Shown piece by piece: positions 1 to 64,000 of a DNA stretch of 64,000 nt. The position numbers and the translations under genes are program-made. Origin of the DNA: Nereocystis luetkeana. Taxonomy: Eukaryota > Sar > Phaeophyceae > Laminariales > Laminariaceae. The stretch spans positions 186,001 through 250,000 of the forward strand of contig JARUPZ010000018.1 in the NCBI GenBank assembly GCA_031213475.1. The letters run 5' to 3'. Under the pieces are notes generated by a model. That model saw nothing but the letters and a program-made list of their open reading frames with translations. It was not told the origin of the DNA and did not search any database. How positions within the stretch are numbered: the first letter of the stretch is position 1; each line of letters opens with the position of its first letter.

Positions 1-114
1 GTTTGCAGAACACCAATCGGAGTATTTCGAAATGAATTTTATGTATTTGTTTGACCAATAAATTTGTTGTTTTTTCGCCCCTTTGAGGTGGGTATTTACT
101 ATTAAAGGCTATTG

Positions 115-717
115 CCCGGAACTTCTGTAAGTTCTGTACGCCCGGGCCACAATTGGAACTTCTGTGAGTTCTGTGCGCCCGGGCCACAATCGGAACTTCT
201 GTGAGTTATGGACGCCCGTTCCATAATAAATACCCGGAACTTCTGTGAGTTCTGTGCGCCCGCGTCACAATATCCGGAACTTCTGTGAGTTCTGTGCGAC
301 CTTCATACCCGTACCCGGAACTTCTGTACGTTCTGTGCGACCGGAACTTCTTTAAGTTCTGTGCGACCGAGCTACATTATCCGGGGTACCGGTACACCAT
401 TTGTTCACCGGCCTGGAACTTCTGTGAGTTCTGTACGCCCGTGCCACAATACCCGGAACTTATGTGAGTTCTGTAAGGGTTTTATATCCGTACCCGGAAC
501 TTCTGTGAGTTATGTACGATCTTCATACCTGTACCCGGAACTTCTGTAAGTTCTGCACGCCCGGTTTCACAATACCCGGGGTACCGGTACAACGTTTTTA
601 TGCCGGACCGGAGCTTCTGTGAGTTCTGTACGCCCGGGCCATAATACCCGGAACTTCTGTGAGTTCTGTAAGGGTTTTATACCCGTACCCGGAACTTCTG
701 TAAGTTCTGTAAGACAT
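115..717. repeat. Minisatellite of about 14 degenerate units
   Basis: A core reading GGAACTTCTGTGAGTTCTGT, followed by a GTACGCCCG or GTGCGACC variant and a short spacer ending in ACAAT or ACCC, recurs about every 28-65 bases. The cores stay conserved while the spacers vary in length. Short open frames cross it only because of the repetition, so it is not called coding. One isolated unit lies at 6693-6730. Confidence 0.9.
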
Positions 718-2731
718 CCATATGCTAACCCTAAATCCACAAACCCTAAAGAACCTACCCTTTGAACTTACTGTTTTGATTGAGTGCTTGAGATACGAGA
801 TATAAGTTGGATTGACAGGTATCACACAGATCCAGTATAGTTTTGTTGCGAAAATTACTGTTTGGATTGATTACTTGAGACACAGGATACAAATTGGATG
901 GAATCTACACAAGAAACGACGTGGAAGAAGCTGCACGGTCGTCGATTGACCATCGAGCGAGAACCTTGAAGGATAGCTTTAGATGAGTGTATGCACTGAA
1001 GCAGCAGCGTAAAAGGATCAGACAAACGGTCTGTTAATATATGTGCCCCCCCAAGCACTTAAGATAGGTTGCCACTGTGTGATCAGTGTTTTTTCCGGGA
1101 AGCAGTGTTCGCTTCGATCTGGTGATCGATAGCCATGGTCAGCGTTTTAGTCACGTTTCAATCGAGCACGTCAAATACTGCTTATCATTAACTATGATCA
1201 GTATTTTAGAAAGTTTGAATTGACTTTCAGGAGGAGTGGTTTTGTGCAAATATAGGCTAGGTTGGTAGCCTGTTTATATATTGATTACAACAGTAAGCAG
1301 CTGGGTTGTTGAGGACAGTATATTCAAGTTCATCTGGCACAAAAAAAGGCGGTGGAGCAAGGAAATCATTGGGTCCGTTTTATCCAACCTTACTTGCTAG
1401 CTATTTTCACGGGAATGGGAGAGTTACATGCTACATAATCTTTGATTAAGCGCTGCGGTGGCACCTTGACTACTCGCGCTACGCGGTATTGCTTCAATAG
1501 AACATACTACTGAGGCAAGAACCCCCTGTCTTCAGGAGATATATGTGTTACGTGACATGTTTTGTATCGGTTGAAACATCATTGCTTCAGACTAATTACA
1601 CAGTAGTGCGAAACGCGTTTCGAATGGCATTCCACTGCGCAAGCTTTATGGGTTTGTAGTCATGATCAGTGTTCTACTGCAGTAGCATTGCTTCCAACAA
1701 GTGCTGGTGATCGTTAGCCGTCATCGGCACTTTAGTAGCGTTTATATCGCTTCCAGCAAGTGCTGGTGATCGTTAGCCATGATCAGCATTTTAGTAATGT
1801 CTAATCGCCTTGAGACATTCATCGTTCTTGTTTTTTAGCATTTCGACTTGCATTGAAGGGGAGTGTTAAGAATTAGGGCGTAAATACATAGCCTATTCAC
1901 GCTTCGTAAGTTGCGGTTATAAGTTGCGTTTAAATATATGACACCGCATTATGAGTAACGGGGTATTTGGAAGACATTTCAGCAGTTCTTGTGGTCGACG
2001 AGTTGCAGCGACAAGCCGTCAAGAGGCGTTGCTGTAGGAGGACATCGAGATAGAGGAACTGGAGTGTCTGTACACCCTCCGACCTTCACTGTTCTCAACC
2101 ACATATGAACGTCTTATGGTTAATAGTTTCTGAAGCTTCTGTTGGCCCATCGAGCGCCACTTTCTGCTCGACAGGCATCTTCTACATAACCAGTGATGCC
2201 TGAGCGTGTCCGACAACGGCTCTGTACTAGCTAGCCTCTGCAGACCATCGTCGGTTAGCCATCTGAGTCTGTTTTCAATGCATTCTTAACAGCTAGCTGC
2301 TGTTTTCTCTATTTGCACATTCGCACGCGCAAAATACAAAGTACTCAGAGTGTTAAATTATCAAGTTTGCTACTCTGTTAATAAGATCTACCAAGCACGT
2401 GGCCGACTTGTTGCTCGTTGGTGCAGGGGACCCGTGGATTGGGCTCAACTAATACGACGAAAAATAAAAATACGGACGGCTCAGTCTGATTACGGGAAGT
2501 TACGTGTACTCCCGTGACTGCCATCACTGGATATTACTGAGGTTACGCCTCATTACCACCAGTTACTAGTACTTGATTGTAGTGTGTATAACTGATTTAG
2601 GCCCAAAATTGGCCAAGTATACCTGGTTTTGGCTATAAACTCTTTATAATTTGATGATGTGTTCAACATAAGTCGCCGGTCGCCGACCTCCTACCGGATG
2701 CCAGACCCCTGCTAGTACACACCCACGAGTA
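718..2731. other. Non-coding stretch with three dispersed 45-bp direct repeats
   Basis: No convincing gene was seen. A motif close to CTGGTGATCGTTAGCCATG, followed by TCAGCATTTTAGTA, occurs at about 1121-1165, 1703-1746 and 1759-1803. The last two are almost adjacent. The remainder is moderately AT-rich unique-looking DNA. Confidence 0.5.
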
Positions 2732-4650
2732 TTGTCTCCTTTCCGCACGGCGTCGGCACGTTTGCCGTCGACGGGGGTGGCTGGGCAGCGTCCAAGCGGA
2801 GGCGGCGGTACAGAGAAAAAAACCTCGTCAGCGGTGGCGCCAACAGGTCATGGTATGACCACGGCGGTACCCGGGGGTATCTCGGGTGGACCCCCAACGG
2901 AGCGGGGAGGGTTGCCGCATACCGAGCCGCCGCGGGAACAAGCGGTGGTGGAGCGGCTTATCGACGCATTGCGAGACGTGCCGGGCTGGTGAGACTGCAG
3001 AAGGAAGGCCCACTCCTCGGTAAGGTTAGAGAAGCACTTGGGGGCGAGGTAGAGACGGGGCAGGGAGAGCGGATGGGCAAGAAGGAGATGGTGAGGTATC
3101 TCCTCGACGACCAGGACCTAGTATGGTACGAGGTAGAGCAGAGTGGAATCCTAGCAAGGCGCACGTCGGCCGTAGTTGTTCCAGGCGTTCTGGTAGCCTA
3201 CGTGCTCGCGTTAGTACACTGCCAGCACGAACACCCAGGGGTCGGCAAGACGATTTCACTACTGCGCGACCGCTTCCATTGGCCAGAGATGTGTAGAGAC
3301 GCGAGGGAGTATGTCTTGTTGTGGGGGTGCCGGCGTAAGAAGCGAGCGCGGAGCCAGCGTCTAGCTATGCTGCCTGCCAGGTACCTCGAGCCATGGGAAG
3401 TTCTGGAGGTGGACTTTCTGAGGATCCCCAACACGTCCGAGACAGGTAGCGAGTACTTGTTGCTGATAGTAGACAAGGCATCTCGGTTCCTAATCGCATA
3501 CCTTCTCGCCTCGAAGGAGGTCCAACAAATCGCACGCATTCTCCTGGACCTGTGTCTAACGTTTGGAGCGCCCTCGTTCATCCGGGCCGACGGAGGAGGT
3601 ACAATCACAGCCACTATAATGGAGCATCTCTGCCGTTCGCTGAAGGTGCAGGTCGAATGCGACTCTTCCGATCGCCCACGGGGACAGGGCAGTGTAGAAC
3701 GAGCAGGGGCGTGGATAGTCGACGTGCTGTCCGAGCTGTGTAAGGCATGACCCACCCGCTGGGACGAGTATGTTCTCTGGCATGCTGGATCAAACGCACC
3801 AAGCCAGACCCGTCCTGCCTTCGGCAATGACTCCCTTCCAGCTCTTGTTTGGCCGCAGCCCGCGTACGTCCCTCGACATGTTAGTGCCTCAGATGGATGA
3901 CACGGAGACCACGGGAGGCTTCGAGAACTTTATCGAAGAGCGCCGGCAGAACCTACGGGAGGTCCGGGAGGCACTCGAGAAGATACACGGGGGAAGGGAG
4001 GAGGCGCGACAACGTCGCAATGCATCGATTCAGCGACCTTCGGCAGGCACTCGGGTCGTGACGGGCGACCTCGTCCTGGCGAGGGAGAGCGACAGCTCGC
4101 TCCACCGGCAGGGTATGTGGCCTGTACTGGTTCATGAAAGTGGACTGGTCCGCGGACGGTGGTGCAGGAGGTGATTGAGGGCCTGAGCGTCGTCATCGAG
4201 ATGGAGGGAAGGACGATGCGCTCCAGGACGGTCTTCTCTGCATCGCTGAAACCATTCTACACGAGGCCATCCGATCTTCGGCACCCCACGGAGGATGAGT
4301 TCGCGCAGATGGCGTGGGGACCGGACGTGGGGTTCGAAGGGCAATCGACTACCGCAGCACCGATGTACACGCTGCTAGACAGAAGGCGGGTGGTCAGCGC
4401 GACCGGGGCCGCGAGATGGGAGTATTGCGGCCGGTACCTCGACGGGGTGATGTGGGACTGGGTCTCGGAGGCGAAGTCACTGGACAGCTTCATTCCACTG
4501 CAGCTGGACACGTTTCACGCGTTGTGGAACTTGTACGATCCGGGCAGCGAGCGGAGCCGCCCCGCTGCCCGAGACGAGGGGGCGAGGAGACGCCCCGCGC
4601 TGAGTAGAAAAGAGGCGCTGCAAAAAGGTTCCCGATCGGCACGAAAGTGA
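2732..4650 (+). pseudogene. Ty3/Gypsy-type retroelement integrase fragment, frameshifted
   Basis: The clearest part (2989-3750) has an N-terminal integrase zinc-binding region with HEHPGVGKT and FHWPEMCRD, then an RNase H-fold core. The three acidic catalytic positions are visible: the Asp of VDFLRIP, the Asp of FIRADGGG and the Glu of GQGSVER. One cysteine of the usual CxxC pair is missing (LLWGCRRKK). The reading frame breaks near 3750-3770 and again near 4140-4160. The C-terminal segment resumes as SAMTPFQLLFGRSP and later KPFYTRPSDL and LDTFHALWNLYDP. A short Gly/Pro-rich frame (2732-2992) precedes it. No protease, reverse transcriptase or LTR was recognised nearby, so this looks like a broken pol 3' end. 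A domesticated integrase is less likely because of the frameshifts. Confidence 0.75.
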
Positions 4651-6689
4651 TCAAGCCGGTCGAGGGCGGAAAGGGGCGCGCGGGGCGGCCCAGGCAGGTC
4701 CATGACTTTTACTCGCCGTACTGGTCCGCTTCGCCGACCACAATTGAGAAGAGCTGACGGCATCATAATTTCGTAGGCTCGGAGTGTGAAGGCGGGGCCG
4801 CGGGCGTGCCGTCTCGCGCGTGATCTCTCCTTCTATCCCTCCTTCTGTCTGTTTATCTTTTTCTCTGTCTGGCTCTCTCTCCCTCTTTCCCCCCCTCTCT
4901 CCCCCTCCCTCGCCGTCACTCGGCCACGTTGCTGGGTGTATGGACGCGCGTTTCTTTGCCTGCGCCCGCTCCCGCGTCTGCTTTCGCACGTGCGCCTGCG
5001 CCTGTGGTTTTCGCGCCCTCTCTCCGCCTTTCGCGCCACCGCTCGAACAGCCCACCGAGCAGCTCGTCCGGGGTCCACCCTTGGGTACGGTCGCGTGCAA
5101 CACGGGCGCACCTGGCTGGGCGGTGTCGGCTTCGGGGCTTCGGGGGGAGTTGATGGACGAGGAGTGTTTTAGGGTATTGCTGGCTTGGCAGTGTTGGCTT
5201 CGGGGCTTCGGGGGGGGGTGGATGGGCAAGGAGCGTCTTAGGCTATTGATCCGGGTTGGCGATTCTTGGAAGCGCTTGTTCTAAGCTGGGGAGGATGAGC
5301 ATGATGCCGCTGGGGGCATTCTTCTAGGCTAGCGGCGCTTGGGAAAACTAACCCACTTAGCTCGGCAACAGCACTACGAGCTTGCAGGAGTTCATTGATT
5401 TGTTAGGCGCCAGATGATTGCTATGTTGGAGTCATGCAAAACAGACTCTGTCATCTCGCGTTGCCATCGCGGTCTGTCTATTTATGGCGGGAGTAGGGGG
5501 CAATAGGCGACTATTGTCAGAAGGAACGGGGTTCCTTGCGATCTCTGACATTCATTTTTTGCCCAGTTCTCATGTTGGAGGCGCGACAATTATGATATTT
5601 CCTATCGATTGGTACAATAGTGTTAGGTGGTACCGATATTGTACGTCAGGGGAGTTGTAGTGAGTTTAGCGGTCAAGCGAGCATTCAGAAACGTAGTTGG
5701 AGGGGGCGTAACAGTGTACGCCGCGTTAAGAGAGCAAGGCGACGCATGTAGTTTGCGGGCTGGGGGAGATCTTGCCTATCGGGAAAAAATTGGGCCGGGT
5801 TTTCTTCCCTTATTTTGGTTAGCATAGAATAACTCGGGTCCACCGTCTAGGATATCGCGTGGCTCGCCTTATCCGGCAAAACCAGCTGCGGAGGATGTTA
5901 CGGTCGTAATCCAAGGATCCAACGGGTTTCCAAAAGAGGACACGGCATGTAGGCACAAACAAGGGATAATGCAAATTGAACCCGGAGACTGTGGGGATGT
6001 GAGCAGACGGTCACAACCCTTCTCCACCCCTTCGACTTCTTATAGCTCGTGCCGTTTCCGGCAGTGCTCCCGTACTCCAGACGAGTACCGACTGAGACGA
6101 CTTGGAGATGGCTCAGGTGTACGTTCCGCAAGCTGTGTGGAACAACGCGAATGCAGGTGGCAGTCTTTGCAATGAACTGAAAGAGCTTGAGCGTGTGAAC
6201 GAGTGTCAGACGGCCCTGTTTGTTCTGAGAACGAAATAATACATTACCAGGTATGTTTAGAGTGTGAGTGTATCTTAGCAGCCTTTTGAGGAACATAATC
6301 TATTATACCAGCCGGAGAGCCCGACGATACTCCGCCATCATGCATGACACGCTCACCGCTCGACTCTGAGGCAATTTTAACTTGGGTGTTTTTCTCCCCT
6401 ACAGTAACTGTTTCAACTCTTCCCAGCCTCTGTCTTCCCACATGCCCAGTTCGCCCGCCATCAATTATATTACCCACTTGCCCATCCCCTTTGTTCAAGC
6501 ATGCCAACGATTCGACACCTACCTCTCCACAAACCCAGATTTCTTCCGTTCAATCTTCCACACAAGCAGTCAGTTTTGAGTTTTGAATGCTGGTTTTCTT
6601 GAGTTCTCGTACGAGTACACAGTATTGCGGGAGAAATCCCGAAACCAAAAACACGAGAGGTATACCTGGTAATGCGATCGTTTACGTAA
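4651..6689. other. Non-coding, with a pyrimidine tract and a local duplication
   Basis: No gene was recognised. A C/T-rich tract covers roughly 4825-4912. A duplication of about 68 bp starts at 5127 and again at 5195, each copy beginning GGCTTCGGGGCTTCGGGG. Long minus-strand frames in this part are a by-product of high GC and low complexity. Nothing else was seen up to 6689. Confidence 0.45.
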
Positions 6690-6692
6690 ACG

Positions 6693-6730
6693 TACCGGGA
6701 ACTTCTGTAAGTTCTGTACGCCCGTGGAGG
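6693..6730. repeat. Isolated unit of the 115-717 minisatellite
   Basis: The core GGAACTTCTGTAAGTTCTGT plus ACGCCCG matches the array units at the left edge. It lies directly against the head of a T2 repeat. Confidence 0.8.
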
Positions 6731-6739
6731 TGTTTCCTA

Positions 6740-7050
6740 CTGAGCTATAGGGAGGGGTACAATATCGATCGATTACCCAGCCCAGGGTAATCCTTATAAC
6801 ACTCTCCCTGCCACTGGGATCTTCGGGACGTCGGTACCGTGTACGGCCGTACGCTGACCTATCCGCTTCGTTTCACTACCTGGGGAATCAGGGAGGTTGT
6901 TGTGAGGGACGCACGCGCAAGCGTTTCTCGAACGTTTCTTCGAACCGTGTCTCCGGCGATGCCAAATAAATGTTAAGGTGTTACCTACTGAGCTATAAGG
7001 GTAAAATATCTACCAGGTACCAGGTATCGATTATCCAGGAGGGTAACTCT
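6740..7050 (-). mobile_element. T2: second tRNA-like SINE family, head-to-tail copy
   Basis: Read on the minus strand, a tRNA-like A box (TATAGCTCAGTAGGTAAC type) at about 6985 is followed by a B-box-like GGTTCGAA near 6945. A body then shares long blocks with 10672-10900, for example GAAACGCTTGCGCGTGC and AATGAAACGAAGCGGATAGG. It ends GAGTGTTATAAGGATTACCC and runs into the head of another unit at about 6755. The next unit's tail at 7011-7026 carries a (TACCTGG)2TA insertion that the other copies lack. Confidence 0.7.
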
Positions 7051-7099
7051 TATACTTACAGTAGGGTCAATTCGACGTGAGTCAACGAGGGAAGAAAGT

Positions 7100-7500
7100 C
7101 AGGGTTCAACACTATTTGACTTTTGCGTGGCATAGCCATGGTATCACCCATGGCATACCATAGCATCCCCACAGCATCCCATGGCGTGGCATAGGATTCA
7201 ATAGCGCCGTGCGGGACGCCGTGGCATGCCATGGGTGGCCCTAACCCTAACCCTAGCCCTAACCCTAACCATGGCAACCCCCGCGGCAACCGCGATGACA
7301 CTCCATGGCAACCTCACGGTATGTCATAGCAACCCCCACGGCACCCCAACGTTCACGGCACCAAGGTTAGGGTTAGGGCTAGGGTTCCATTATATGCAGT
7401 GGAGGTCCGTGCAAGGTTCCGTGGCATGCCGTGGAAGATGCCTTGGAAGGTTTTGCCGCAGGTGGTGCCACGGCATACCACGGCAACAATAATGTACATG
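7100..7500. repeat. Degenerate CCATGGCA-rich array with telomere-like clusters
   Basis: Short units around CCATGGCA, CATGGCATACC and CACGGCAACC recur many times, often as near-palindromes such as GTGGCATGCCATGGG. A CCCTAA cluster (7238-7270) and the opposite-strand form GGTTAGGGTTAGGG (about 7364-7385) sit inside. No gene was seen here. Confidence 0.75.
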
Positions 7501-7908
7501 CCTCAAGAAAGTACTGAATAACCATTTCGCGATTAATATGCACGGCACATACCTTGAGTGGGGAGGGGGAGAAGACCTTACTTGTAAGATCGTACTGTAC
7601 TCGCACCAGGTATGTATGTGTATCACTTGATTGTTAGAATGTGAGGAGGGAGCAAACGGAAGACGGGCGGAGACGAAAAAGGAAAGAATACCAAATCGAA
7701 AACATGTGGAATATTACGCACGACAAAGAAAATTGCGGAGGCTTCGGAAAGATCTCGTGGAAACATTTCAATAGCTATGTCGCTCGGCGTTACATTTGAT
7801 TGTTGTTGTTGTTCTCATCGCCACTATATATATGAAAAAGATACGACGGACGCAGTCCGTAAATAAACATGATAAAAAAATAAAGCACATCTACGTCGGA
7901 GGCCCCAC
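7501..7908. other. No gene seen
   Basis: AT-richer unique-looking DNA with no coding signal. One CACCAGGTA motif is at 7604. Confidence 0.4.
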
Positions 7909-9230
7909 TACAATCTGGGAGAAATGAAGGTAGGCTGTTCAGGTGTTTTGGTTCCTGTTAGGATCAAGGTACGGGCGAAGACCCAAAACCCAACCCCTGA
8001 CTCTAACCCTAACCCTAACCCTAACCCTGACCCCAAACCGCAACCAAAACAGGCCAAAACTTCCCATAAACAAAGAGGACCTTTAACAATCTGGGAGAAG
8101 GGATCTTTAAGTTGGTAGGCTATTCAGGTGTTTTGGACCCTGTTGGGATCAAGGTACGGGTGAAGACCCAACTCAACCCCTGACTCTAACCCTAACCCTA
8201 ACCCTAATCCTAATCCACACCCTGACCCCAAACCGCAGCCAAAACGGGCCAAAACTCGCCATAAACGCGGCTGCGCCGCGTTTGCATCGAACCAGGAAAT
8301 TACTCAGTTGCGGACGACGATTCCGAAGCGTAGACCACGCTACTCATGTTTCGAGTAGGTTTAGCAATCTGGGAGAAGGGATCTTTAGAGGTGTTTTTCA
8401 CTTGAAAAATGTGTAGCGTGGTCTGCACTTCGGAATCGTCGTCCGCATCTATATCTATCTGAGAAAGTTCCTGGTTCGATGCAAACTCGGCGTAGCCTCG
8501 TTTATGGCGAGTTTTGGCCCGTTTCGGCTGCGGTTTGGGATCAGGGTTAGGGTTAGGCTTAGAGTCAGGGGTTGGGTTGGGTCTCTGCCCGTGCCTTGAT
8601 CCCAACAGGAACCAAAACATCCGAACAGCCTACCAACCTAAAGATCCCTTCTCCCAGATTGTTAAAGGTCCTCCATGTTTCAAGTCAAAAAAATCCCTAA
8701 AGATCCCTTCTCCCAGATTGCTAAACCTACTCAACGCGGCAGCCGCGTTTGCATAGAACCAGGAAATTTCTCAATTAATTGCGGTCGACGATTCCGAAAT
8801 GCAGACCGACCTACGCAATTTCTAGTCGAAAACACACCTGAAGATCCCTTCTCCATGCATTATCCATTGCTAAAGTTACTCGACTACATCGAGGTCCTAA
8901 TAATACATACAATACGTGAGCTCGGATCTTTAGGTTGGTAGGCTGTTCAGTCAGGTATTTTGCTTCCTGCTGGGATCAAGGTACGGGCGGAGACCCTAAC
9001 CCTAACCCTAACCCTAGACCTGGCCCCAAACCGAGGCCAAAACGGGCTCAAACAGGTCATACGCGCGGCTGCGCCGCGTTTGTTTGTGCATCGAACCAGG
9101 AAATATCGAGATTCCTCAATTGCAAACGACGAATCCGAAGGGTAGACCACGCTACCCAATTTGAAAGTCAAAAGCACACACTCGAAGATCCGAGCTCACA
9201 GCTTGTAAAACCTACTTGCTCTCTACACCT
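7909..9230. mobile_element. Cluster of TIR elements carrying internal telomere-like repeats
   Basis: At least four or five copies of one element of about 300 bp lie here in both orientations: roughly 7909-8065 (+, partial), 8088-8360 (+), 8366-8666 (-), 8690-8880 (partial) and 8926-9230 (+, diverged end). Intact copies start CAATCTGGGAGAAGGGATCT and end with the inverted form, AGATCCCTTCTCCCAGATTG. Each carries a CCCTAACCCTAACCCTAA-type cluster, then a shared block with AAACGCGGCTGCGCC and a GACGACGATTCCGAA block. No transposase frame is present, so it is non-autonomous. A clean copy lies at 28044-28340. Confidence 0.8.
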
Positions 9231-9711
9231 CACTCCTTCAGACAAAAAAGAAATGTGGTCCGCATACTACCCAGAAGAAATATAAGAAGGCAAGATGAAA
9301 AAAAACAGCTGAAAAAAACTAATATCAGGGTTGCTACGTACCTGGTATGACACTTCGTACAGCACAGAGTAAGTAGCAGTTCAGAAACACCATTCATTAT
9401 AATTTATGTGGAGAAAAAAAGGCTCAGATCGGTCCGATCCAATAAGAAAACTGGAAACACGGCTCTAGACGGTGGGGCCAACTCTAAATCCTATACAATA
9501 GAGTTACATGAAGGTTTGACACATCATGATTATGAGTATCTCAGATAAATTCCCTACACTGCAGAATTTTCTTTTTTGTTTCTTTTTTTTGCTGAGTTTA
9601 ACAGATCTTAATCAATAATACGGAAAATTTATTGCCTGTTTCGCGGTTAAGCGACGTAAAAAATAAAAAGCAAAATCTGCATAATAAATAGGGAATGTAT
9701 TTAAAATGCTC
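9231..9711. other. AT-rich, no gene seen
   Basis: Low-GC DNA with short A runs. One TACCTGGTA motif is at 9339. No coding signal was seen. Confidence 0.4.
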
Positions 9712-9868
9712 ATCATACGGCCAGGTTAAATTTTCAGGTCGACACTTACTCGCAAATTTGAACGCGGAATCGCAGAAAAACAAAAAAAAACAAATCGTAC
9801 TTACTTGAGTGATGTACGGAAATCGTGTTTTGGCGATATCTCTTGATGATGGTGTTATAAGGATTAAC

Positions 9869-10222
9869 CTTTTTTTCTTTCTTTTTTTTTTTGCTCATTC
9901 CCATTTATTATCTTCGCCCATCTTCTTCTCTCTCTCCTTCCAACTCGTAACTCAGATCCGGGGTCACATAGCAGGCTCTTCTACCCCCTTCCCGCTACGG
10001 TACGTGCCTTCATTTTTATCGCGAGAAGATTTCAGCCTTTTTCTTCCCTCGTCGACTCGCATCGATTTGTGCCTACCCACGCTGCAAGGCGCTCTCAACA
10101 ATTGAATCCTTTTATTTTTATTTCTACAAATAAAGTCAGAGTCCGACCCACCTGGGGCTCGAACCCACAGGACTCAAACACAAGTAGAATTCGAGGTTAA
10201 CCACTTGAACCACCGGGGCGAC
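9869..10222 (-). mobile_element. tRNA-derived SINE, copy 1
   Basis: Reading on the minus strand, the head starts GTCGCCCCGGTGGTTCAAGT. It has an A-box-like segment (TGGTTCAAGTGG) and a strong B box and T-arm (CTGGGTTCGAGCCCCAG type). A unique body of about 250 bp follows, ending GATAATAAATGGGAATGAGC and then A-rich. It is nested in T2. Confidence 0.85.
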
Positions 10223-10318
10223 CCTGGGCTGGGTAATCGATCGATCTTTTACCCCTATAGCTCAGTAGGTAACACCTTCACATTTGACGTCGTCCAGGTC
10301 AGGGGTTAGTCACAGCCG

Positions 10319-10670
10319 GTCGCCCCGGTGGTTCAAGTGGTTAACCTCGAATTCTACTTGTTTGAGTCCTGGGTTCGAGCCCCAGGTGGGTCGGACATTT
10401 GACTTTATTTGCAAAAATAAAAAATAAAAGTAAAAAAGGATTCAATGGTTGAGAGCGCCTTGCAGCGTGGGTAGACACAATTTGATGCGAGTCGACGAGG
10501 GAAGAAAAGGCTGAAATCTTCTCGCGATAAAAATGAAGGCACGTACCGTAGCGGGAAGGGGGTAGAAGAGCCTGCTATGTGACCCCGGATCTGAGTTACG
10601 AGTTGGAAGGAGAGAGAGAAGAAGATGGGCGAAGATAATAAATGGGAATGAGCAAAAAAAAAAAGAAAAG
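10319..10670 (+). mobile_element. tRNA-derived SINE, copy 2
   Basis: Full-length copy with the tRNA-like head at its left end and an A-rich tail at about 10654-10668. It is inverted relative to copy 1 and lies only about 100 bp away. It is nested in a T2 unit. Confidence 0.85.
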
Positions 10671-11049
10671 GTCACGGGCTCGAACCTCACTTCGAACGTT
10701 TCTTTTACAGAAACGCTTGCGCGTGCACACCTAAAAAGACACATCTCCCTGGTTCCCTAGGTAATGAAACGAAGCGGATAGGTCAGCGCACGGACGTATA
10801 CATACGGTTCCGACGCCCCAAAGACCCCGCCATTTAGAGGGGGGAGAGTGTTATAAGGATTACCCTGGGCTGGGTTATCGATCGATATTTTACCCCTGTA
10901 GCTCAGTAGGTAACACCTTCACAATGGGTGGCGAATTGGGCACTGAAACGAATACCAGGGTATAATATTGGCCTTCTCGTAGGGTCTTCATCTAAGTCTT
11001 CAACCATAATTGTTCGCTTTGATCGGGAACGACGTTTTTATCACGAATT

Positions 11050-11138
11050 CCCTTTTAGAACCGCAGTCCCGTTCTGGGGACAAAAAGGTCAAATTTCAAG
11101 TAGGTTTGTCCCCAAACGGGACTGCGGTTCTAAAGGGG
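11050..11138. mobile_element. TTAA-associated MITE (family 2), copy a
   Basis: A near-perfect inverted repeat: CCCTTTTAGAACCGCAGTCC on the left and its complement on the right, with a short loop around GTCAAATTTCAAGTAGG. The right flank is TTAA. With copies c and d this suggests a piggyBac-like TTAA target. It interrupts element X. Confidence 0.75.
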
Positions 11139-11469
11139 TTAAAAAGTTGAAAAGTTGGTGTTTTTGAGTTTTCACCAGATAAGACGTGCCGATCGATGGT
11201 TTATCATTTTTTGTGGTCAATCCAGCCTTAGCAAGCACCGGGCGCCCACTGCTATTAATAGCAGCTAAATTTAAAAGTAGTGCACCCCCGTCGTCGAGAA
11301 TACCACAGCTTCAAATTCCGTGCGAGAGGGAGGGTGTGGTGTGCTACAGCAGTAGTAGTACCTTGCCTGCTGCTGCTGTGTGTGCTGTGTTTTTTTTCTG
11401 CCTCGGAGAGCGAGAGGAAACCCCTGTCCACACTTATTTCTCAAGTTTTCGTGTACCGGTTCGAATCCG

Positions 11470-11814
11470 GTCGCCCCGGTGGTTCAAGTGGTTAAACCTC
11501 GAATTCTACTTGTTTGAGTCCTGGGTTCGAGCCCCAGGTGGGTCGGACTTTGACTTTATTTGAAAAAATAAAAATAAAAAAAGGTTCAATTGTTGAGAGC
11601 GCCTTGCAGCGTGGGTAGGCACAATTCGATGCGAGTCGACGAGGGAAGAAAAGGCTGAAATCTTCTCGCGATAAAAATGAAGGCACGTACCGTAGCGGGA
11701 AGGGGGTAGAAGAGCCTGCTATGTGACCCCGGATCTGAGTTACGAGTCGGAAGGAGAGAGAGAAGAAGATGTGCGAAGATAATGAATGGGATGAGAAAAA
11801 TAAGAAAAAAAAAA
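11470..11814 (+). mobile_element. tRNA-derived SINE, copy 3
   Basis: Full-length copy: tRNA-like head, then the body with GATGCGAGTCGACGAGGGAA, ending ATGGGATGAG followed by an A-rich tail. Confidence 0.85.
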
Positions 11815-11931
11815 CCCGGTTCGTTTCTTCCACCTTGGTCGGGCCTGTCTGTGACCGTGTGCTGTGTTATCTTGCTTGCTACCTGGTGTTGTGTGTATGG
11901 TGGTCTGGTGGTACCTGGAATTTAAATAAAA

Positions 11932-12116
11932 TTTTTTTTTGCTCATTCCATTCATTATCTTCGCACATCTTCTTAATTATCTCTCTCCTTCCCACTCGTA
12001 ACTCAGATCCGGGGTCACATAGCAGGTTCTTCTCCCCCCTTCCCGCTACGGTACGTGCCTTCATTTTTATCGCGAGAAAATTTCAGCCTTTTCTTCCCTC
12101 GTCGACTCGCATCGAA
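11932..12116 (-). mobile_element. tRNA-derived SINE, copy 4, head-truncated
   Basis: Only the 3' part of the element is present. The tRNA-like head is missing, and the break coincides with a TACCTGGTA motif at 12117-12125. Confidence 0.8.
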
Positions 12117-12125
12117 TACCTGGTA

Positions 12126-13422
12126 CCATGTATATATGCGCTGAATATCCGCTAATAAGGTTCGCGGATCGGTGATGTCTGTGTACGCATGCACGATATT
12201 GTTGTTATATTTTAATATGAATTTCCACGCAACTTTATTGTGGTTCTCATTTTATCAGGTGGTTTTGAATCGACGCGTCACAGCGAACAATATTATTCGG
12301 AGTTGTATTACGGCTGCTTTAGCAGTAAAAAAGAGGATAGATGAGACGTACTTTTTCCTTTTTCCTGTGCCGCTAGAAAAACACAACCCCCCTTTCTTTG
12401 GGAATCTTCCTTGGTGTTCTTCTCGGTGGCTTTGGAGGTAGGATTTATTTGATGGCTGACCAATCGCTTTGCTTCCAGTCATGTAGCCCTGGCGGCTGAG
12501 TTCGGATTTTTCTAGGGTTTTAGGTCCGGTGTGGGCTCTGGTCGGTACGGGATCAGGTTGCCAAGCGGGAGCAGGGTCCCCTTTAGTACCGCAGTCCCGA
12601 TTTGTGGACAGACCATTCTAATTCCAAGTGATTTGTCCCCAAAACGGGATAGGGGTCCTAAAAGTTGTCAGGAATATTCCCAGAAACTTGGAACTTTAAG
12701 TTGAGCTTCGAATCTACTCCGCCCGGTCTGCCTCGATTTTGGGGAACGTGAACAGCAGCAAAAAGCTGTCAGTCAGTATTGTTAATATTATATTAATAGA
12801 ACAAGTGGGGAAAGGGAGAGGCACGGCGAGGGAAGCCTGAAACAAGTGGGTGAGAGGTGAGAGTAATATAAGGCTCAATTTAAGGGGTGATGGGAGTTAC
12901 TGCAGCTACTACTGTATTATAGTACGCTATACCGGGTCCCTTGGTCTGGCATGCATTGATTGTCAGTTACTCGTACAGAAGAAGCGAAACAAAAGGACTA
13001 TGAGTCACGCTACAACAACTTTTGAAGTACGCCTGCTGTGTTTGTTGCTGAACAGCAGCAGCAGCTGCAGCAGCAGTATATGGCTCTTGGAAAAATATGC
13101 TGAAAGGGGCTGCTGCTTGCTGTGTGCTGCTTGTTTGTGGTGGTGTGGCACACCCCGTGTCAGTATCGATCGTTGCTGTGGCGTCCTGTGGCTGTCTTCA
13201 GTGTGCTCGTACAGCGTAAGTGAACCTCACTGTCACTGACACAGCAACAGTCGAGAGTCGAGAGCCCGCGCACAGATGCCTTGGTTAGCCGACAGTCAAA
13301 AGGTTGAAAGACCGAGATACATCATCAGCAGTAGTATTAAAATTACTTTTATCCTTCCCGCCGGCATATTTTTGGTTAGCGTACTCGTACACTGCTGTCA
13401 GTTGTTGAAATATTAATATCAA
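12126..13422. other. No gene seen; decayed family-2 MITE inside
   Basis: Unique-looking DNA. A diverged family-2 MITE (CCCTTTAGTACCGCAGTCCC to GGGATAGGGGTCCTAAAAG) covers about 12577-12666. Short CAG/CTG runs are near 13052-13075. Short frames here show no recognisable domain. Confidence 0.45.
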
Positions 13423-13521
13423 CCCTTTTAGAACTCCAGTCCCGTTTTGGGGACAAGGAAGTCAAATTCCAAGTAATTTGTCCCCAATTGTCCCCAAAAC
13501 GAGACTGGAGTTCTAAAAGGG
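13423..13521. mobile_element. TTAA-associated MITE (family 2), copy c
   Basis: Left terminus CCCTTTTAGAACTCCAGTCC, right terminus the complement ending AAAAGGG, then TTAA. The left flank is TCAA. An internal duplication of TTGTCCCC makes this copy slightly longer. Confidence 0.8.
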
Positions 13522-13565
13522 TTAACAAGTAAACGCACACCCTGCACCAGTGAATAATATTAATA

Positions 13566-13669
13566 TTCCGGGGGACCATAGTTAATAGGACCCATCGTAT
13601 GGATAAACTCCTATATATTTAACCTTTTTTACGAACAATATTTGGTCCTATTAACTATGGTCCCCCGTA
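13566..13669. mobile_element. TA-target MITE (family 1), copy a
   Basis: Terminal inverted repeats GGGGGACCATAGTTAATAGG and complement, with an AT-rich loop containing TATATATTTAACC and a GAACAATATTTGGTCC block. Related copies are at 20046, 32845 and 54950. Confidence 0.8.
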
Positions 13670-13746
13670 ATATTAACAACAGAGTAGTAGTCAGAGCGTT
13701 GATGACTTCGTTTTTTTCGTTTTATCTCCGACGACTGCACACAGAG

Positions 13747-13759
<13 letters not shown>

Positions 13760-13814
<55 letters not shown>

Positions 13815-14148
13815 CATCCCATTTATTATCTTCGCCCATCTTCTTCTCTCTCTCCTTCCAACTCGTAACTCAGATCCGGGGTCACATAGCAGGCTCTTCT
13901 CCCCCCTTCCCGCTACGGTACGTGCCTTCATTTTTTTTTATCGCGAGAAGATTTCAGCCTTATCTTCCCTCGTCGACTCGCATCGAATTGTGCCTACCCA
14001 CGCTGCAAGGCGCTCTCAACAATTGAATCCCTTTTTTTTTTTTTTTTTTTTTTTTGCAAATAAAGTCAAAGTCCGACCCTCCTGGGGCTCGAACCCAGGA
14101 CTCAAACAAGTAGAATTCGAGGTTAACCACTTGAACCACCGGGGCGAC
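13760..14148 (-). mobile_element. tRNA-derived SINE, copy 5, with very long poly(A)
   Basis: The 3' tail appears on the plus strand as a T run of about 50 bases (13760-13811), preceded by a TA run. The tRNA-like head ends at 14148. A second T run (about 14033-14055) replaces the internal A-rich linker after the head. Confidence 0.85.
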
Positions 14149-15588
14149 TATAGACTACCAGGTACCTGGTATTAATAATAGGTATGCCAGTCCCTGTTGC
14201 ACGACGCCTCTTCGCTGCTGTGTTCCAAACTATTCCAGACCACCATCTCGCTGACTGAGTAAGTCTTTGTTCGACGTATAATAAGGAGAGCAAAGAGGTG
14301 CGACGCCAAGTAAGACAAGCGTACCCCCGGCAGCCTTTGTTTCGCGCTATACCTACAACATTGATTTGCAAGGTGTGAGCGACTGGTTCCTTTCTTTCAG
14401 TTCATCGCGTACGTCCTTGCTTCCAATCGCACCCACCAGCAGTCAAACGAGCGTATATGGTCGGATTGGTGTGAGCTGACAACACACACACTGCTGGTTC
14501 GCTGGGTGTTGTTCTCGTCGCTACTGCTGGTTTTCTGCAACGGTAGGCTGGAGCAAACGCTGGCTGTGGCTGCAATTGGGAGAGGCCAACACCCATTGGG
14601 GGGAGTGGAGAGTGAACAGAGACCTACTATTGTGGAGCAAGCACCCCACGAAGCGGTGATGAACTAGGCTCGCAGTGGTGGGTGTCTTCGTTATCTCTCG
14701 TGTGAACAAAACGGATCCGCCGATGAGCATCGGGTCGATGGCAGTAGTTGCTGCTGGTCTTTGGCGGGCTTCCTCGTTGACTACAGCAGGGGGGAAGTCT
14801 GACTACTATGCGACCGAGCTGGGGGGGTCTGCCTTGAACAACGCGCGACGGACCTACAACGGGACAGGTATAGCGAAAGAACGATCAATCCCCTAACAAT
14901 ATGCATATATTTCTATAGGGCGTACATACTTACAGAACGCGGTGGCGTTGATGGTGCTGGTCTTTAGGTTTTGCCTTCTTGTTCATCCTAATAAGAAAAA
15001 ACAGCAGTCTCGCGTATGACGCGGTACCATCATCAGCAGCAGCAGCAGCAGCTGTACGATGAAACAGCTGTAAGCTTCGTTTTACCAGGTATATAGTGTT
15101 TGCGCTGGGAGTTGTCGCCAAGTCGTCACGGGAGGAGCAGTAACACAGCGGTACGAGCACCGGAGAAGTAGGGGTAACGTATTACTACCTGGTAGTAAGC
15201 CTCAGATTGTCAATGAAAAAAGTGATAAATTGGAGGGGGGTAAAAAAAAAGGCAACAAGACATGGAAGAACAAAAAAGTCAAGTAACAAGCAGCGATCGA
15301 CTCGGGCACGAGAAACGAGCTCGCTCCGCAGCGCGGCACCTACATATACGCCGACAATCAGTCGTATCATGAACTTCCGGTGTGGATGCCCAGGAAATAG
15401 TTGAACGTGTATTGTGACAGCAGTTATTTATACGGCACCACCTTATTCCTGTCTCGAGGCCTATCTCTGATCTCCGGTGCTGCCCAAAGCCAATCGCAGT
15501 AAAAAATAAAAACGGAACCCCGTTGCCTCAAGCGGTCATTATCGGTACCTGGTATGTATTATACTTCGTGCAATGCAAGCAACTGCCG
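14149..15588. other. No gene seen
   Basis: Contains TACCAGGTACCTGGTA at 14156-14171 and further TACCWGGTA motifs at 15083, 15186 and 15546. A CAG run lies near 15034-15052. No domain was recognised in the short frames. Confidence 0.4.
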
Positions 15589-15928
15589 GTCGCCCTGGTG
15601 GTTCAAGTGTTTAACCTCGAATTCTACTTGTGTTTTGAGGCCTGGGTTCGAGCCCCATCAGGTGGGTCGGACATTTGACTTTATTTGCAAAACTAAAAAT
15701 AAAAAGGATTCAATTGTTGAGAGCGCCTTGCAGGGTGGGTAGGCACAGTTCGACGCGAGTCGACGAGGGAAGAAAAAAGGCTGAAATCTTCTCGCGATAA
15801 AAATGAAGGCACGTACCGTAGCGGGAAGGGGGTAGAAGAGCCTGCTATGTGACCCCGGATCTGAGTTACGAGTTGGAAGGAGAGAGAGAAGAAGATGTGC
15901 GAAGATAATGAACGGGATGAGCAAACAA
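15589..15928 (+). mobile_element. tRNA-derived SINE, copy 6
   Basis: Full-length copy. Its 3' end runs directly into the (TAA)n tract at 15929-16006 in place of a plain poly(A). Confidence 0.85.
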
Positions 15929-15998
<70 letters not shown>

Positions 15999-16006
15999 TT
16001 AATAGT
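15929..16006. repeat. (TAA)n microsatellite
   Basis: An almost pure TAA/ATA run of about 78 bases forming the tail of SINE copy 6. A slightly degraded AATA extension follows. Confidence 0.95.
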
Positions 16007-16110
16007 AATAACAAGATAATAAGGCCAATGGGGAAAAAGGTGTGTGTACCAGGTATGTATGTTCTACCGTTTTTTAGTTTTTTTCTACACGAACATGTCC
16101 ATATACTTCA

Positions 16111-16457
16111 TTTTTTTTTTATTTTATTTTTTCCATCCCAATCATTATCTTCGCACATCTTCTTCTCTCTCTCCTTCCAACTCGTAACTCAGATCCGGGG
16201 TCACATAGCAGGCTCTTCTCCCCCCTTCCCGCTACGGTACGTGCCTTCATTTTCATCGCGAGAAGATTTCAGCCTTTTCTTCCCTCGTCGACTCGGATCG
16301 AATTGTGCCTACCCACGCTGCAAGGCGCTCTCAACAATTGAATCCCTTTTTATTTTTTATTTTTGCAAATAAAGTCAAAGTCCGACCCTCCTGGGGCTCG
16401 AACCCAGGACTCAAACAAGTAGAATTCGAGGTTAACCACTTGAACCACCGGGGCGAC
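16111..16457 (-). mobile_element. tRNA-derived SINE, copy 7
   Basis: Full-length, with the tail appearing as T-rich DNA at 16111-16133 and the head ending at 16457. It abuts a LINE 3' tail. Confidence 0.85.
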
Positions 16458-16683
16458 CGTGTCCATGTGTCCAGCACAACCAGTGTCAGTGCAAGCAGGG
16501 CCGATCTTTCAATCCTAGAGAGATGAAAGCTCTGTTGTCGCAAAACTACGTCACAGAGACAGACACCAGACAGATTGTTATGCAATGCCCTATCTCATAA
16601 TACTGGATCGACAGGAACGACATACACATTCTATGAAAAAGAGAAAAATAAAAAAAGCAAACACAAAACAGAAGAAAATTACG
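16458..16683 (-). mobile_element. LINE 3' tail, diverged
   Basis: Matches the 3' UTR of the LINE at 22065-26607 on the minus strand (blocks CCAGCACAACCAGTGTC, GATACTGG-like and ACATACACATTCTATGAAA) with many substitutions. The end toward 16458 has lost the (AC)n terminus. Confidence 0.6.
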
Positions 16684-17227
16684 GTGTGTGTGTGTGTGTT
16701 CTTCACATTAAACCGTTCTTTCTACCCGTCGACACCCAGCACAACCAGTGTCCGTGCCGATTCTTCAATCCTAGAAGAGATACAAGTTCTGTGGTCACAA
16801 AGCTACGCCACAGAGATACTACGTTGCCACGTGTGCAGTGTGCACTGCAGTGGGCAATGCAAAGCCATGTCATCATACTAGATACGACAGGCACGACATA
16901 CGCAATCTATGAAATAGTGAAACGAAAAGAAACAATCAAAGAGAAAACGAAAACAAGGTAGACAAATCGAAAGAGAAAAAGAAAAAAAATGAAAGCAAAA
17001 TCTAGGAGAAACAATCTGTCGTGCCCCCCCCCCCCGCAGGCGAGGTGGCCAACACTTGAAAAAGAACGAGCCGGAGAAAAGAAAGAAAAAAAATAAAATA
17101 AGAAAAAACACCACTGCTTGTAAACAGAGTAAGACAAAGAACCAAGGAAAAAAGTAACAAGGACAAATAACAAAGGGGAAATAACAGGCAGACCAAAGCC
17201 CAAAGCACCTTCCACAAAGACCTTCCA
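16684..17227 (-). mobile_element. LINE 3' tail ending in (AC)n
   Basis: A 5'-truncated LINE copy: the (AC)n terminus appears as GTGTGTGTGTGTGTG at 16684-16699. The 3' UTR continues to CCAAAGCACCTTCC at about 17215. No coding part is retained. Its upstream end joins the next tail directly. Confidence 0.8.
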
Positions 17228-17532
17228 GGTGTGTGTGTGTGTGTGTGTTCTTCACATTAAACCGTTCTTTCTACCCGTCGACATCCAGCACAACCAGTGT
17301 CCGTGCCGATTCTTCAATCCTAGAAGAGATACAAGTTCTGTGGTCACAAAGCTACGCCACAGAGATACTACGTTGCCACGTGTGCAGTGTGAATTGCAGT
17401 GGGCAATGCAAAGCCATGTCATCATACTAGATACGACAGGCACGACATACGCAATCTATGAAATAGTGAAACGAAAAGAAACAATCAAAGAGAAAACAAA
17501 AACAAGGTAGACAAATCGAAAAAGAAAAAGAA
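17228..17532 (-). mobile_element. LINE 3' tail ending in (AC)n, tandem with the previous one
   Basis: A second, shorter tail in the same orientation, nearly identical to 16684-16990. The (AC)n end (17229-17249) lies exactly at the upstream end of the neighbouring tail, so two insertions sit end to end. Confidence 0.8.
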
Positions 17533-17839
17533 GGTGTACGAGTACGTAGCAGACTACACAATGCAATGGGAAAGGGGAAAGGTGTGTGTGTTGTTCATTA
17601 TTCACAAAGAACCGTTATTTCTTCACCGTGTTCTACCTGCTTTCTACTACTTTCAATAGTAATACGAGCTGGGCCAGCTAAAAAAGTGGATAAATTAAAT
17701 GTGTGCACGTCGTATCTCGTTAACCACCACGAATTAGGACTCGAAATTTGGAGGCACTAACCCTGACACAAGACTGCACGCCCACAATGAAAATATACCA
17801 GGTATATATATGATAAATTAAGACATTTATTTTTAGGAT

Positions 17840-18150
17840 TCGACTCGATCTCGACGAGATATTGGCGAAAACTCGAAAACCCGAACTTTTCAACACAAAA
17901 TTCGGAATAAAAGCGTCGTTCCCGATCAAGAGGCCAAAATTGGTGGAGACATAGCTGAAGACCCTACAAGAAGACCGATATTAGTTCCAGTGCCCAATTC
18001 GCGACCCATGAAGAGATATCGCCAAAACACGATTTCCATACAGAACACAAGTAAATACGATCCTTTTTTGTTTATCTGCGATTCCGCGTCCAAACCAGCT
18101 AGTTTCGACCTGCAAATAGAACCTCGTATTTGCACGACATACGCAAACAA
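17840..18150 (+). repeat. Element X, continuous copy
   Basis: The uninterrupted counterpart of the split copy at 9712-11200. It supplies the empty-site comparison for the T2 and MITE insertions there. TACCAGGTA lies just upstream at 17796. No protein function was recognised. Confidence 0.65.
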
Positions 18151-20045
18151 ACGGAAAGCGAGCCCTTTTTTTCAGACAAGTTACGGTCCCTTTTTTTTGT
18201 ATTTCCCCGGATCTTCGTATCGGTCTTCCCTCTCGAACAGAAGAAAAGGGCTTGGTTTCCATTTTTGTGGGTTGGTGCATGATCAACACGGTGTCAAAAA
18301 ATCGTGTCCAAACACGTGAGATTGAGTGGGGCGTGGGCAATCGACGGATTTGGCAGCACCTACTTGGCTGGCCCAGCTCGTAACAGCAGTTATTTCTACC
18401 CGTCGATCCCCCCAGGAGTGCCGTCTTTAGATAGAATGTAGCAGTGTAGGTGGACGTGGCTCTCATCACAAAAGGTTGAGCTTGAGTATTTTTTGTGTTG
18501 CACTGCTGCTGTAAACGTACGCACCCGAAACAGGAGTGCCGTCCTATCTATGCAGCAGTATGTCGTATGACAAAGGCGGTAAAGGCCAGGTGGCATCAAT
18601 AAATCGGAAATATACTGTGGAGTACGGTACGGTAGGCGCCAGTAGGGATTTGGCGAAAAACTACAAACTAAGAAATACGGTAATAGAGTCAGGGAGTTGC
18701 AAACGAGTCGTTGTCTCCAATTTTCTGAAAACAGTGCTCCAACAAGAAACCAGGGAATTTTCTCGTGTTTTTCAGTTTTGTTCAGTATTTTCCCGAAATA
18801 CAGTTTTATTCAGTATTTTCCCGAAATTTGAATATGTCGGGAAAATACTGAAGAAAACTGAAAAAACCTCCTCGTTTTTTTGGGAAAATACTGAACAAAA
18901 CTGAAAAACACGTCTCGTTAAGATCGACCCTAATTAATATGCTATTTAAAAATCTGCACTTGTACGATGAAAACGGCGCAACGGTTTCACGCGTAGTAAC
19001 AAGGGTGGCTGAAAGCAAGCAAAATAAACAAAGCCACCACATATAAACGGAGTATGACTACTCGTGCGAACCTAGGGAAAGTACAGGCAAGCCGAAGCAA
19101 CATGGAAACAAAACGAGAAGAACACTCGAGGCAGCCGCAGCAGTTTGTGGTTGGAGTGTTTTTAGCCATAGGCAGGTTTTCCCTATAAATTAGTCGATCT
19201 GGTGGCTTGCTATCGTATACCTGGTTCTAAAACCAAGATAACCCCCCCTGGGACGAATTTCGGATCTGGGCACACCCAACGAAAATGGTATCTTTGGGGA
19301 TATATCCCGTCGAGTGGGTTGCACAGACGCATCGCAGGGCGTATTCAGTACGCCCTCACCGTTGTCGAGAACCCCAGCTTTGAAAATCGTCCGAGGGCGT
19401 GTGTTTTCTTGAGTATTACACAATACAGAGTACGTACCTAGTAGTAGTACTCGTATCCTGTCTGTACTGTTCGTCCTGGTTTCGTCAACCATGCCCCACC
19501 CCCGCAGCCCGGAGAGGAGAGCGGATGCCTCGGCAATACTACAACCGAGGTTTTCTCCTTTCAGGAAAGTGATGAGTGATCAATGTTGAAGATCATGCTA
19601 CACATCGTCGGATGACAAGGGAAATAATCATAAGCAAAACAGGTTCGTCACCTATAAATACCAACAAAACGAGACTCCCTTATTCCTTTCATTCGAAGGA
19701 CAGGAAGGAAAATAAATGACGAAGCAAATATATATATATACGAAATAATATAAAAAATTAAAAATGTAAGAAAGAAATTCACGGTAGGGGAAGGACAGAA
19801 AGCAAAGGCGGGAAGCGACCCCAACAAAATGACAGAAAACCTAATACTCGTAAGGGTCGATCTTAACGAGGGCTGTTTTTTAGTTTTTTTGGTGGCATTT
19901 TCCCGAATTGCGGTATTTCTTGTTTGTTTCCTATGGGAAAATACCAAAAATTCGGTACAACAAACAGAATAAAACAGAAACACACTCCCTAAGACGAGGC
20001 GTTTGGAACGCAGTAGTAGCATCGCTGTCGCGTCCTCCTGCTTAT
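18151..20045. other. No gene seen; two inverted Harbinger-like termini
   Basis: The sequence CTCGTTAAGATCGACCCT (about 18916-18933) and its complement AGGGTCGATCTTAACGAG (about 19855-19872) face each other. They resemble the termini of the element at 27981-29113. Next to each are inverted CAGTATTTTCCCGAAA / GGGAAAATACTGAA segments. Partner ends were not found. No coding exon was recognised. Confidence 0.45.
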
Positions 20046-20160
20046 ACGGGGACCGTAGTCAATAGAACCTATAGTAAAAATAAAAACCTACCAGGGTATA
20101 TATTTAAACATTGTTACTAACAATATTTGGTCCTATTAACTATGGTCCCCCGTAATATTA
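20046..20160. mobile_element. TA-target MITE (family 1), copy b
   Basis: Left end GGGGACCGTAGTCAATAGAA is diverged. The right end TATTAACTATGGTCCCCCG is intact. The loop is AT-rich. Confidence 0.75.
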
Positions 20161-20232
20161 ATATGTATGAATAATAATATAAAAATAGGTGTATTAATAG
20201 TAGATGGAGCCGCGTCCAAGTAGTGCAGAGCC

Positions 20233-20592
20233 GGTCGCCCCGGTGGTTCAAGTGGTTAACCTCGAATTCTACTTGTTTGAGTCCTGGGTTCGAGCCCCAG
20301 GTGGATCGGACTTTGACTTTATTTGCAAAAATAAAAAAGGATTCAATTGTTGAGAGCGCCTCGCAGCGTGGGTAGGCACAATTCGATGCGAGTCGACGAG
20401 GGAAGAAAAGGCTGAAACCTTCTCGCGATAAAAATGAAGGCACGTACCGTAGCGGGAAGGGGGGAGAAGAGCCTGCTATGTGACCCCGGATCTGAGTTAC
20501 GAGTTGGAAGGAGAGAGAGAAGAAGAAGATGTGCGAAGATAATGAATGGGATGAGAAAAGAAAAAAAAGAAAAAAAAGAAAAAAAAAAAAAG
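20233..20592 (+). mobile_element. tRNA-derived SINE, copy 8
   Basis: Full-length copy with the head at left and an A/G-rich tail (AAAGAAAAAAAAGAAA) at about 20557-20592. Confidence 0.85.
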
Positions 20593-20597
20593 AGCGT

Positions 20598-20720
20598 CAC
20601 GAGTCGTCTCCGATTGATTCTTCAACCCTATTACAATAGAGAGATGAAAATTATGTGGACACAAAACTCCGACACAGAGATATTACTACATATCATTGTT
20701 GTTGTTGTTGTTCTCACATT
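20598..20720 (-). mobile_element. Probable decayed LINE 3' tail
   Basis: Blocks such as GATTCTTCAACCCTA, GAGAGATGAAAATTATGTGG and CACAGAGATA match the LINE 3' UTR in order with many changes. Similarity fades to the right. Confidence 0.45.
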
Positions 20721-21022
20721 AACTCACAATTCAATGCAGTCCGTGGTAGCAGGACAGGCTCCAATAACTCTGGAGTGGAAGAAATACCTCAAGTAAAAAC
20801 AGAGGCAAAAAACAAAAAACAAGCATACATACGCACTCCACCACTGCGGACACCCAGGGAAGCAAAAAGGAGACTATTGATAGAAGACAAAAACCTAAAA
20901 AAGAAGATGAAGCTCATACCTGCTGCCAGGTAGTACATTGTTCATAAGCAGAGTAATGCCATTTCATCATACTGAATACAAAAGAGTAGGGAGCGTTGGT
21001 TGTGGTGCGGACTGCTGAACCG

Positions 21023-21355
21023 TTTTTTTTTTTTTTTTTTGCTCATCCCATCCATTATCTTCGCACATCTTCTCTCTCCCCTTCCAACTCGTAACTCAGA
21101 CCCGGGGTCACATAGCAGGCTCTTCTACCCCCTTCCCGCTACAGTACGTGCCTTCATTTGTATCGCGAGAAGATTTCAGCCTTTTCTTCCCCCGTCGACT
21201 CGTATCGAATTGTGCCTACCCACGCCGAAAAGGCGCTTTCAACAATTGAATCCTTTCTATTTTTATTTTTGCAAATAAAGTCAAATGTCCGACCCACCTG
21301 GGGCTCGAACCCCGGACTCAAAACACAAGTAGAATTCCACTTGAACCACCGTGGT
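21023..21355 (-). mobile_element. tRNA-derived SINE, copy 9
   Basis: Nearly full-length. A small deletion near the head (GAATTCCACTTGAACC) removes the GAGGTTAAC stretch between the arms. Confidence 0.8.
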
Positions 21356-22064
21356 ATGGTAAATGTACATCCAAGCCTCGTTATTGTCACGGACAGGGTA
21401 AGACGTATCGGTTGCAGACCTCGGAACCCGCATGCAAGGAAGGATGTCATACCTCTCAAAGTCATGCATGAAAGATCCTACCGGACACCGGGCCATGTTG
21501 GACTAGATATCGGGTTGTTAGAGGTCCGCAGCATGGACCGTGTTGACCTCTACCCTCAAGCTGACTGCGAGAACCTCCAGAACCGACCCGATCAGGTAAG
21601 GTCCTTGCGACCCCCTGCGTTGTTACTCTAATAACTAATAACGTTGACCCTCTTTGGTCTGGCAATTCCTCGCCAAATACGAGAAAGAACTCTGCTCGGC
21701 TTACGTCGGCCGTAAAGACGGCTACAAGGGACCCTCGCTTCGCGGCCTCTCCACGGCGGCTTCTCCGCGACATCATCGGCTCTCAGTGCGAGCATCGGCT
21801 TTAAAATATTCATGTACCATTCTCTTTCATCCTGCATCAACGTAAAGTCCTGTCGTCGAACTGGTAATTCTCCACAGCTGCAATAACCGGCAACTTTTAA
21901 TATCAATATTAATAACCCATAACCGACAACCCTACGTAACCCCAACCTTAACATTATCTCCGACCCGAAACGCAAGGGCTGAAATCCGGGGATGACTCGT
22001 AAAAGTCGCCGTAGTTGTGATTGAAAGCTCGCCTACGTAGTCTTGATTATCAGTTCCCCTTTGT
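21356..22064. other. No gene recognised
   Basis: Moderate-GC DNA. A 157-residue frame runs through SINE copy 9 into this stretch but shows no recognisable domain. No SINE, MITE or LINE similarity was found here. Confidence 0.35.
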
Positions 22065-25000
22065 AGTGTGTGTGTTCTTCACATTAAACCGTTCCTTCTA
22101 CCCGTCGACATCCAGCACAACCAGTGTCCGTGCCGATTCTCCAACCGTAGAAGAGATACAAGTTATGTGGCCACAAAGCTACGCCACAGAGATAGTACGT
22201 TACCACGTGTGCAGTATGCACAGCAGTGGGCAATGCAAAGCCATGCCATCATACTAGATACGACAGGCACGACCTACACATTCTATGAAAGAGAGAAACG
22301 AAAGGAAACAATCGAAGAGAAAACTAAAACAAAGTGGATAAATAGAAAGAGAAAAAGAAAAAAAATGAAAGCAAAAAATAGAGGAAACAATCTGTCGTGC
22401 CCCCCCCGCAGGCGAGGTGGCCAACACTTGAAAAAGAACGAGCTGGAAAAAAGAAAAAAAATAACAAAAACACCACTGGTTGTAAACAGAGTAAGACAAA
22501 GAGCCAAGAAAAAAAAATAACAAAGAGAAAATAGCAAGGGGGAAATAACAGGCAGACCAAAGCCCAAAGCACCTTCCAGGTGGCGGTAGCAGTTTGTGGT
22601 ACGAGTAGTATAGCCAGGTTCTCCCTGCGAATCCGCCTGGTACCTTGCTACCCAGACTGCCGTCTCCGCCCTCCGTTCGTCAACTATGCCCAGCCCCTTG
22701 GCGTCAGACAATACGAAACGAGCAGAGTAGTTTCGTCATCCAACCACGCCACACGGCTCGTTCAGTACGGCTTACCTGGTATCAATCAGAAAAGGAAGAG
22801 AAGAAAATAAAATGAAAATCACGGAGAATCAGCGCAAGAAAGAAAAAAAACAAAACAAAAAGAGAAGACAAGGGAAGACCACGTTCGAACCAGCTGCACC
22901 AGTTGGTGGCACTAGTAGTATGGTCATGTTCTACTTCCTAGTCGACTTGGTGCCTTGCTACCCTGTCTGCCATCTCGTTCCTACTTTCGTCTGCCGCCGT
23001 TTCCCTTCTACCCCTCCTGTTCCCCCCCCTCTCCGCATTCCCTTGGTCGGGTTTTTCTGCCACTTGTCCTGTTGCCCCCTCCACCCCCGTTCCCTTGGAC
23101 ACCATCCACGGCGGATGCGTGGCGCTGCCTACTCATCTCAGCCTCAGCCTCGTGCCACCTCACCATGAACTGTTCGGCTGCTTCAAGGATCCCCCGGTAC
23201 CACTTCCCCGCCTTTTTGGCTGCAATGGACCACAACGAGGTCTCAACTCCAAACACCAAGGGGGCAACTTCCGTTGACCCTTCGGTGGCTCGGAACTCCC
23301 AAAGGTCTTCGACTATGCATCTATGCCAAGTCTTACACTGTCCGCCTGGTCTCGGTTTCCCCCCACCAGCTATCGTCCCGAACATTACCCGATTGGGTAA
23401 TCGCTCCTTGCTTTGCCGTGCCACGCCCCCCGCATAGAAGAGCCGCCGTCTACGAATGATCGTTCCGATGCTCTCGCAACGTGTCATCTTGAGGGTCTTC
23501 GCGTACGAGAGGGTGGCATGGTCAGTACAAAGTCGGCGCTGGAAGCCAACGACTCGCAACAGGACTTGGTGGTGAGCCGTTCGAAGCTTGGCAAAGTGTT
23601 CCGCTCTGAGGGTCCACGTCACACACCCGTACAGCAGGGTCTCAATCACCTCGGCCTTCAGCATTCGGACTTTAAGGCTAAGGGGGGCGGTCGTCCTATC
23701 ATACAACTTCGGGCCGAACCGTTTGAGGCATGCTCGCATGAGGCGGATCCGTCGGTCGACTTCGAGCGAGAGCGCAGCGTTTTCGTGGATAACGCCGCCT
23801 AGGTATAAGAACGGGGTCGTCTGCTTATACCTCTGGCCTGCCGCTTCGATGACGAGCGGTGGTGCGAGAGTTGTCGGGTCTGGTGCTTGTAGGAGCATTG
23901 TCTCTGTATTCTTTTCCGACACCGCGAGGCCTGCTGCTTCGAAGACAGTCACGATTACTGTCATCATTTTCGCGAGCCCTTCAGCCGACTTCGAGACAAT
24001 TCCTGCATCATCGGCGTACAACATGCCCCATACAGACCTTCCCACGCACGCCAATGGCTCCTCCTTCCCTGTTCGAACTACTCCAGCTTCACTGATTTGG
24101 ACCAAATCCCTTACAATGGCTTCGTCTTGGCTGAAGCGTACTAGTACGGCGTGTAACGCAGCAGCGAAGAACACGGTGAACAGTAACGGTGATAGTACAC
24201 AGCCTTGCCGCAGCCCCTGCGTGACATCAAACCATTCCGAGTGCTCGTCGTAATCAGTACGCACGCGAGCCCGCATGCCATCGTGGAAATTACGGATAAT
24301 TCTCAGCATCTTGGTTGGTACGCCAAAGCGTGTGAGTACCTTCCATAACAGATCTCGGTCGACAGAGTCGTACGCTTTCTGCAGATCGATGCAGCACACG
24401 TATAAGGGGATTTTCCTCTGTCGTCCGAGCTCTTGCAGCCGGCGCACGACGAACAACATATCAATCGTTGATCGTGCGTGGCGGAAGCCGCACTGTTCCT
24501 CAGGGAGTAGTTCCTCCGTCTCGCAGTAGTTGCTGAGGCGGGACGCGACGATTTTCAACAACACTTTGCGTGCGTGGGCAACAAGCGAAATTCTTCTGTA
24601 GGTGTTGCAGTCAGTTCGATCCTTCTTTTTGTGAAGGACCTTGTTGATCGCATCTTTCCATTGCTGAGGGACTTCTCCTGTTAACCAAACATTGACAAGG
24701 ATGTTGTGAAAGCACTGAGCGAATGCCGGGTGGTCGATTTTTAGGAGTTCGACCGGGAGACCATCTGGCCCGACAGCTTTCCAATTCGACATCCCCTTTA
24801 GTGCTTCTGTCATCTCGTCTATGGATGGTTCATCATTAAGCGACAGTTTAGGCGGTCGCGGTGGCAAGAGGTCGATGATCATGGGATCGAGTTTCAGCGA
24901 CTTCGTGTTCAAGAGTTTGTGGTAGAACCCGGACCATCGTTCACGAATTCGCACCTTATCCCGTAAGATCGTGCCATCCTCGTCCCTAATGAACTGTTCG

Positions 25001-26607
25001 CTCCTCGCTTTAGTCCCTTCCAATCCTACCGTACTCTTAAGGTGCTTGTAAAAGCCTCTTTGGTCGTTGTTCGCTAGGAGTCGTTCGGTTTCGGCAAGGT
25101 ACGCTTCGAAGTACGCATGCAGTCCTGCGGCAATCACCTTCTGCAGGTTCGCACACGCAGATCTCAGGGTCTTCCACGCGGTTCTGTCCCGGAGGTGGGC
25201 ACGCAAGAATTGTCGTCCATCCTCCCTCGCTGTCCATGCTGGTATGAATGCGGCCATGGTTTCGGCAGACTTACACCATCCATGTCTGCGGTGGCGATGT
25301 GCAGGGGGTGGTACCTCTTTTTCGATCGCATCAATAACAGCCGTAGTGAAAAACTCAACCATACCAGACGTATTACGGGGCTGGATAGGCTGGTTGAGAG
25401 TGGAGATGACCCTGGCGATCACTCGTTCACGACACTTTCCATCGGACATAAAAAACTGCCTGTTGAACTCTCGGCGTTTTGTCGGTCTACGTATTTGTCT
25501 GTTGGGCGCAAAATGACCACCGAGTCGGACTTCGATATACAAGATGTTGTGGTCTGAGTCAGCCTTAGCTGGGGCAGGAGGCTGTGGGACGACTTTCGCA
25601 TCTTGTACTCTAGGTCGATGGACTTGACGGGTTAGGATGTAGTGGATCCGCTTACGGTCATTCGGGCTGGTGCCGTTGTGAGCATACGATATCCCACCCT
25701 TGCTCGCGCTGAAAAACGTGTTGGTGAGAGCTAACTTGCAATTGGTGGCGAACGACAGGAGCCGTCTGCCATTATCGTTACGAACATCACGTCCATACGC
25801 TCCCAGCACTCTGCTTTCATCATCACCGCACCCTTCCTTCCTCTGTCCAGTTCGCGCGTTGGAATCCATCAGTACAAACAGACACTCTTTCGTCGGGATT
25901 TTTTCCACCAAGTACTCCAGCTTCTGCCAGAAAATACGTTTCAGTTCAGCGTCCTTGGTACAATCAGTTGGAGCATACGCAACGACGAAATTGACTGCCT
26001 CGCATTTGCCAGCCAGCTCAAAGCGCATAGACATTAGCCGCTCGTCAACGAACTGATGAGTATACACAGACTTACTGCACAACGATTCCTTGACAGCTAG
26101 GCCGACTCCGTACAGCCCTTGCCTGGTGGCTGTTGTTTCCTGTCCTGAGCAGAAAACACGATACCCTGCCGCACGGAACGTCGTGCTGCCGGACCTCCGA
26201 GTTTCCTGCAGGCCATTGAAGTCACAGCCGAGTTGCCGTCCCTTCGCCAGTACACGCTCGTCATGTCCGTACCCGTTCTTCCCCTTTACAGCCAGGGTGC
26301 GCACATTGTAGGTCGCTACCGCCACAAGTGCCTGCTTCTGTCTCTTACGAGCCTCGCGTGCAGCTTTCTTTGCCAGCCGACATGAGGCTCGTCCCCGCCT
26401 CCTTTTTTTTTCTTATTTTGTTTCTTTTTCTTCTCTATGGCGAAAGTGGCTCTCCGTTTCGTAGCCCGGTACGCGCCTTGGTTTCCGTCGGGTGGGTGCA
26501 GCCGTCCCAACCCACGCCGACAATCCCATCCTTCCTGTCGTGCATGCATACCCACGCTGTGACCAGCCTCTCCACTCCACCGGCTGCCCACGTAGCGCTC
26601 TCTGCTA
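22065..26607 (-). mobile_element. Near full-length non-LTR retrotransposon (copy A)
   Basis: The element runs on the minus strand. The 5' UTR is about 26607-26326, shared with copy C from the block GAGAGCGCTAC onward. A single long ORF follows (26325-23008), then a 3' UTR of about 940 bp containing runs of T and a G/C-rich GCCTGCGGGGG segment. The 3' end is ATGTGAAGAACACACAC, next to plus-strand GTGTGTGTG at about 22067. The 3' UTR matches all the LINE tails listed elsewhere. A TACCAGGTA insertion at 22773-22781 is absent from copy D. No target-site duplication was confirmed. Confidence 0.85.
23008..26325 (-). CDS. LINE polyprotein: APE endonuclease plus reverse transcriptase, 1,105 aa
   Basis: The protein nicks target DNA and copies the element RNA by target-primed reverse transcription. 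The N-terminal apurinic-type endonuclease (about residues 1-280) shows TYNVRTL, GLQETRR, VAYAPT, LMDSNARTG, RIHYILT and SDHN motifs. The reverse transcriptase (about 480-800) shows CIDLQKAYDSVDRDLL near 647, [15 protein letters not shown] near 705 and the catalytic YADD at 770-773. A C-terminal region with LLYGCVTWTLRAEH follows. The frame has no stop or shift, unlike copies C and D, so the element may be recently active. Architecture (one ORF, APE plus RT, microsatellite tail) suggests an RTE-like clade, but clade assignment needs a tree. The ATG is the first that includes the TYNVRTL motif. Confidence 0.92.
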   Translation of the reverse strand: MAVATYNVRTLAVKGKNGYGHDERVLAKGRQLGCDFNGLQETRRSGSTTFRAAGYRVFCSGQETTATRQGLYGVGLAVKESLCSKSVYTHQFVDERLMSMRFELAGKCEAVNFVVAYAPTDCTKDAELKRIFWQKLEYLVEKIPTKECLFVLMDSNARTGQRKEGCGDDESRVLGAYGRDVRNDNGRRLLSFATNCKLALTNTFFSASKGGISYAHNGTSPNDRKRIHYILTRQVHRPRVQDAKVVPQPPAPAKADSDHNILYIEVRLGGHFAPNRQIRRPTKRREFNRQFFMSDGKCRERVIARVISTLNQPIQPRNTSGMVEFFTTAVIDAIEKEVPPPAHRHRRHGWCKSAETMAAFIPAWTAREDGRQFLRAHLRDRTAWKTLRSACANLQKVIAAGLHAYFEAYLAETERLLANNDQRGFYKHLKSTVGLEGTKARSEQFIRDEDGTILRDKVRIRERWSGFYHKLLNTKSLKLDPMIIDLLPPRPPKLSLNDEPSIDEMTEALKGMSNWKAVGPDGLPVELLKIDHPAFAQCFHNILVNVWLTGEVPQQWKDAINKVLHKKKDRTDCNTYRRISLVAHARKVLLKIVASRLSNYCETEELLPEEQCGFRHARSTIDMLFVVRRLQELGRQRKIPLYVCCIDLQKAYDSVDRDLLWKVLTRFGVPTKMLRIIRNFHDGMRARVRTDYDEHSEWFDVTQGLRQGCVLSPLLFTVFFAAALHAVLVRFSQDEAIVRDLVQISEAGVVRTGKEEPLACVGRSVWGMLYADDAGIVSKSAEGLAKMMTVIVTVFEAAGLAVSEKNTETMLLQAPDPTTLAPPLVIEAAGQRYKQTTPFLYLGGVIHENAALSLEVDRRIRLMRACLKRFGPKLYDRTTAPLSLKVRMLKAEVIETLLYGCVTWTLRAEHFAKLRTAHHQVLLRVVGFQRRLCTDHATLSYAKTLKMTRCESIGTIIRRRRLFYAGGVARQSKERLPNRVMFGTIAGGGKPRPGGQCKTWHRCIVEDLWEFRATEGSTEVAPLVFGVETSLWSIAAKKAGKWYRGILEAAEQFMVRWHEAEAEMSRQRHASAVDGVQGNGGGGGNRTSGRKTRPRECGEGGEQEG

Positions 26608-26778
26608 GTGTTCAACAGGCCAAACCGAGTTTTCCAGCACAAATAATTCGCAAATTCATACACCGGGGATACGTGTATTTAATCTCCGGGGGATATGTGT
26701 GCCAATAACCCCGGGTTGTTGACGTCATTGCGCGTGAAGTTGTACCGAATTTCCGACTGGAAAGGCATTCGAATTGCA

Positions 26779-27121
26779 TTTTTTTTTTTTTGTCATCCCA
26801 ATTATCATCTTCGCCCATCCATCTTCTTCTCTCTCCTTCCAACTCGTGACTCAGATCCAGGGTCACATAGCAGGTTCTTCTCCCCCCTTCCCGCTACGGT
26901 ACGTGCCTTCATTTTTATCGCTAGAAGATTTCAGCCTTTTCTTCCCTCGTCGACTCGCATCGAATTGTGCCTACCCACGCTGCAAGGCGCTCTCAACAAT
27001 TGAATCCTTTTTATTTTTATTATGTGCACATAAAGTCAAAAGTCCGACCCACCTGGGACTCGAACCCAGGGCTCAAACACAAGTAGAATTCGAGGTTAAC
27101 CACTTGAACCACCGGGGCGAC
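26779..27121 (-). mobile_element. tRNA-derived SINE, copy 10
   Basis: Full-length. The tail is a T run at 26779-26791 on the plus strand and the head ends at 27121. Copy 11 follows in the same orientation after about 50 bp. Confidence 0.85.
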
Positions 27122-27174
27122 CGGATGGAAAATATTGGATCTGAAGTTACAACGCTACCACTTCGAGGAGCGGG

Positions 27175-27519
27175 TTTTTTTCCTTCTTTTTTTTTCTCAT
27201 CCCATTCATTATCTTCGCACATCTTCTTCTCTCTGTCCTTCCAACTCGTAACTCAGATCCGGGGTCACATAGCAGGCTCTTCTCCCCCCTTCCCGCTACG
27301 GCACGTGTCTTCATTTTTATCGCGAGAAGATTCAGCCTTTTCTTACCTCGTCGACTCGCATCGAATTGTGCCTACCCACGCTGCAAGGCGCTCTCAACAA
27401 TTGACCAATTTTGATTTTGATTTTTGCAAATAAAGTCAAATGTCCGACCCACCTGGGGCTCGAACCCAGGACTCAAACAAGTAGAATTCGAGGTTAACCA
27501 CTTGAACCACCGGGGCGAC
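27175..27519 (-). mobile_element. tRNA-derived SINE, copy 11
   Basis: Full-length, with minor deletions in the GAAGATT and TTGACC parts of the body. The head ends at 27519. Confidence 0.85.
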
Positions 27520-27980
27520 CTGGATACCTGTGGGCTGAGAAGCGCACGACTGATTGGCTCGCCTTCCGTGTCCAAAGAATCTGTAATTGTCTGAAACACA
27601 AATCCGACCAAAACAAATCTGCCTCTAATCTATATGCACCGTGCTACAGATTTGCACAGGCATTTTCATTTGCTTTGATTTGATGGGTTTCATTTCGCCT
27701 TTATTACCACACGTCGTTTCGGTTTGTTTTTGCTTTGTTTGATTTTCGTATGCGGGGGCCAATGGATTGTGTTTCAAATCATGCAATAAGTTGACTTTTT
27801 CTTGTTTGAGGTGTACGATGTGCCTGGCTGTTTCTTATTTTTGTGTGATTTTGCTTTGGCTACTTTTTTCCCCTGAGGTATTCATCCGTTCCAGTTTTGG
27901 GAGCCGCGGACTCAATATGTTCGTCATGAGTTAATGCCAAACACAACAACAGGCAGTGTGTTCGTATGTGTTGTTTTGTT
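27520..27980. other. No gene seen
   Basis: T-rich unique-looking DNA between SINE copy 11 and the Harbinger-like element. No coding signal. Confidence 0.4.
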
Positions 27981-29113
27981 AGGGCCCATCTTAACGAGAA
28001 CGTTTTTTTAGGATACTCCGCCGATCTTTTTTTGAGGACCTTTAACAATCTGGGAGAAGGGATCTTTAGGTTGGTAGGCTGTTCGGGTGTTTTGGTTCCT
28101 GTTGGGATCAAGGTACGGGCGAAGACCCAACCCCACCCCTGACTCTAACCCTAACCCTAACCCTAACCATGACCCCAAACCGCAGCCAAAACGGGCCAAA
28201 ACTCGCCATAAACGCGGCTGCGCCGAGTTTGCATCGAACCAGGAAATTTCTCAGTTGCGGAGGACGATTCCGAAGTGCAGACCACGCTACACATTTTTCA
28301 AGCAAAAAACATCCCTAAAGATCCCTTCTCCCAAACTGCTAAACCTACTCCTTTTTTTCGTTTTATTTGATTTGCATCTGATTGGTCGAAAAGTGAATCG
28401 CCCATCAGACCTTTTTGATGTTTGTTTCGTAACAAAACGAAAAAAACGAATTCGACAAGGAGTCTCGTGGGACTTCTTTTGCTCTTCGTGTTATTCAAAT
28501 CGGGAGTTTGTCCAACTCGACGTGGCATGTTCCTGAAACCGAAGCAAGCCACGCAAACTTGAGCCGTGTCATCAACTGCTTCACAGGTGAGATCCACCAT
28601 TCCCGAGAGACAGGGACACCGGAGCAGCCGTAGCGCGAGGTCCGACGGTCTCTAGCACAGAGTAGACCATCGGCGGCTCCTCAGAAAATTACTAGGCCGT
28701 CGCAAACTCAGTTTTCTATCCCTCTTTGCCTCGCGAACCACACGAGCACCGACCAGGTCACGACTTCGCTCAGAAAATCGATCGCTGTACCCCCGTCGCT
28801 GCTGCCTGCGTGGGGCTTCGGGGCTGTGCCAGCCACCCAAGACATCCCAAGAGCGATAGCCTCTTCAGCGGTGCCGGCAGAAACAATCGGCCGCTGCCCG
28901 CGGCGCCCCGGGGAGGACGTGGGCCGTCGCTCGCCTCGTCGGTTGCCCTCTGGTGTTCGTTGACCCTTGTGCGTTATTCGATCTAAAAACAATATACGCT
29001 TATTCCTCGAGAGGACCCAAAGGCATGTTTTTCACGAAATTATATTCGAATCAAATCTTTTATTTTTTTTCCTATTCCATTATCATGAAAAAGGTTGTTC
29101 GTTAAGATGGGCC
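27981..29113. mobile_element. Non-autonomous Harbinger-like DNA transposon
   Basis: Termini GGGCCCATCTTAACGAGAAC (left) and GTTCGTTAAGATGGGCCC (right) are inverted. Both flanks read TTA, a 3-bp duplication as expected for PIF/Harbinger (TWA targets). The interior carries a nested telomere-repeat TIR element (28044-28340) and GC-rich DNA (about 28600-28990) in which no transposase was recognised. The class assignment rests on the TTA duplication and the GGG-start termini only. Confidence 0.6.
28044..28340 (+). mobile_element. TIR element with internal telomere-like repeats, clean copy
   Basis: Left end CAATCTGGGAGAAGGGATCT, right end AAGATCCCTTCTCCCAAACTG. The internal cluster CTAACCCTAACCCTAACC is at about 28143-28168. 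It has the same order of blocks as the copies at 8088-8360 and 8366-8666. Confidence 0.8.
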
Positions 29114-29504
29114 CTTACTTCTACTCAATCAACTACTGTACATCAAGACTCAAGACACCCAGTGCCTTCCTGATGTCTAGTTTTGAGAAAATTCTACTAA
29201 TCATGTCGTCACAGACAGTGAGAGAGAAGAGAAAAATGCTAACTAATGGGTAAAGCAAGTGAAATGCCAACGTATTGGGGACGAGAATGTTGAACAACAG
29301 CACAAGCTATTAATAGACCGAATAAGTAAAAGAATAGGAGGATACCCAACAACAAAAAATACGAATGGTTACTACAATAAACGCAAGGATAGCAGGAAGA
29401 CCAGGTTGAAGAAAAGGATACGTGCTCGAGAGGAACAGATAACTGCTGCACGGACGAAGCAACACGAACAAGATAAATATGCATTTTTCTTGTTCTTTTT
29501 TATC

Positions 29505-29700
29505 CCCCGCCGGATTGGTAAAATTATAGCTTTAAGCTTACCACACTTCCGTGCATATAGCTTTAAGCTTACCACACTTCCGAGTTCAAAAATCGTGTCG
29601 CGTCGCTCCCGTGGCAGCAGCAGAACCGGCCGCTGCTGCCACGGGCGCATGAGCATGTTGACCCGACCTGACCCCCGAGAGGAGCAAGTGCGGTGGAGAT
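29505..29700 (+). repeat. Unclassified repeat, copy 1
   Basis: Shares blocks in order with 33565-33745: CCGGCGGATTGGTAAAA-like, TTAAGCTTACCACACTTCC, a GTCGCG segment and TTGACCCGACCTGACCCCCG. In this copy the segment AGCTTTAAGCTTACCACACT is duplicated in tandem (29528 and 29560). No class was assigned. Confidence 0.6.
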
Positions 29701-30179
29701 AGCCACCCGGGGAGTCATCTTCTCCAGGTTGTGTGGGACTTGCTCGAGCTCACCCACTCACAAAAGCCTGGGCTATGAGACCTGACCGCCGGACTCGGTC
29801 CAATTCCGGTCCACCTTACCTGCTGGGGCGTTGGTCTTCAGATACCGGCATAAGGACGGCGGGGGGGGGAAAGGAAACAAACATAGGAACAAAGCAAAAA
29901 GTAAGAAAAAAGGGAGAAGAGAGTGGTACGATATTGTGTGCTCTCTTCTTCCGCCTGCCCCGTCCTTGGGGTGGACCGAGAGAGTCCGCCAGGACCTGCA
30001 ACGGTCTAGCGACAGTCACACAGGCATCGAGTATGGGCTGGGTAGAGAGGGGGCCTTGCGTGGCCTGGCTGTTGGCCTGCTCACTTTAAGGACCGCGTGG
30101 GATGGTCGTGATGTTTTCTCTTCCTAACCCCGACGCCAAGGAGCTCATCCCTTAGGCAGGACGGGTACATCACCACAGC
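29701..30179. other. No gene recognised
   Basis: GC-moderate DNA with a G run at about 29862-29869 and overlapping short frames without domains. Confidence 0.35.
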
Positions 30180-32411
30180 GGAGAGCGCTACATGGGCAGC
30201 CCGGGGAGTGAAGAGGCTGGCCAGAGCTTGGGTACACATGCACGACAGGAAGGATGGGAGTGTCGGCTTTGGCTGGGACGGCTGCACCCAGTCAATGGAA
30301 ACCAAATCCCATACCGGGCTACGAAACGGAGAGCCACATTGGTCATAGCGAGAAAAAAGAAACAGACGAAGCAAAAAAGGAGGCGGGAGGCGGGGACGAG
30401 CCTCACGTCGGCAGGCAAACAAGGCAGCACATGAGGCTCATAAGACACAGAAGGAGGCACCCTTGCTGTAAAGGGGAAGAACGATTACGGACATGACGAA
30501 TGTGTACTGGCGGAGGGCCAGCAACTCGGCTGTGACTTCATTAGCCTGCAGGAAACTCGAAAGTCCGGCAACACGACATTCCGTGCGGCAGGGTATCGCG
30601 TTTTGTGTTCAGGTCAGGAAAGAACAGCTGCCTGGCAAGGGCTGTACGGAGTAAGTCTAGCTGTCAAAGAATCGCTATACAGAAAGTATAGCCTCTGCAC
30701 ACGAAGGGCTTTTTATGTCTATGCGCTTTGATCTGGTTGCCTAACGCGAGGCAGTTGATTTCGTCGTTGCGTACGCTCCAACTGATTGTACCAAGGACGT
30801 CGAACTGAAACGTATGTTCTGGCAGCTGGGGGGCTTGGTGGAACAGATTCCAACGAACAGTGTTATGTACTGATGGATGTTGATACGCGAAGGGGGCAAA
30901 GGATGGAAGGGTGCAGTGATTATGAAAGTCGAGTGCTTGGAACATACGGACGTGATGTTCGCAACGACAATGGCAAACGACGAACGACGTCTGTCGTTCG
31001 CCACCAATTTGCAGGTTAGGTCCCATCAACACGTTTTCCAGCACACGGAAGGCCGGAATATCGCTTACACACAACGGCACCAGCCCGAAAAAAACGTAAG
31101 CGGTAAGCGGATCTACTATATCGTCACTCGTCAAACCCATTGACCTAGAGTGCACGATGTCAAAGGGTCTCTTAGCCTACGCCACCGGTCAGATCACAAC
31201 ATTTTGTGTATCAAAGTCCGACTCAGTGGTCACTTTGCGCCCAACAGACTAAGACGAAAACCACAAAAACAACGAGAGTTCGACTGGCAGTTTCTGTGTG
31301 TCCGATGAAAATGTCGCCCGAGTCGCGAGGGTCATTTCCACTCTCAACAAGCTTGTCCAAACCGCTAACACGTCTGGTATGATTGAGTTTTCCATCACGG
31401 CTATTCTTGATGCGGTCGAAAAAGAGGTACCACCCCCTCCACGTCGTCACCGCAGGCATGGATGGTGTGAGTCTGCTGAAACGTTGGCGGCATTCAAAAT
31501 AGCATTGAGAGCGAGAGAGGATGCGCGACAATTCTTGCGTGCCCACCCCCGGGATAGAACCCCCTCAAAGACACTGAGATCGGCGTGTGCTAACCTGCAG
31601 GAGATGATTGCCGCAGGACTGCACGCGTATTTTGAAGAGTACCTCGCCGAAACCGAAAGACTTCTAGCGAATAACGACCAGAGGGGGGGGTTTACAAGCA
31701 CCTGAAGAGTACGGTGGGATTTGAAGAGGCCAAAGCGAGGAGCGAGCAGTTCATTAGGGACGAGGACTGCACGCTGTTGCGAGATAAGGTGCGAATCCGT
31801 GAACGATGGTCAGGGTTCTACCACAAACCTTTGAACACGAAATCGCAGAAACTCGATCCCACGATCATCGACCCCTTGCCACCACTTTCGCTTAAACTGT
31901 CGCTCAGACATGGACCATCCGTGGACGAGTTGACGGAAGCACCTAAGGGCATGTCAAATTGGAAAGGTGTTGGGTCAGATGGCCTCCCCGTCGAACTCCC
32001 AAAAACCGACCACCCTGCATTCACCCAGTTCTTTCACAGTATGTTTTTCAGCGTTTAGGTAACAGAAGAAACATTGGAGAAATGCGATCATCAAGGTCCT
32101 TCACAAAACGAAGGACCGAACTGGGTGCAACTTCTTCTGAGGGATTTCTCTTGTTGCCCACGGAGGCAAAATGTTGTTGAAAATAGCCGCGTCCCGCGTT
32201 AGCAACTACTACTGCGAGACGGAGGGATTACTCCGAGAGGAACAGTGCGGCTTCCGCCCCGCACGACCAACGACCGCCATGCTGTTCATCGTGCGGTTCG
32301 TCGTGCGCCGCGTGCAAGCGCTCGGACGACAGAGGAAAAGCCCCCTGTGCGTGTGCTTCATCGATCTGCAGAAAGCCTACGACTCTGTCGACCAAGAGCT
32401 GCTGCTGTGGG

Positions 32412-32650
32412 AGGAATTTAGTTTTCTCTCCTTCATAGAATACGTATGGCGTGCCTGTCGTATCGCGTGTGGTGAAATGGCACCGCATTGTCTATATACT
32501 CTTCTTATTCCGTAACAATGTAGTATCTCTGTGGCGTAGTTTTGTTACCACAGAACTTGTATCTCTCTAGGATTGGAGAATCGGCACGGACAGTGGTCGT
32601 GCTGGATGTCGACGGGTAGAAGGAACGGTTGAATGTGAAGAACACACACG
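32412..32650 (+). mobile_element. LINE 3' tail nested in copy C
   Basis: The 3' UTR end (TTCATAGAATACGTATGGCG to GTGAAGAACACACACG) interrupts the reverse-transcriptase region between the VDQELL codons and CTCTGGCGTACC. The element terminus ACACACAC abuts a host site that read CTCACACGC in copies A and D. Confidence 0.75.
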
Positions 32651-32844
32651 CTCTGGCGTACCAACCAAGATGCTGGCATTTATCCGCATTTTCCACGAAG
32701 GCATGCCGGCTCGTGTGCTGCGTGCGGACGACGGCGAGAACTCGGAAGGGTTTGATGTCACGCAAGGCCTGCGGCAAGTTTGCGTGCTACCTCCGTTACT
32801 CTGCAACGTGTTCTTCGCTGCTGCGTTACGCCTCGTACTATTAT

Positions 32845-32945
32845 GGGGGGGCATAGTTAATAGGACCAAATATTGTTAGTATTTTTTTTGAAATATATAG
32901 GTTTTTATGCATACCATAGGTCCTATTAACTATGGTCCCCCGTAA
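32845..32945. mobile_element. TA-target MITE (family 1), copy c, with empty site known
   Basis: Inserted in LINE copy C. Copies A and D read CGTACTAGTACGC at this place. Here the sequence is CGTACTA, then TTATGGGGG to CCCCCGTAA, then TAGCACGC. This gives a TA duplication and places the element ends at TTAYGGGGG / CCCCCGTAA. Confidence 0.85.
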
Positions 32946-33564
32946 TAGCACGCTTCCGCAAAGACGAAGGCATCGTAAGGGATTTGGTTCTACTCAATGA
33001 TGCTGGAGTAGTCGGAACAGAGGAGCAGGAGCCGTTGGTATTCGTGCAAGTTGAGCATGCCTGTGCTACTCGTGCCGCCAAATTATGCAGCTGGTTCGAA
33101 CGCAGTCTTTCTTTGATGCTTATTCGGTTTGCGCTCTGGTCCTCCGTGATTTTCGTGGCTTTTTATATTTTTTCCTCCTTGTCCATAGGGTAGGAGGAGT
33201 CTTGTGGCGTAGGTGGATGACGAGCTTGCTTTGCTTGTTTCGTTTTGTCTGACGCATCTTCTCCGGGGGTGGGGCATGGTTGACGAAAGCAGGACGGAGA
33301 CGGCAGACAGGGTAGCAAGGTACCAGACCGACCATTCATAGTAGGTGGAATCTGGCGATGCTACTCGCACCACGCACTGCTGCGGCTGCCTAGAGCGTGT
33401 TATTTTTTATGTGTTTTGGTTTCCCTGTTGTTTCCCTCGGTTCTTGCTGATGTCGACGGGTAAGAAGATTTAATGTTGACAACATACAGCAGTCTCACTC
33501 TGTTTAGATGTATTAATAGTGGTATTGTTTCTTTAGCTCGTTTTGTATTTTTTGTTATTGTTAT

Positions 33565-33745
33565 TTATCCTCCGGCGGATTGGTAAAAATAAAGCTTAAG
33601 CTCACCACACTTCCACGTTACCGTGTCGCGTGTCAATTTAACCTATAGCTCCCGTTGCAACATCAGCATAAGCTGCTGTTACTACTGGCGCTTGGGCACG
33701 TTGACCCGACCTGACCCCCGAGAGGGGCAGGTGCGGTGGAGATCG
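33565..33745 (+). repeat. Unclassified repeat, copy 2
   Basis: Counterpart of 29505-29700, starting CCGGCGGATTGGTAAAAATA and including TTGACCCGACCTGACCCCCG. Similarity ends near GGTGCGGTGGAGAT. Confidence 0.6.
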
Positions 33746-33894
33746 TCTGCCACATCCTCTACGGAAGAACACGGCACTTTTTTCTGTCGATTTGCTCTTT
33801 TGTTTCTTTTATTTTCTCTTTTTCATATACAAGTAATGTGTACGTTGTACCTGTCGTATCCAGTATGATGACATGATATTGCTACTTTGCTTCC

Positions 33895-34032
33895 TGCATA
33901 ACAATGTGCTTTAGAGTGTAAACCTCTGGCGTAGTTTTGTGACCACAGAGTTTGTATCTCTCTAGGACTGAAGAATCGGCACAGACACTGGTTGTGCTGG
34001 ATGTCGAGGGTAGAAAGACCGGTGAACACAAA
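33895..34032 (+). mobile_element. Short LINE 3' tail, diverged
   Basis: Contains TCTGGCGTAGTTTTGTGACC, GAATCGGCACAGACACTGG and a decayed end GAACACAAACACATG. Confidence 0.65.
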
Positions 34033-34446
34033 CACATGCGAAGGGAATAAAAGCGAAATGTGCGTCTTCCTCGTGCTGTCCTCTTAGCTTACAGTAGAAT
34101 GTGTTACGTAGTTCGAGCTTACTCTAGAATGTTCAAATGCAATTGGCACAAACCAAGGAAGGACAAGATGACGACCAACGAGCGTAGTGACCAGGCAACG
34201 ATCAGACACGTTTCGCCGAAAAGCACGCCAAAAAAGTTTCGTTTGTGGCGAAGCAGACCTGTGTTTGGGGTACGGCCCAAGAAGAACGCATACCGGGTAT
34301 TTTGTTTTCGCCCGAGGCAAACAAAAAGGTCCGGCACACAAAAAAATTGTGCTGCAAGCCGTGCGACACCTACCGCTTGCGGTGATAATAGCAATTAACG
34401 GAATTTAGGGGTCGAATGTGCGCCAGCGAGCTTGTATTAACGGCAT
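34033..34446. other. No gene recognised
   Basis: Overlapping frames on both strands without recognisable domains. No repeat similarity was seen. Confidence 0.35.
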
Positions 34447-34580
34447 ACGTGTGTGTGTTCTTCACACTAAACCGTTCTTTCTACCCGTCGACATCCAGCA
34501 CAACCAGTGTCCGTGCCGATTCTTCAATCCTAGAAAATGATACTACACAAGTTCTGTGGTCACAAAGCTACGCATATAGA
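34447..34580 (-). mobile_element. Short LINE 3' tail
   Basis: Starts at the (AC)n end (plus-strand GTGTGTGTGTTCTTCACAC) and ends after CACAAAGCTACGC. It includes a small insertion, AATGATACTACA. Confidence 0.75.
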
Positions 34581-34859
34581 GCAACCTCATTCCAGGAAAC
34601 TTCTGTTGGTCCGCGGGCTATACCGACACCCCTCGTTGCTGTCTACCTGGTATCGGTTCCGGATTCGATGCCAGCTACGTATGCGAGTTCGTTTTTTTTG
34701 TTTTTTTTTCGGTTTTTGCGTCAAGCTTTTTTTTTGCTTTTTTCGTGACTGTGAACGACCGCTCGCTGCTGCCTACATGGAATCAGGTAGTCCGATGGGG
34801 TGCCTGTGTGTGGGATCAGGGTAGCCCCGTGAGCCTCCTCCTTCGCAGAGTTATTTTCG

Positions 34860-35200
34860 TTTATGTCCCTTGTGGATAGGAGAGCAAGGTACCATATCAG
34901 GTATGGGGTAGTATTATCCGGGTGGGATCAGGGTGCGGCTGGGGTCGGGATGGGAAACCCCAAAGGTCCGCACCACCTATTTATCTTCTTTCTCCTCTTT
35001 CGATTTTTTTTTTTTGCTGTTCGTGTTGTTTTCTTTCTTTCATAGATAGAATATGTATGCCGTTCCTGTTGTATCCTTGGCATTGCACTGTTTTACTCTG
35101 CTTACTGCGTAACAATGTACCTGGTACAGCAGTACGTGACGTGCTGCTTGCTGTAGTTTTCTCTACGTAGGATCGAAGAATCGGCACGGCCACTGGTTGC
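34860..35200 (+). mobile_element. Decayed LINE 3' UTR
   Basis: Blocks AGAGCAAGGTACC, TTTCTTTCATAGATAGAAT, TGCCGTTCCTGTTGTATCC and GAAGAATCGGCACGG follow the LINE 3' UTR order. TACCTGGTA lies at 35118. Confidence 0.5.
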
Positions 35201-35202
35201 GG

Positions 35203-35488
35203 GTGTGTGTGTTCTTCACATTAAACCGTTCTTTCTACCCGTCGACATCCAGCGCAACCAGTGTCCGTGCCGATTCTTCAATCCTAGAAGACATATAATA
35301 CAAGTTATGTGGTCACAAAGCTACGCCACAGATATACTACGTTGCCACGTACCAGGTACCTGGTATGCAGTAAGCACAGCGGTAGGCAATGCAATGCCAT
35401 GTCATCGTACTAGATACTACAGGCACGATATACACATTCTATGAAATAGAGAAACGAAAGGAAACAATCAAAGAGAATACGAAAACAG
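35203..35488 (-). mobile_element. LINE 3' tail with 16-bp palindrome
   Basis: Tail with (AC)n terminus at 35203-35214. It carries TACCAGGTACCTGGTA at 35350-35365, at the same position as copy D, where tails at 16684 and 17228 and copy A have only TG. A 50-bp opposite-strand tail end (GTAGAAAGAACGG to GTGAAGAACATACACG) abuts it at 35489-35540. Confidence 0.8.
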
Positions 35489-35540
35489 GTGTCGACAGGT
35501 AGAAAGAACGGTTTATTTATTGATGTGAAGAACATACACG

Positions 35541-37007
35541 CATAGAAATTTCCTCAATTTTGATCCTCTATACTGGTAAGTGGTTATGTATTGCCGCCAT
35601 CCCTACTATTATTACTAATATTTATTTGTTGTCCACAGAGGGTACACTAAATAATCGCCAACGACATATTTTCACTATTTATTCTGCTTGCCATCCGACA
35701 ATGCTGTGTACCTGGTAGTGTTTATTTGATACAAAAAAAAAACAGAAAAATACAAAATTAATATTCTTCTCCAGAACGAAAGCGCGGCAGTATCATACGG
35801 CAAATCAAAATGGATTTGTTGCTGTTCTGATATTAACTCTCAAACCAAGGAGTCCGTGGTCACACGAAGATTCTGTAGCCCCTAATAATATAGGAAGAAA
35901 TACCGAATTTCGTTTCGCCAGGGTACCGGAAAAAAATACCAGAAGAACGCGTTTTGCTGGGAGACCGGAACATACCGGGAAAATACCGAAATTCGTGTTC
36001 TCGGGTTCGGTATCCATTACTGGCCACACAGCATCTTCTTACTATTTCCTCATGTTCTCATCTTCAATACGTACACCATTCGCCAACAAAGGTTCGTGAG
36101 AGTATTTGCGAAAGCACATATTTTTTTGGAGTGGTTTTATTCACTCGTACATAGTATCAGTAGGTTTTTTGTTATTTTTCGTCTCCCCGAATTCAGAAAA
36201 TAATCATCGAACTGTATGGTCCCACGCGACGCGAGAAAAGAAAGCTGGTGCCTGAACTTGAGGAAGTACCAGGCAGGGGATAGCGTATACCAGGTACGAG
36301 GTACGATACGAAGAAACGCTAGTTTAACGACGGGTCTCAATGCCTTGTTTTGTGGGCACGCACTCCACCTGTACTTCTTGAAGAGGCGTTTTTCTATCCT
36401 CTGCTTGACATCTCTTAACTTATCGCTCTGATCAGCCACGCTGCACTTTCTTATCCCGGTGAGCTCTCAAAAACTACTGAAACAGTTGTTAATAGTAGCT
36501 TCTTCGGGTCTTCCGTGCCCAGCGAGGATTTGCTCTCGTTTTGATGTTGCACACACCGCCGCCATAGTTGAATCATTGTTGGGCTGGCTACCGCCGTGGC
36601 TGCGCAGCCAGTACAGCAGTAAATGCAGGTTCAGCCAGCAGATCCCCGTTGCGCTACGTAGGCGAATCCTGGCCGCCAAGCCGCGAGCCACCCCCCCCCC
36701 CCCCCCGGCTGGTTGGAGGGGCTCGTGGCTCATTATATAGGCGCCGTCGGATGGAATATAATGTGATGCCGCCGAGTTTGTTCTATTTGTTGACCCTAGA
36801 TTACTTCCAGGGAAGTCGCTTGCCGTGTCGGGATCTGGAGATGCTTTTATTGCGCGCGCTCAGCTTAGAAACCCCAGTTACGGCTGTGTATATAGCTGAT
36901 ATGATATGTTAAATATGTATTTCCCGAATATAGACACCCCCTCCTTGAATTCTGCAGCTTCAGATTTGTCTTCCTCATATACGGACTGCACTTCCTGCGT
37001 GAGACCA
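35541..37007. other. No gene recognised
   Basis: AT-rich to mixed DNA. TACCWGGTA motifs lie at 35709 and 36288. Inverted GGTACCGGAAAAAA / GGGAAAATACCGAA segments at about 35880-36000 resemble those near 18780-18900. A C run (36689-36706) precedes a short frame with no recognised domain. Confidence 0.35.
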
Positions 37008-37014
37008 TATAAAA
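37008..37014 (+). promoter_or_regulatory. Candidate TATA box
   Basis: TATAAAA lies 44 bp upstream of the ATG at 37058. The intervening CCGTAGTACG and ATCACACACAG are shared with a second site on the minus strand near 47745-47800, which supports a conserved leader. Confidence 0.4.
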
Positions 37015-37057
37015 CCCGTAGTACGGGCAATTGGGGTATCACACACAGTTTGCAAAG

Positions 37058-37110
37058 ATGAGTTTCGACCAAATCCTCGATCTCACAGCTGATGTTTTTC
37101 GTTTTTACAA
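37058..37110 (+). CDS. Candidate first exon starting MSFDQILDLTAD, function unknown
   Basis: An ATG opens an 18-codon stretch, MSFDQILDLTADVFRFYK, directly followed by a consensus donor GTAAGT at 37111 (phase 2). LINE copy D begins about 45 bp further on. A related start (MGFDDILDLTAH) with a related leader lies on the minus strand at 47743 and downward. I do not recognise the family. It could be the first exon of the redox gene starting at 41 kb, but no intervening exon could be joined, so this is not claimed. Confidence 0.35.
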
Positions 37111-37155
37111 GTAAGTATGTACGAGTATAGTATTGTTAACATGTACTCGTACATA

Positions 37156-39447
37156 CCGAGAGCTGTTATGGAAGGTACTCACACGCTTTGGCGTACCAAC
37201 CAAGATGCTGAGAATTATCCGTAATTTCCACGATGGCATGCGGGCTCGCGTGCGTACTGATGACGGCGAGCACTCGGAATGGTTTGATGTCACGCAGGGG
37301 CTGCGGCAAGGCTGTGTACTATCACCGTTACTGTTCAACGTGTTCTTCGCTGCTGCGTTACACGTCGTACTAGTACGCTTCAGCCAAGACGAAGCCATCG
37401 TAAGGGATTTGGTCCAACTCTGTGATGCTGGAGTAGTTCGAACAGAGAAGCAGGAGTCATTGGCGTGCATGCGAAGGGCTGTATGGGGCAAGTTGTACGC
37501 CGATGATGCAGGAATTGTCTCGAAGTCGGCTGACGGGCTCGCGAAAATGATGACAGTCATCGTGACTGCCTTCGAAGCAGCAGGCCTCACGGTGTCGGAA
37601 AAGAATACAGAGACAATGCTCCTACAAGCACCAGACCAGACAACCCTCGCACCACCGCTCGTCATCGAAGCGGTAGGCCAGAGGTATAAGCAGACGACCC
37701 AGTTCTTACCTAGGCGGCACTATCCACGAAAACGCTGGCCTCTCGCTCGAAATCGACCGACGGATCCGCCTCATGCGAGCATGCCTCAAACGGTTCGGCC
37801 CGGAGTTGTATGATAGGGCGACCGCCCCCCTTAGCCTTAAAGTCCGAATGCTGAAGGCCGAGGTGATTGAGACCCTGCTGTACGGGTGTGTGACGTGGAC
37901 CCTCAGAGCGGAACACTTTGCCAAGCTTCGAACGGCTCACCACCAAGTCCTGTTGCGAGTCGTTGGCTTCCAGCGCCGACTTCGTACTGACCATGCCACC
38001 CTCTCGTACGCGAAGGCCCTCAAGATGACACGTTGCGAGAGCATCGGAACGATCATTCGTAAACGGCGGCTCTTCTTTGCGGGGGGCGTGGCACGGCAAA
38101 GCAAGGAGCGATTACCCAATCGGGTAATGTTCGGGACGATAGCTGGTGGGGAGAACCCGAGACCAGGCGGGCAGTGTAAGACTTGGCATAGATGCATAGT
38201 CGAAGACCTTAGGGAGTTCAGAGCAACCGAAGGGTCAACGGAAGCTGCCCCCTTGGTGTTCGGAGTTGAGACCGCGTTGTGGTCCACTGCAGCCAAAAAG
38301 GCGGGGAAGTGGTACCGGGGGATCCTTGAAGCAGCCGAACAGTTCATGGTGAGGTGGCACGAGGCTGAGGCTGAGATGAGTAGGCAGCGCCACGCATCCG
38401 CCGTGGATGGTGTCCTAGGGAATGGGGGGGTTGGGGGCATCAGGAGAAGTGGCAGAAAGCCCGACCAAGGGAATGCGGAGAGGGGGGGGAACAGGAGGAG
38501 TAGAAGGGAAACTGCGGTAGCCGAAAGTAGGAACGAGATGGCAGACAGGGTAGCAAGGCACCAGGCCGACTAGGAAGTAGAATATGACCATACTACTAGT
38601 GCCACCAACTGATGCAGCTGGTTCGAACGCGGTCTTCCCGTGTCTTCTTTTTTTGCTTCGTTTTTTTCTTTCTTGCGCTGATTCTCCGTGGTTTTCATTT
38701 TATTTATTTCTCTTCCTTTTCTGATTGATAAGCCGTACTGAACGAGTCGTGTGGCGTGGTTGGATGACGAACCTGCTCTGCTCGTTTCGTATTGTCTGAC
38801 GCCAAGGGGCTGGGTTTAGTTGACGAACGCAGGGCGGAGACGGCAGACTGGGTAGCAAGGTACCAGGCGGATTCGCAGGGAGAACCTGGCTATACTACTC
38901 GTACCACAAACTGCTGCCGCCACCTACCTGGAGGGTGCTTTGGGCTTTGGTCTGCCTGTTATTTTCCCTTTGCTACTTTTTTTCCTTGGTTCTTTGTCTT
39001 ACTCTGTTTACAACCAGTGGTGTTTTTGTTATTTTTTCCTTTTTTTTCCAGCTTGTTTTTTTTCAAGTGTTGGCCACCTCGCCTGCGGGGGGGGGGCACG
39101 ACAGATTGTTTCTTCTATTTTTTTCTTTCATTTTGTTTGTTTTTCTTTTTTGATTTGTCTCCTTTGTTTTTGTTTTCTCTTTGATTGTTTCCTTTCGTTT
39201 CTCTCTTTCATAGATTGCGTATGGCGTGCCTGTCGTATCTAGTATGATGACATGGCATTGCATTGCCCACTGCTGTGCTTACTGCATACCAGGTACCTGG
39301 TACGTGGCAACGTAGTATCTTTCTGTGGCGTAGCTTTGTGGCCACATAACTTGTACCTCTTCTAGGATTGAAGAATCGGCACGGACACTGGTTGTGCTGG
39401 ATGTCGACGGATAGAAATAACGGTTTAATGTGAAGAACACACACACT
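37156..39447 (+). pseudogene. LINE copy D, 5'-truncated, one frameshift
   Basis: Starts inside the reverse transcriptase ([18 protein letters not shown]) and keeps the catalytic YADD ([10 protein letters not shown] near 37500). A shift near 37705 separates the frame 37156-37810 from 37773-38573. The C-terminal region and full 3' UTR follow, ending GTGAAGAACACACACAC at 39447. It is very similar to copy A throughout, so both inserted from close relatives. It lacks copy A's TACCAGGTA at 22773 and has the 16-bp double motif at 39287-39302. Confidence 0.9.
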
Positions 39448-41072
39448 ATTGTCATTCTTGTCATCCGACCATGTGCAGCATGAGATTGAACGTTGAACAC
39501 TCGAAACATTTCTGAAAGAAGAAATCCCCGGAAACAAAAGAAACCTATGCACAAGGTCTATCTGCCTTCTATATCTACTTCCTCCTGTGCTCTATCTACG
39601 ATACTCTCTTTGTTATCCTTGCTCCTTCCTTATATATTACCTGGTATTATTTGAATGTGTATTCCTTTGTTGAGTTTGTTCCTGGTTTACTTTTTCGCTT
39701 TCATCCCGGAATATGTTGGAGCCTTTCTTTATTGTGACTTTGTGAACAATGGTTAGATCTTGGCGTCGACGACAAATACACTTCGTATTTCGTTGTATGT
39801 TATTGCATGCAACGTTGAAGGTTCTATAGACTCGACATGCACGCTACATTCTGTACAGACTGCACACCAAAAGGGCCAAACCAGACGCCGATCGATGTAC
39901 TGTCCCGGTGACATATACCTTTTGGCAACAATATATTATACACATAAACATAACATGCGCAGACGGTTGTACCGCGTGCGTGCGTGCGTTCGTGCGTGTT
40001 TCGGCCTCTCTGTGTGCATCCCGTTGACGTCATCTAACGCAGCGCAACATCGACCTTACGTTGACGCCATCTAACGCAGCGCAACATCGACCTTATTTCC
40101 GGGACGCTGGGATTGTCGCCATCTCGTCACGCGCACTATATTGCTCCGTAGTGTGCGTACATATATTCGAGTATGGGAAACACCGGCGCCCGTTTCACGC
40201 GATCTTTTTCAAGATCCCACCAATGCTTTCTGGAAGTGCCGCCACCAGCGAAGGGGGTTAGCCCGAACATGGTTCGTTCAGCGACAAGTAAGTATGTACC
40301 AGGCGCCTTAACCCCTTTAGTACTGCAGTCCCGTTCCGGGGACAACGCATTTGGGATTTCAATGGTTTGTCCCCAAAGTGGGGCTGCAGTTCAAAATGGG
40401 CTAACGTCCGAAACAACGCAGGACCTGCCGGTTCTGGTTGCGCGCGTCGGCATTCCCGGTTTTCAACCTCTCCGGGAAAAGCTGCAGCAATGCCACGACG
40501 CGCGCTGTATGCACGATTAGGGGTGAACATTATTTCTGAGCCAAAACCTTTCTGACTGCCGTGGATCCGCGGCTGAGGAACTACCCAACATCGGTGGAAC
40601 ACCGCTATTCATAGTGTTTCCCGATCTATTAGTCGTTTACCTACGGAGACCATCGGATTGGACCTCCATTTTTTCTCAAAAGTCAGTTTTTGTGTGGGGT
40701 ACGGAGTTCCTCTTGAAAGAATTTATACCCTGTAGTTTTCGTGGAACGCCTACCACTACGGTAGAACATGGCATTGCTCATCGTGGTTTATATTTTGTCA
40801 GAGTTTTGAGTTGAGACAGGTAGCCACTCGCTTTAGGAGCCCAAGAAATACTTGGGGCGTACCTCCACCGCCGCAGGCGTCCTTACTGGACGCCCACAAG
40901 ATTCGACTCGTTGCCCATGGATACGTTGCCCAGCGCGTCGTTGAAAAGAAGCAGATTATGGAGCGGCTACGATAACTCACGGAAGTTGCCGACGTTGCTC
41001 TCACCTCTCAACAAACCCCGTCCACTCCCGACTGCCCCGCTTCTCGCGTCAAACACTTGGTTGCTGCCTCAG
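39448..41072. other. No exon resolved; MITE and tandem duplication
   Basis: Probably the 5' region of the redox gene, but no first exon or signal peptide could be joined in phase. A 37-bp unit (GTTGACGTCATCTAACGCAG and following) is duplicated at about 40022-40095. A family-2 MITE occupies 40312-40400. An ATG at 40173 with a donor-like GTAAGT at 40288 is a weak first-exon candidate. Confidence 0.4.
40312..40400. mobile_element. TTAA-associated MITE (family 2), copy d
   Basis: Left flank TTAA, then CCCCTTTAGTACTGCAGTCC. The right end is GGGGCTGCAGTTCAAAATGGG followed by CTAA. The termini and central GTTTGTCCCCAAAG match the family. Confidence 0.75.
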
Positions 41073-44000
41073 GAAACAACGTCGCCAAGCCCGCGTGGGG
41101 CAGCGTCGGGCAGAGACAGGTGAAGAGCGACGGGTAGGGGATCGACCCTCGCGGAGGTTTGCCGCCCTTGCTATATTTTCTCCTACGGTAACACTGTCTG
41201 CGCAAATTCTTGTGGCACGTCTCGCTCTTGTTTCGCACAAAGGCTTCCTGTGTCATTCATCAGGGCAACCGTCAGGAGAGGGTTTGCTGGAAAGCTTCTC
41301 TCTTCACGGGTCGCCGGCGAGACATGACATAGGAACACTCGTATCTGCGAGTCGTGGGTTCCCTCCCTAATACTCCGACGTCTTTGACCGAAGCCAGTTT
41401 ATGGTCGGTGTTACTTAAACTTTTCCACTTGCCAAAACCCGATGTCAGAAATGCCTGTATCACACGTTTATGCATGGGGCTATTTGAGTAGAGGATCCAG
41501 GTCAACCGTGCTCGGCATGCATGCCGTCTGGTTAGGCCCGGCACGCTTTCCACCTACGCGTGCTTGTGCCACGCGATTTTTTCGCTGTGTATATCACGTT
41601 CAATGTACGCCGCAGTTTTCACAGTCTCCGTCAATCAGGGCACCCCGACCGCCAGTGCGCATAACGCATACCAGGTACCTGGTATGTTCCAACCCTACGC
41701 GTGCGACGTCTGCGAATGTTTTGTCGCCTCTTTACGCCACCCTTCCCACGGTACCCGCAATGCCAACGACCTCCTGCCGCTCGTCATCGTCGACACCCCG
41801 TCAACGGTAGCTCCGCAGCGTCATAGGGGCAAGCTACGCCGATCAGGTATCGGCACCTCCTGGAGAAGATCGCCCGACGCCAAGGTGAGCTGTTGCCGTG
41901 GAGATGTTTACGGAGCAAACACGCCCCGGCGCCGGTTGGCGGCATTTCTCGTTCGCTGCTTACAGTTCGTATGGCGATGGGGACATTGCTACCCGGGTGG
42001 GCTTGTTGCCGTAGTGCTCCGGGTAGGAGGCAAAGACGTCACCTGACTGTCGCTCGCGCCGAAGAATGTAGGGTTTTGCATGTGGGCCATGGCCGCGGGA
42101 CCGGCTCGCTGCTGAAGAGATGTTCTGTTGGGGGACGCTCAACAGTAATCGCCGGTTCGACAATCGCTCTTTGTCTTGCTACACAGTCCGTTGACCTCGA
42201 AAACGACAGCGCGGATGCTGACCTTCCGGTCCATAACTGCCAGTCCAAACGGTTTGCTGTTACCGTATAGATCACGACCTCGGCGCCCGCTTTCACCCCT
42301 CCCCCACTGCCCCGCGTGTATGCTCCACCCCACTAAATATTGCCGGATGATAATACACCAAAGGGAGGTACTGTCGGAGGTTTTCCTGACGACACCACCG
42401 TCGAGCTCGACAACCAGCGCCCTCTTCGTGGGGTGGGGATTGCTCGTCGGGTACGACCTTTTCCTCAATCGGGACAACGCGTCAGAGCCGCTGGACATCG
42501 CGTGCGACGACGCCTCGCTCGCCGACGGATCGTGCCAGCGGGGATCATTGTCGGGGCCGATATCCTTCAGCAGGTCACAGGGCGCGCTCGACGGCGAGGG
42601 CGACGGTTCCAGAAGTCCGATCAACTACGCAACAGCTTACCTGGACCTGGACTGGCTGTACGGCAGGGACGAGGAATCCGCGGCAGCTCTCCGAACACTG
42701 CGTGCGGGAAAGCTGAACCTGACCGCTGATGGGCTCCCACACCTGCTGCACGATGGGTCGTGGCTCGTGAGTGAGGCGCAGCCTCGGACACGGGCTTGAG
42801 GCACTCTTGGTTTAAGCGAATCTGAAGGGCAGGACAGGCCAAGCAGGCGTGGTGCTCGTGACAAAGACGTTGTAGACGTACGCGCGGCAGGCAGGCAACC
42901 GAGTGGCAGGCACGGCTAGCCCCCTACGTAGCTGTGTCCACTCCTACTGGCTCGTTGTCGCTCGACGATGCTTTTGCGCCACTGAAACGTGTTGCTGCCG
43001 TTTTTCGTCCGATTTTTGTTTGGGACAGGTCGCAGATGAGCGGCCAACGAGGATGCCTGTAACGTTCGCGCTCATGACCCTTCTGCTGAGGGAACACAAC
43101 CGATGCTGCAACGAAATGGCCCCAGCGTGGGATGCTGATATGGACGAGGTTCGGTTGAACGGGAAACTGTCTGCTGTTTGCGCTGATCATGTCGATACTT
43201 GAACAAGCCAAAGTCGGTGTTGATATGTACCTCGATTACGTTTGTGGGGGTGCTCACGACGCTTTATCTTGGCGTTCGAAAGGCCAGGACGCCTTTTCAA
43301 TCAATTCGCAAGTGTTTTTCCCGTCTTGGAGATGGGACTTGGGGCTGGCATGGCCATGCAATTGAATACCAGGTACACGCTTTCGGCGAGGAGTTTGCAC
43401 CATATTTAGAACACAAAGCATGGGGCAGTAGTGACTGGCGCTACTCCCTCTCCCGCCGTTATTGCCTTGCGCCCACCCTCCCCCGAGCAGGATGCGTACC
43501 AGGTCTGTCGACAGTGGACGATCGCTGTATTTCAGGAAATATCTGAGAACGAATTTTCCGAGCGCCTAGTGGGTGGAAGCGCAAGGTACCTGGGGTCGGC
43601 CGCTTACAACTTTTTCTACGACGACGCCAACGATAACAACGCAGCGAACGCTCGTCGGCAGCCACATCGGTTGAGCGCCATGGAAATCATTGTGCGGTCG
43701 CGCCACCTAGCTCGAATGATCGGATCCTACGACGCGGCGACCAACGCCGGCGTGGACGCCGTGTTTTCCACTGTCGCTAACCCGGCGTTCTACTCGGCCC
43801 TACCGTCGACCGTGGGCTTGCGGGACGATAACTACGACGCCATCGATGAGGTGTGCGGTGCTTGCCGTTTGCCTTGAGACACATGATGCTTAGGCGCAAA
43901 GGGGAGGATGAGACAATCGGCAATCGACGATAGGGGGGGTGGGGGCACGGGTGGCCCTCTTGATCACTCCTCAAGCAGTGTGGGACAGCTTTCTGCTATG

Positions 44001-47000
44001 CTCATTTAGTTCACCACCTCCGTATGTTTCCCTCGGCCACTTGCCAATTGCCCTGCCGGGCCAACAACCTTGGTGGTGCGTGCGCAATGCACTTCATCCT
44101 CTCACCCCCGTTACACGACGAACGTTTTTTAACAGCATGGAATCGAGCTGGCGGCTGCGAGCGCGGATTTGCCTGGCTTGATCAAGAGAATCGGCGGGAT
44201 CGAGTCCATCGTTAGGGGGGGCGCGTCCTCGCGCGCACGAGCGGTGGATGTTTCTTTTATGGGCAAGGCTCCACCGTCATCGCCCCTATTCCATCTGCCA
44301 ACCCTGGCTATCCAGAGGGGGAGAGACCACGGTGAGTAACGGAGCGGTCACTGCGGCAGTACCGTCAGCGGACGCGTCGAGAGAAAGCGGAAACGGGAGG
44401 ACATGCAACCACCCAGCCAGAAATGAAACGCGTTTAGCCCTTCAATGCTCCGCACTCGAAATCCTCGATAATCGTTTATCTTCACCGGAGGCGAGGCTTT
44501 TCGTCCCCTCGACGTTCTCCACGGAACTCAGAGCAACGGGGATGAAATCTAGTCGGATGTTTTGCTCTCGTCTGACGGTGAAGCCACTCACCCATGAAGG
44601 GAAAAACCAGGTCAATTTTGCCGATGGTAGGTTCACTATTATAGGGGCCAGGTAGGGCTGAGAGACTTTTTGATTGGCGATCGAGAGGACGGTCGACACT
44701 TGTTCGGGACTTAGGCACCTCTATAAAACGAGCTTCCGCTCTAATTGTTGTGGGAATATGACAATGGTGGAGGTGGCTGAGGTGTTTCTTCTTCGTCGCA
44801 CCAATTCTGCCTTGGCCAGTTGCTCGATACCAGGGAGTAGAGAGAAGTCAGGGGGTAGGCGTTGAGTGGAGGCGCATTTGCGTGTGGCGTACTGGCAAAA
44901 GTAGTTTTCAGCATGCAACGTATCTATCCCAAGCTCCAAGCGGTACTGGGTAATCCGATCTCAATCTACGCTCTCGTGGATGCACGGGAAGCGTGAAAAC
45001 GGGGGTTCCTTGTTTCGTTTGGAGACACTCCGTTGGGAGGTGACACACCGCAGCAGCTTTGAGAGCTCGCCTGGGGCAGGCATCCACTCTACAGTTGTCG
45101 CTATTTGGCGACCACCGGTGAAGCCACACGTCGGTCGGGTCTAGGGGTGTAAGCGGTCCCAGTTGGAGGTGGACAACAAGCGATGCATCCAGTGGATGTG
45201 TCAAATGGAACAAGCTGAAGAGAGGTCGCATCATTGCCAGAAGGGGTACTGTGGAAAATTGACGTGATCAGCATGGCGTCGCCCACGCTGGTTGACCCGA
45301 TCCCGTCGATTCTCCTGTCTACGCGTGCTATCCATCCATCAACGTAGGGGTGGTGTGATTAACACCCGATGTCTGCGATTTGTTCCCTCCTACTGTACGC
45401 TTTCCTCTCTATTTATGTATGTTCTGCTCTCCCTTGCTCCCTCCTATCTCTACTCGGGCGGTAGGTATCCCGTCCTACAATGATGTACGCCAGGCATGCG
45501 GTTTATCCCGGGTAACGACATTCAAGGACATTGCATCGGATGGCACGATACAAGGGCGGCTGAAAGATACCTACGGCGACGTGGAATTGCTGGATGCCTA
45601 CACGGGAGCTTTGGCGGAAAATGAAGACGGGAGCGGATTGTTTGCCGGACCCTTGCTGCGGGTGAGATAGTGACCGGGGGCAGGGGGGGGGGTGCTTGGA
45701 CCACGGCCTAACCGATATTGCCAAGATACCAAGTATATGTATAGGGTTGACGTTCCAGCTCGTTGTGCTCGGGGCACTTGTGTGACCTAGAACGTTGACA
45801 AGACGGCCTTTATGTGCATCTACTGCGTGCTGGATTCGTCGTAGTCTACGTGAGCCGCTGCAGCTGAAGGCATCACGTGGGGGACGCAGGACGTGCTATA
45901 TATTCGCAACACGCCATTCGGGAAATAAAAAAAAAGGTTTCCCGAATGCATGGGCGTTGCTCGGCAGCACGTTATTTCGATGTGCATGCTGTCGTTCAAG
46001 TATCGACAAAGGCGGGGATCTTGATTGATTCCCGACCCCGTTTTTTTCATTTTACGACTAGATGCTGCTTCGGCTACAAAAACCAACTTGCGTGCCACCA
46101 GAGGGCGGGACCAACCAGAGCCGATGCATCACAATGTTTGCGGAATTCTAGGGAGATAGCTTTGGGATCTCTCCAGCCGTCAGAATGTATTTCGGAGAAG
46201 GCGTTCCGTTCGACAGGCCACGCCACAGTGATAGCATGGAGATCACGCGATCCACGTGCTCTAACGGTCCTGTGTATCACAAGCGGCGTTTCGTAAAGAG
46301 TAAAACAAGCGGCATATTTACCTTGGAATATACGACAACGACTCGATCGTAGGGCAGCCTCCACACCATGGGATCGAGCCTTCAGATATTTCGTGACACC
46401 GCCCGCCCTCAGACATGAGATGTGTGGGCGGGCCGCGGAGCCGAAAATTGGCGCCATGTCGTGATTCCACGTGCTCTAACGGGTCTGTGTATCACAAGCG
46501 GCGTTTCGTAAAAAGTAAACAAGTGACATATTTACCTTGGAATATACGACAATGACTCGATCGTACGGCAGCCTCCGCACCATGGGATCGAGATTACAGA
46601 TATTTCGTGACACCGCCCGCCCTCAGACATGAGATGTGTAGGCGGGCCGCGGAGCCGAAAATTGGCGCCATGTCGTGATTCTAGAAGCTGGTACCGGTGG
46701 TGAAAGTTTGGATGGACGTGTGACGAGGGAGTTTTGTTTTTGTACTTCCCTCGTTCCCTCGCATTGGTGCTCCTTTGGGCCGGCACCATTCCGTGTGCGC
46801 ACGCACCTCCCAGGAAGCTGACAGCTGACCTTCGGGGAAAAGCTAGCTGACGTCCTGAATCAGCACACTGTATGGCTTTTGGTCTGGTCTGGGTCACTGA
46901 CAAACGAGCCGACTTTTTCAGGTTCCCGTGTACCTCGATGTACCTGAGAAACGACCCAAAACGCTCAAATTACCACTTTTGATGCGCGTACGTACCAGGT

Positions 47001-47479
47001 ACCAGGTACGAAATTGTCGTAGCTTTGTTTTTCCTGTTGCGTAGATTAGTTTCCTTGCCTTTCATAATGTTTTTTTTACAGCAGTACGAAAATCACAACA
47101 GTGTTCAAAACAATACAAAGAAACACGAAACAAAAAAAAACACACACACACACACCAGGTATGCCTCTGTATTGCAAAGTCTCTTTTGACTACAACCCCC
47201 CGCCCTAACCTTTCGTTTTCTGCCTTTGTTCTCCGCATTTTGATTTCCGCCCCCCAAGGCCGTGTTTTTGGAGCAAATGTACAGAGCTATCGTGGGAGAC
47301 CGTCACTATCACTCGCACAACACGCAGAATGAGGATACCAGGCTCTCCACGCTCAGTGGCCTCATTCTCGACAACTCCTTGGTCTCGTCCATACCGCTGG
47401 ATACCTTCACGGCTACCAATACGACGCCACCGCTGACCAATCACTTGGTCAACTTCAAAGAGGTTTTTCTCGCGGATGG
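41073..47479 (+). CDS. Animal-type haem-peroxidase-like domain (eight exons)
   Basis: Landmarks of the family appear in order: GNNVAKPAWG, YADQVSAPPGEDRPTPR across a splice, LFVGWG, RDNASEPLDIACDD, DLDWLYG, TLLLREHNRCCNE (catalytic Arg and haem-linking Glu present), DAYQVCRQWTIAVFQ, GIESIVRGG, IQRGRDHG joined across the 44331/45465 splice to IPSYNDVRQACGL, and LEQMYRAIVGDRHYH. The distal motif usually WGQFLDHD reads WGLLVGYD, and the proximal motif usually FRYGHS reads NPAFYS. Both haem-contacting histidines therefore appear as tyrosine, and the haem-linking Asp as Gly. The fold looks complete but classical peroxidase chemistry is doubtful. Donors include GTGAAG, GTGAGC, GTGAGT, GTTCGG and GTGAGA. 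The domain should face outside the cytosol. Confidence 0.88.
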
Positions 47480-50400
47480 GTGAGCCACCGATGTACACCA
47501 CCTGTGCCTGCACGTGTCGATATGTTTTAGCTCTCGACAGGGGTCCACAATATCCATTTTGCCACTGTTGCTTTGCGCACGTGATCTCCATGGTGATTGC
47601 AAGCATGTGTCCTCGAGCCATGGGCGCAGTTGTAGAGGGGTAAAAAAAAAAACGCATGAAGGTCGCTCTATTGGATATTTCAACAGGTACGACTTCTTTC
47701 TCGCGGTGTGAGCGGTGAGGTCGAGGATGTCGTCGAATCCCATCGTTAAAAAGCTGTGTGTGATGCTTCGATCGTGCGTACTACGGATTCGCACGGCCTC
47801 ATGCTGCGGAGTTCGACCCGTTGTGGGGCTTATCCTTAAAATCCCTGTAGAGCGGATGGAAGGGGTGGAGTGATCGGTATCGTCCGGGCGTTTGGGGCGT
47901 TCTGCTCGGCGAGGCTCCCCTGCGACCTCACTAAGGCACGAGCGCAGCATGGTCCTTTTCTGCCGGTCGACCCACTCGGCTGATACTACTACAATGGTTC
48001 TGGAGGAGCCGACCAACCGTCGCCCTCGACCCGCCCTCCGTCTCAAAAGGGATGCGTGGTCATAGTTCAAACGACTAAGGCAAGCAAAAAATGAGTACAC
48101 CCCCCCCCGCACCCCGCACGCGTGTACGCCTCGCGACGCAGGTACAAGATCGCCTGGGATGGGTGGGATAAACGACAAAATATTTCTATGCACATCAAGC
48201 TTTCGGCGAAGGGCATAGAAGAGGAAGGAATGATTGTGAGTGCGGACTGATGAATCAGGCGGGGTGGGCGTCGTCACATACCTCGTGCCGATGGTGAAAT
48301 GCACAGGTCGACCGAGGCCATGCAGATCTATTTTTACGACAACCTCGAGATGCTTGAGTCCCCGCGCGAAAAGGGTTCAGCGCCCTCGGCCCTTGCGCGA
48401 CCGGTCTAGGGTTTGTGCCGAGTCGTTCTGTTGAACTGGCGCGCCGGAGTGCAGAGAGTGAGCCCTGCGCGGGCCCCGGCACGTGAGGGCGCTCAGAAAT
48501 CGCACCTAAATTACCCCCAAACGTTTCCACGATAGGATAGTTAAGCCCTAGTATTGTCGCTCGCTCAGCAATCGTTGCTCGCTCGGTGGGCCTTGGGATA
48601 TCGCACGCGAGTTTCGTATGCCGTCTGGGCGGGCGTGTTAGAGAGGCGCGCGTTTTCATGTCGGAGTTCTGCGAACCACTCGTCGCACTCGGTGGCAGCG
48701 ACGGCTCATTAGAAACATTGATCGCGGGGAAACGGCAGCCTGCAGAAAGGGGGGCAGGGGCAACGTGTCCACGCCTTCCGCTGGCGGAGTGGAGATCGTC
48801 TTGGTTCTTGTGATTGATCCGTTGCCGTCGTCACCCAGCGCGCGTGGGACCACCTCCGCTGCGTATTTCCCAAGTTCTGATCGCACCTCGTTCGTCCGCG
48901 CGTTCACTTGTGTTTGTGTGTATTAGTAGGCCGCTTGGGTGGTTCTTGTCATTGACTTGGTCCGTATATAAGGGCGTAATACTCCTCCGACCTCACCTCC
49001 CCCGGGGTGTCCCTCCTGCTGCCGCTTTTGCTGCTGTTGCTACCCTCTACGTTTATGCGTGACGCTTTTTCTGGGCATCCTCGCGGTCGAAACAGGGCGT
49101 CGGGTTCGGAGGGGACAAGATGGGGAACACCGGCGACTTCGTTGTATGCATGCTTTGGGACTGCAATGTCACATGTTCAGACCTTAGTGGACCCAAAGGG
49201 TGCGTTGCGGCGCGGGTGGAGTCTGCCCATGGGTTGATGATATAAACCAGCAGAAAGCACGCAAAGCGTGGGCCACGAAAGGGCATATGAAGCGTTTCCG
49301 TGAATCGGCGCCACTCGCGCGCGTCTAAGCGCTTGCTTTACAGTCTCTATTAGAGTGTTGGGTAATGTGTGTGCTGTACTAACAGTTGGAACCTTCGTTC
49401 TACGACACGATTCGCTACCACCACCCCCCCCCCCGACGCGCTTGGTGGGATGCAGCTCACCCTTCATGCGACTCGCCGAACACCTCACGGCGCGCGCAAG
49501 CAATGCCCGCCTGATCCTTGAAAACCCCACTTGCTACGTCCCGGCATTGTAGGGATGCGAGGGTCCATGGCCATACGACTACGTCCATGCATGATATCGA
49601 GTACAGCCTCCCCCCCCTCCATGACCCTGGCATCCATATGCCAATCTGCCTCAAAAATAATTCATAGTAGGATGCAGCCCACCCTTCATGCGACTCGCCC
49701 AACACCTCACGGCGCTTCGCGCTTGGTGCAAGCAATGTTTGTCTGGTCGGTAAAAAATCGACGTGCTATGTTCCGGCATGGTAGGGATGCGAGGGTCTAT
49801 GGTCATACGACTACGGTCATGCATGATATCAAGCACACTCACCCCTCCCCAGGCGCGCGCGCCTTCCCTCACCTCCTGGCCACTGGAAATCGCGTGAGAG
49901 CGAATGCCGGTTCGCCTTCGCGCTAGAGATGCGCTGGCAGCCGTCGTTCCTACGACCACTATTGAGGCGGTCGATCAGTGTAAATGCCCCCCTTCTTTCG
50001 CACCCATTTCCCTCAAACGCGTATTATCGCTCGTCTCTGCCTCCGCCTACAGGCATGATCTGCCTCCTATGGATGCCGAGGGCCCCCGTGAGCTCGAGGT
50101 CGTGAACGTTACCTTTGACGGAGAATGGACTAGCATAACGTTCCTCCGCTGGGGCTTGGGAAACGACGATTCCGTGAGTGTCCGTTCGGGGCATACAGTG
50201 TGGGCGGCAGCGGTCACTCGTCAGCTCCCAACGTTGTACGCCGCCCGCGTGACTTCGATGATCAAAGTATGCACTGTACAAACAATGCGTGGCTTGCCCT
50301 GATGGGTGTGTTCATACCTGGTGCGTATGTTTTATGCCTTCGCTTTTGTTGCTCGAAGTTGTATTCAATATTATTGCTTCGAGTGTGATGAACCCCGACT

Positions 50401-53400
50401 CTTCTGCTCCAAGGCGTTGATCTTGCGAAATCGATACATCCGTGTGTTGTAACCTGCCACCGCCGTTTTGCCGGACAGTAGCGCCGCCACCATTTCCTGC
50501 CGTAGGGGACCGCGACGCAAAGTTGTCTTTGGGGTGACACCAACGAGTCGACAGCGACCTGAGATGCGCCATCCGAGCTGCTGGCGCCGGGCCGTCCCAC
50601 GCAACGTATTTTTGCACAAATGTCGCCGTCGTCGCCGTACCCCACTTTAAAGTCGTCTTCTTCGGTCGCTTCTCAATCGGCACGCAGGACTACGCCCTCA
50701 CTCAAGATGTGGCATCGGGCGAAAGCACGCGTATCATCTACGCGTGGCGTCCGGGTCAGGGCACGGACAAGCACCCCGTAGACCAGCGCGGGAGCGCCTC
50801 GCTAAACTTTAGGGACGGCACCGTGACCTTCATCTGCAACGGTGCCGGCGACTACTACGCGCTCCATGGCGCGCTGCTGCTGTTTGTATGGTTGATCGTC
50901 GCGCCCTACGGCATCTATCAGGCCAGGTGAGAGATACAATAGGCCGTCTGCCTCGATGGCACCGGTGGTGTGCGAGAAGATAACGGCCAACCACTTTCCT
51001 GTTTCTGACTTTTTTCAAGGGAAGGAGGTAATGTCGCCCCGCAGCGCGTTGTCGCTGCCTGGTTGAAGGCCACCGTCAGTTGGGATGGTCACAGGCCGGC
51101 GTACTTTTGTTTTTTTGTTATGTTGTGTCGTTGTACGCTGCACGAGTACGTGTTTCCAGCAGGCACTCACTCGCGCTATTTCAGGAGCCGCACGGTTTCG
51201 TCTCGAGGCCGTTGCGAATGAGATGCTTCCGGTTCGGGAGAGAGTGGGAACTAATTTGCGATTGTTTGTCGAGACGGTGACGGATGGCACTTCCCAGGCA
51301 CAGTAGCGTCCCTGTGAAGTTGTGTGTTTTGATCTTCCCGGGAAGCCATGTCATTCAATCCGGAGTATCTACGTATGGTAGAGGGTTTCCCTCGATCCCC
51401 ATTGGCAGCAGCCCTCTTAGGCGGTTTTGTTTTTCTTATTACGACCAACGCCTGCAGAAGGACGTGGCTGCCCCGACCAGGCTAGCAGTAGACAAGGTTC
51501 TCACAGCTATCTTGTCAGACATCTTGAGTCAACCGTAGGAGCAGTGCTGCCTGTTTTGCCACAGCTGCCCGCTGCCAATGTACACAGCAAGGCCTTCTGG
51601 CGGAAACGCGACAAGTTATGCGCCCAGCGAGCGTTCCGACGCATGCACGCCCGTAGATTTGCGAGTATTCAGTCTATCTGTCATGTGGTTCTTGAAGCTC
51701 AATTGGTTCCCGACCTGCCCTGATATGCAGTACGTTTAGCGTTGCTTTTTTTTTTCCGTCCGTTTCATCTGCGATGTATGCTCCTCAGTGTTGAATGTCT
51801 GCTCGAAGGAAGAACAATCGGTACAAGCCATACCGACGTGAAAAGTACCACGCACACACACATACGTACATATGTCACGGTGTCACCGTGAGCACGCCCC
51901 TCGGGAAGAGTACAGCTAGCACCGCGCACACCACCTGGATTCCTCGTTCTTGTTGCTCCCTCTGCCGTGGCATCCGTCGTTGGCAGGTACCGGAAGGGTA
52001 GAACAACTCTGATTGGCAACCTCTGGTGGGAAGTGCACGAGGATTGTATGGTTATCTGTGCCGAGGCGTTGCTTCCCCTTGCCATCACGGCCATCGTTAC
52101 CACGGGTGGCCCGCACAACTCAAGTCACGCCAAGTGGGGTGAGAGGCACCCACGAAATGAACAGGAGCCAGGGTTGAAGCGGGGCCGGGAGGGCAGACAA
52201 ACGAGAAACATTATTTCGAGGGACGGGCGGACGGACGGACGGACGGACGGGGTTACTCTTGTAAATCGTAGGCAACGATCTACTGTAGTCGTGAGAAGCA
52301 AACGGCGATATGTTGACTGTAGTACGCGAAGAGCCCTCCCATAACGCATCAAACGCCGACAATATCTTAACCACAACACGACAAACTATTGTATTGGAAT
52401 AACGCCCGCAGACCAGTGCATGGACACAAAAAGGCGCGACCCGTATCGCTACGGCACTCCCTCCCTCGTACACCTTGCGATCAAGCTACTGTAGAGTAAG
52501 CGCCTGTCCTTTTGCGCTGCCTTTTTTTCGTACATTTTCCTCGGAAGGCAGCAAACACTCGCTGCATGATCCTAGGCGACGACATTTGAGGCGTTCTGCG
52601 ATAGAGGTTTGCCCTAAATTCTCCGAGGCTCCTGTCTTGAGGGGCTGCACACCTCACCCGAAAACTGGCATGAGCAGAAACCGAATCGCATCTCGATGAG
52701 TATTCCCATGGCCCAAGTATGCAATTCCCGTCACTGTTCGAAACAAGATTGGCATTCCGACGATTTTTGGGTTAGAGAGCCCCGTCATTCAGAAGACATC
52801 CTGGCGCGGAAATGTGCCACTTCTACTACCGTAGAACGCATCATTTGCCTTGTGTCAAGGCGAGCTAAACGCCCTCATGTTGGATAGAATCCGGGTCACC
52901 TCGTCGTGCGCCCCCCCCTCTCTGTTTTTACCTGTCGCCTGTCTTGTGCTTTTACCTAGGGTTCTACATGCTTGCGGCGATTATAGTGCAGATTATGACC
53001 GGATGGGCTCGTGCCAGGGCGCTTTCGGGCAAGAGCAACAACTTCTCGCGGTTCCACAGGGTCAGTTACTGTAAATATTATTTTGTCATGAGTGTTGCGC
53101 AACATACAATGTCGACTGAATCTCTTGCAGTAGCTGTGAGGGCGTAGACGCTGCCTCTTTCACGCGGATGCATGCCGTCCGTTCATGCTGCTGGCTGTAG
53201 TCGGCCGGGTGTTGCCTTTTCTTCTGCATGTACTCGTGTTCCACGATAGTTTCTCCGCTCTTCCCCTTGCTCGGCAGGCGAACAAGCACATCCACATCTA
53301 TGCCGGGTGGTTCGCCTACGTGTCCGGGCTTGTGCAGTGTTACCGCGGCCTCGAGCTCGTCTCGGGTTCAGACAAGCTCGTCTTCTCCGCGGCGGATATG

Positions 53401-56400
53401 GATTTTTCGGTCAGTCTGCTCGCGCATCCGTCCGTGTGTTGCATGCATGGGTGTTTGATGCGTCCTTCTCACACGCTTGGCTGGAGTGCTCGAGGCAGCA
53501 ATACAAGAAGGGGGCTTGGAGTAGGAGGTAGAGGCAAGGTAGAGGTAGGGGTAGAGACACGAGGAGAAAGTGAATGACAGACGGATGAACAGCTCGGCAC
53601 GGTGAAGGGTGGGTGCAAGCGTAGAATAGGGAGTGGTGCCGACGCGATTTCTTGGGGCGAAAATGAGAGGTTCTCGCTCGTTGTACTCATTATACACTAC
53701 ACGCGGAACACCTGCAAATTCAGTTTTGAAGAATGCAGGGATGTGCTGATGATCCCTTGCTCCGACCACAACGCTGACCCGCGGTGTCTTCTGCCGAATT
53801 ATTGTGGCCAAACCGTAGGATAGGGCGAGAATAAGACTAACAGTTACTGCAGGAGTAGCAGAGGAACAACGCTAAGGTGGCTGAATTGAGCAATCACAAA
53901 ATCAAACGTCGAAACTCACCGCGCTAGCTGGCGCCGTTTCCTCCCCTCCCGTCGGACGAGGGCAGCTGGGCAGCTTCCATATCATCACGAGCATCGTGTT
54001 TCCGATATGGATTGCGCTTGTGCCTCTCGTCTTCATCGTCCTGGAAGGGCGGAAGCAGTTCGCGAGGGTGAGCACGCGAGCGAGTCGGTTACGTAGCACG
54101 AGCCCCAACAATTGAGCAAGGAAAGGCAGGCGGGGGGGGGGGGGGGGGGGTGTTCGTCCCCTGCGTGCGTTCCCCCATCTAGGCGGCCGGTGACATGTCG
54201 TTAGGTTCTGGGATGTGCTGGATAAGTGTTCGGCACCGGGAAAAAGGAGTTGTCCGGTGTCGCTTGGCACCGTTGTTCATGATTTTAGCTTTGCGAAGCC
54301 TGGCGCAAAACCTGACAACCGATCGACCTCGCCGGGGGTTTCCCCGCATGGCGTCATTTGTTTCGCCTCGTGCCACGATCCTGACTAAACCATCACGTTA
54401 TAAAAGCGCCCCGCGCCACCCCAAGTTTGCCTCGCCACAAAAAAGCATCGCTTTCTCGTCCCATCCGCGATCAAATTGCGCCACGAGCGCTAGTTTCCAT
54501 AAAACGGCTCGCGTCGTGGTGAACCGGACCGCCCTCTGCTGTTGGTGGCGCCCGATGCAGTATTTCAACAAGGGGGCAGCCAATCTGTGTGGTGTGGTGG
54601 AGATCATTAACGAGGACTTCTCCGACGAGGCCATCCACAAGAAGGTGGAGGACCGGCTCATGCCCAGGACGGAGGAGCTACCCCTCTACACAACGCACGA
54701 GTTCAACGACAAGGTAAGCCACCAGGGCGGGGCCGTCGAAGTCGATTTTTATTTGGTTCAGCTTTCCATCTACTTTTATATTTCTCGACTTCGATCCCGA
54801 TTAGTACTGCTATTTATATAATGCTCAATTATGTACATACATCTTGTTGATTGGCATCTCCGTGCTTCTTCACCAGTGTGCTTCCACCAAGCAAAGGGTT
54901 TCTGGGATGTTTGTGAAGCGCTACGTCATCTCTTGGCCGCCGTATCGTATTAGGGGGGGGCCATAGTTAATAGGAACAAATATTGTCAGTAAAAATGGTT
55001 GAATGTATACTGGTAGGTTTTTATGTTTGCCACAGGTCCTATTAACTATGGTCCCCCGTAATGGTAGAAAACTTGACGCGAAGCAGCCGCACGTTGCCGA
55101 AGGTGCCGTGTACAGCCAACATTTGCTCTTTTGCGTGGCACAACTGGTCCTGGGGCGCACGTGATCGTTGGTCACTATAAATGCAAACCACATTCACTAT
55201 GTCCGCCTTCCCTCACTCGCGCCCCCTCGCCCACGGTGCTCAACGACATCGAAATCATGTACTGGTATACGTCTCAAGCACGAGGCGACACGGAGCAGAC
55301 ATAACCATAGCCGAGACCCCTCGAGTTGCCAAGCCCAAAACTTCACGATCACTCCAATCCACAGCTTGTTGTGTCCCGAGAGGGAAACAGGCGGGGGGTA
55401 GAACGAGCGTCCCAACCCCGCCCCGCCGCCGCCTTCTCCTCCTTTCCAGATCTTAAATGGGCGTTCGTGGGTGATCGTTGACGGGGCGGTCCTCGACGTT
55501 GGTCCTTTCGTCAAACGGCATCCTGGCGGCGCTCGTGTGCTCATGAATGTCATGGGTACAGACGTGACGTCGGAGATCATAGGAGAAGACGCCTCGATCG
55601 GTAACTCCAGCATGAAATTCAACCCGCACACTCACTCCAATGTAAGTGGGTGCAATTAGGTGAAAAGGGCATTGGGGTCAAAGGGAGGGGGTGAAAAGGA
55701 GGAGGGGGGGGAGGCTACGTCCCATACAGTTGACCGTATATCCTCGTCTCCGATCTACAGAGCTGTGTGATGGTCGTTCTCCAGCTGCCGCTGGTCACGT
55801 GCGCTCGCGCGGAGCCGTGTCGATCGCCTTGCTCGTTCCGGGCTGCCTAAGTTTCCCCGTGGTGTCACATTTTGCCCCCTGCATTTTTAATAGAAGGAAC
55901 GCTTCTTTGATTCCAATATGAATACGAGTCTGACTGCCGCTGAGGCACGCAAATCGTGAACAAGCCTCAGACTCCCACACTCAACTCCTCTTCCCCCCCA
56001 AAAAAAACGCCAAACGACCATGCCCGGACAAATGCCTGCGTGCATTAGACTGCCCTTGAGATCACGAGGAGCCTCATCGTGGGGTACATCGAAGAAGAAG
56101 ACGACATAGAGACGGGCAACAGCGATGAGGATGAGGAAGGTGGCGGGGCCAGCAGCGGCGCTGATGGTGGCTTCTTCAGCCGGTCCTTCTTACATGCTAG
56201 CCGAGTATCTTCGCATTCCGGCTCCGACAGCGAGGGTAACGATAGGCGCGGCTTGTCCCGCGCCTCGCACAGAAGCCGCCGTTCCTCCCGTTTGTCGATT
56301 TCTTCGCGTCCGTCTCTCGGAAGGGAGAAGTTAGGCCACACCGGTCGCCTTGCATCGTGGTCTGGCCCCGCCCTCAGCGGCGACGAAGTCGAGGGCAGAA

Positions 56401-64000: not shown

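What the first reader, a model, noticed from the sequence alone, without database searches (positions are those of the whole stretch)
41073..63819. DUOX-like fusion with a cytochrome b561/b5 relay in place of the NOX core
Phase-consistent exons place, in one transcript, an animal-type peroxidase-like domain, a DOMON-like segment, cytochrome b561, cytochrome b5 and a b5-reductase-like FAD/NAD module. Dual oxidases have the same logic (outer peroxidase, membrane haem wire, cytosolic flavin reductase) but use a ferric-reductase membrane domain. This would be an independently assembled transmembrane electron conduit. I know of no described family with this order, which is a statement of recall and not of a search.
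Basis: partly seen in the sequence, partly recalled or inferred. Interest (0 to 1): 0.92.

Follow-up and report, generated by a model that had tools for sequence, protein, structure and literature searches.

The report
Brown-algal pseudo-peroxidase transmembrane electron conduit
This seaweed gene encodes one very large membrane protein that seems built to carry electrons from inside the cell to its surface through a chain of haem groups, with a peroxidase-like head that has lost its own catalytic residues, so it resembles animal dual oxidases in layout although its membrane part is of a different family.

Summary
Order: peroxidase, DOMON, five-helix b561, cytochrome b5, Ser-rich linker, b5-reductase-type FAD/NAD module. 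Both gene ends are unresolved.

It is a family: 28 proteins, 24 with brown-algal labels; 12 of 28 predicted proteins hold all six parts. Some are named 'peroxidase', 'peroxinectin precursor' or 'delta-9 desaturase'. Listed rows of eight targeted open-access searches described no such order.

The peroxidase head looks dead: distal His 0 of 21 family rows, proximal His 0 of 22, both haem-ester residues 0 of 21, versus His in 26 of 26 and 28 of 28 outside rows. Candidate haem ligands of DOMON, b561 and b5 and the GTGxNP loop are nearly invariant. Human DUOX1's head also lacks haem (PMC7794343, passages).

Best reading: an NAD(P)H-driven trans-membrane reductase, a CYBDOM with built-in donor and pseudo-peroxidase head. 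It is laid out like DUOX but is not one. Terminal acceptor unknown.

The parts
41073..47479 (+). Exons 2-9: pseudo-peroxidase domain and linker to DOMON (41073-41119, 41811-41884, 42364-42766, 43029-43148, 43491-43850, 44136-44331, 45465-45661, 47259-47479)
   Evidence: Pfam An_peroxidase on five ORFs; tblastn of relatives; model; relative P0003 hits An_peroxidase at 3e-76
42434..42457 (+). Distal motif WGLLVGYD where intact relatives mostly have WGQxxDHD (His to Tyr, Asp to Gly, Gln to Leu)
   Evidence: Read off the frame; alignment census
43761..43802 (+). Proximal motif VFSTVANPAFYSAL where intact relatives mostly have EFxxAxFRxGHS (proximal His to Tyr)
   Evidence: Read off the frame; alignment census
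48142..48235 (+).
   Evidence: tblastn with P0012 (4.4e-4) and P0003 DOMON; frame fits
49096..49199 (+). Exon 11: DOMON with the candidate haem Met (GGDKMGNTGDF)
   Evidence: tblastn; Met in 24 of 24 rows
50053..50173 (+). Exon 12: DOMON
   Evidence: tblastn; frame
50688..50926 (+). Exon 13: DOMON end with candidate haem His (GTDKHPVDQRG) plus b561 helix 1 (YALHG); bridges the two domains
   Evidence: tblastn; His 26 of 27, helix-1 His 27 of 27
51987..54067 (+). Exons 14-17: b561 helices 2-5 (51987-52138, 52960-53060, 53278-53409, 53966-54067)
   Evidence: tblastn; ligand His census; five long helices in models of relatives; b561 4o6y and Dcytb 5zle among matches
54561..55641 (+). Exons 18-19: linker and cytochrome b5 with HPGG and HTH (54561-54713, 55450-55641)
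   Evidence: Pfam Cyt-b5 1.3e-11; tblastn; His 26 of 27 at each of two ligand columns
56049..56912 (+). Exon 20: end of b5 and long Ser-rich charged linker
   Evidence: tblastn with Laminaria P0015 1.1e-24
58080..59976 (+). Exons 21-23: b5-reductase-like FAD half with RSYN (58080-58241, 59202-59261, 59803-59976)
   Evidence: tblastn; FAD_binding_6 0.0093; fold of relative P0017 matches b5 reductases
60578..61755 (+). Exons 24-26: NAD half with AAGTGVNPM and LLWQNNDEADLF (60578-60692, 61282-61318, 61650-61755)
   Evidence: tblastn (middle exon only at E 0.02); GTGxNP residues 22 of 22 rows
62494..63819 (+). Exon 27: NAD-half strand (LLEVTAMISGD) and second long Ser-rich linker; donor GTAAGA follows; the gene continues beyond the window
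   Evidence: tblastn with P0003 and P0015; C-terminal exon not found in window

Best explanation
A single-gene, single-polypeptide trans-membrane reductase of brown algae. NAD(P)H reduces the FAD of a cytosolic b5-reductase module, which passes electrons to the tethered cytochrome b5, then to the inner and outer haems of a five-helix b561, then to a haem in the extracellular DOMON domain and on to an acceptor outside. The outer pseudo-peroxidase no longer binds haem in the normal way and most likely acts as a folded, calcium-stabilised cap for assembly, docking or acceptor access. Shown here: gene structure, domain order, family, conservation of the wire and loss of the peroxidase centre. Inferred: cofactor occupancy, direction of flow, topology and membrane, role of the head. 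Unknown: acceptor; I favour ferric or other metal complexes or monodehydroascorbate (about 0.5) over O2 (about 0.25).
Confidence: 0.75

Rival explanations
1. A functional DUOX analogue: electrons reach O2 and the protein makes superoxide/H2O2 at the surface, for example for haloperoxidases and wall cross-linking.
For: Same layout and a similarly dead head as DUOX1. A kelp study links H2O2-using haloperoxidases to wall remodelling (PMC11333212 passages).
Against: No NOX membrane domain found; the CYBDOM with data reduces metals. Saccharina already has an annotated NADPH oxidase/respiratory burst oxidase.
Confidence: 0.25
2. The head still binds haem through Tyr or Glu and acts as an unusual haem enzyme fed by the internal wire.
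For: Replacements are not random: proximal Tyr in 6 of 22 rows (the window's clade) and Glu in 15 of 22; catalytic Arg kept in 21 of 21.
Against: Both His and both ester residues lost; DUOX1, which also lacks the haem His, shows no haem density.
Confidence: 0.12
3. Two adjacent genes (secreted peroxidase; DOMON-b561-b5-reductase) wrongly joined here and in relatives.
For: Several database models are split or partial, such as P0012 and P0019 of Ectocarpus siliculosus, listed with the same longest contig length; others lack the head. No cDNA seen.
Against: The peroxidase-DOMON linker is conserved in relatives and lies open in the same exon as the peroxidase end; 15 of 28 models hold head and wire; the Ectocarpus split falls inside b561, not between head and wire.
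Confidence: 0.05
4. A decaying pseudogene.
For: Head residues lost; 5' and 3' ends not found in the window.
Against: No stop in 1951 codons of the model; the head losses are shared by all covering family rows including Discosporangium P0033, while wire residues are kept.
Confidence: 0.02

Closest known systems
Animal dual oxidases (DUOX1/2)
   Same: N-terminal peroxidase-homology domain without haem His, two-haem membrane wire, FAD/NAD module at the other end, one chain
   Different: Membrane core is a CYBDOM b561 with DOMON and b5 instead of a ferric-reductase/NOX core; no EF-hand family matched; reductase fold nearest b5 reductase; head of relative P0003 closer in sequence to a cyanobacterial peroxidase (8s6c, 6.6e-44) than to DUOX1 (1.4e-15)
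CYBDOM proteins (Arabidopsis HYP1, CRR)
   Same: DOMON with Met/His candidate ligands fused to a five-helix b561 with His ligands
   Different: HYP1 draws electrons from cytosolic ascorbate (PMC10784544, passages); this family adds b5, b5 reductase and a pseudo-peroxidase head
NADH-cytochrome b5 reductase and its b5 fusions (Ncb5or, nitrate reductase)
   Same: b5 and a b5-reductase fold on one chain (fold match; fusion architecture of the known ones recalled)
   Different: Known ones are not fused to DOMON-b561 or a peroxidase (recalled)
Bacterial peroxidases P0034-P0039 (three carry PF00404, recalled as dockerin; compare 'peroxidockerins') and cyanobacterial peroxidase 8s6c
   Same: Best-scoring peroxidases outside the family in my searches (29-32% identity; 8s6c)
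   Different: P0034-P0039 keep both haem His; none of the wire domains is among their listed Pfam domains

Membership tests
DUOX/NOX | Ferric-reductase-type (NOX) membrane domain | tested here: not met
   No Ferric_reduct family among all 15 Pfam families matched (E up to 1) by 22 of the 28 members; Cytochrom_B561 weakly in 17 of 22
DUOX/NOX | N-terminal peroxidase-homology domain lacking the haem His | tested here: met
   An_peroxidase hits; His 0/21 and 0/22; DUOX1 statement from PMC7794343 passages
DUOX/NOX | EF-hand module | tested here: not met
   None among the Pfam families matched by 22 members
DUOX/NOX | Makes superoxide/H2O2 from NADPH | not testable with these tools
   Needs expressed protein
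CYBDOM | DOMON domain with Met/His ligands | tested here: met
   Pfam DOMON in 14 of 22 members, best 2.1e-9; Met 24/24, His 26/27
CYBDOM | b561 membrane domain with four ligand His | tested here: met
   His conserved, five long helices in models; HMM and fold support only moderate
CYBDOM | Ascorbate as inner donor | not testable with these tools
   An attached b5 reductase suggests NAD(P)H instead (inference)
Animal-type haem peroxidase (active) | Distal and proximal His | tested here: not met
   Absent in 21 of 21 and 22 of 22 family rows; present in 26 of 26 and 28 of 28 outside rows
Animal-type haem peroxidase (active) | Calcium-site Asp beside the distal residue | tested here: met
   21 of 21 family rows
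Cytochrome b5 reductase | FAD/NAD fold of the b5R/FNR type | tested here: met

The most novel reading that the evidence does not exclude
Brown algae built, from a bacterial-like peroxidase, a CYBDOM and a b5/b5-reductase, their own dual oxidase: a pseudo-peroxidase-capped NAD(P)H oxidase or reductase with no NOX membrane part, in which the peroxidase head died in parallel with that of animal DUOX, in the window's clade with the same DH-to-GY change that the DUOX1 alignment shows.
Probability: 0.3. Interest if true: 0.88.

Novelty: new variant of a known kind. Interest (0 to 1): 0.74.

Why it matters
It would be a self-contained route from NAD(P)H to the cell surface in an independently multicellular lineage, made of parts normally found apart. 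It gives candidates for how seaweeds reduce iron, or make oxidants, at the cell wall. It also offers a second case of a dead peroxidase fused to a trans-membrane electron wire, with a wire of another family, which may show what such heads are for; the function of the DUOX head is called obscure in PMC4420034 (passage). Present database names (peroxidase, peroxinectin precursor, delta-9 desaturase, unnamed) hide it.

Tried and rejected
Canonical peroxidase activity: rejected by the residue census. NOX core: none matched. Two-gene reading: unlikely. My first joined model, used as the query, had an open, over-long first exon, a guessed start of exon 18, and lacked exons 10, 11 and all FAD/NAD exons; one search placed the start of exon 18 one base off and gave false stops; both were corrected. 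In one search I labelled the Arg of REHNR as the catalytic Arg (R in 7 of 17 rows); that was wrong: the catalytic Arg lies in the R-x-x-E motif (PMC4420034) and is kept in 21 of 21 rows. The upstream signal-peptide exon and the last exon were sought by tblastn without a convincing match. Members outside brown algae were not found: the only other hit was P0020, a peroxidase alone; but each of the three protein searches scored only the 7994-7995 candidates sharing most words, within a length range, so absence elsewhere is not proven. DUOX was not in the tree, which is midpoint-rooted, has three labelled animal rows and left out six aligned rows (P0013, P0028, P0032, P0050, P0057, P0062), so shared ancestry of the two heads is not excluded. 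NCBIfam gave only FNR-type and related matches far below its cut-offs. The fold lists for the two whole models are filled by few domains; DUOX was not among the 50 rows, which excludes nothing.

Literature: ten searches of the open-access library, of which eight aimed at this order or family and two at background. One search found none; the others gave capped lists (20 of 56, 6 of 6, 20 of 75, 20 of 3,900, 20 of 279, 12 of 21 and 15 of 214 papers). No listed title or abstract start described the order. Passages, not whole texts, were seen of PMC7794343, PMC10784544, PMC11554258, PMC6881991, PMC11333212 and PMC4420034. Most subscription papers and all bioRxiv preprints are outside the library.

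Full report
What is in the sequence. The region 41073-63819 on the + strand holds 26 internal exons of one gene. All have GT/AG sites, and the joined frame has 1951 codons without a stop. I chose the borders to keep the frame and fit relatives, so agreement of phases is partly built in; the independent support is that all 26 exons have a tblastn match to a database relative, the weakest being the 37-base exon at 61282-61318 (E 0.02). Pfam found animal haem peroxidase in five separate ORFs, two of them above its cut-off, and cytochrome b5 in another; the FAD match was weak. Exon 47259-47479 carries the end of the peroxidase and the linker up to the DOMON border, a stretch also present in relatives; exon 50688-50926 carries both the DOMON end and the first b561 helix. 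The 5' exon with the signal peptide that I read by eye in orthologues (P0002, P0003) and the 3' exon(s) were not found in the window.

The family. A search with the first joined protein returned 20 proteins, 19 family members and one peroxidase alone (P0020). A search with the DOMON-b561-b5 part of P0017 returned 25 proteins, 9 of them new. Taking at least half of the window's columns as presence, 15 of 28 hold peroxidase, DOMON, b561 and b5, and 12 of 28 hold also the FAD and NAD halves; these 12 include Ectocarpus, Pylaiella, Ascophyllum and Undpi1 rows. The other 16 are partial or split models. All are gene predictions as far as I can see. Identity of the window's protein is 62% to P0001, 55% to P0003 and about 42% to P0006 and P0007. 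In the peroxidase tree 19 family rows form one group (100/100), the window pairs with the Undaria row P0001 (99/90), there are two main groups of 6 and 12 rows, and Discosporangium P0033 lies outside them with weak support (81/50) (six aligned rows left out). The window is therefore very probably brown-algal; that is an inference.

The head is dead. I aligned 22 family rows (the window, 17 of the 28 proteins, and four peroxidase-only models P0030-P0033) with 28 outside peroxidases; P0040, P0049 and P0063 and family rows with only scraps of the head were left out, and rows with a gap at a column are not counted. The family rows lack the distal His (0/21; outside 26/26), the proximal His (0/22; outside 28/28), the ester Asp (0/21; outside 23/27) and the ester Glu (0/21; outside 23/28), while the catalytic Arg (21/21) and the calcium Asp (21/21) remain. 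The window's clade has Tyr at both His places; proximal Glu is found in 15 of 22 rows. Discosporangium (P0033) shares the loss, so it is probably old. In the HMMER alignment the human DUOX1 stretch opposite GLLVGYD reads GVFFGYH, so a DH-to-GY change appears in both; convergence is likely but untested. DUOX1's head lacks the haem ligand His and shows no haem density (PMC7794343, passages). A review calls the function of the DUOX head obscure and says DUOX separated from peroxidockerins (PMC4420034, passages). The best outside hits here are bacterial, three with PF00404, recalled as dockerin (P0034, P0037, P0039), and the nearest solved structure by sequence is a cyanobacterial peroxidase (8s6c, 6.6e-44 with P0003) far ahead of DUOX1 (1.4e-15). 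A descent from peroxidockerin-like enzymes is therefore plausible, and a common root with DUOX cannot be excluded.

How it most likely works. The plant CYBDOM HYP1 carries electrons from ascorbate across the plasma membrane to ferric and cupric acceptors, with two modelled His pairs in b561 and a modelled Met/His haem in DOMON (PMC10784544, passages). This family keeps that wire and adds cytochrome b5 and a b5-reductase module on the same chain, which makes NAD(P)H the likely donor. The head sits N-terminal, as in DUOX. I infer that it is a structural or docking cap. The terminal acceptor is open: metal complexes or monodehydroascorbate seem likeliest, O2 next. A kelp study lists an annotated respiratory burst oxidase besides haloperoxidases (PMC11333212, passages), so this protein need not be the only source of oxidants.

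Known or new. The order exists in databases under misleading or no names. No listed row of eight targeted open-access searches described it (lists capped). It is not a DUOX (no NOX membrane core, no EF-hand among the matches), it contains a CYBDOM, and it works like a DUOX in layout. I rate it a new variant of a known kind: known modules, a combination I found undescribed, with a clear mechanism to test.

Noticed in passing
P0012 and P0019 (Ectocarpus siliculosus): 'Peroxinectin precursor' ends after b561 helix 1 and 'delta-9 desaturase' begins in helix 3; both list the same longest contig length, 3745584, so they are probably pieces of one split gene.
   Followed up: partly
P0008, P0024, P0009 (Undpi1 7054, 7055, 7058): Nearly consecutive gene numbers on one scaffold suggest a tandem cluster of the second clade in Undaria.
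   Followed up: no
window 46303-46698 and 49496-49849: Two direct-repeat pairs inside introns (182 nt at 91%, 122 nt at 80% identity).
   Followed up: partly
window 41030-41072: The stretch just before exon 2 resembles the annotated start of the Undaria protein P0001 (RVKHxxAASGNN); either conserved intron sequence or a true coding extension.
   Followed up: no
window 56100-56900 and 62600-63800: Two very long Ser-rich charged linkers, one between b5 and the FAD half and one inside the NAD half before its last strand (as placed in relatives); possible regulated tethers.
   Followed up: no
window 37677-38573: Long ORF that looks to me like a retroelement fragment; no Pfam match at E up to 0.1.
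   Followed up: partly
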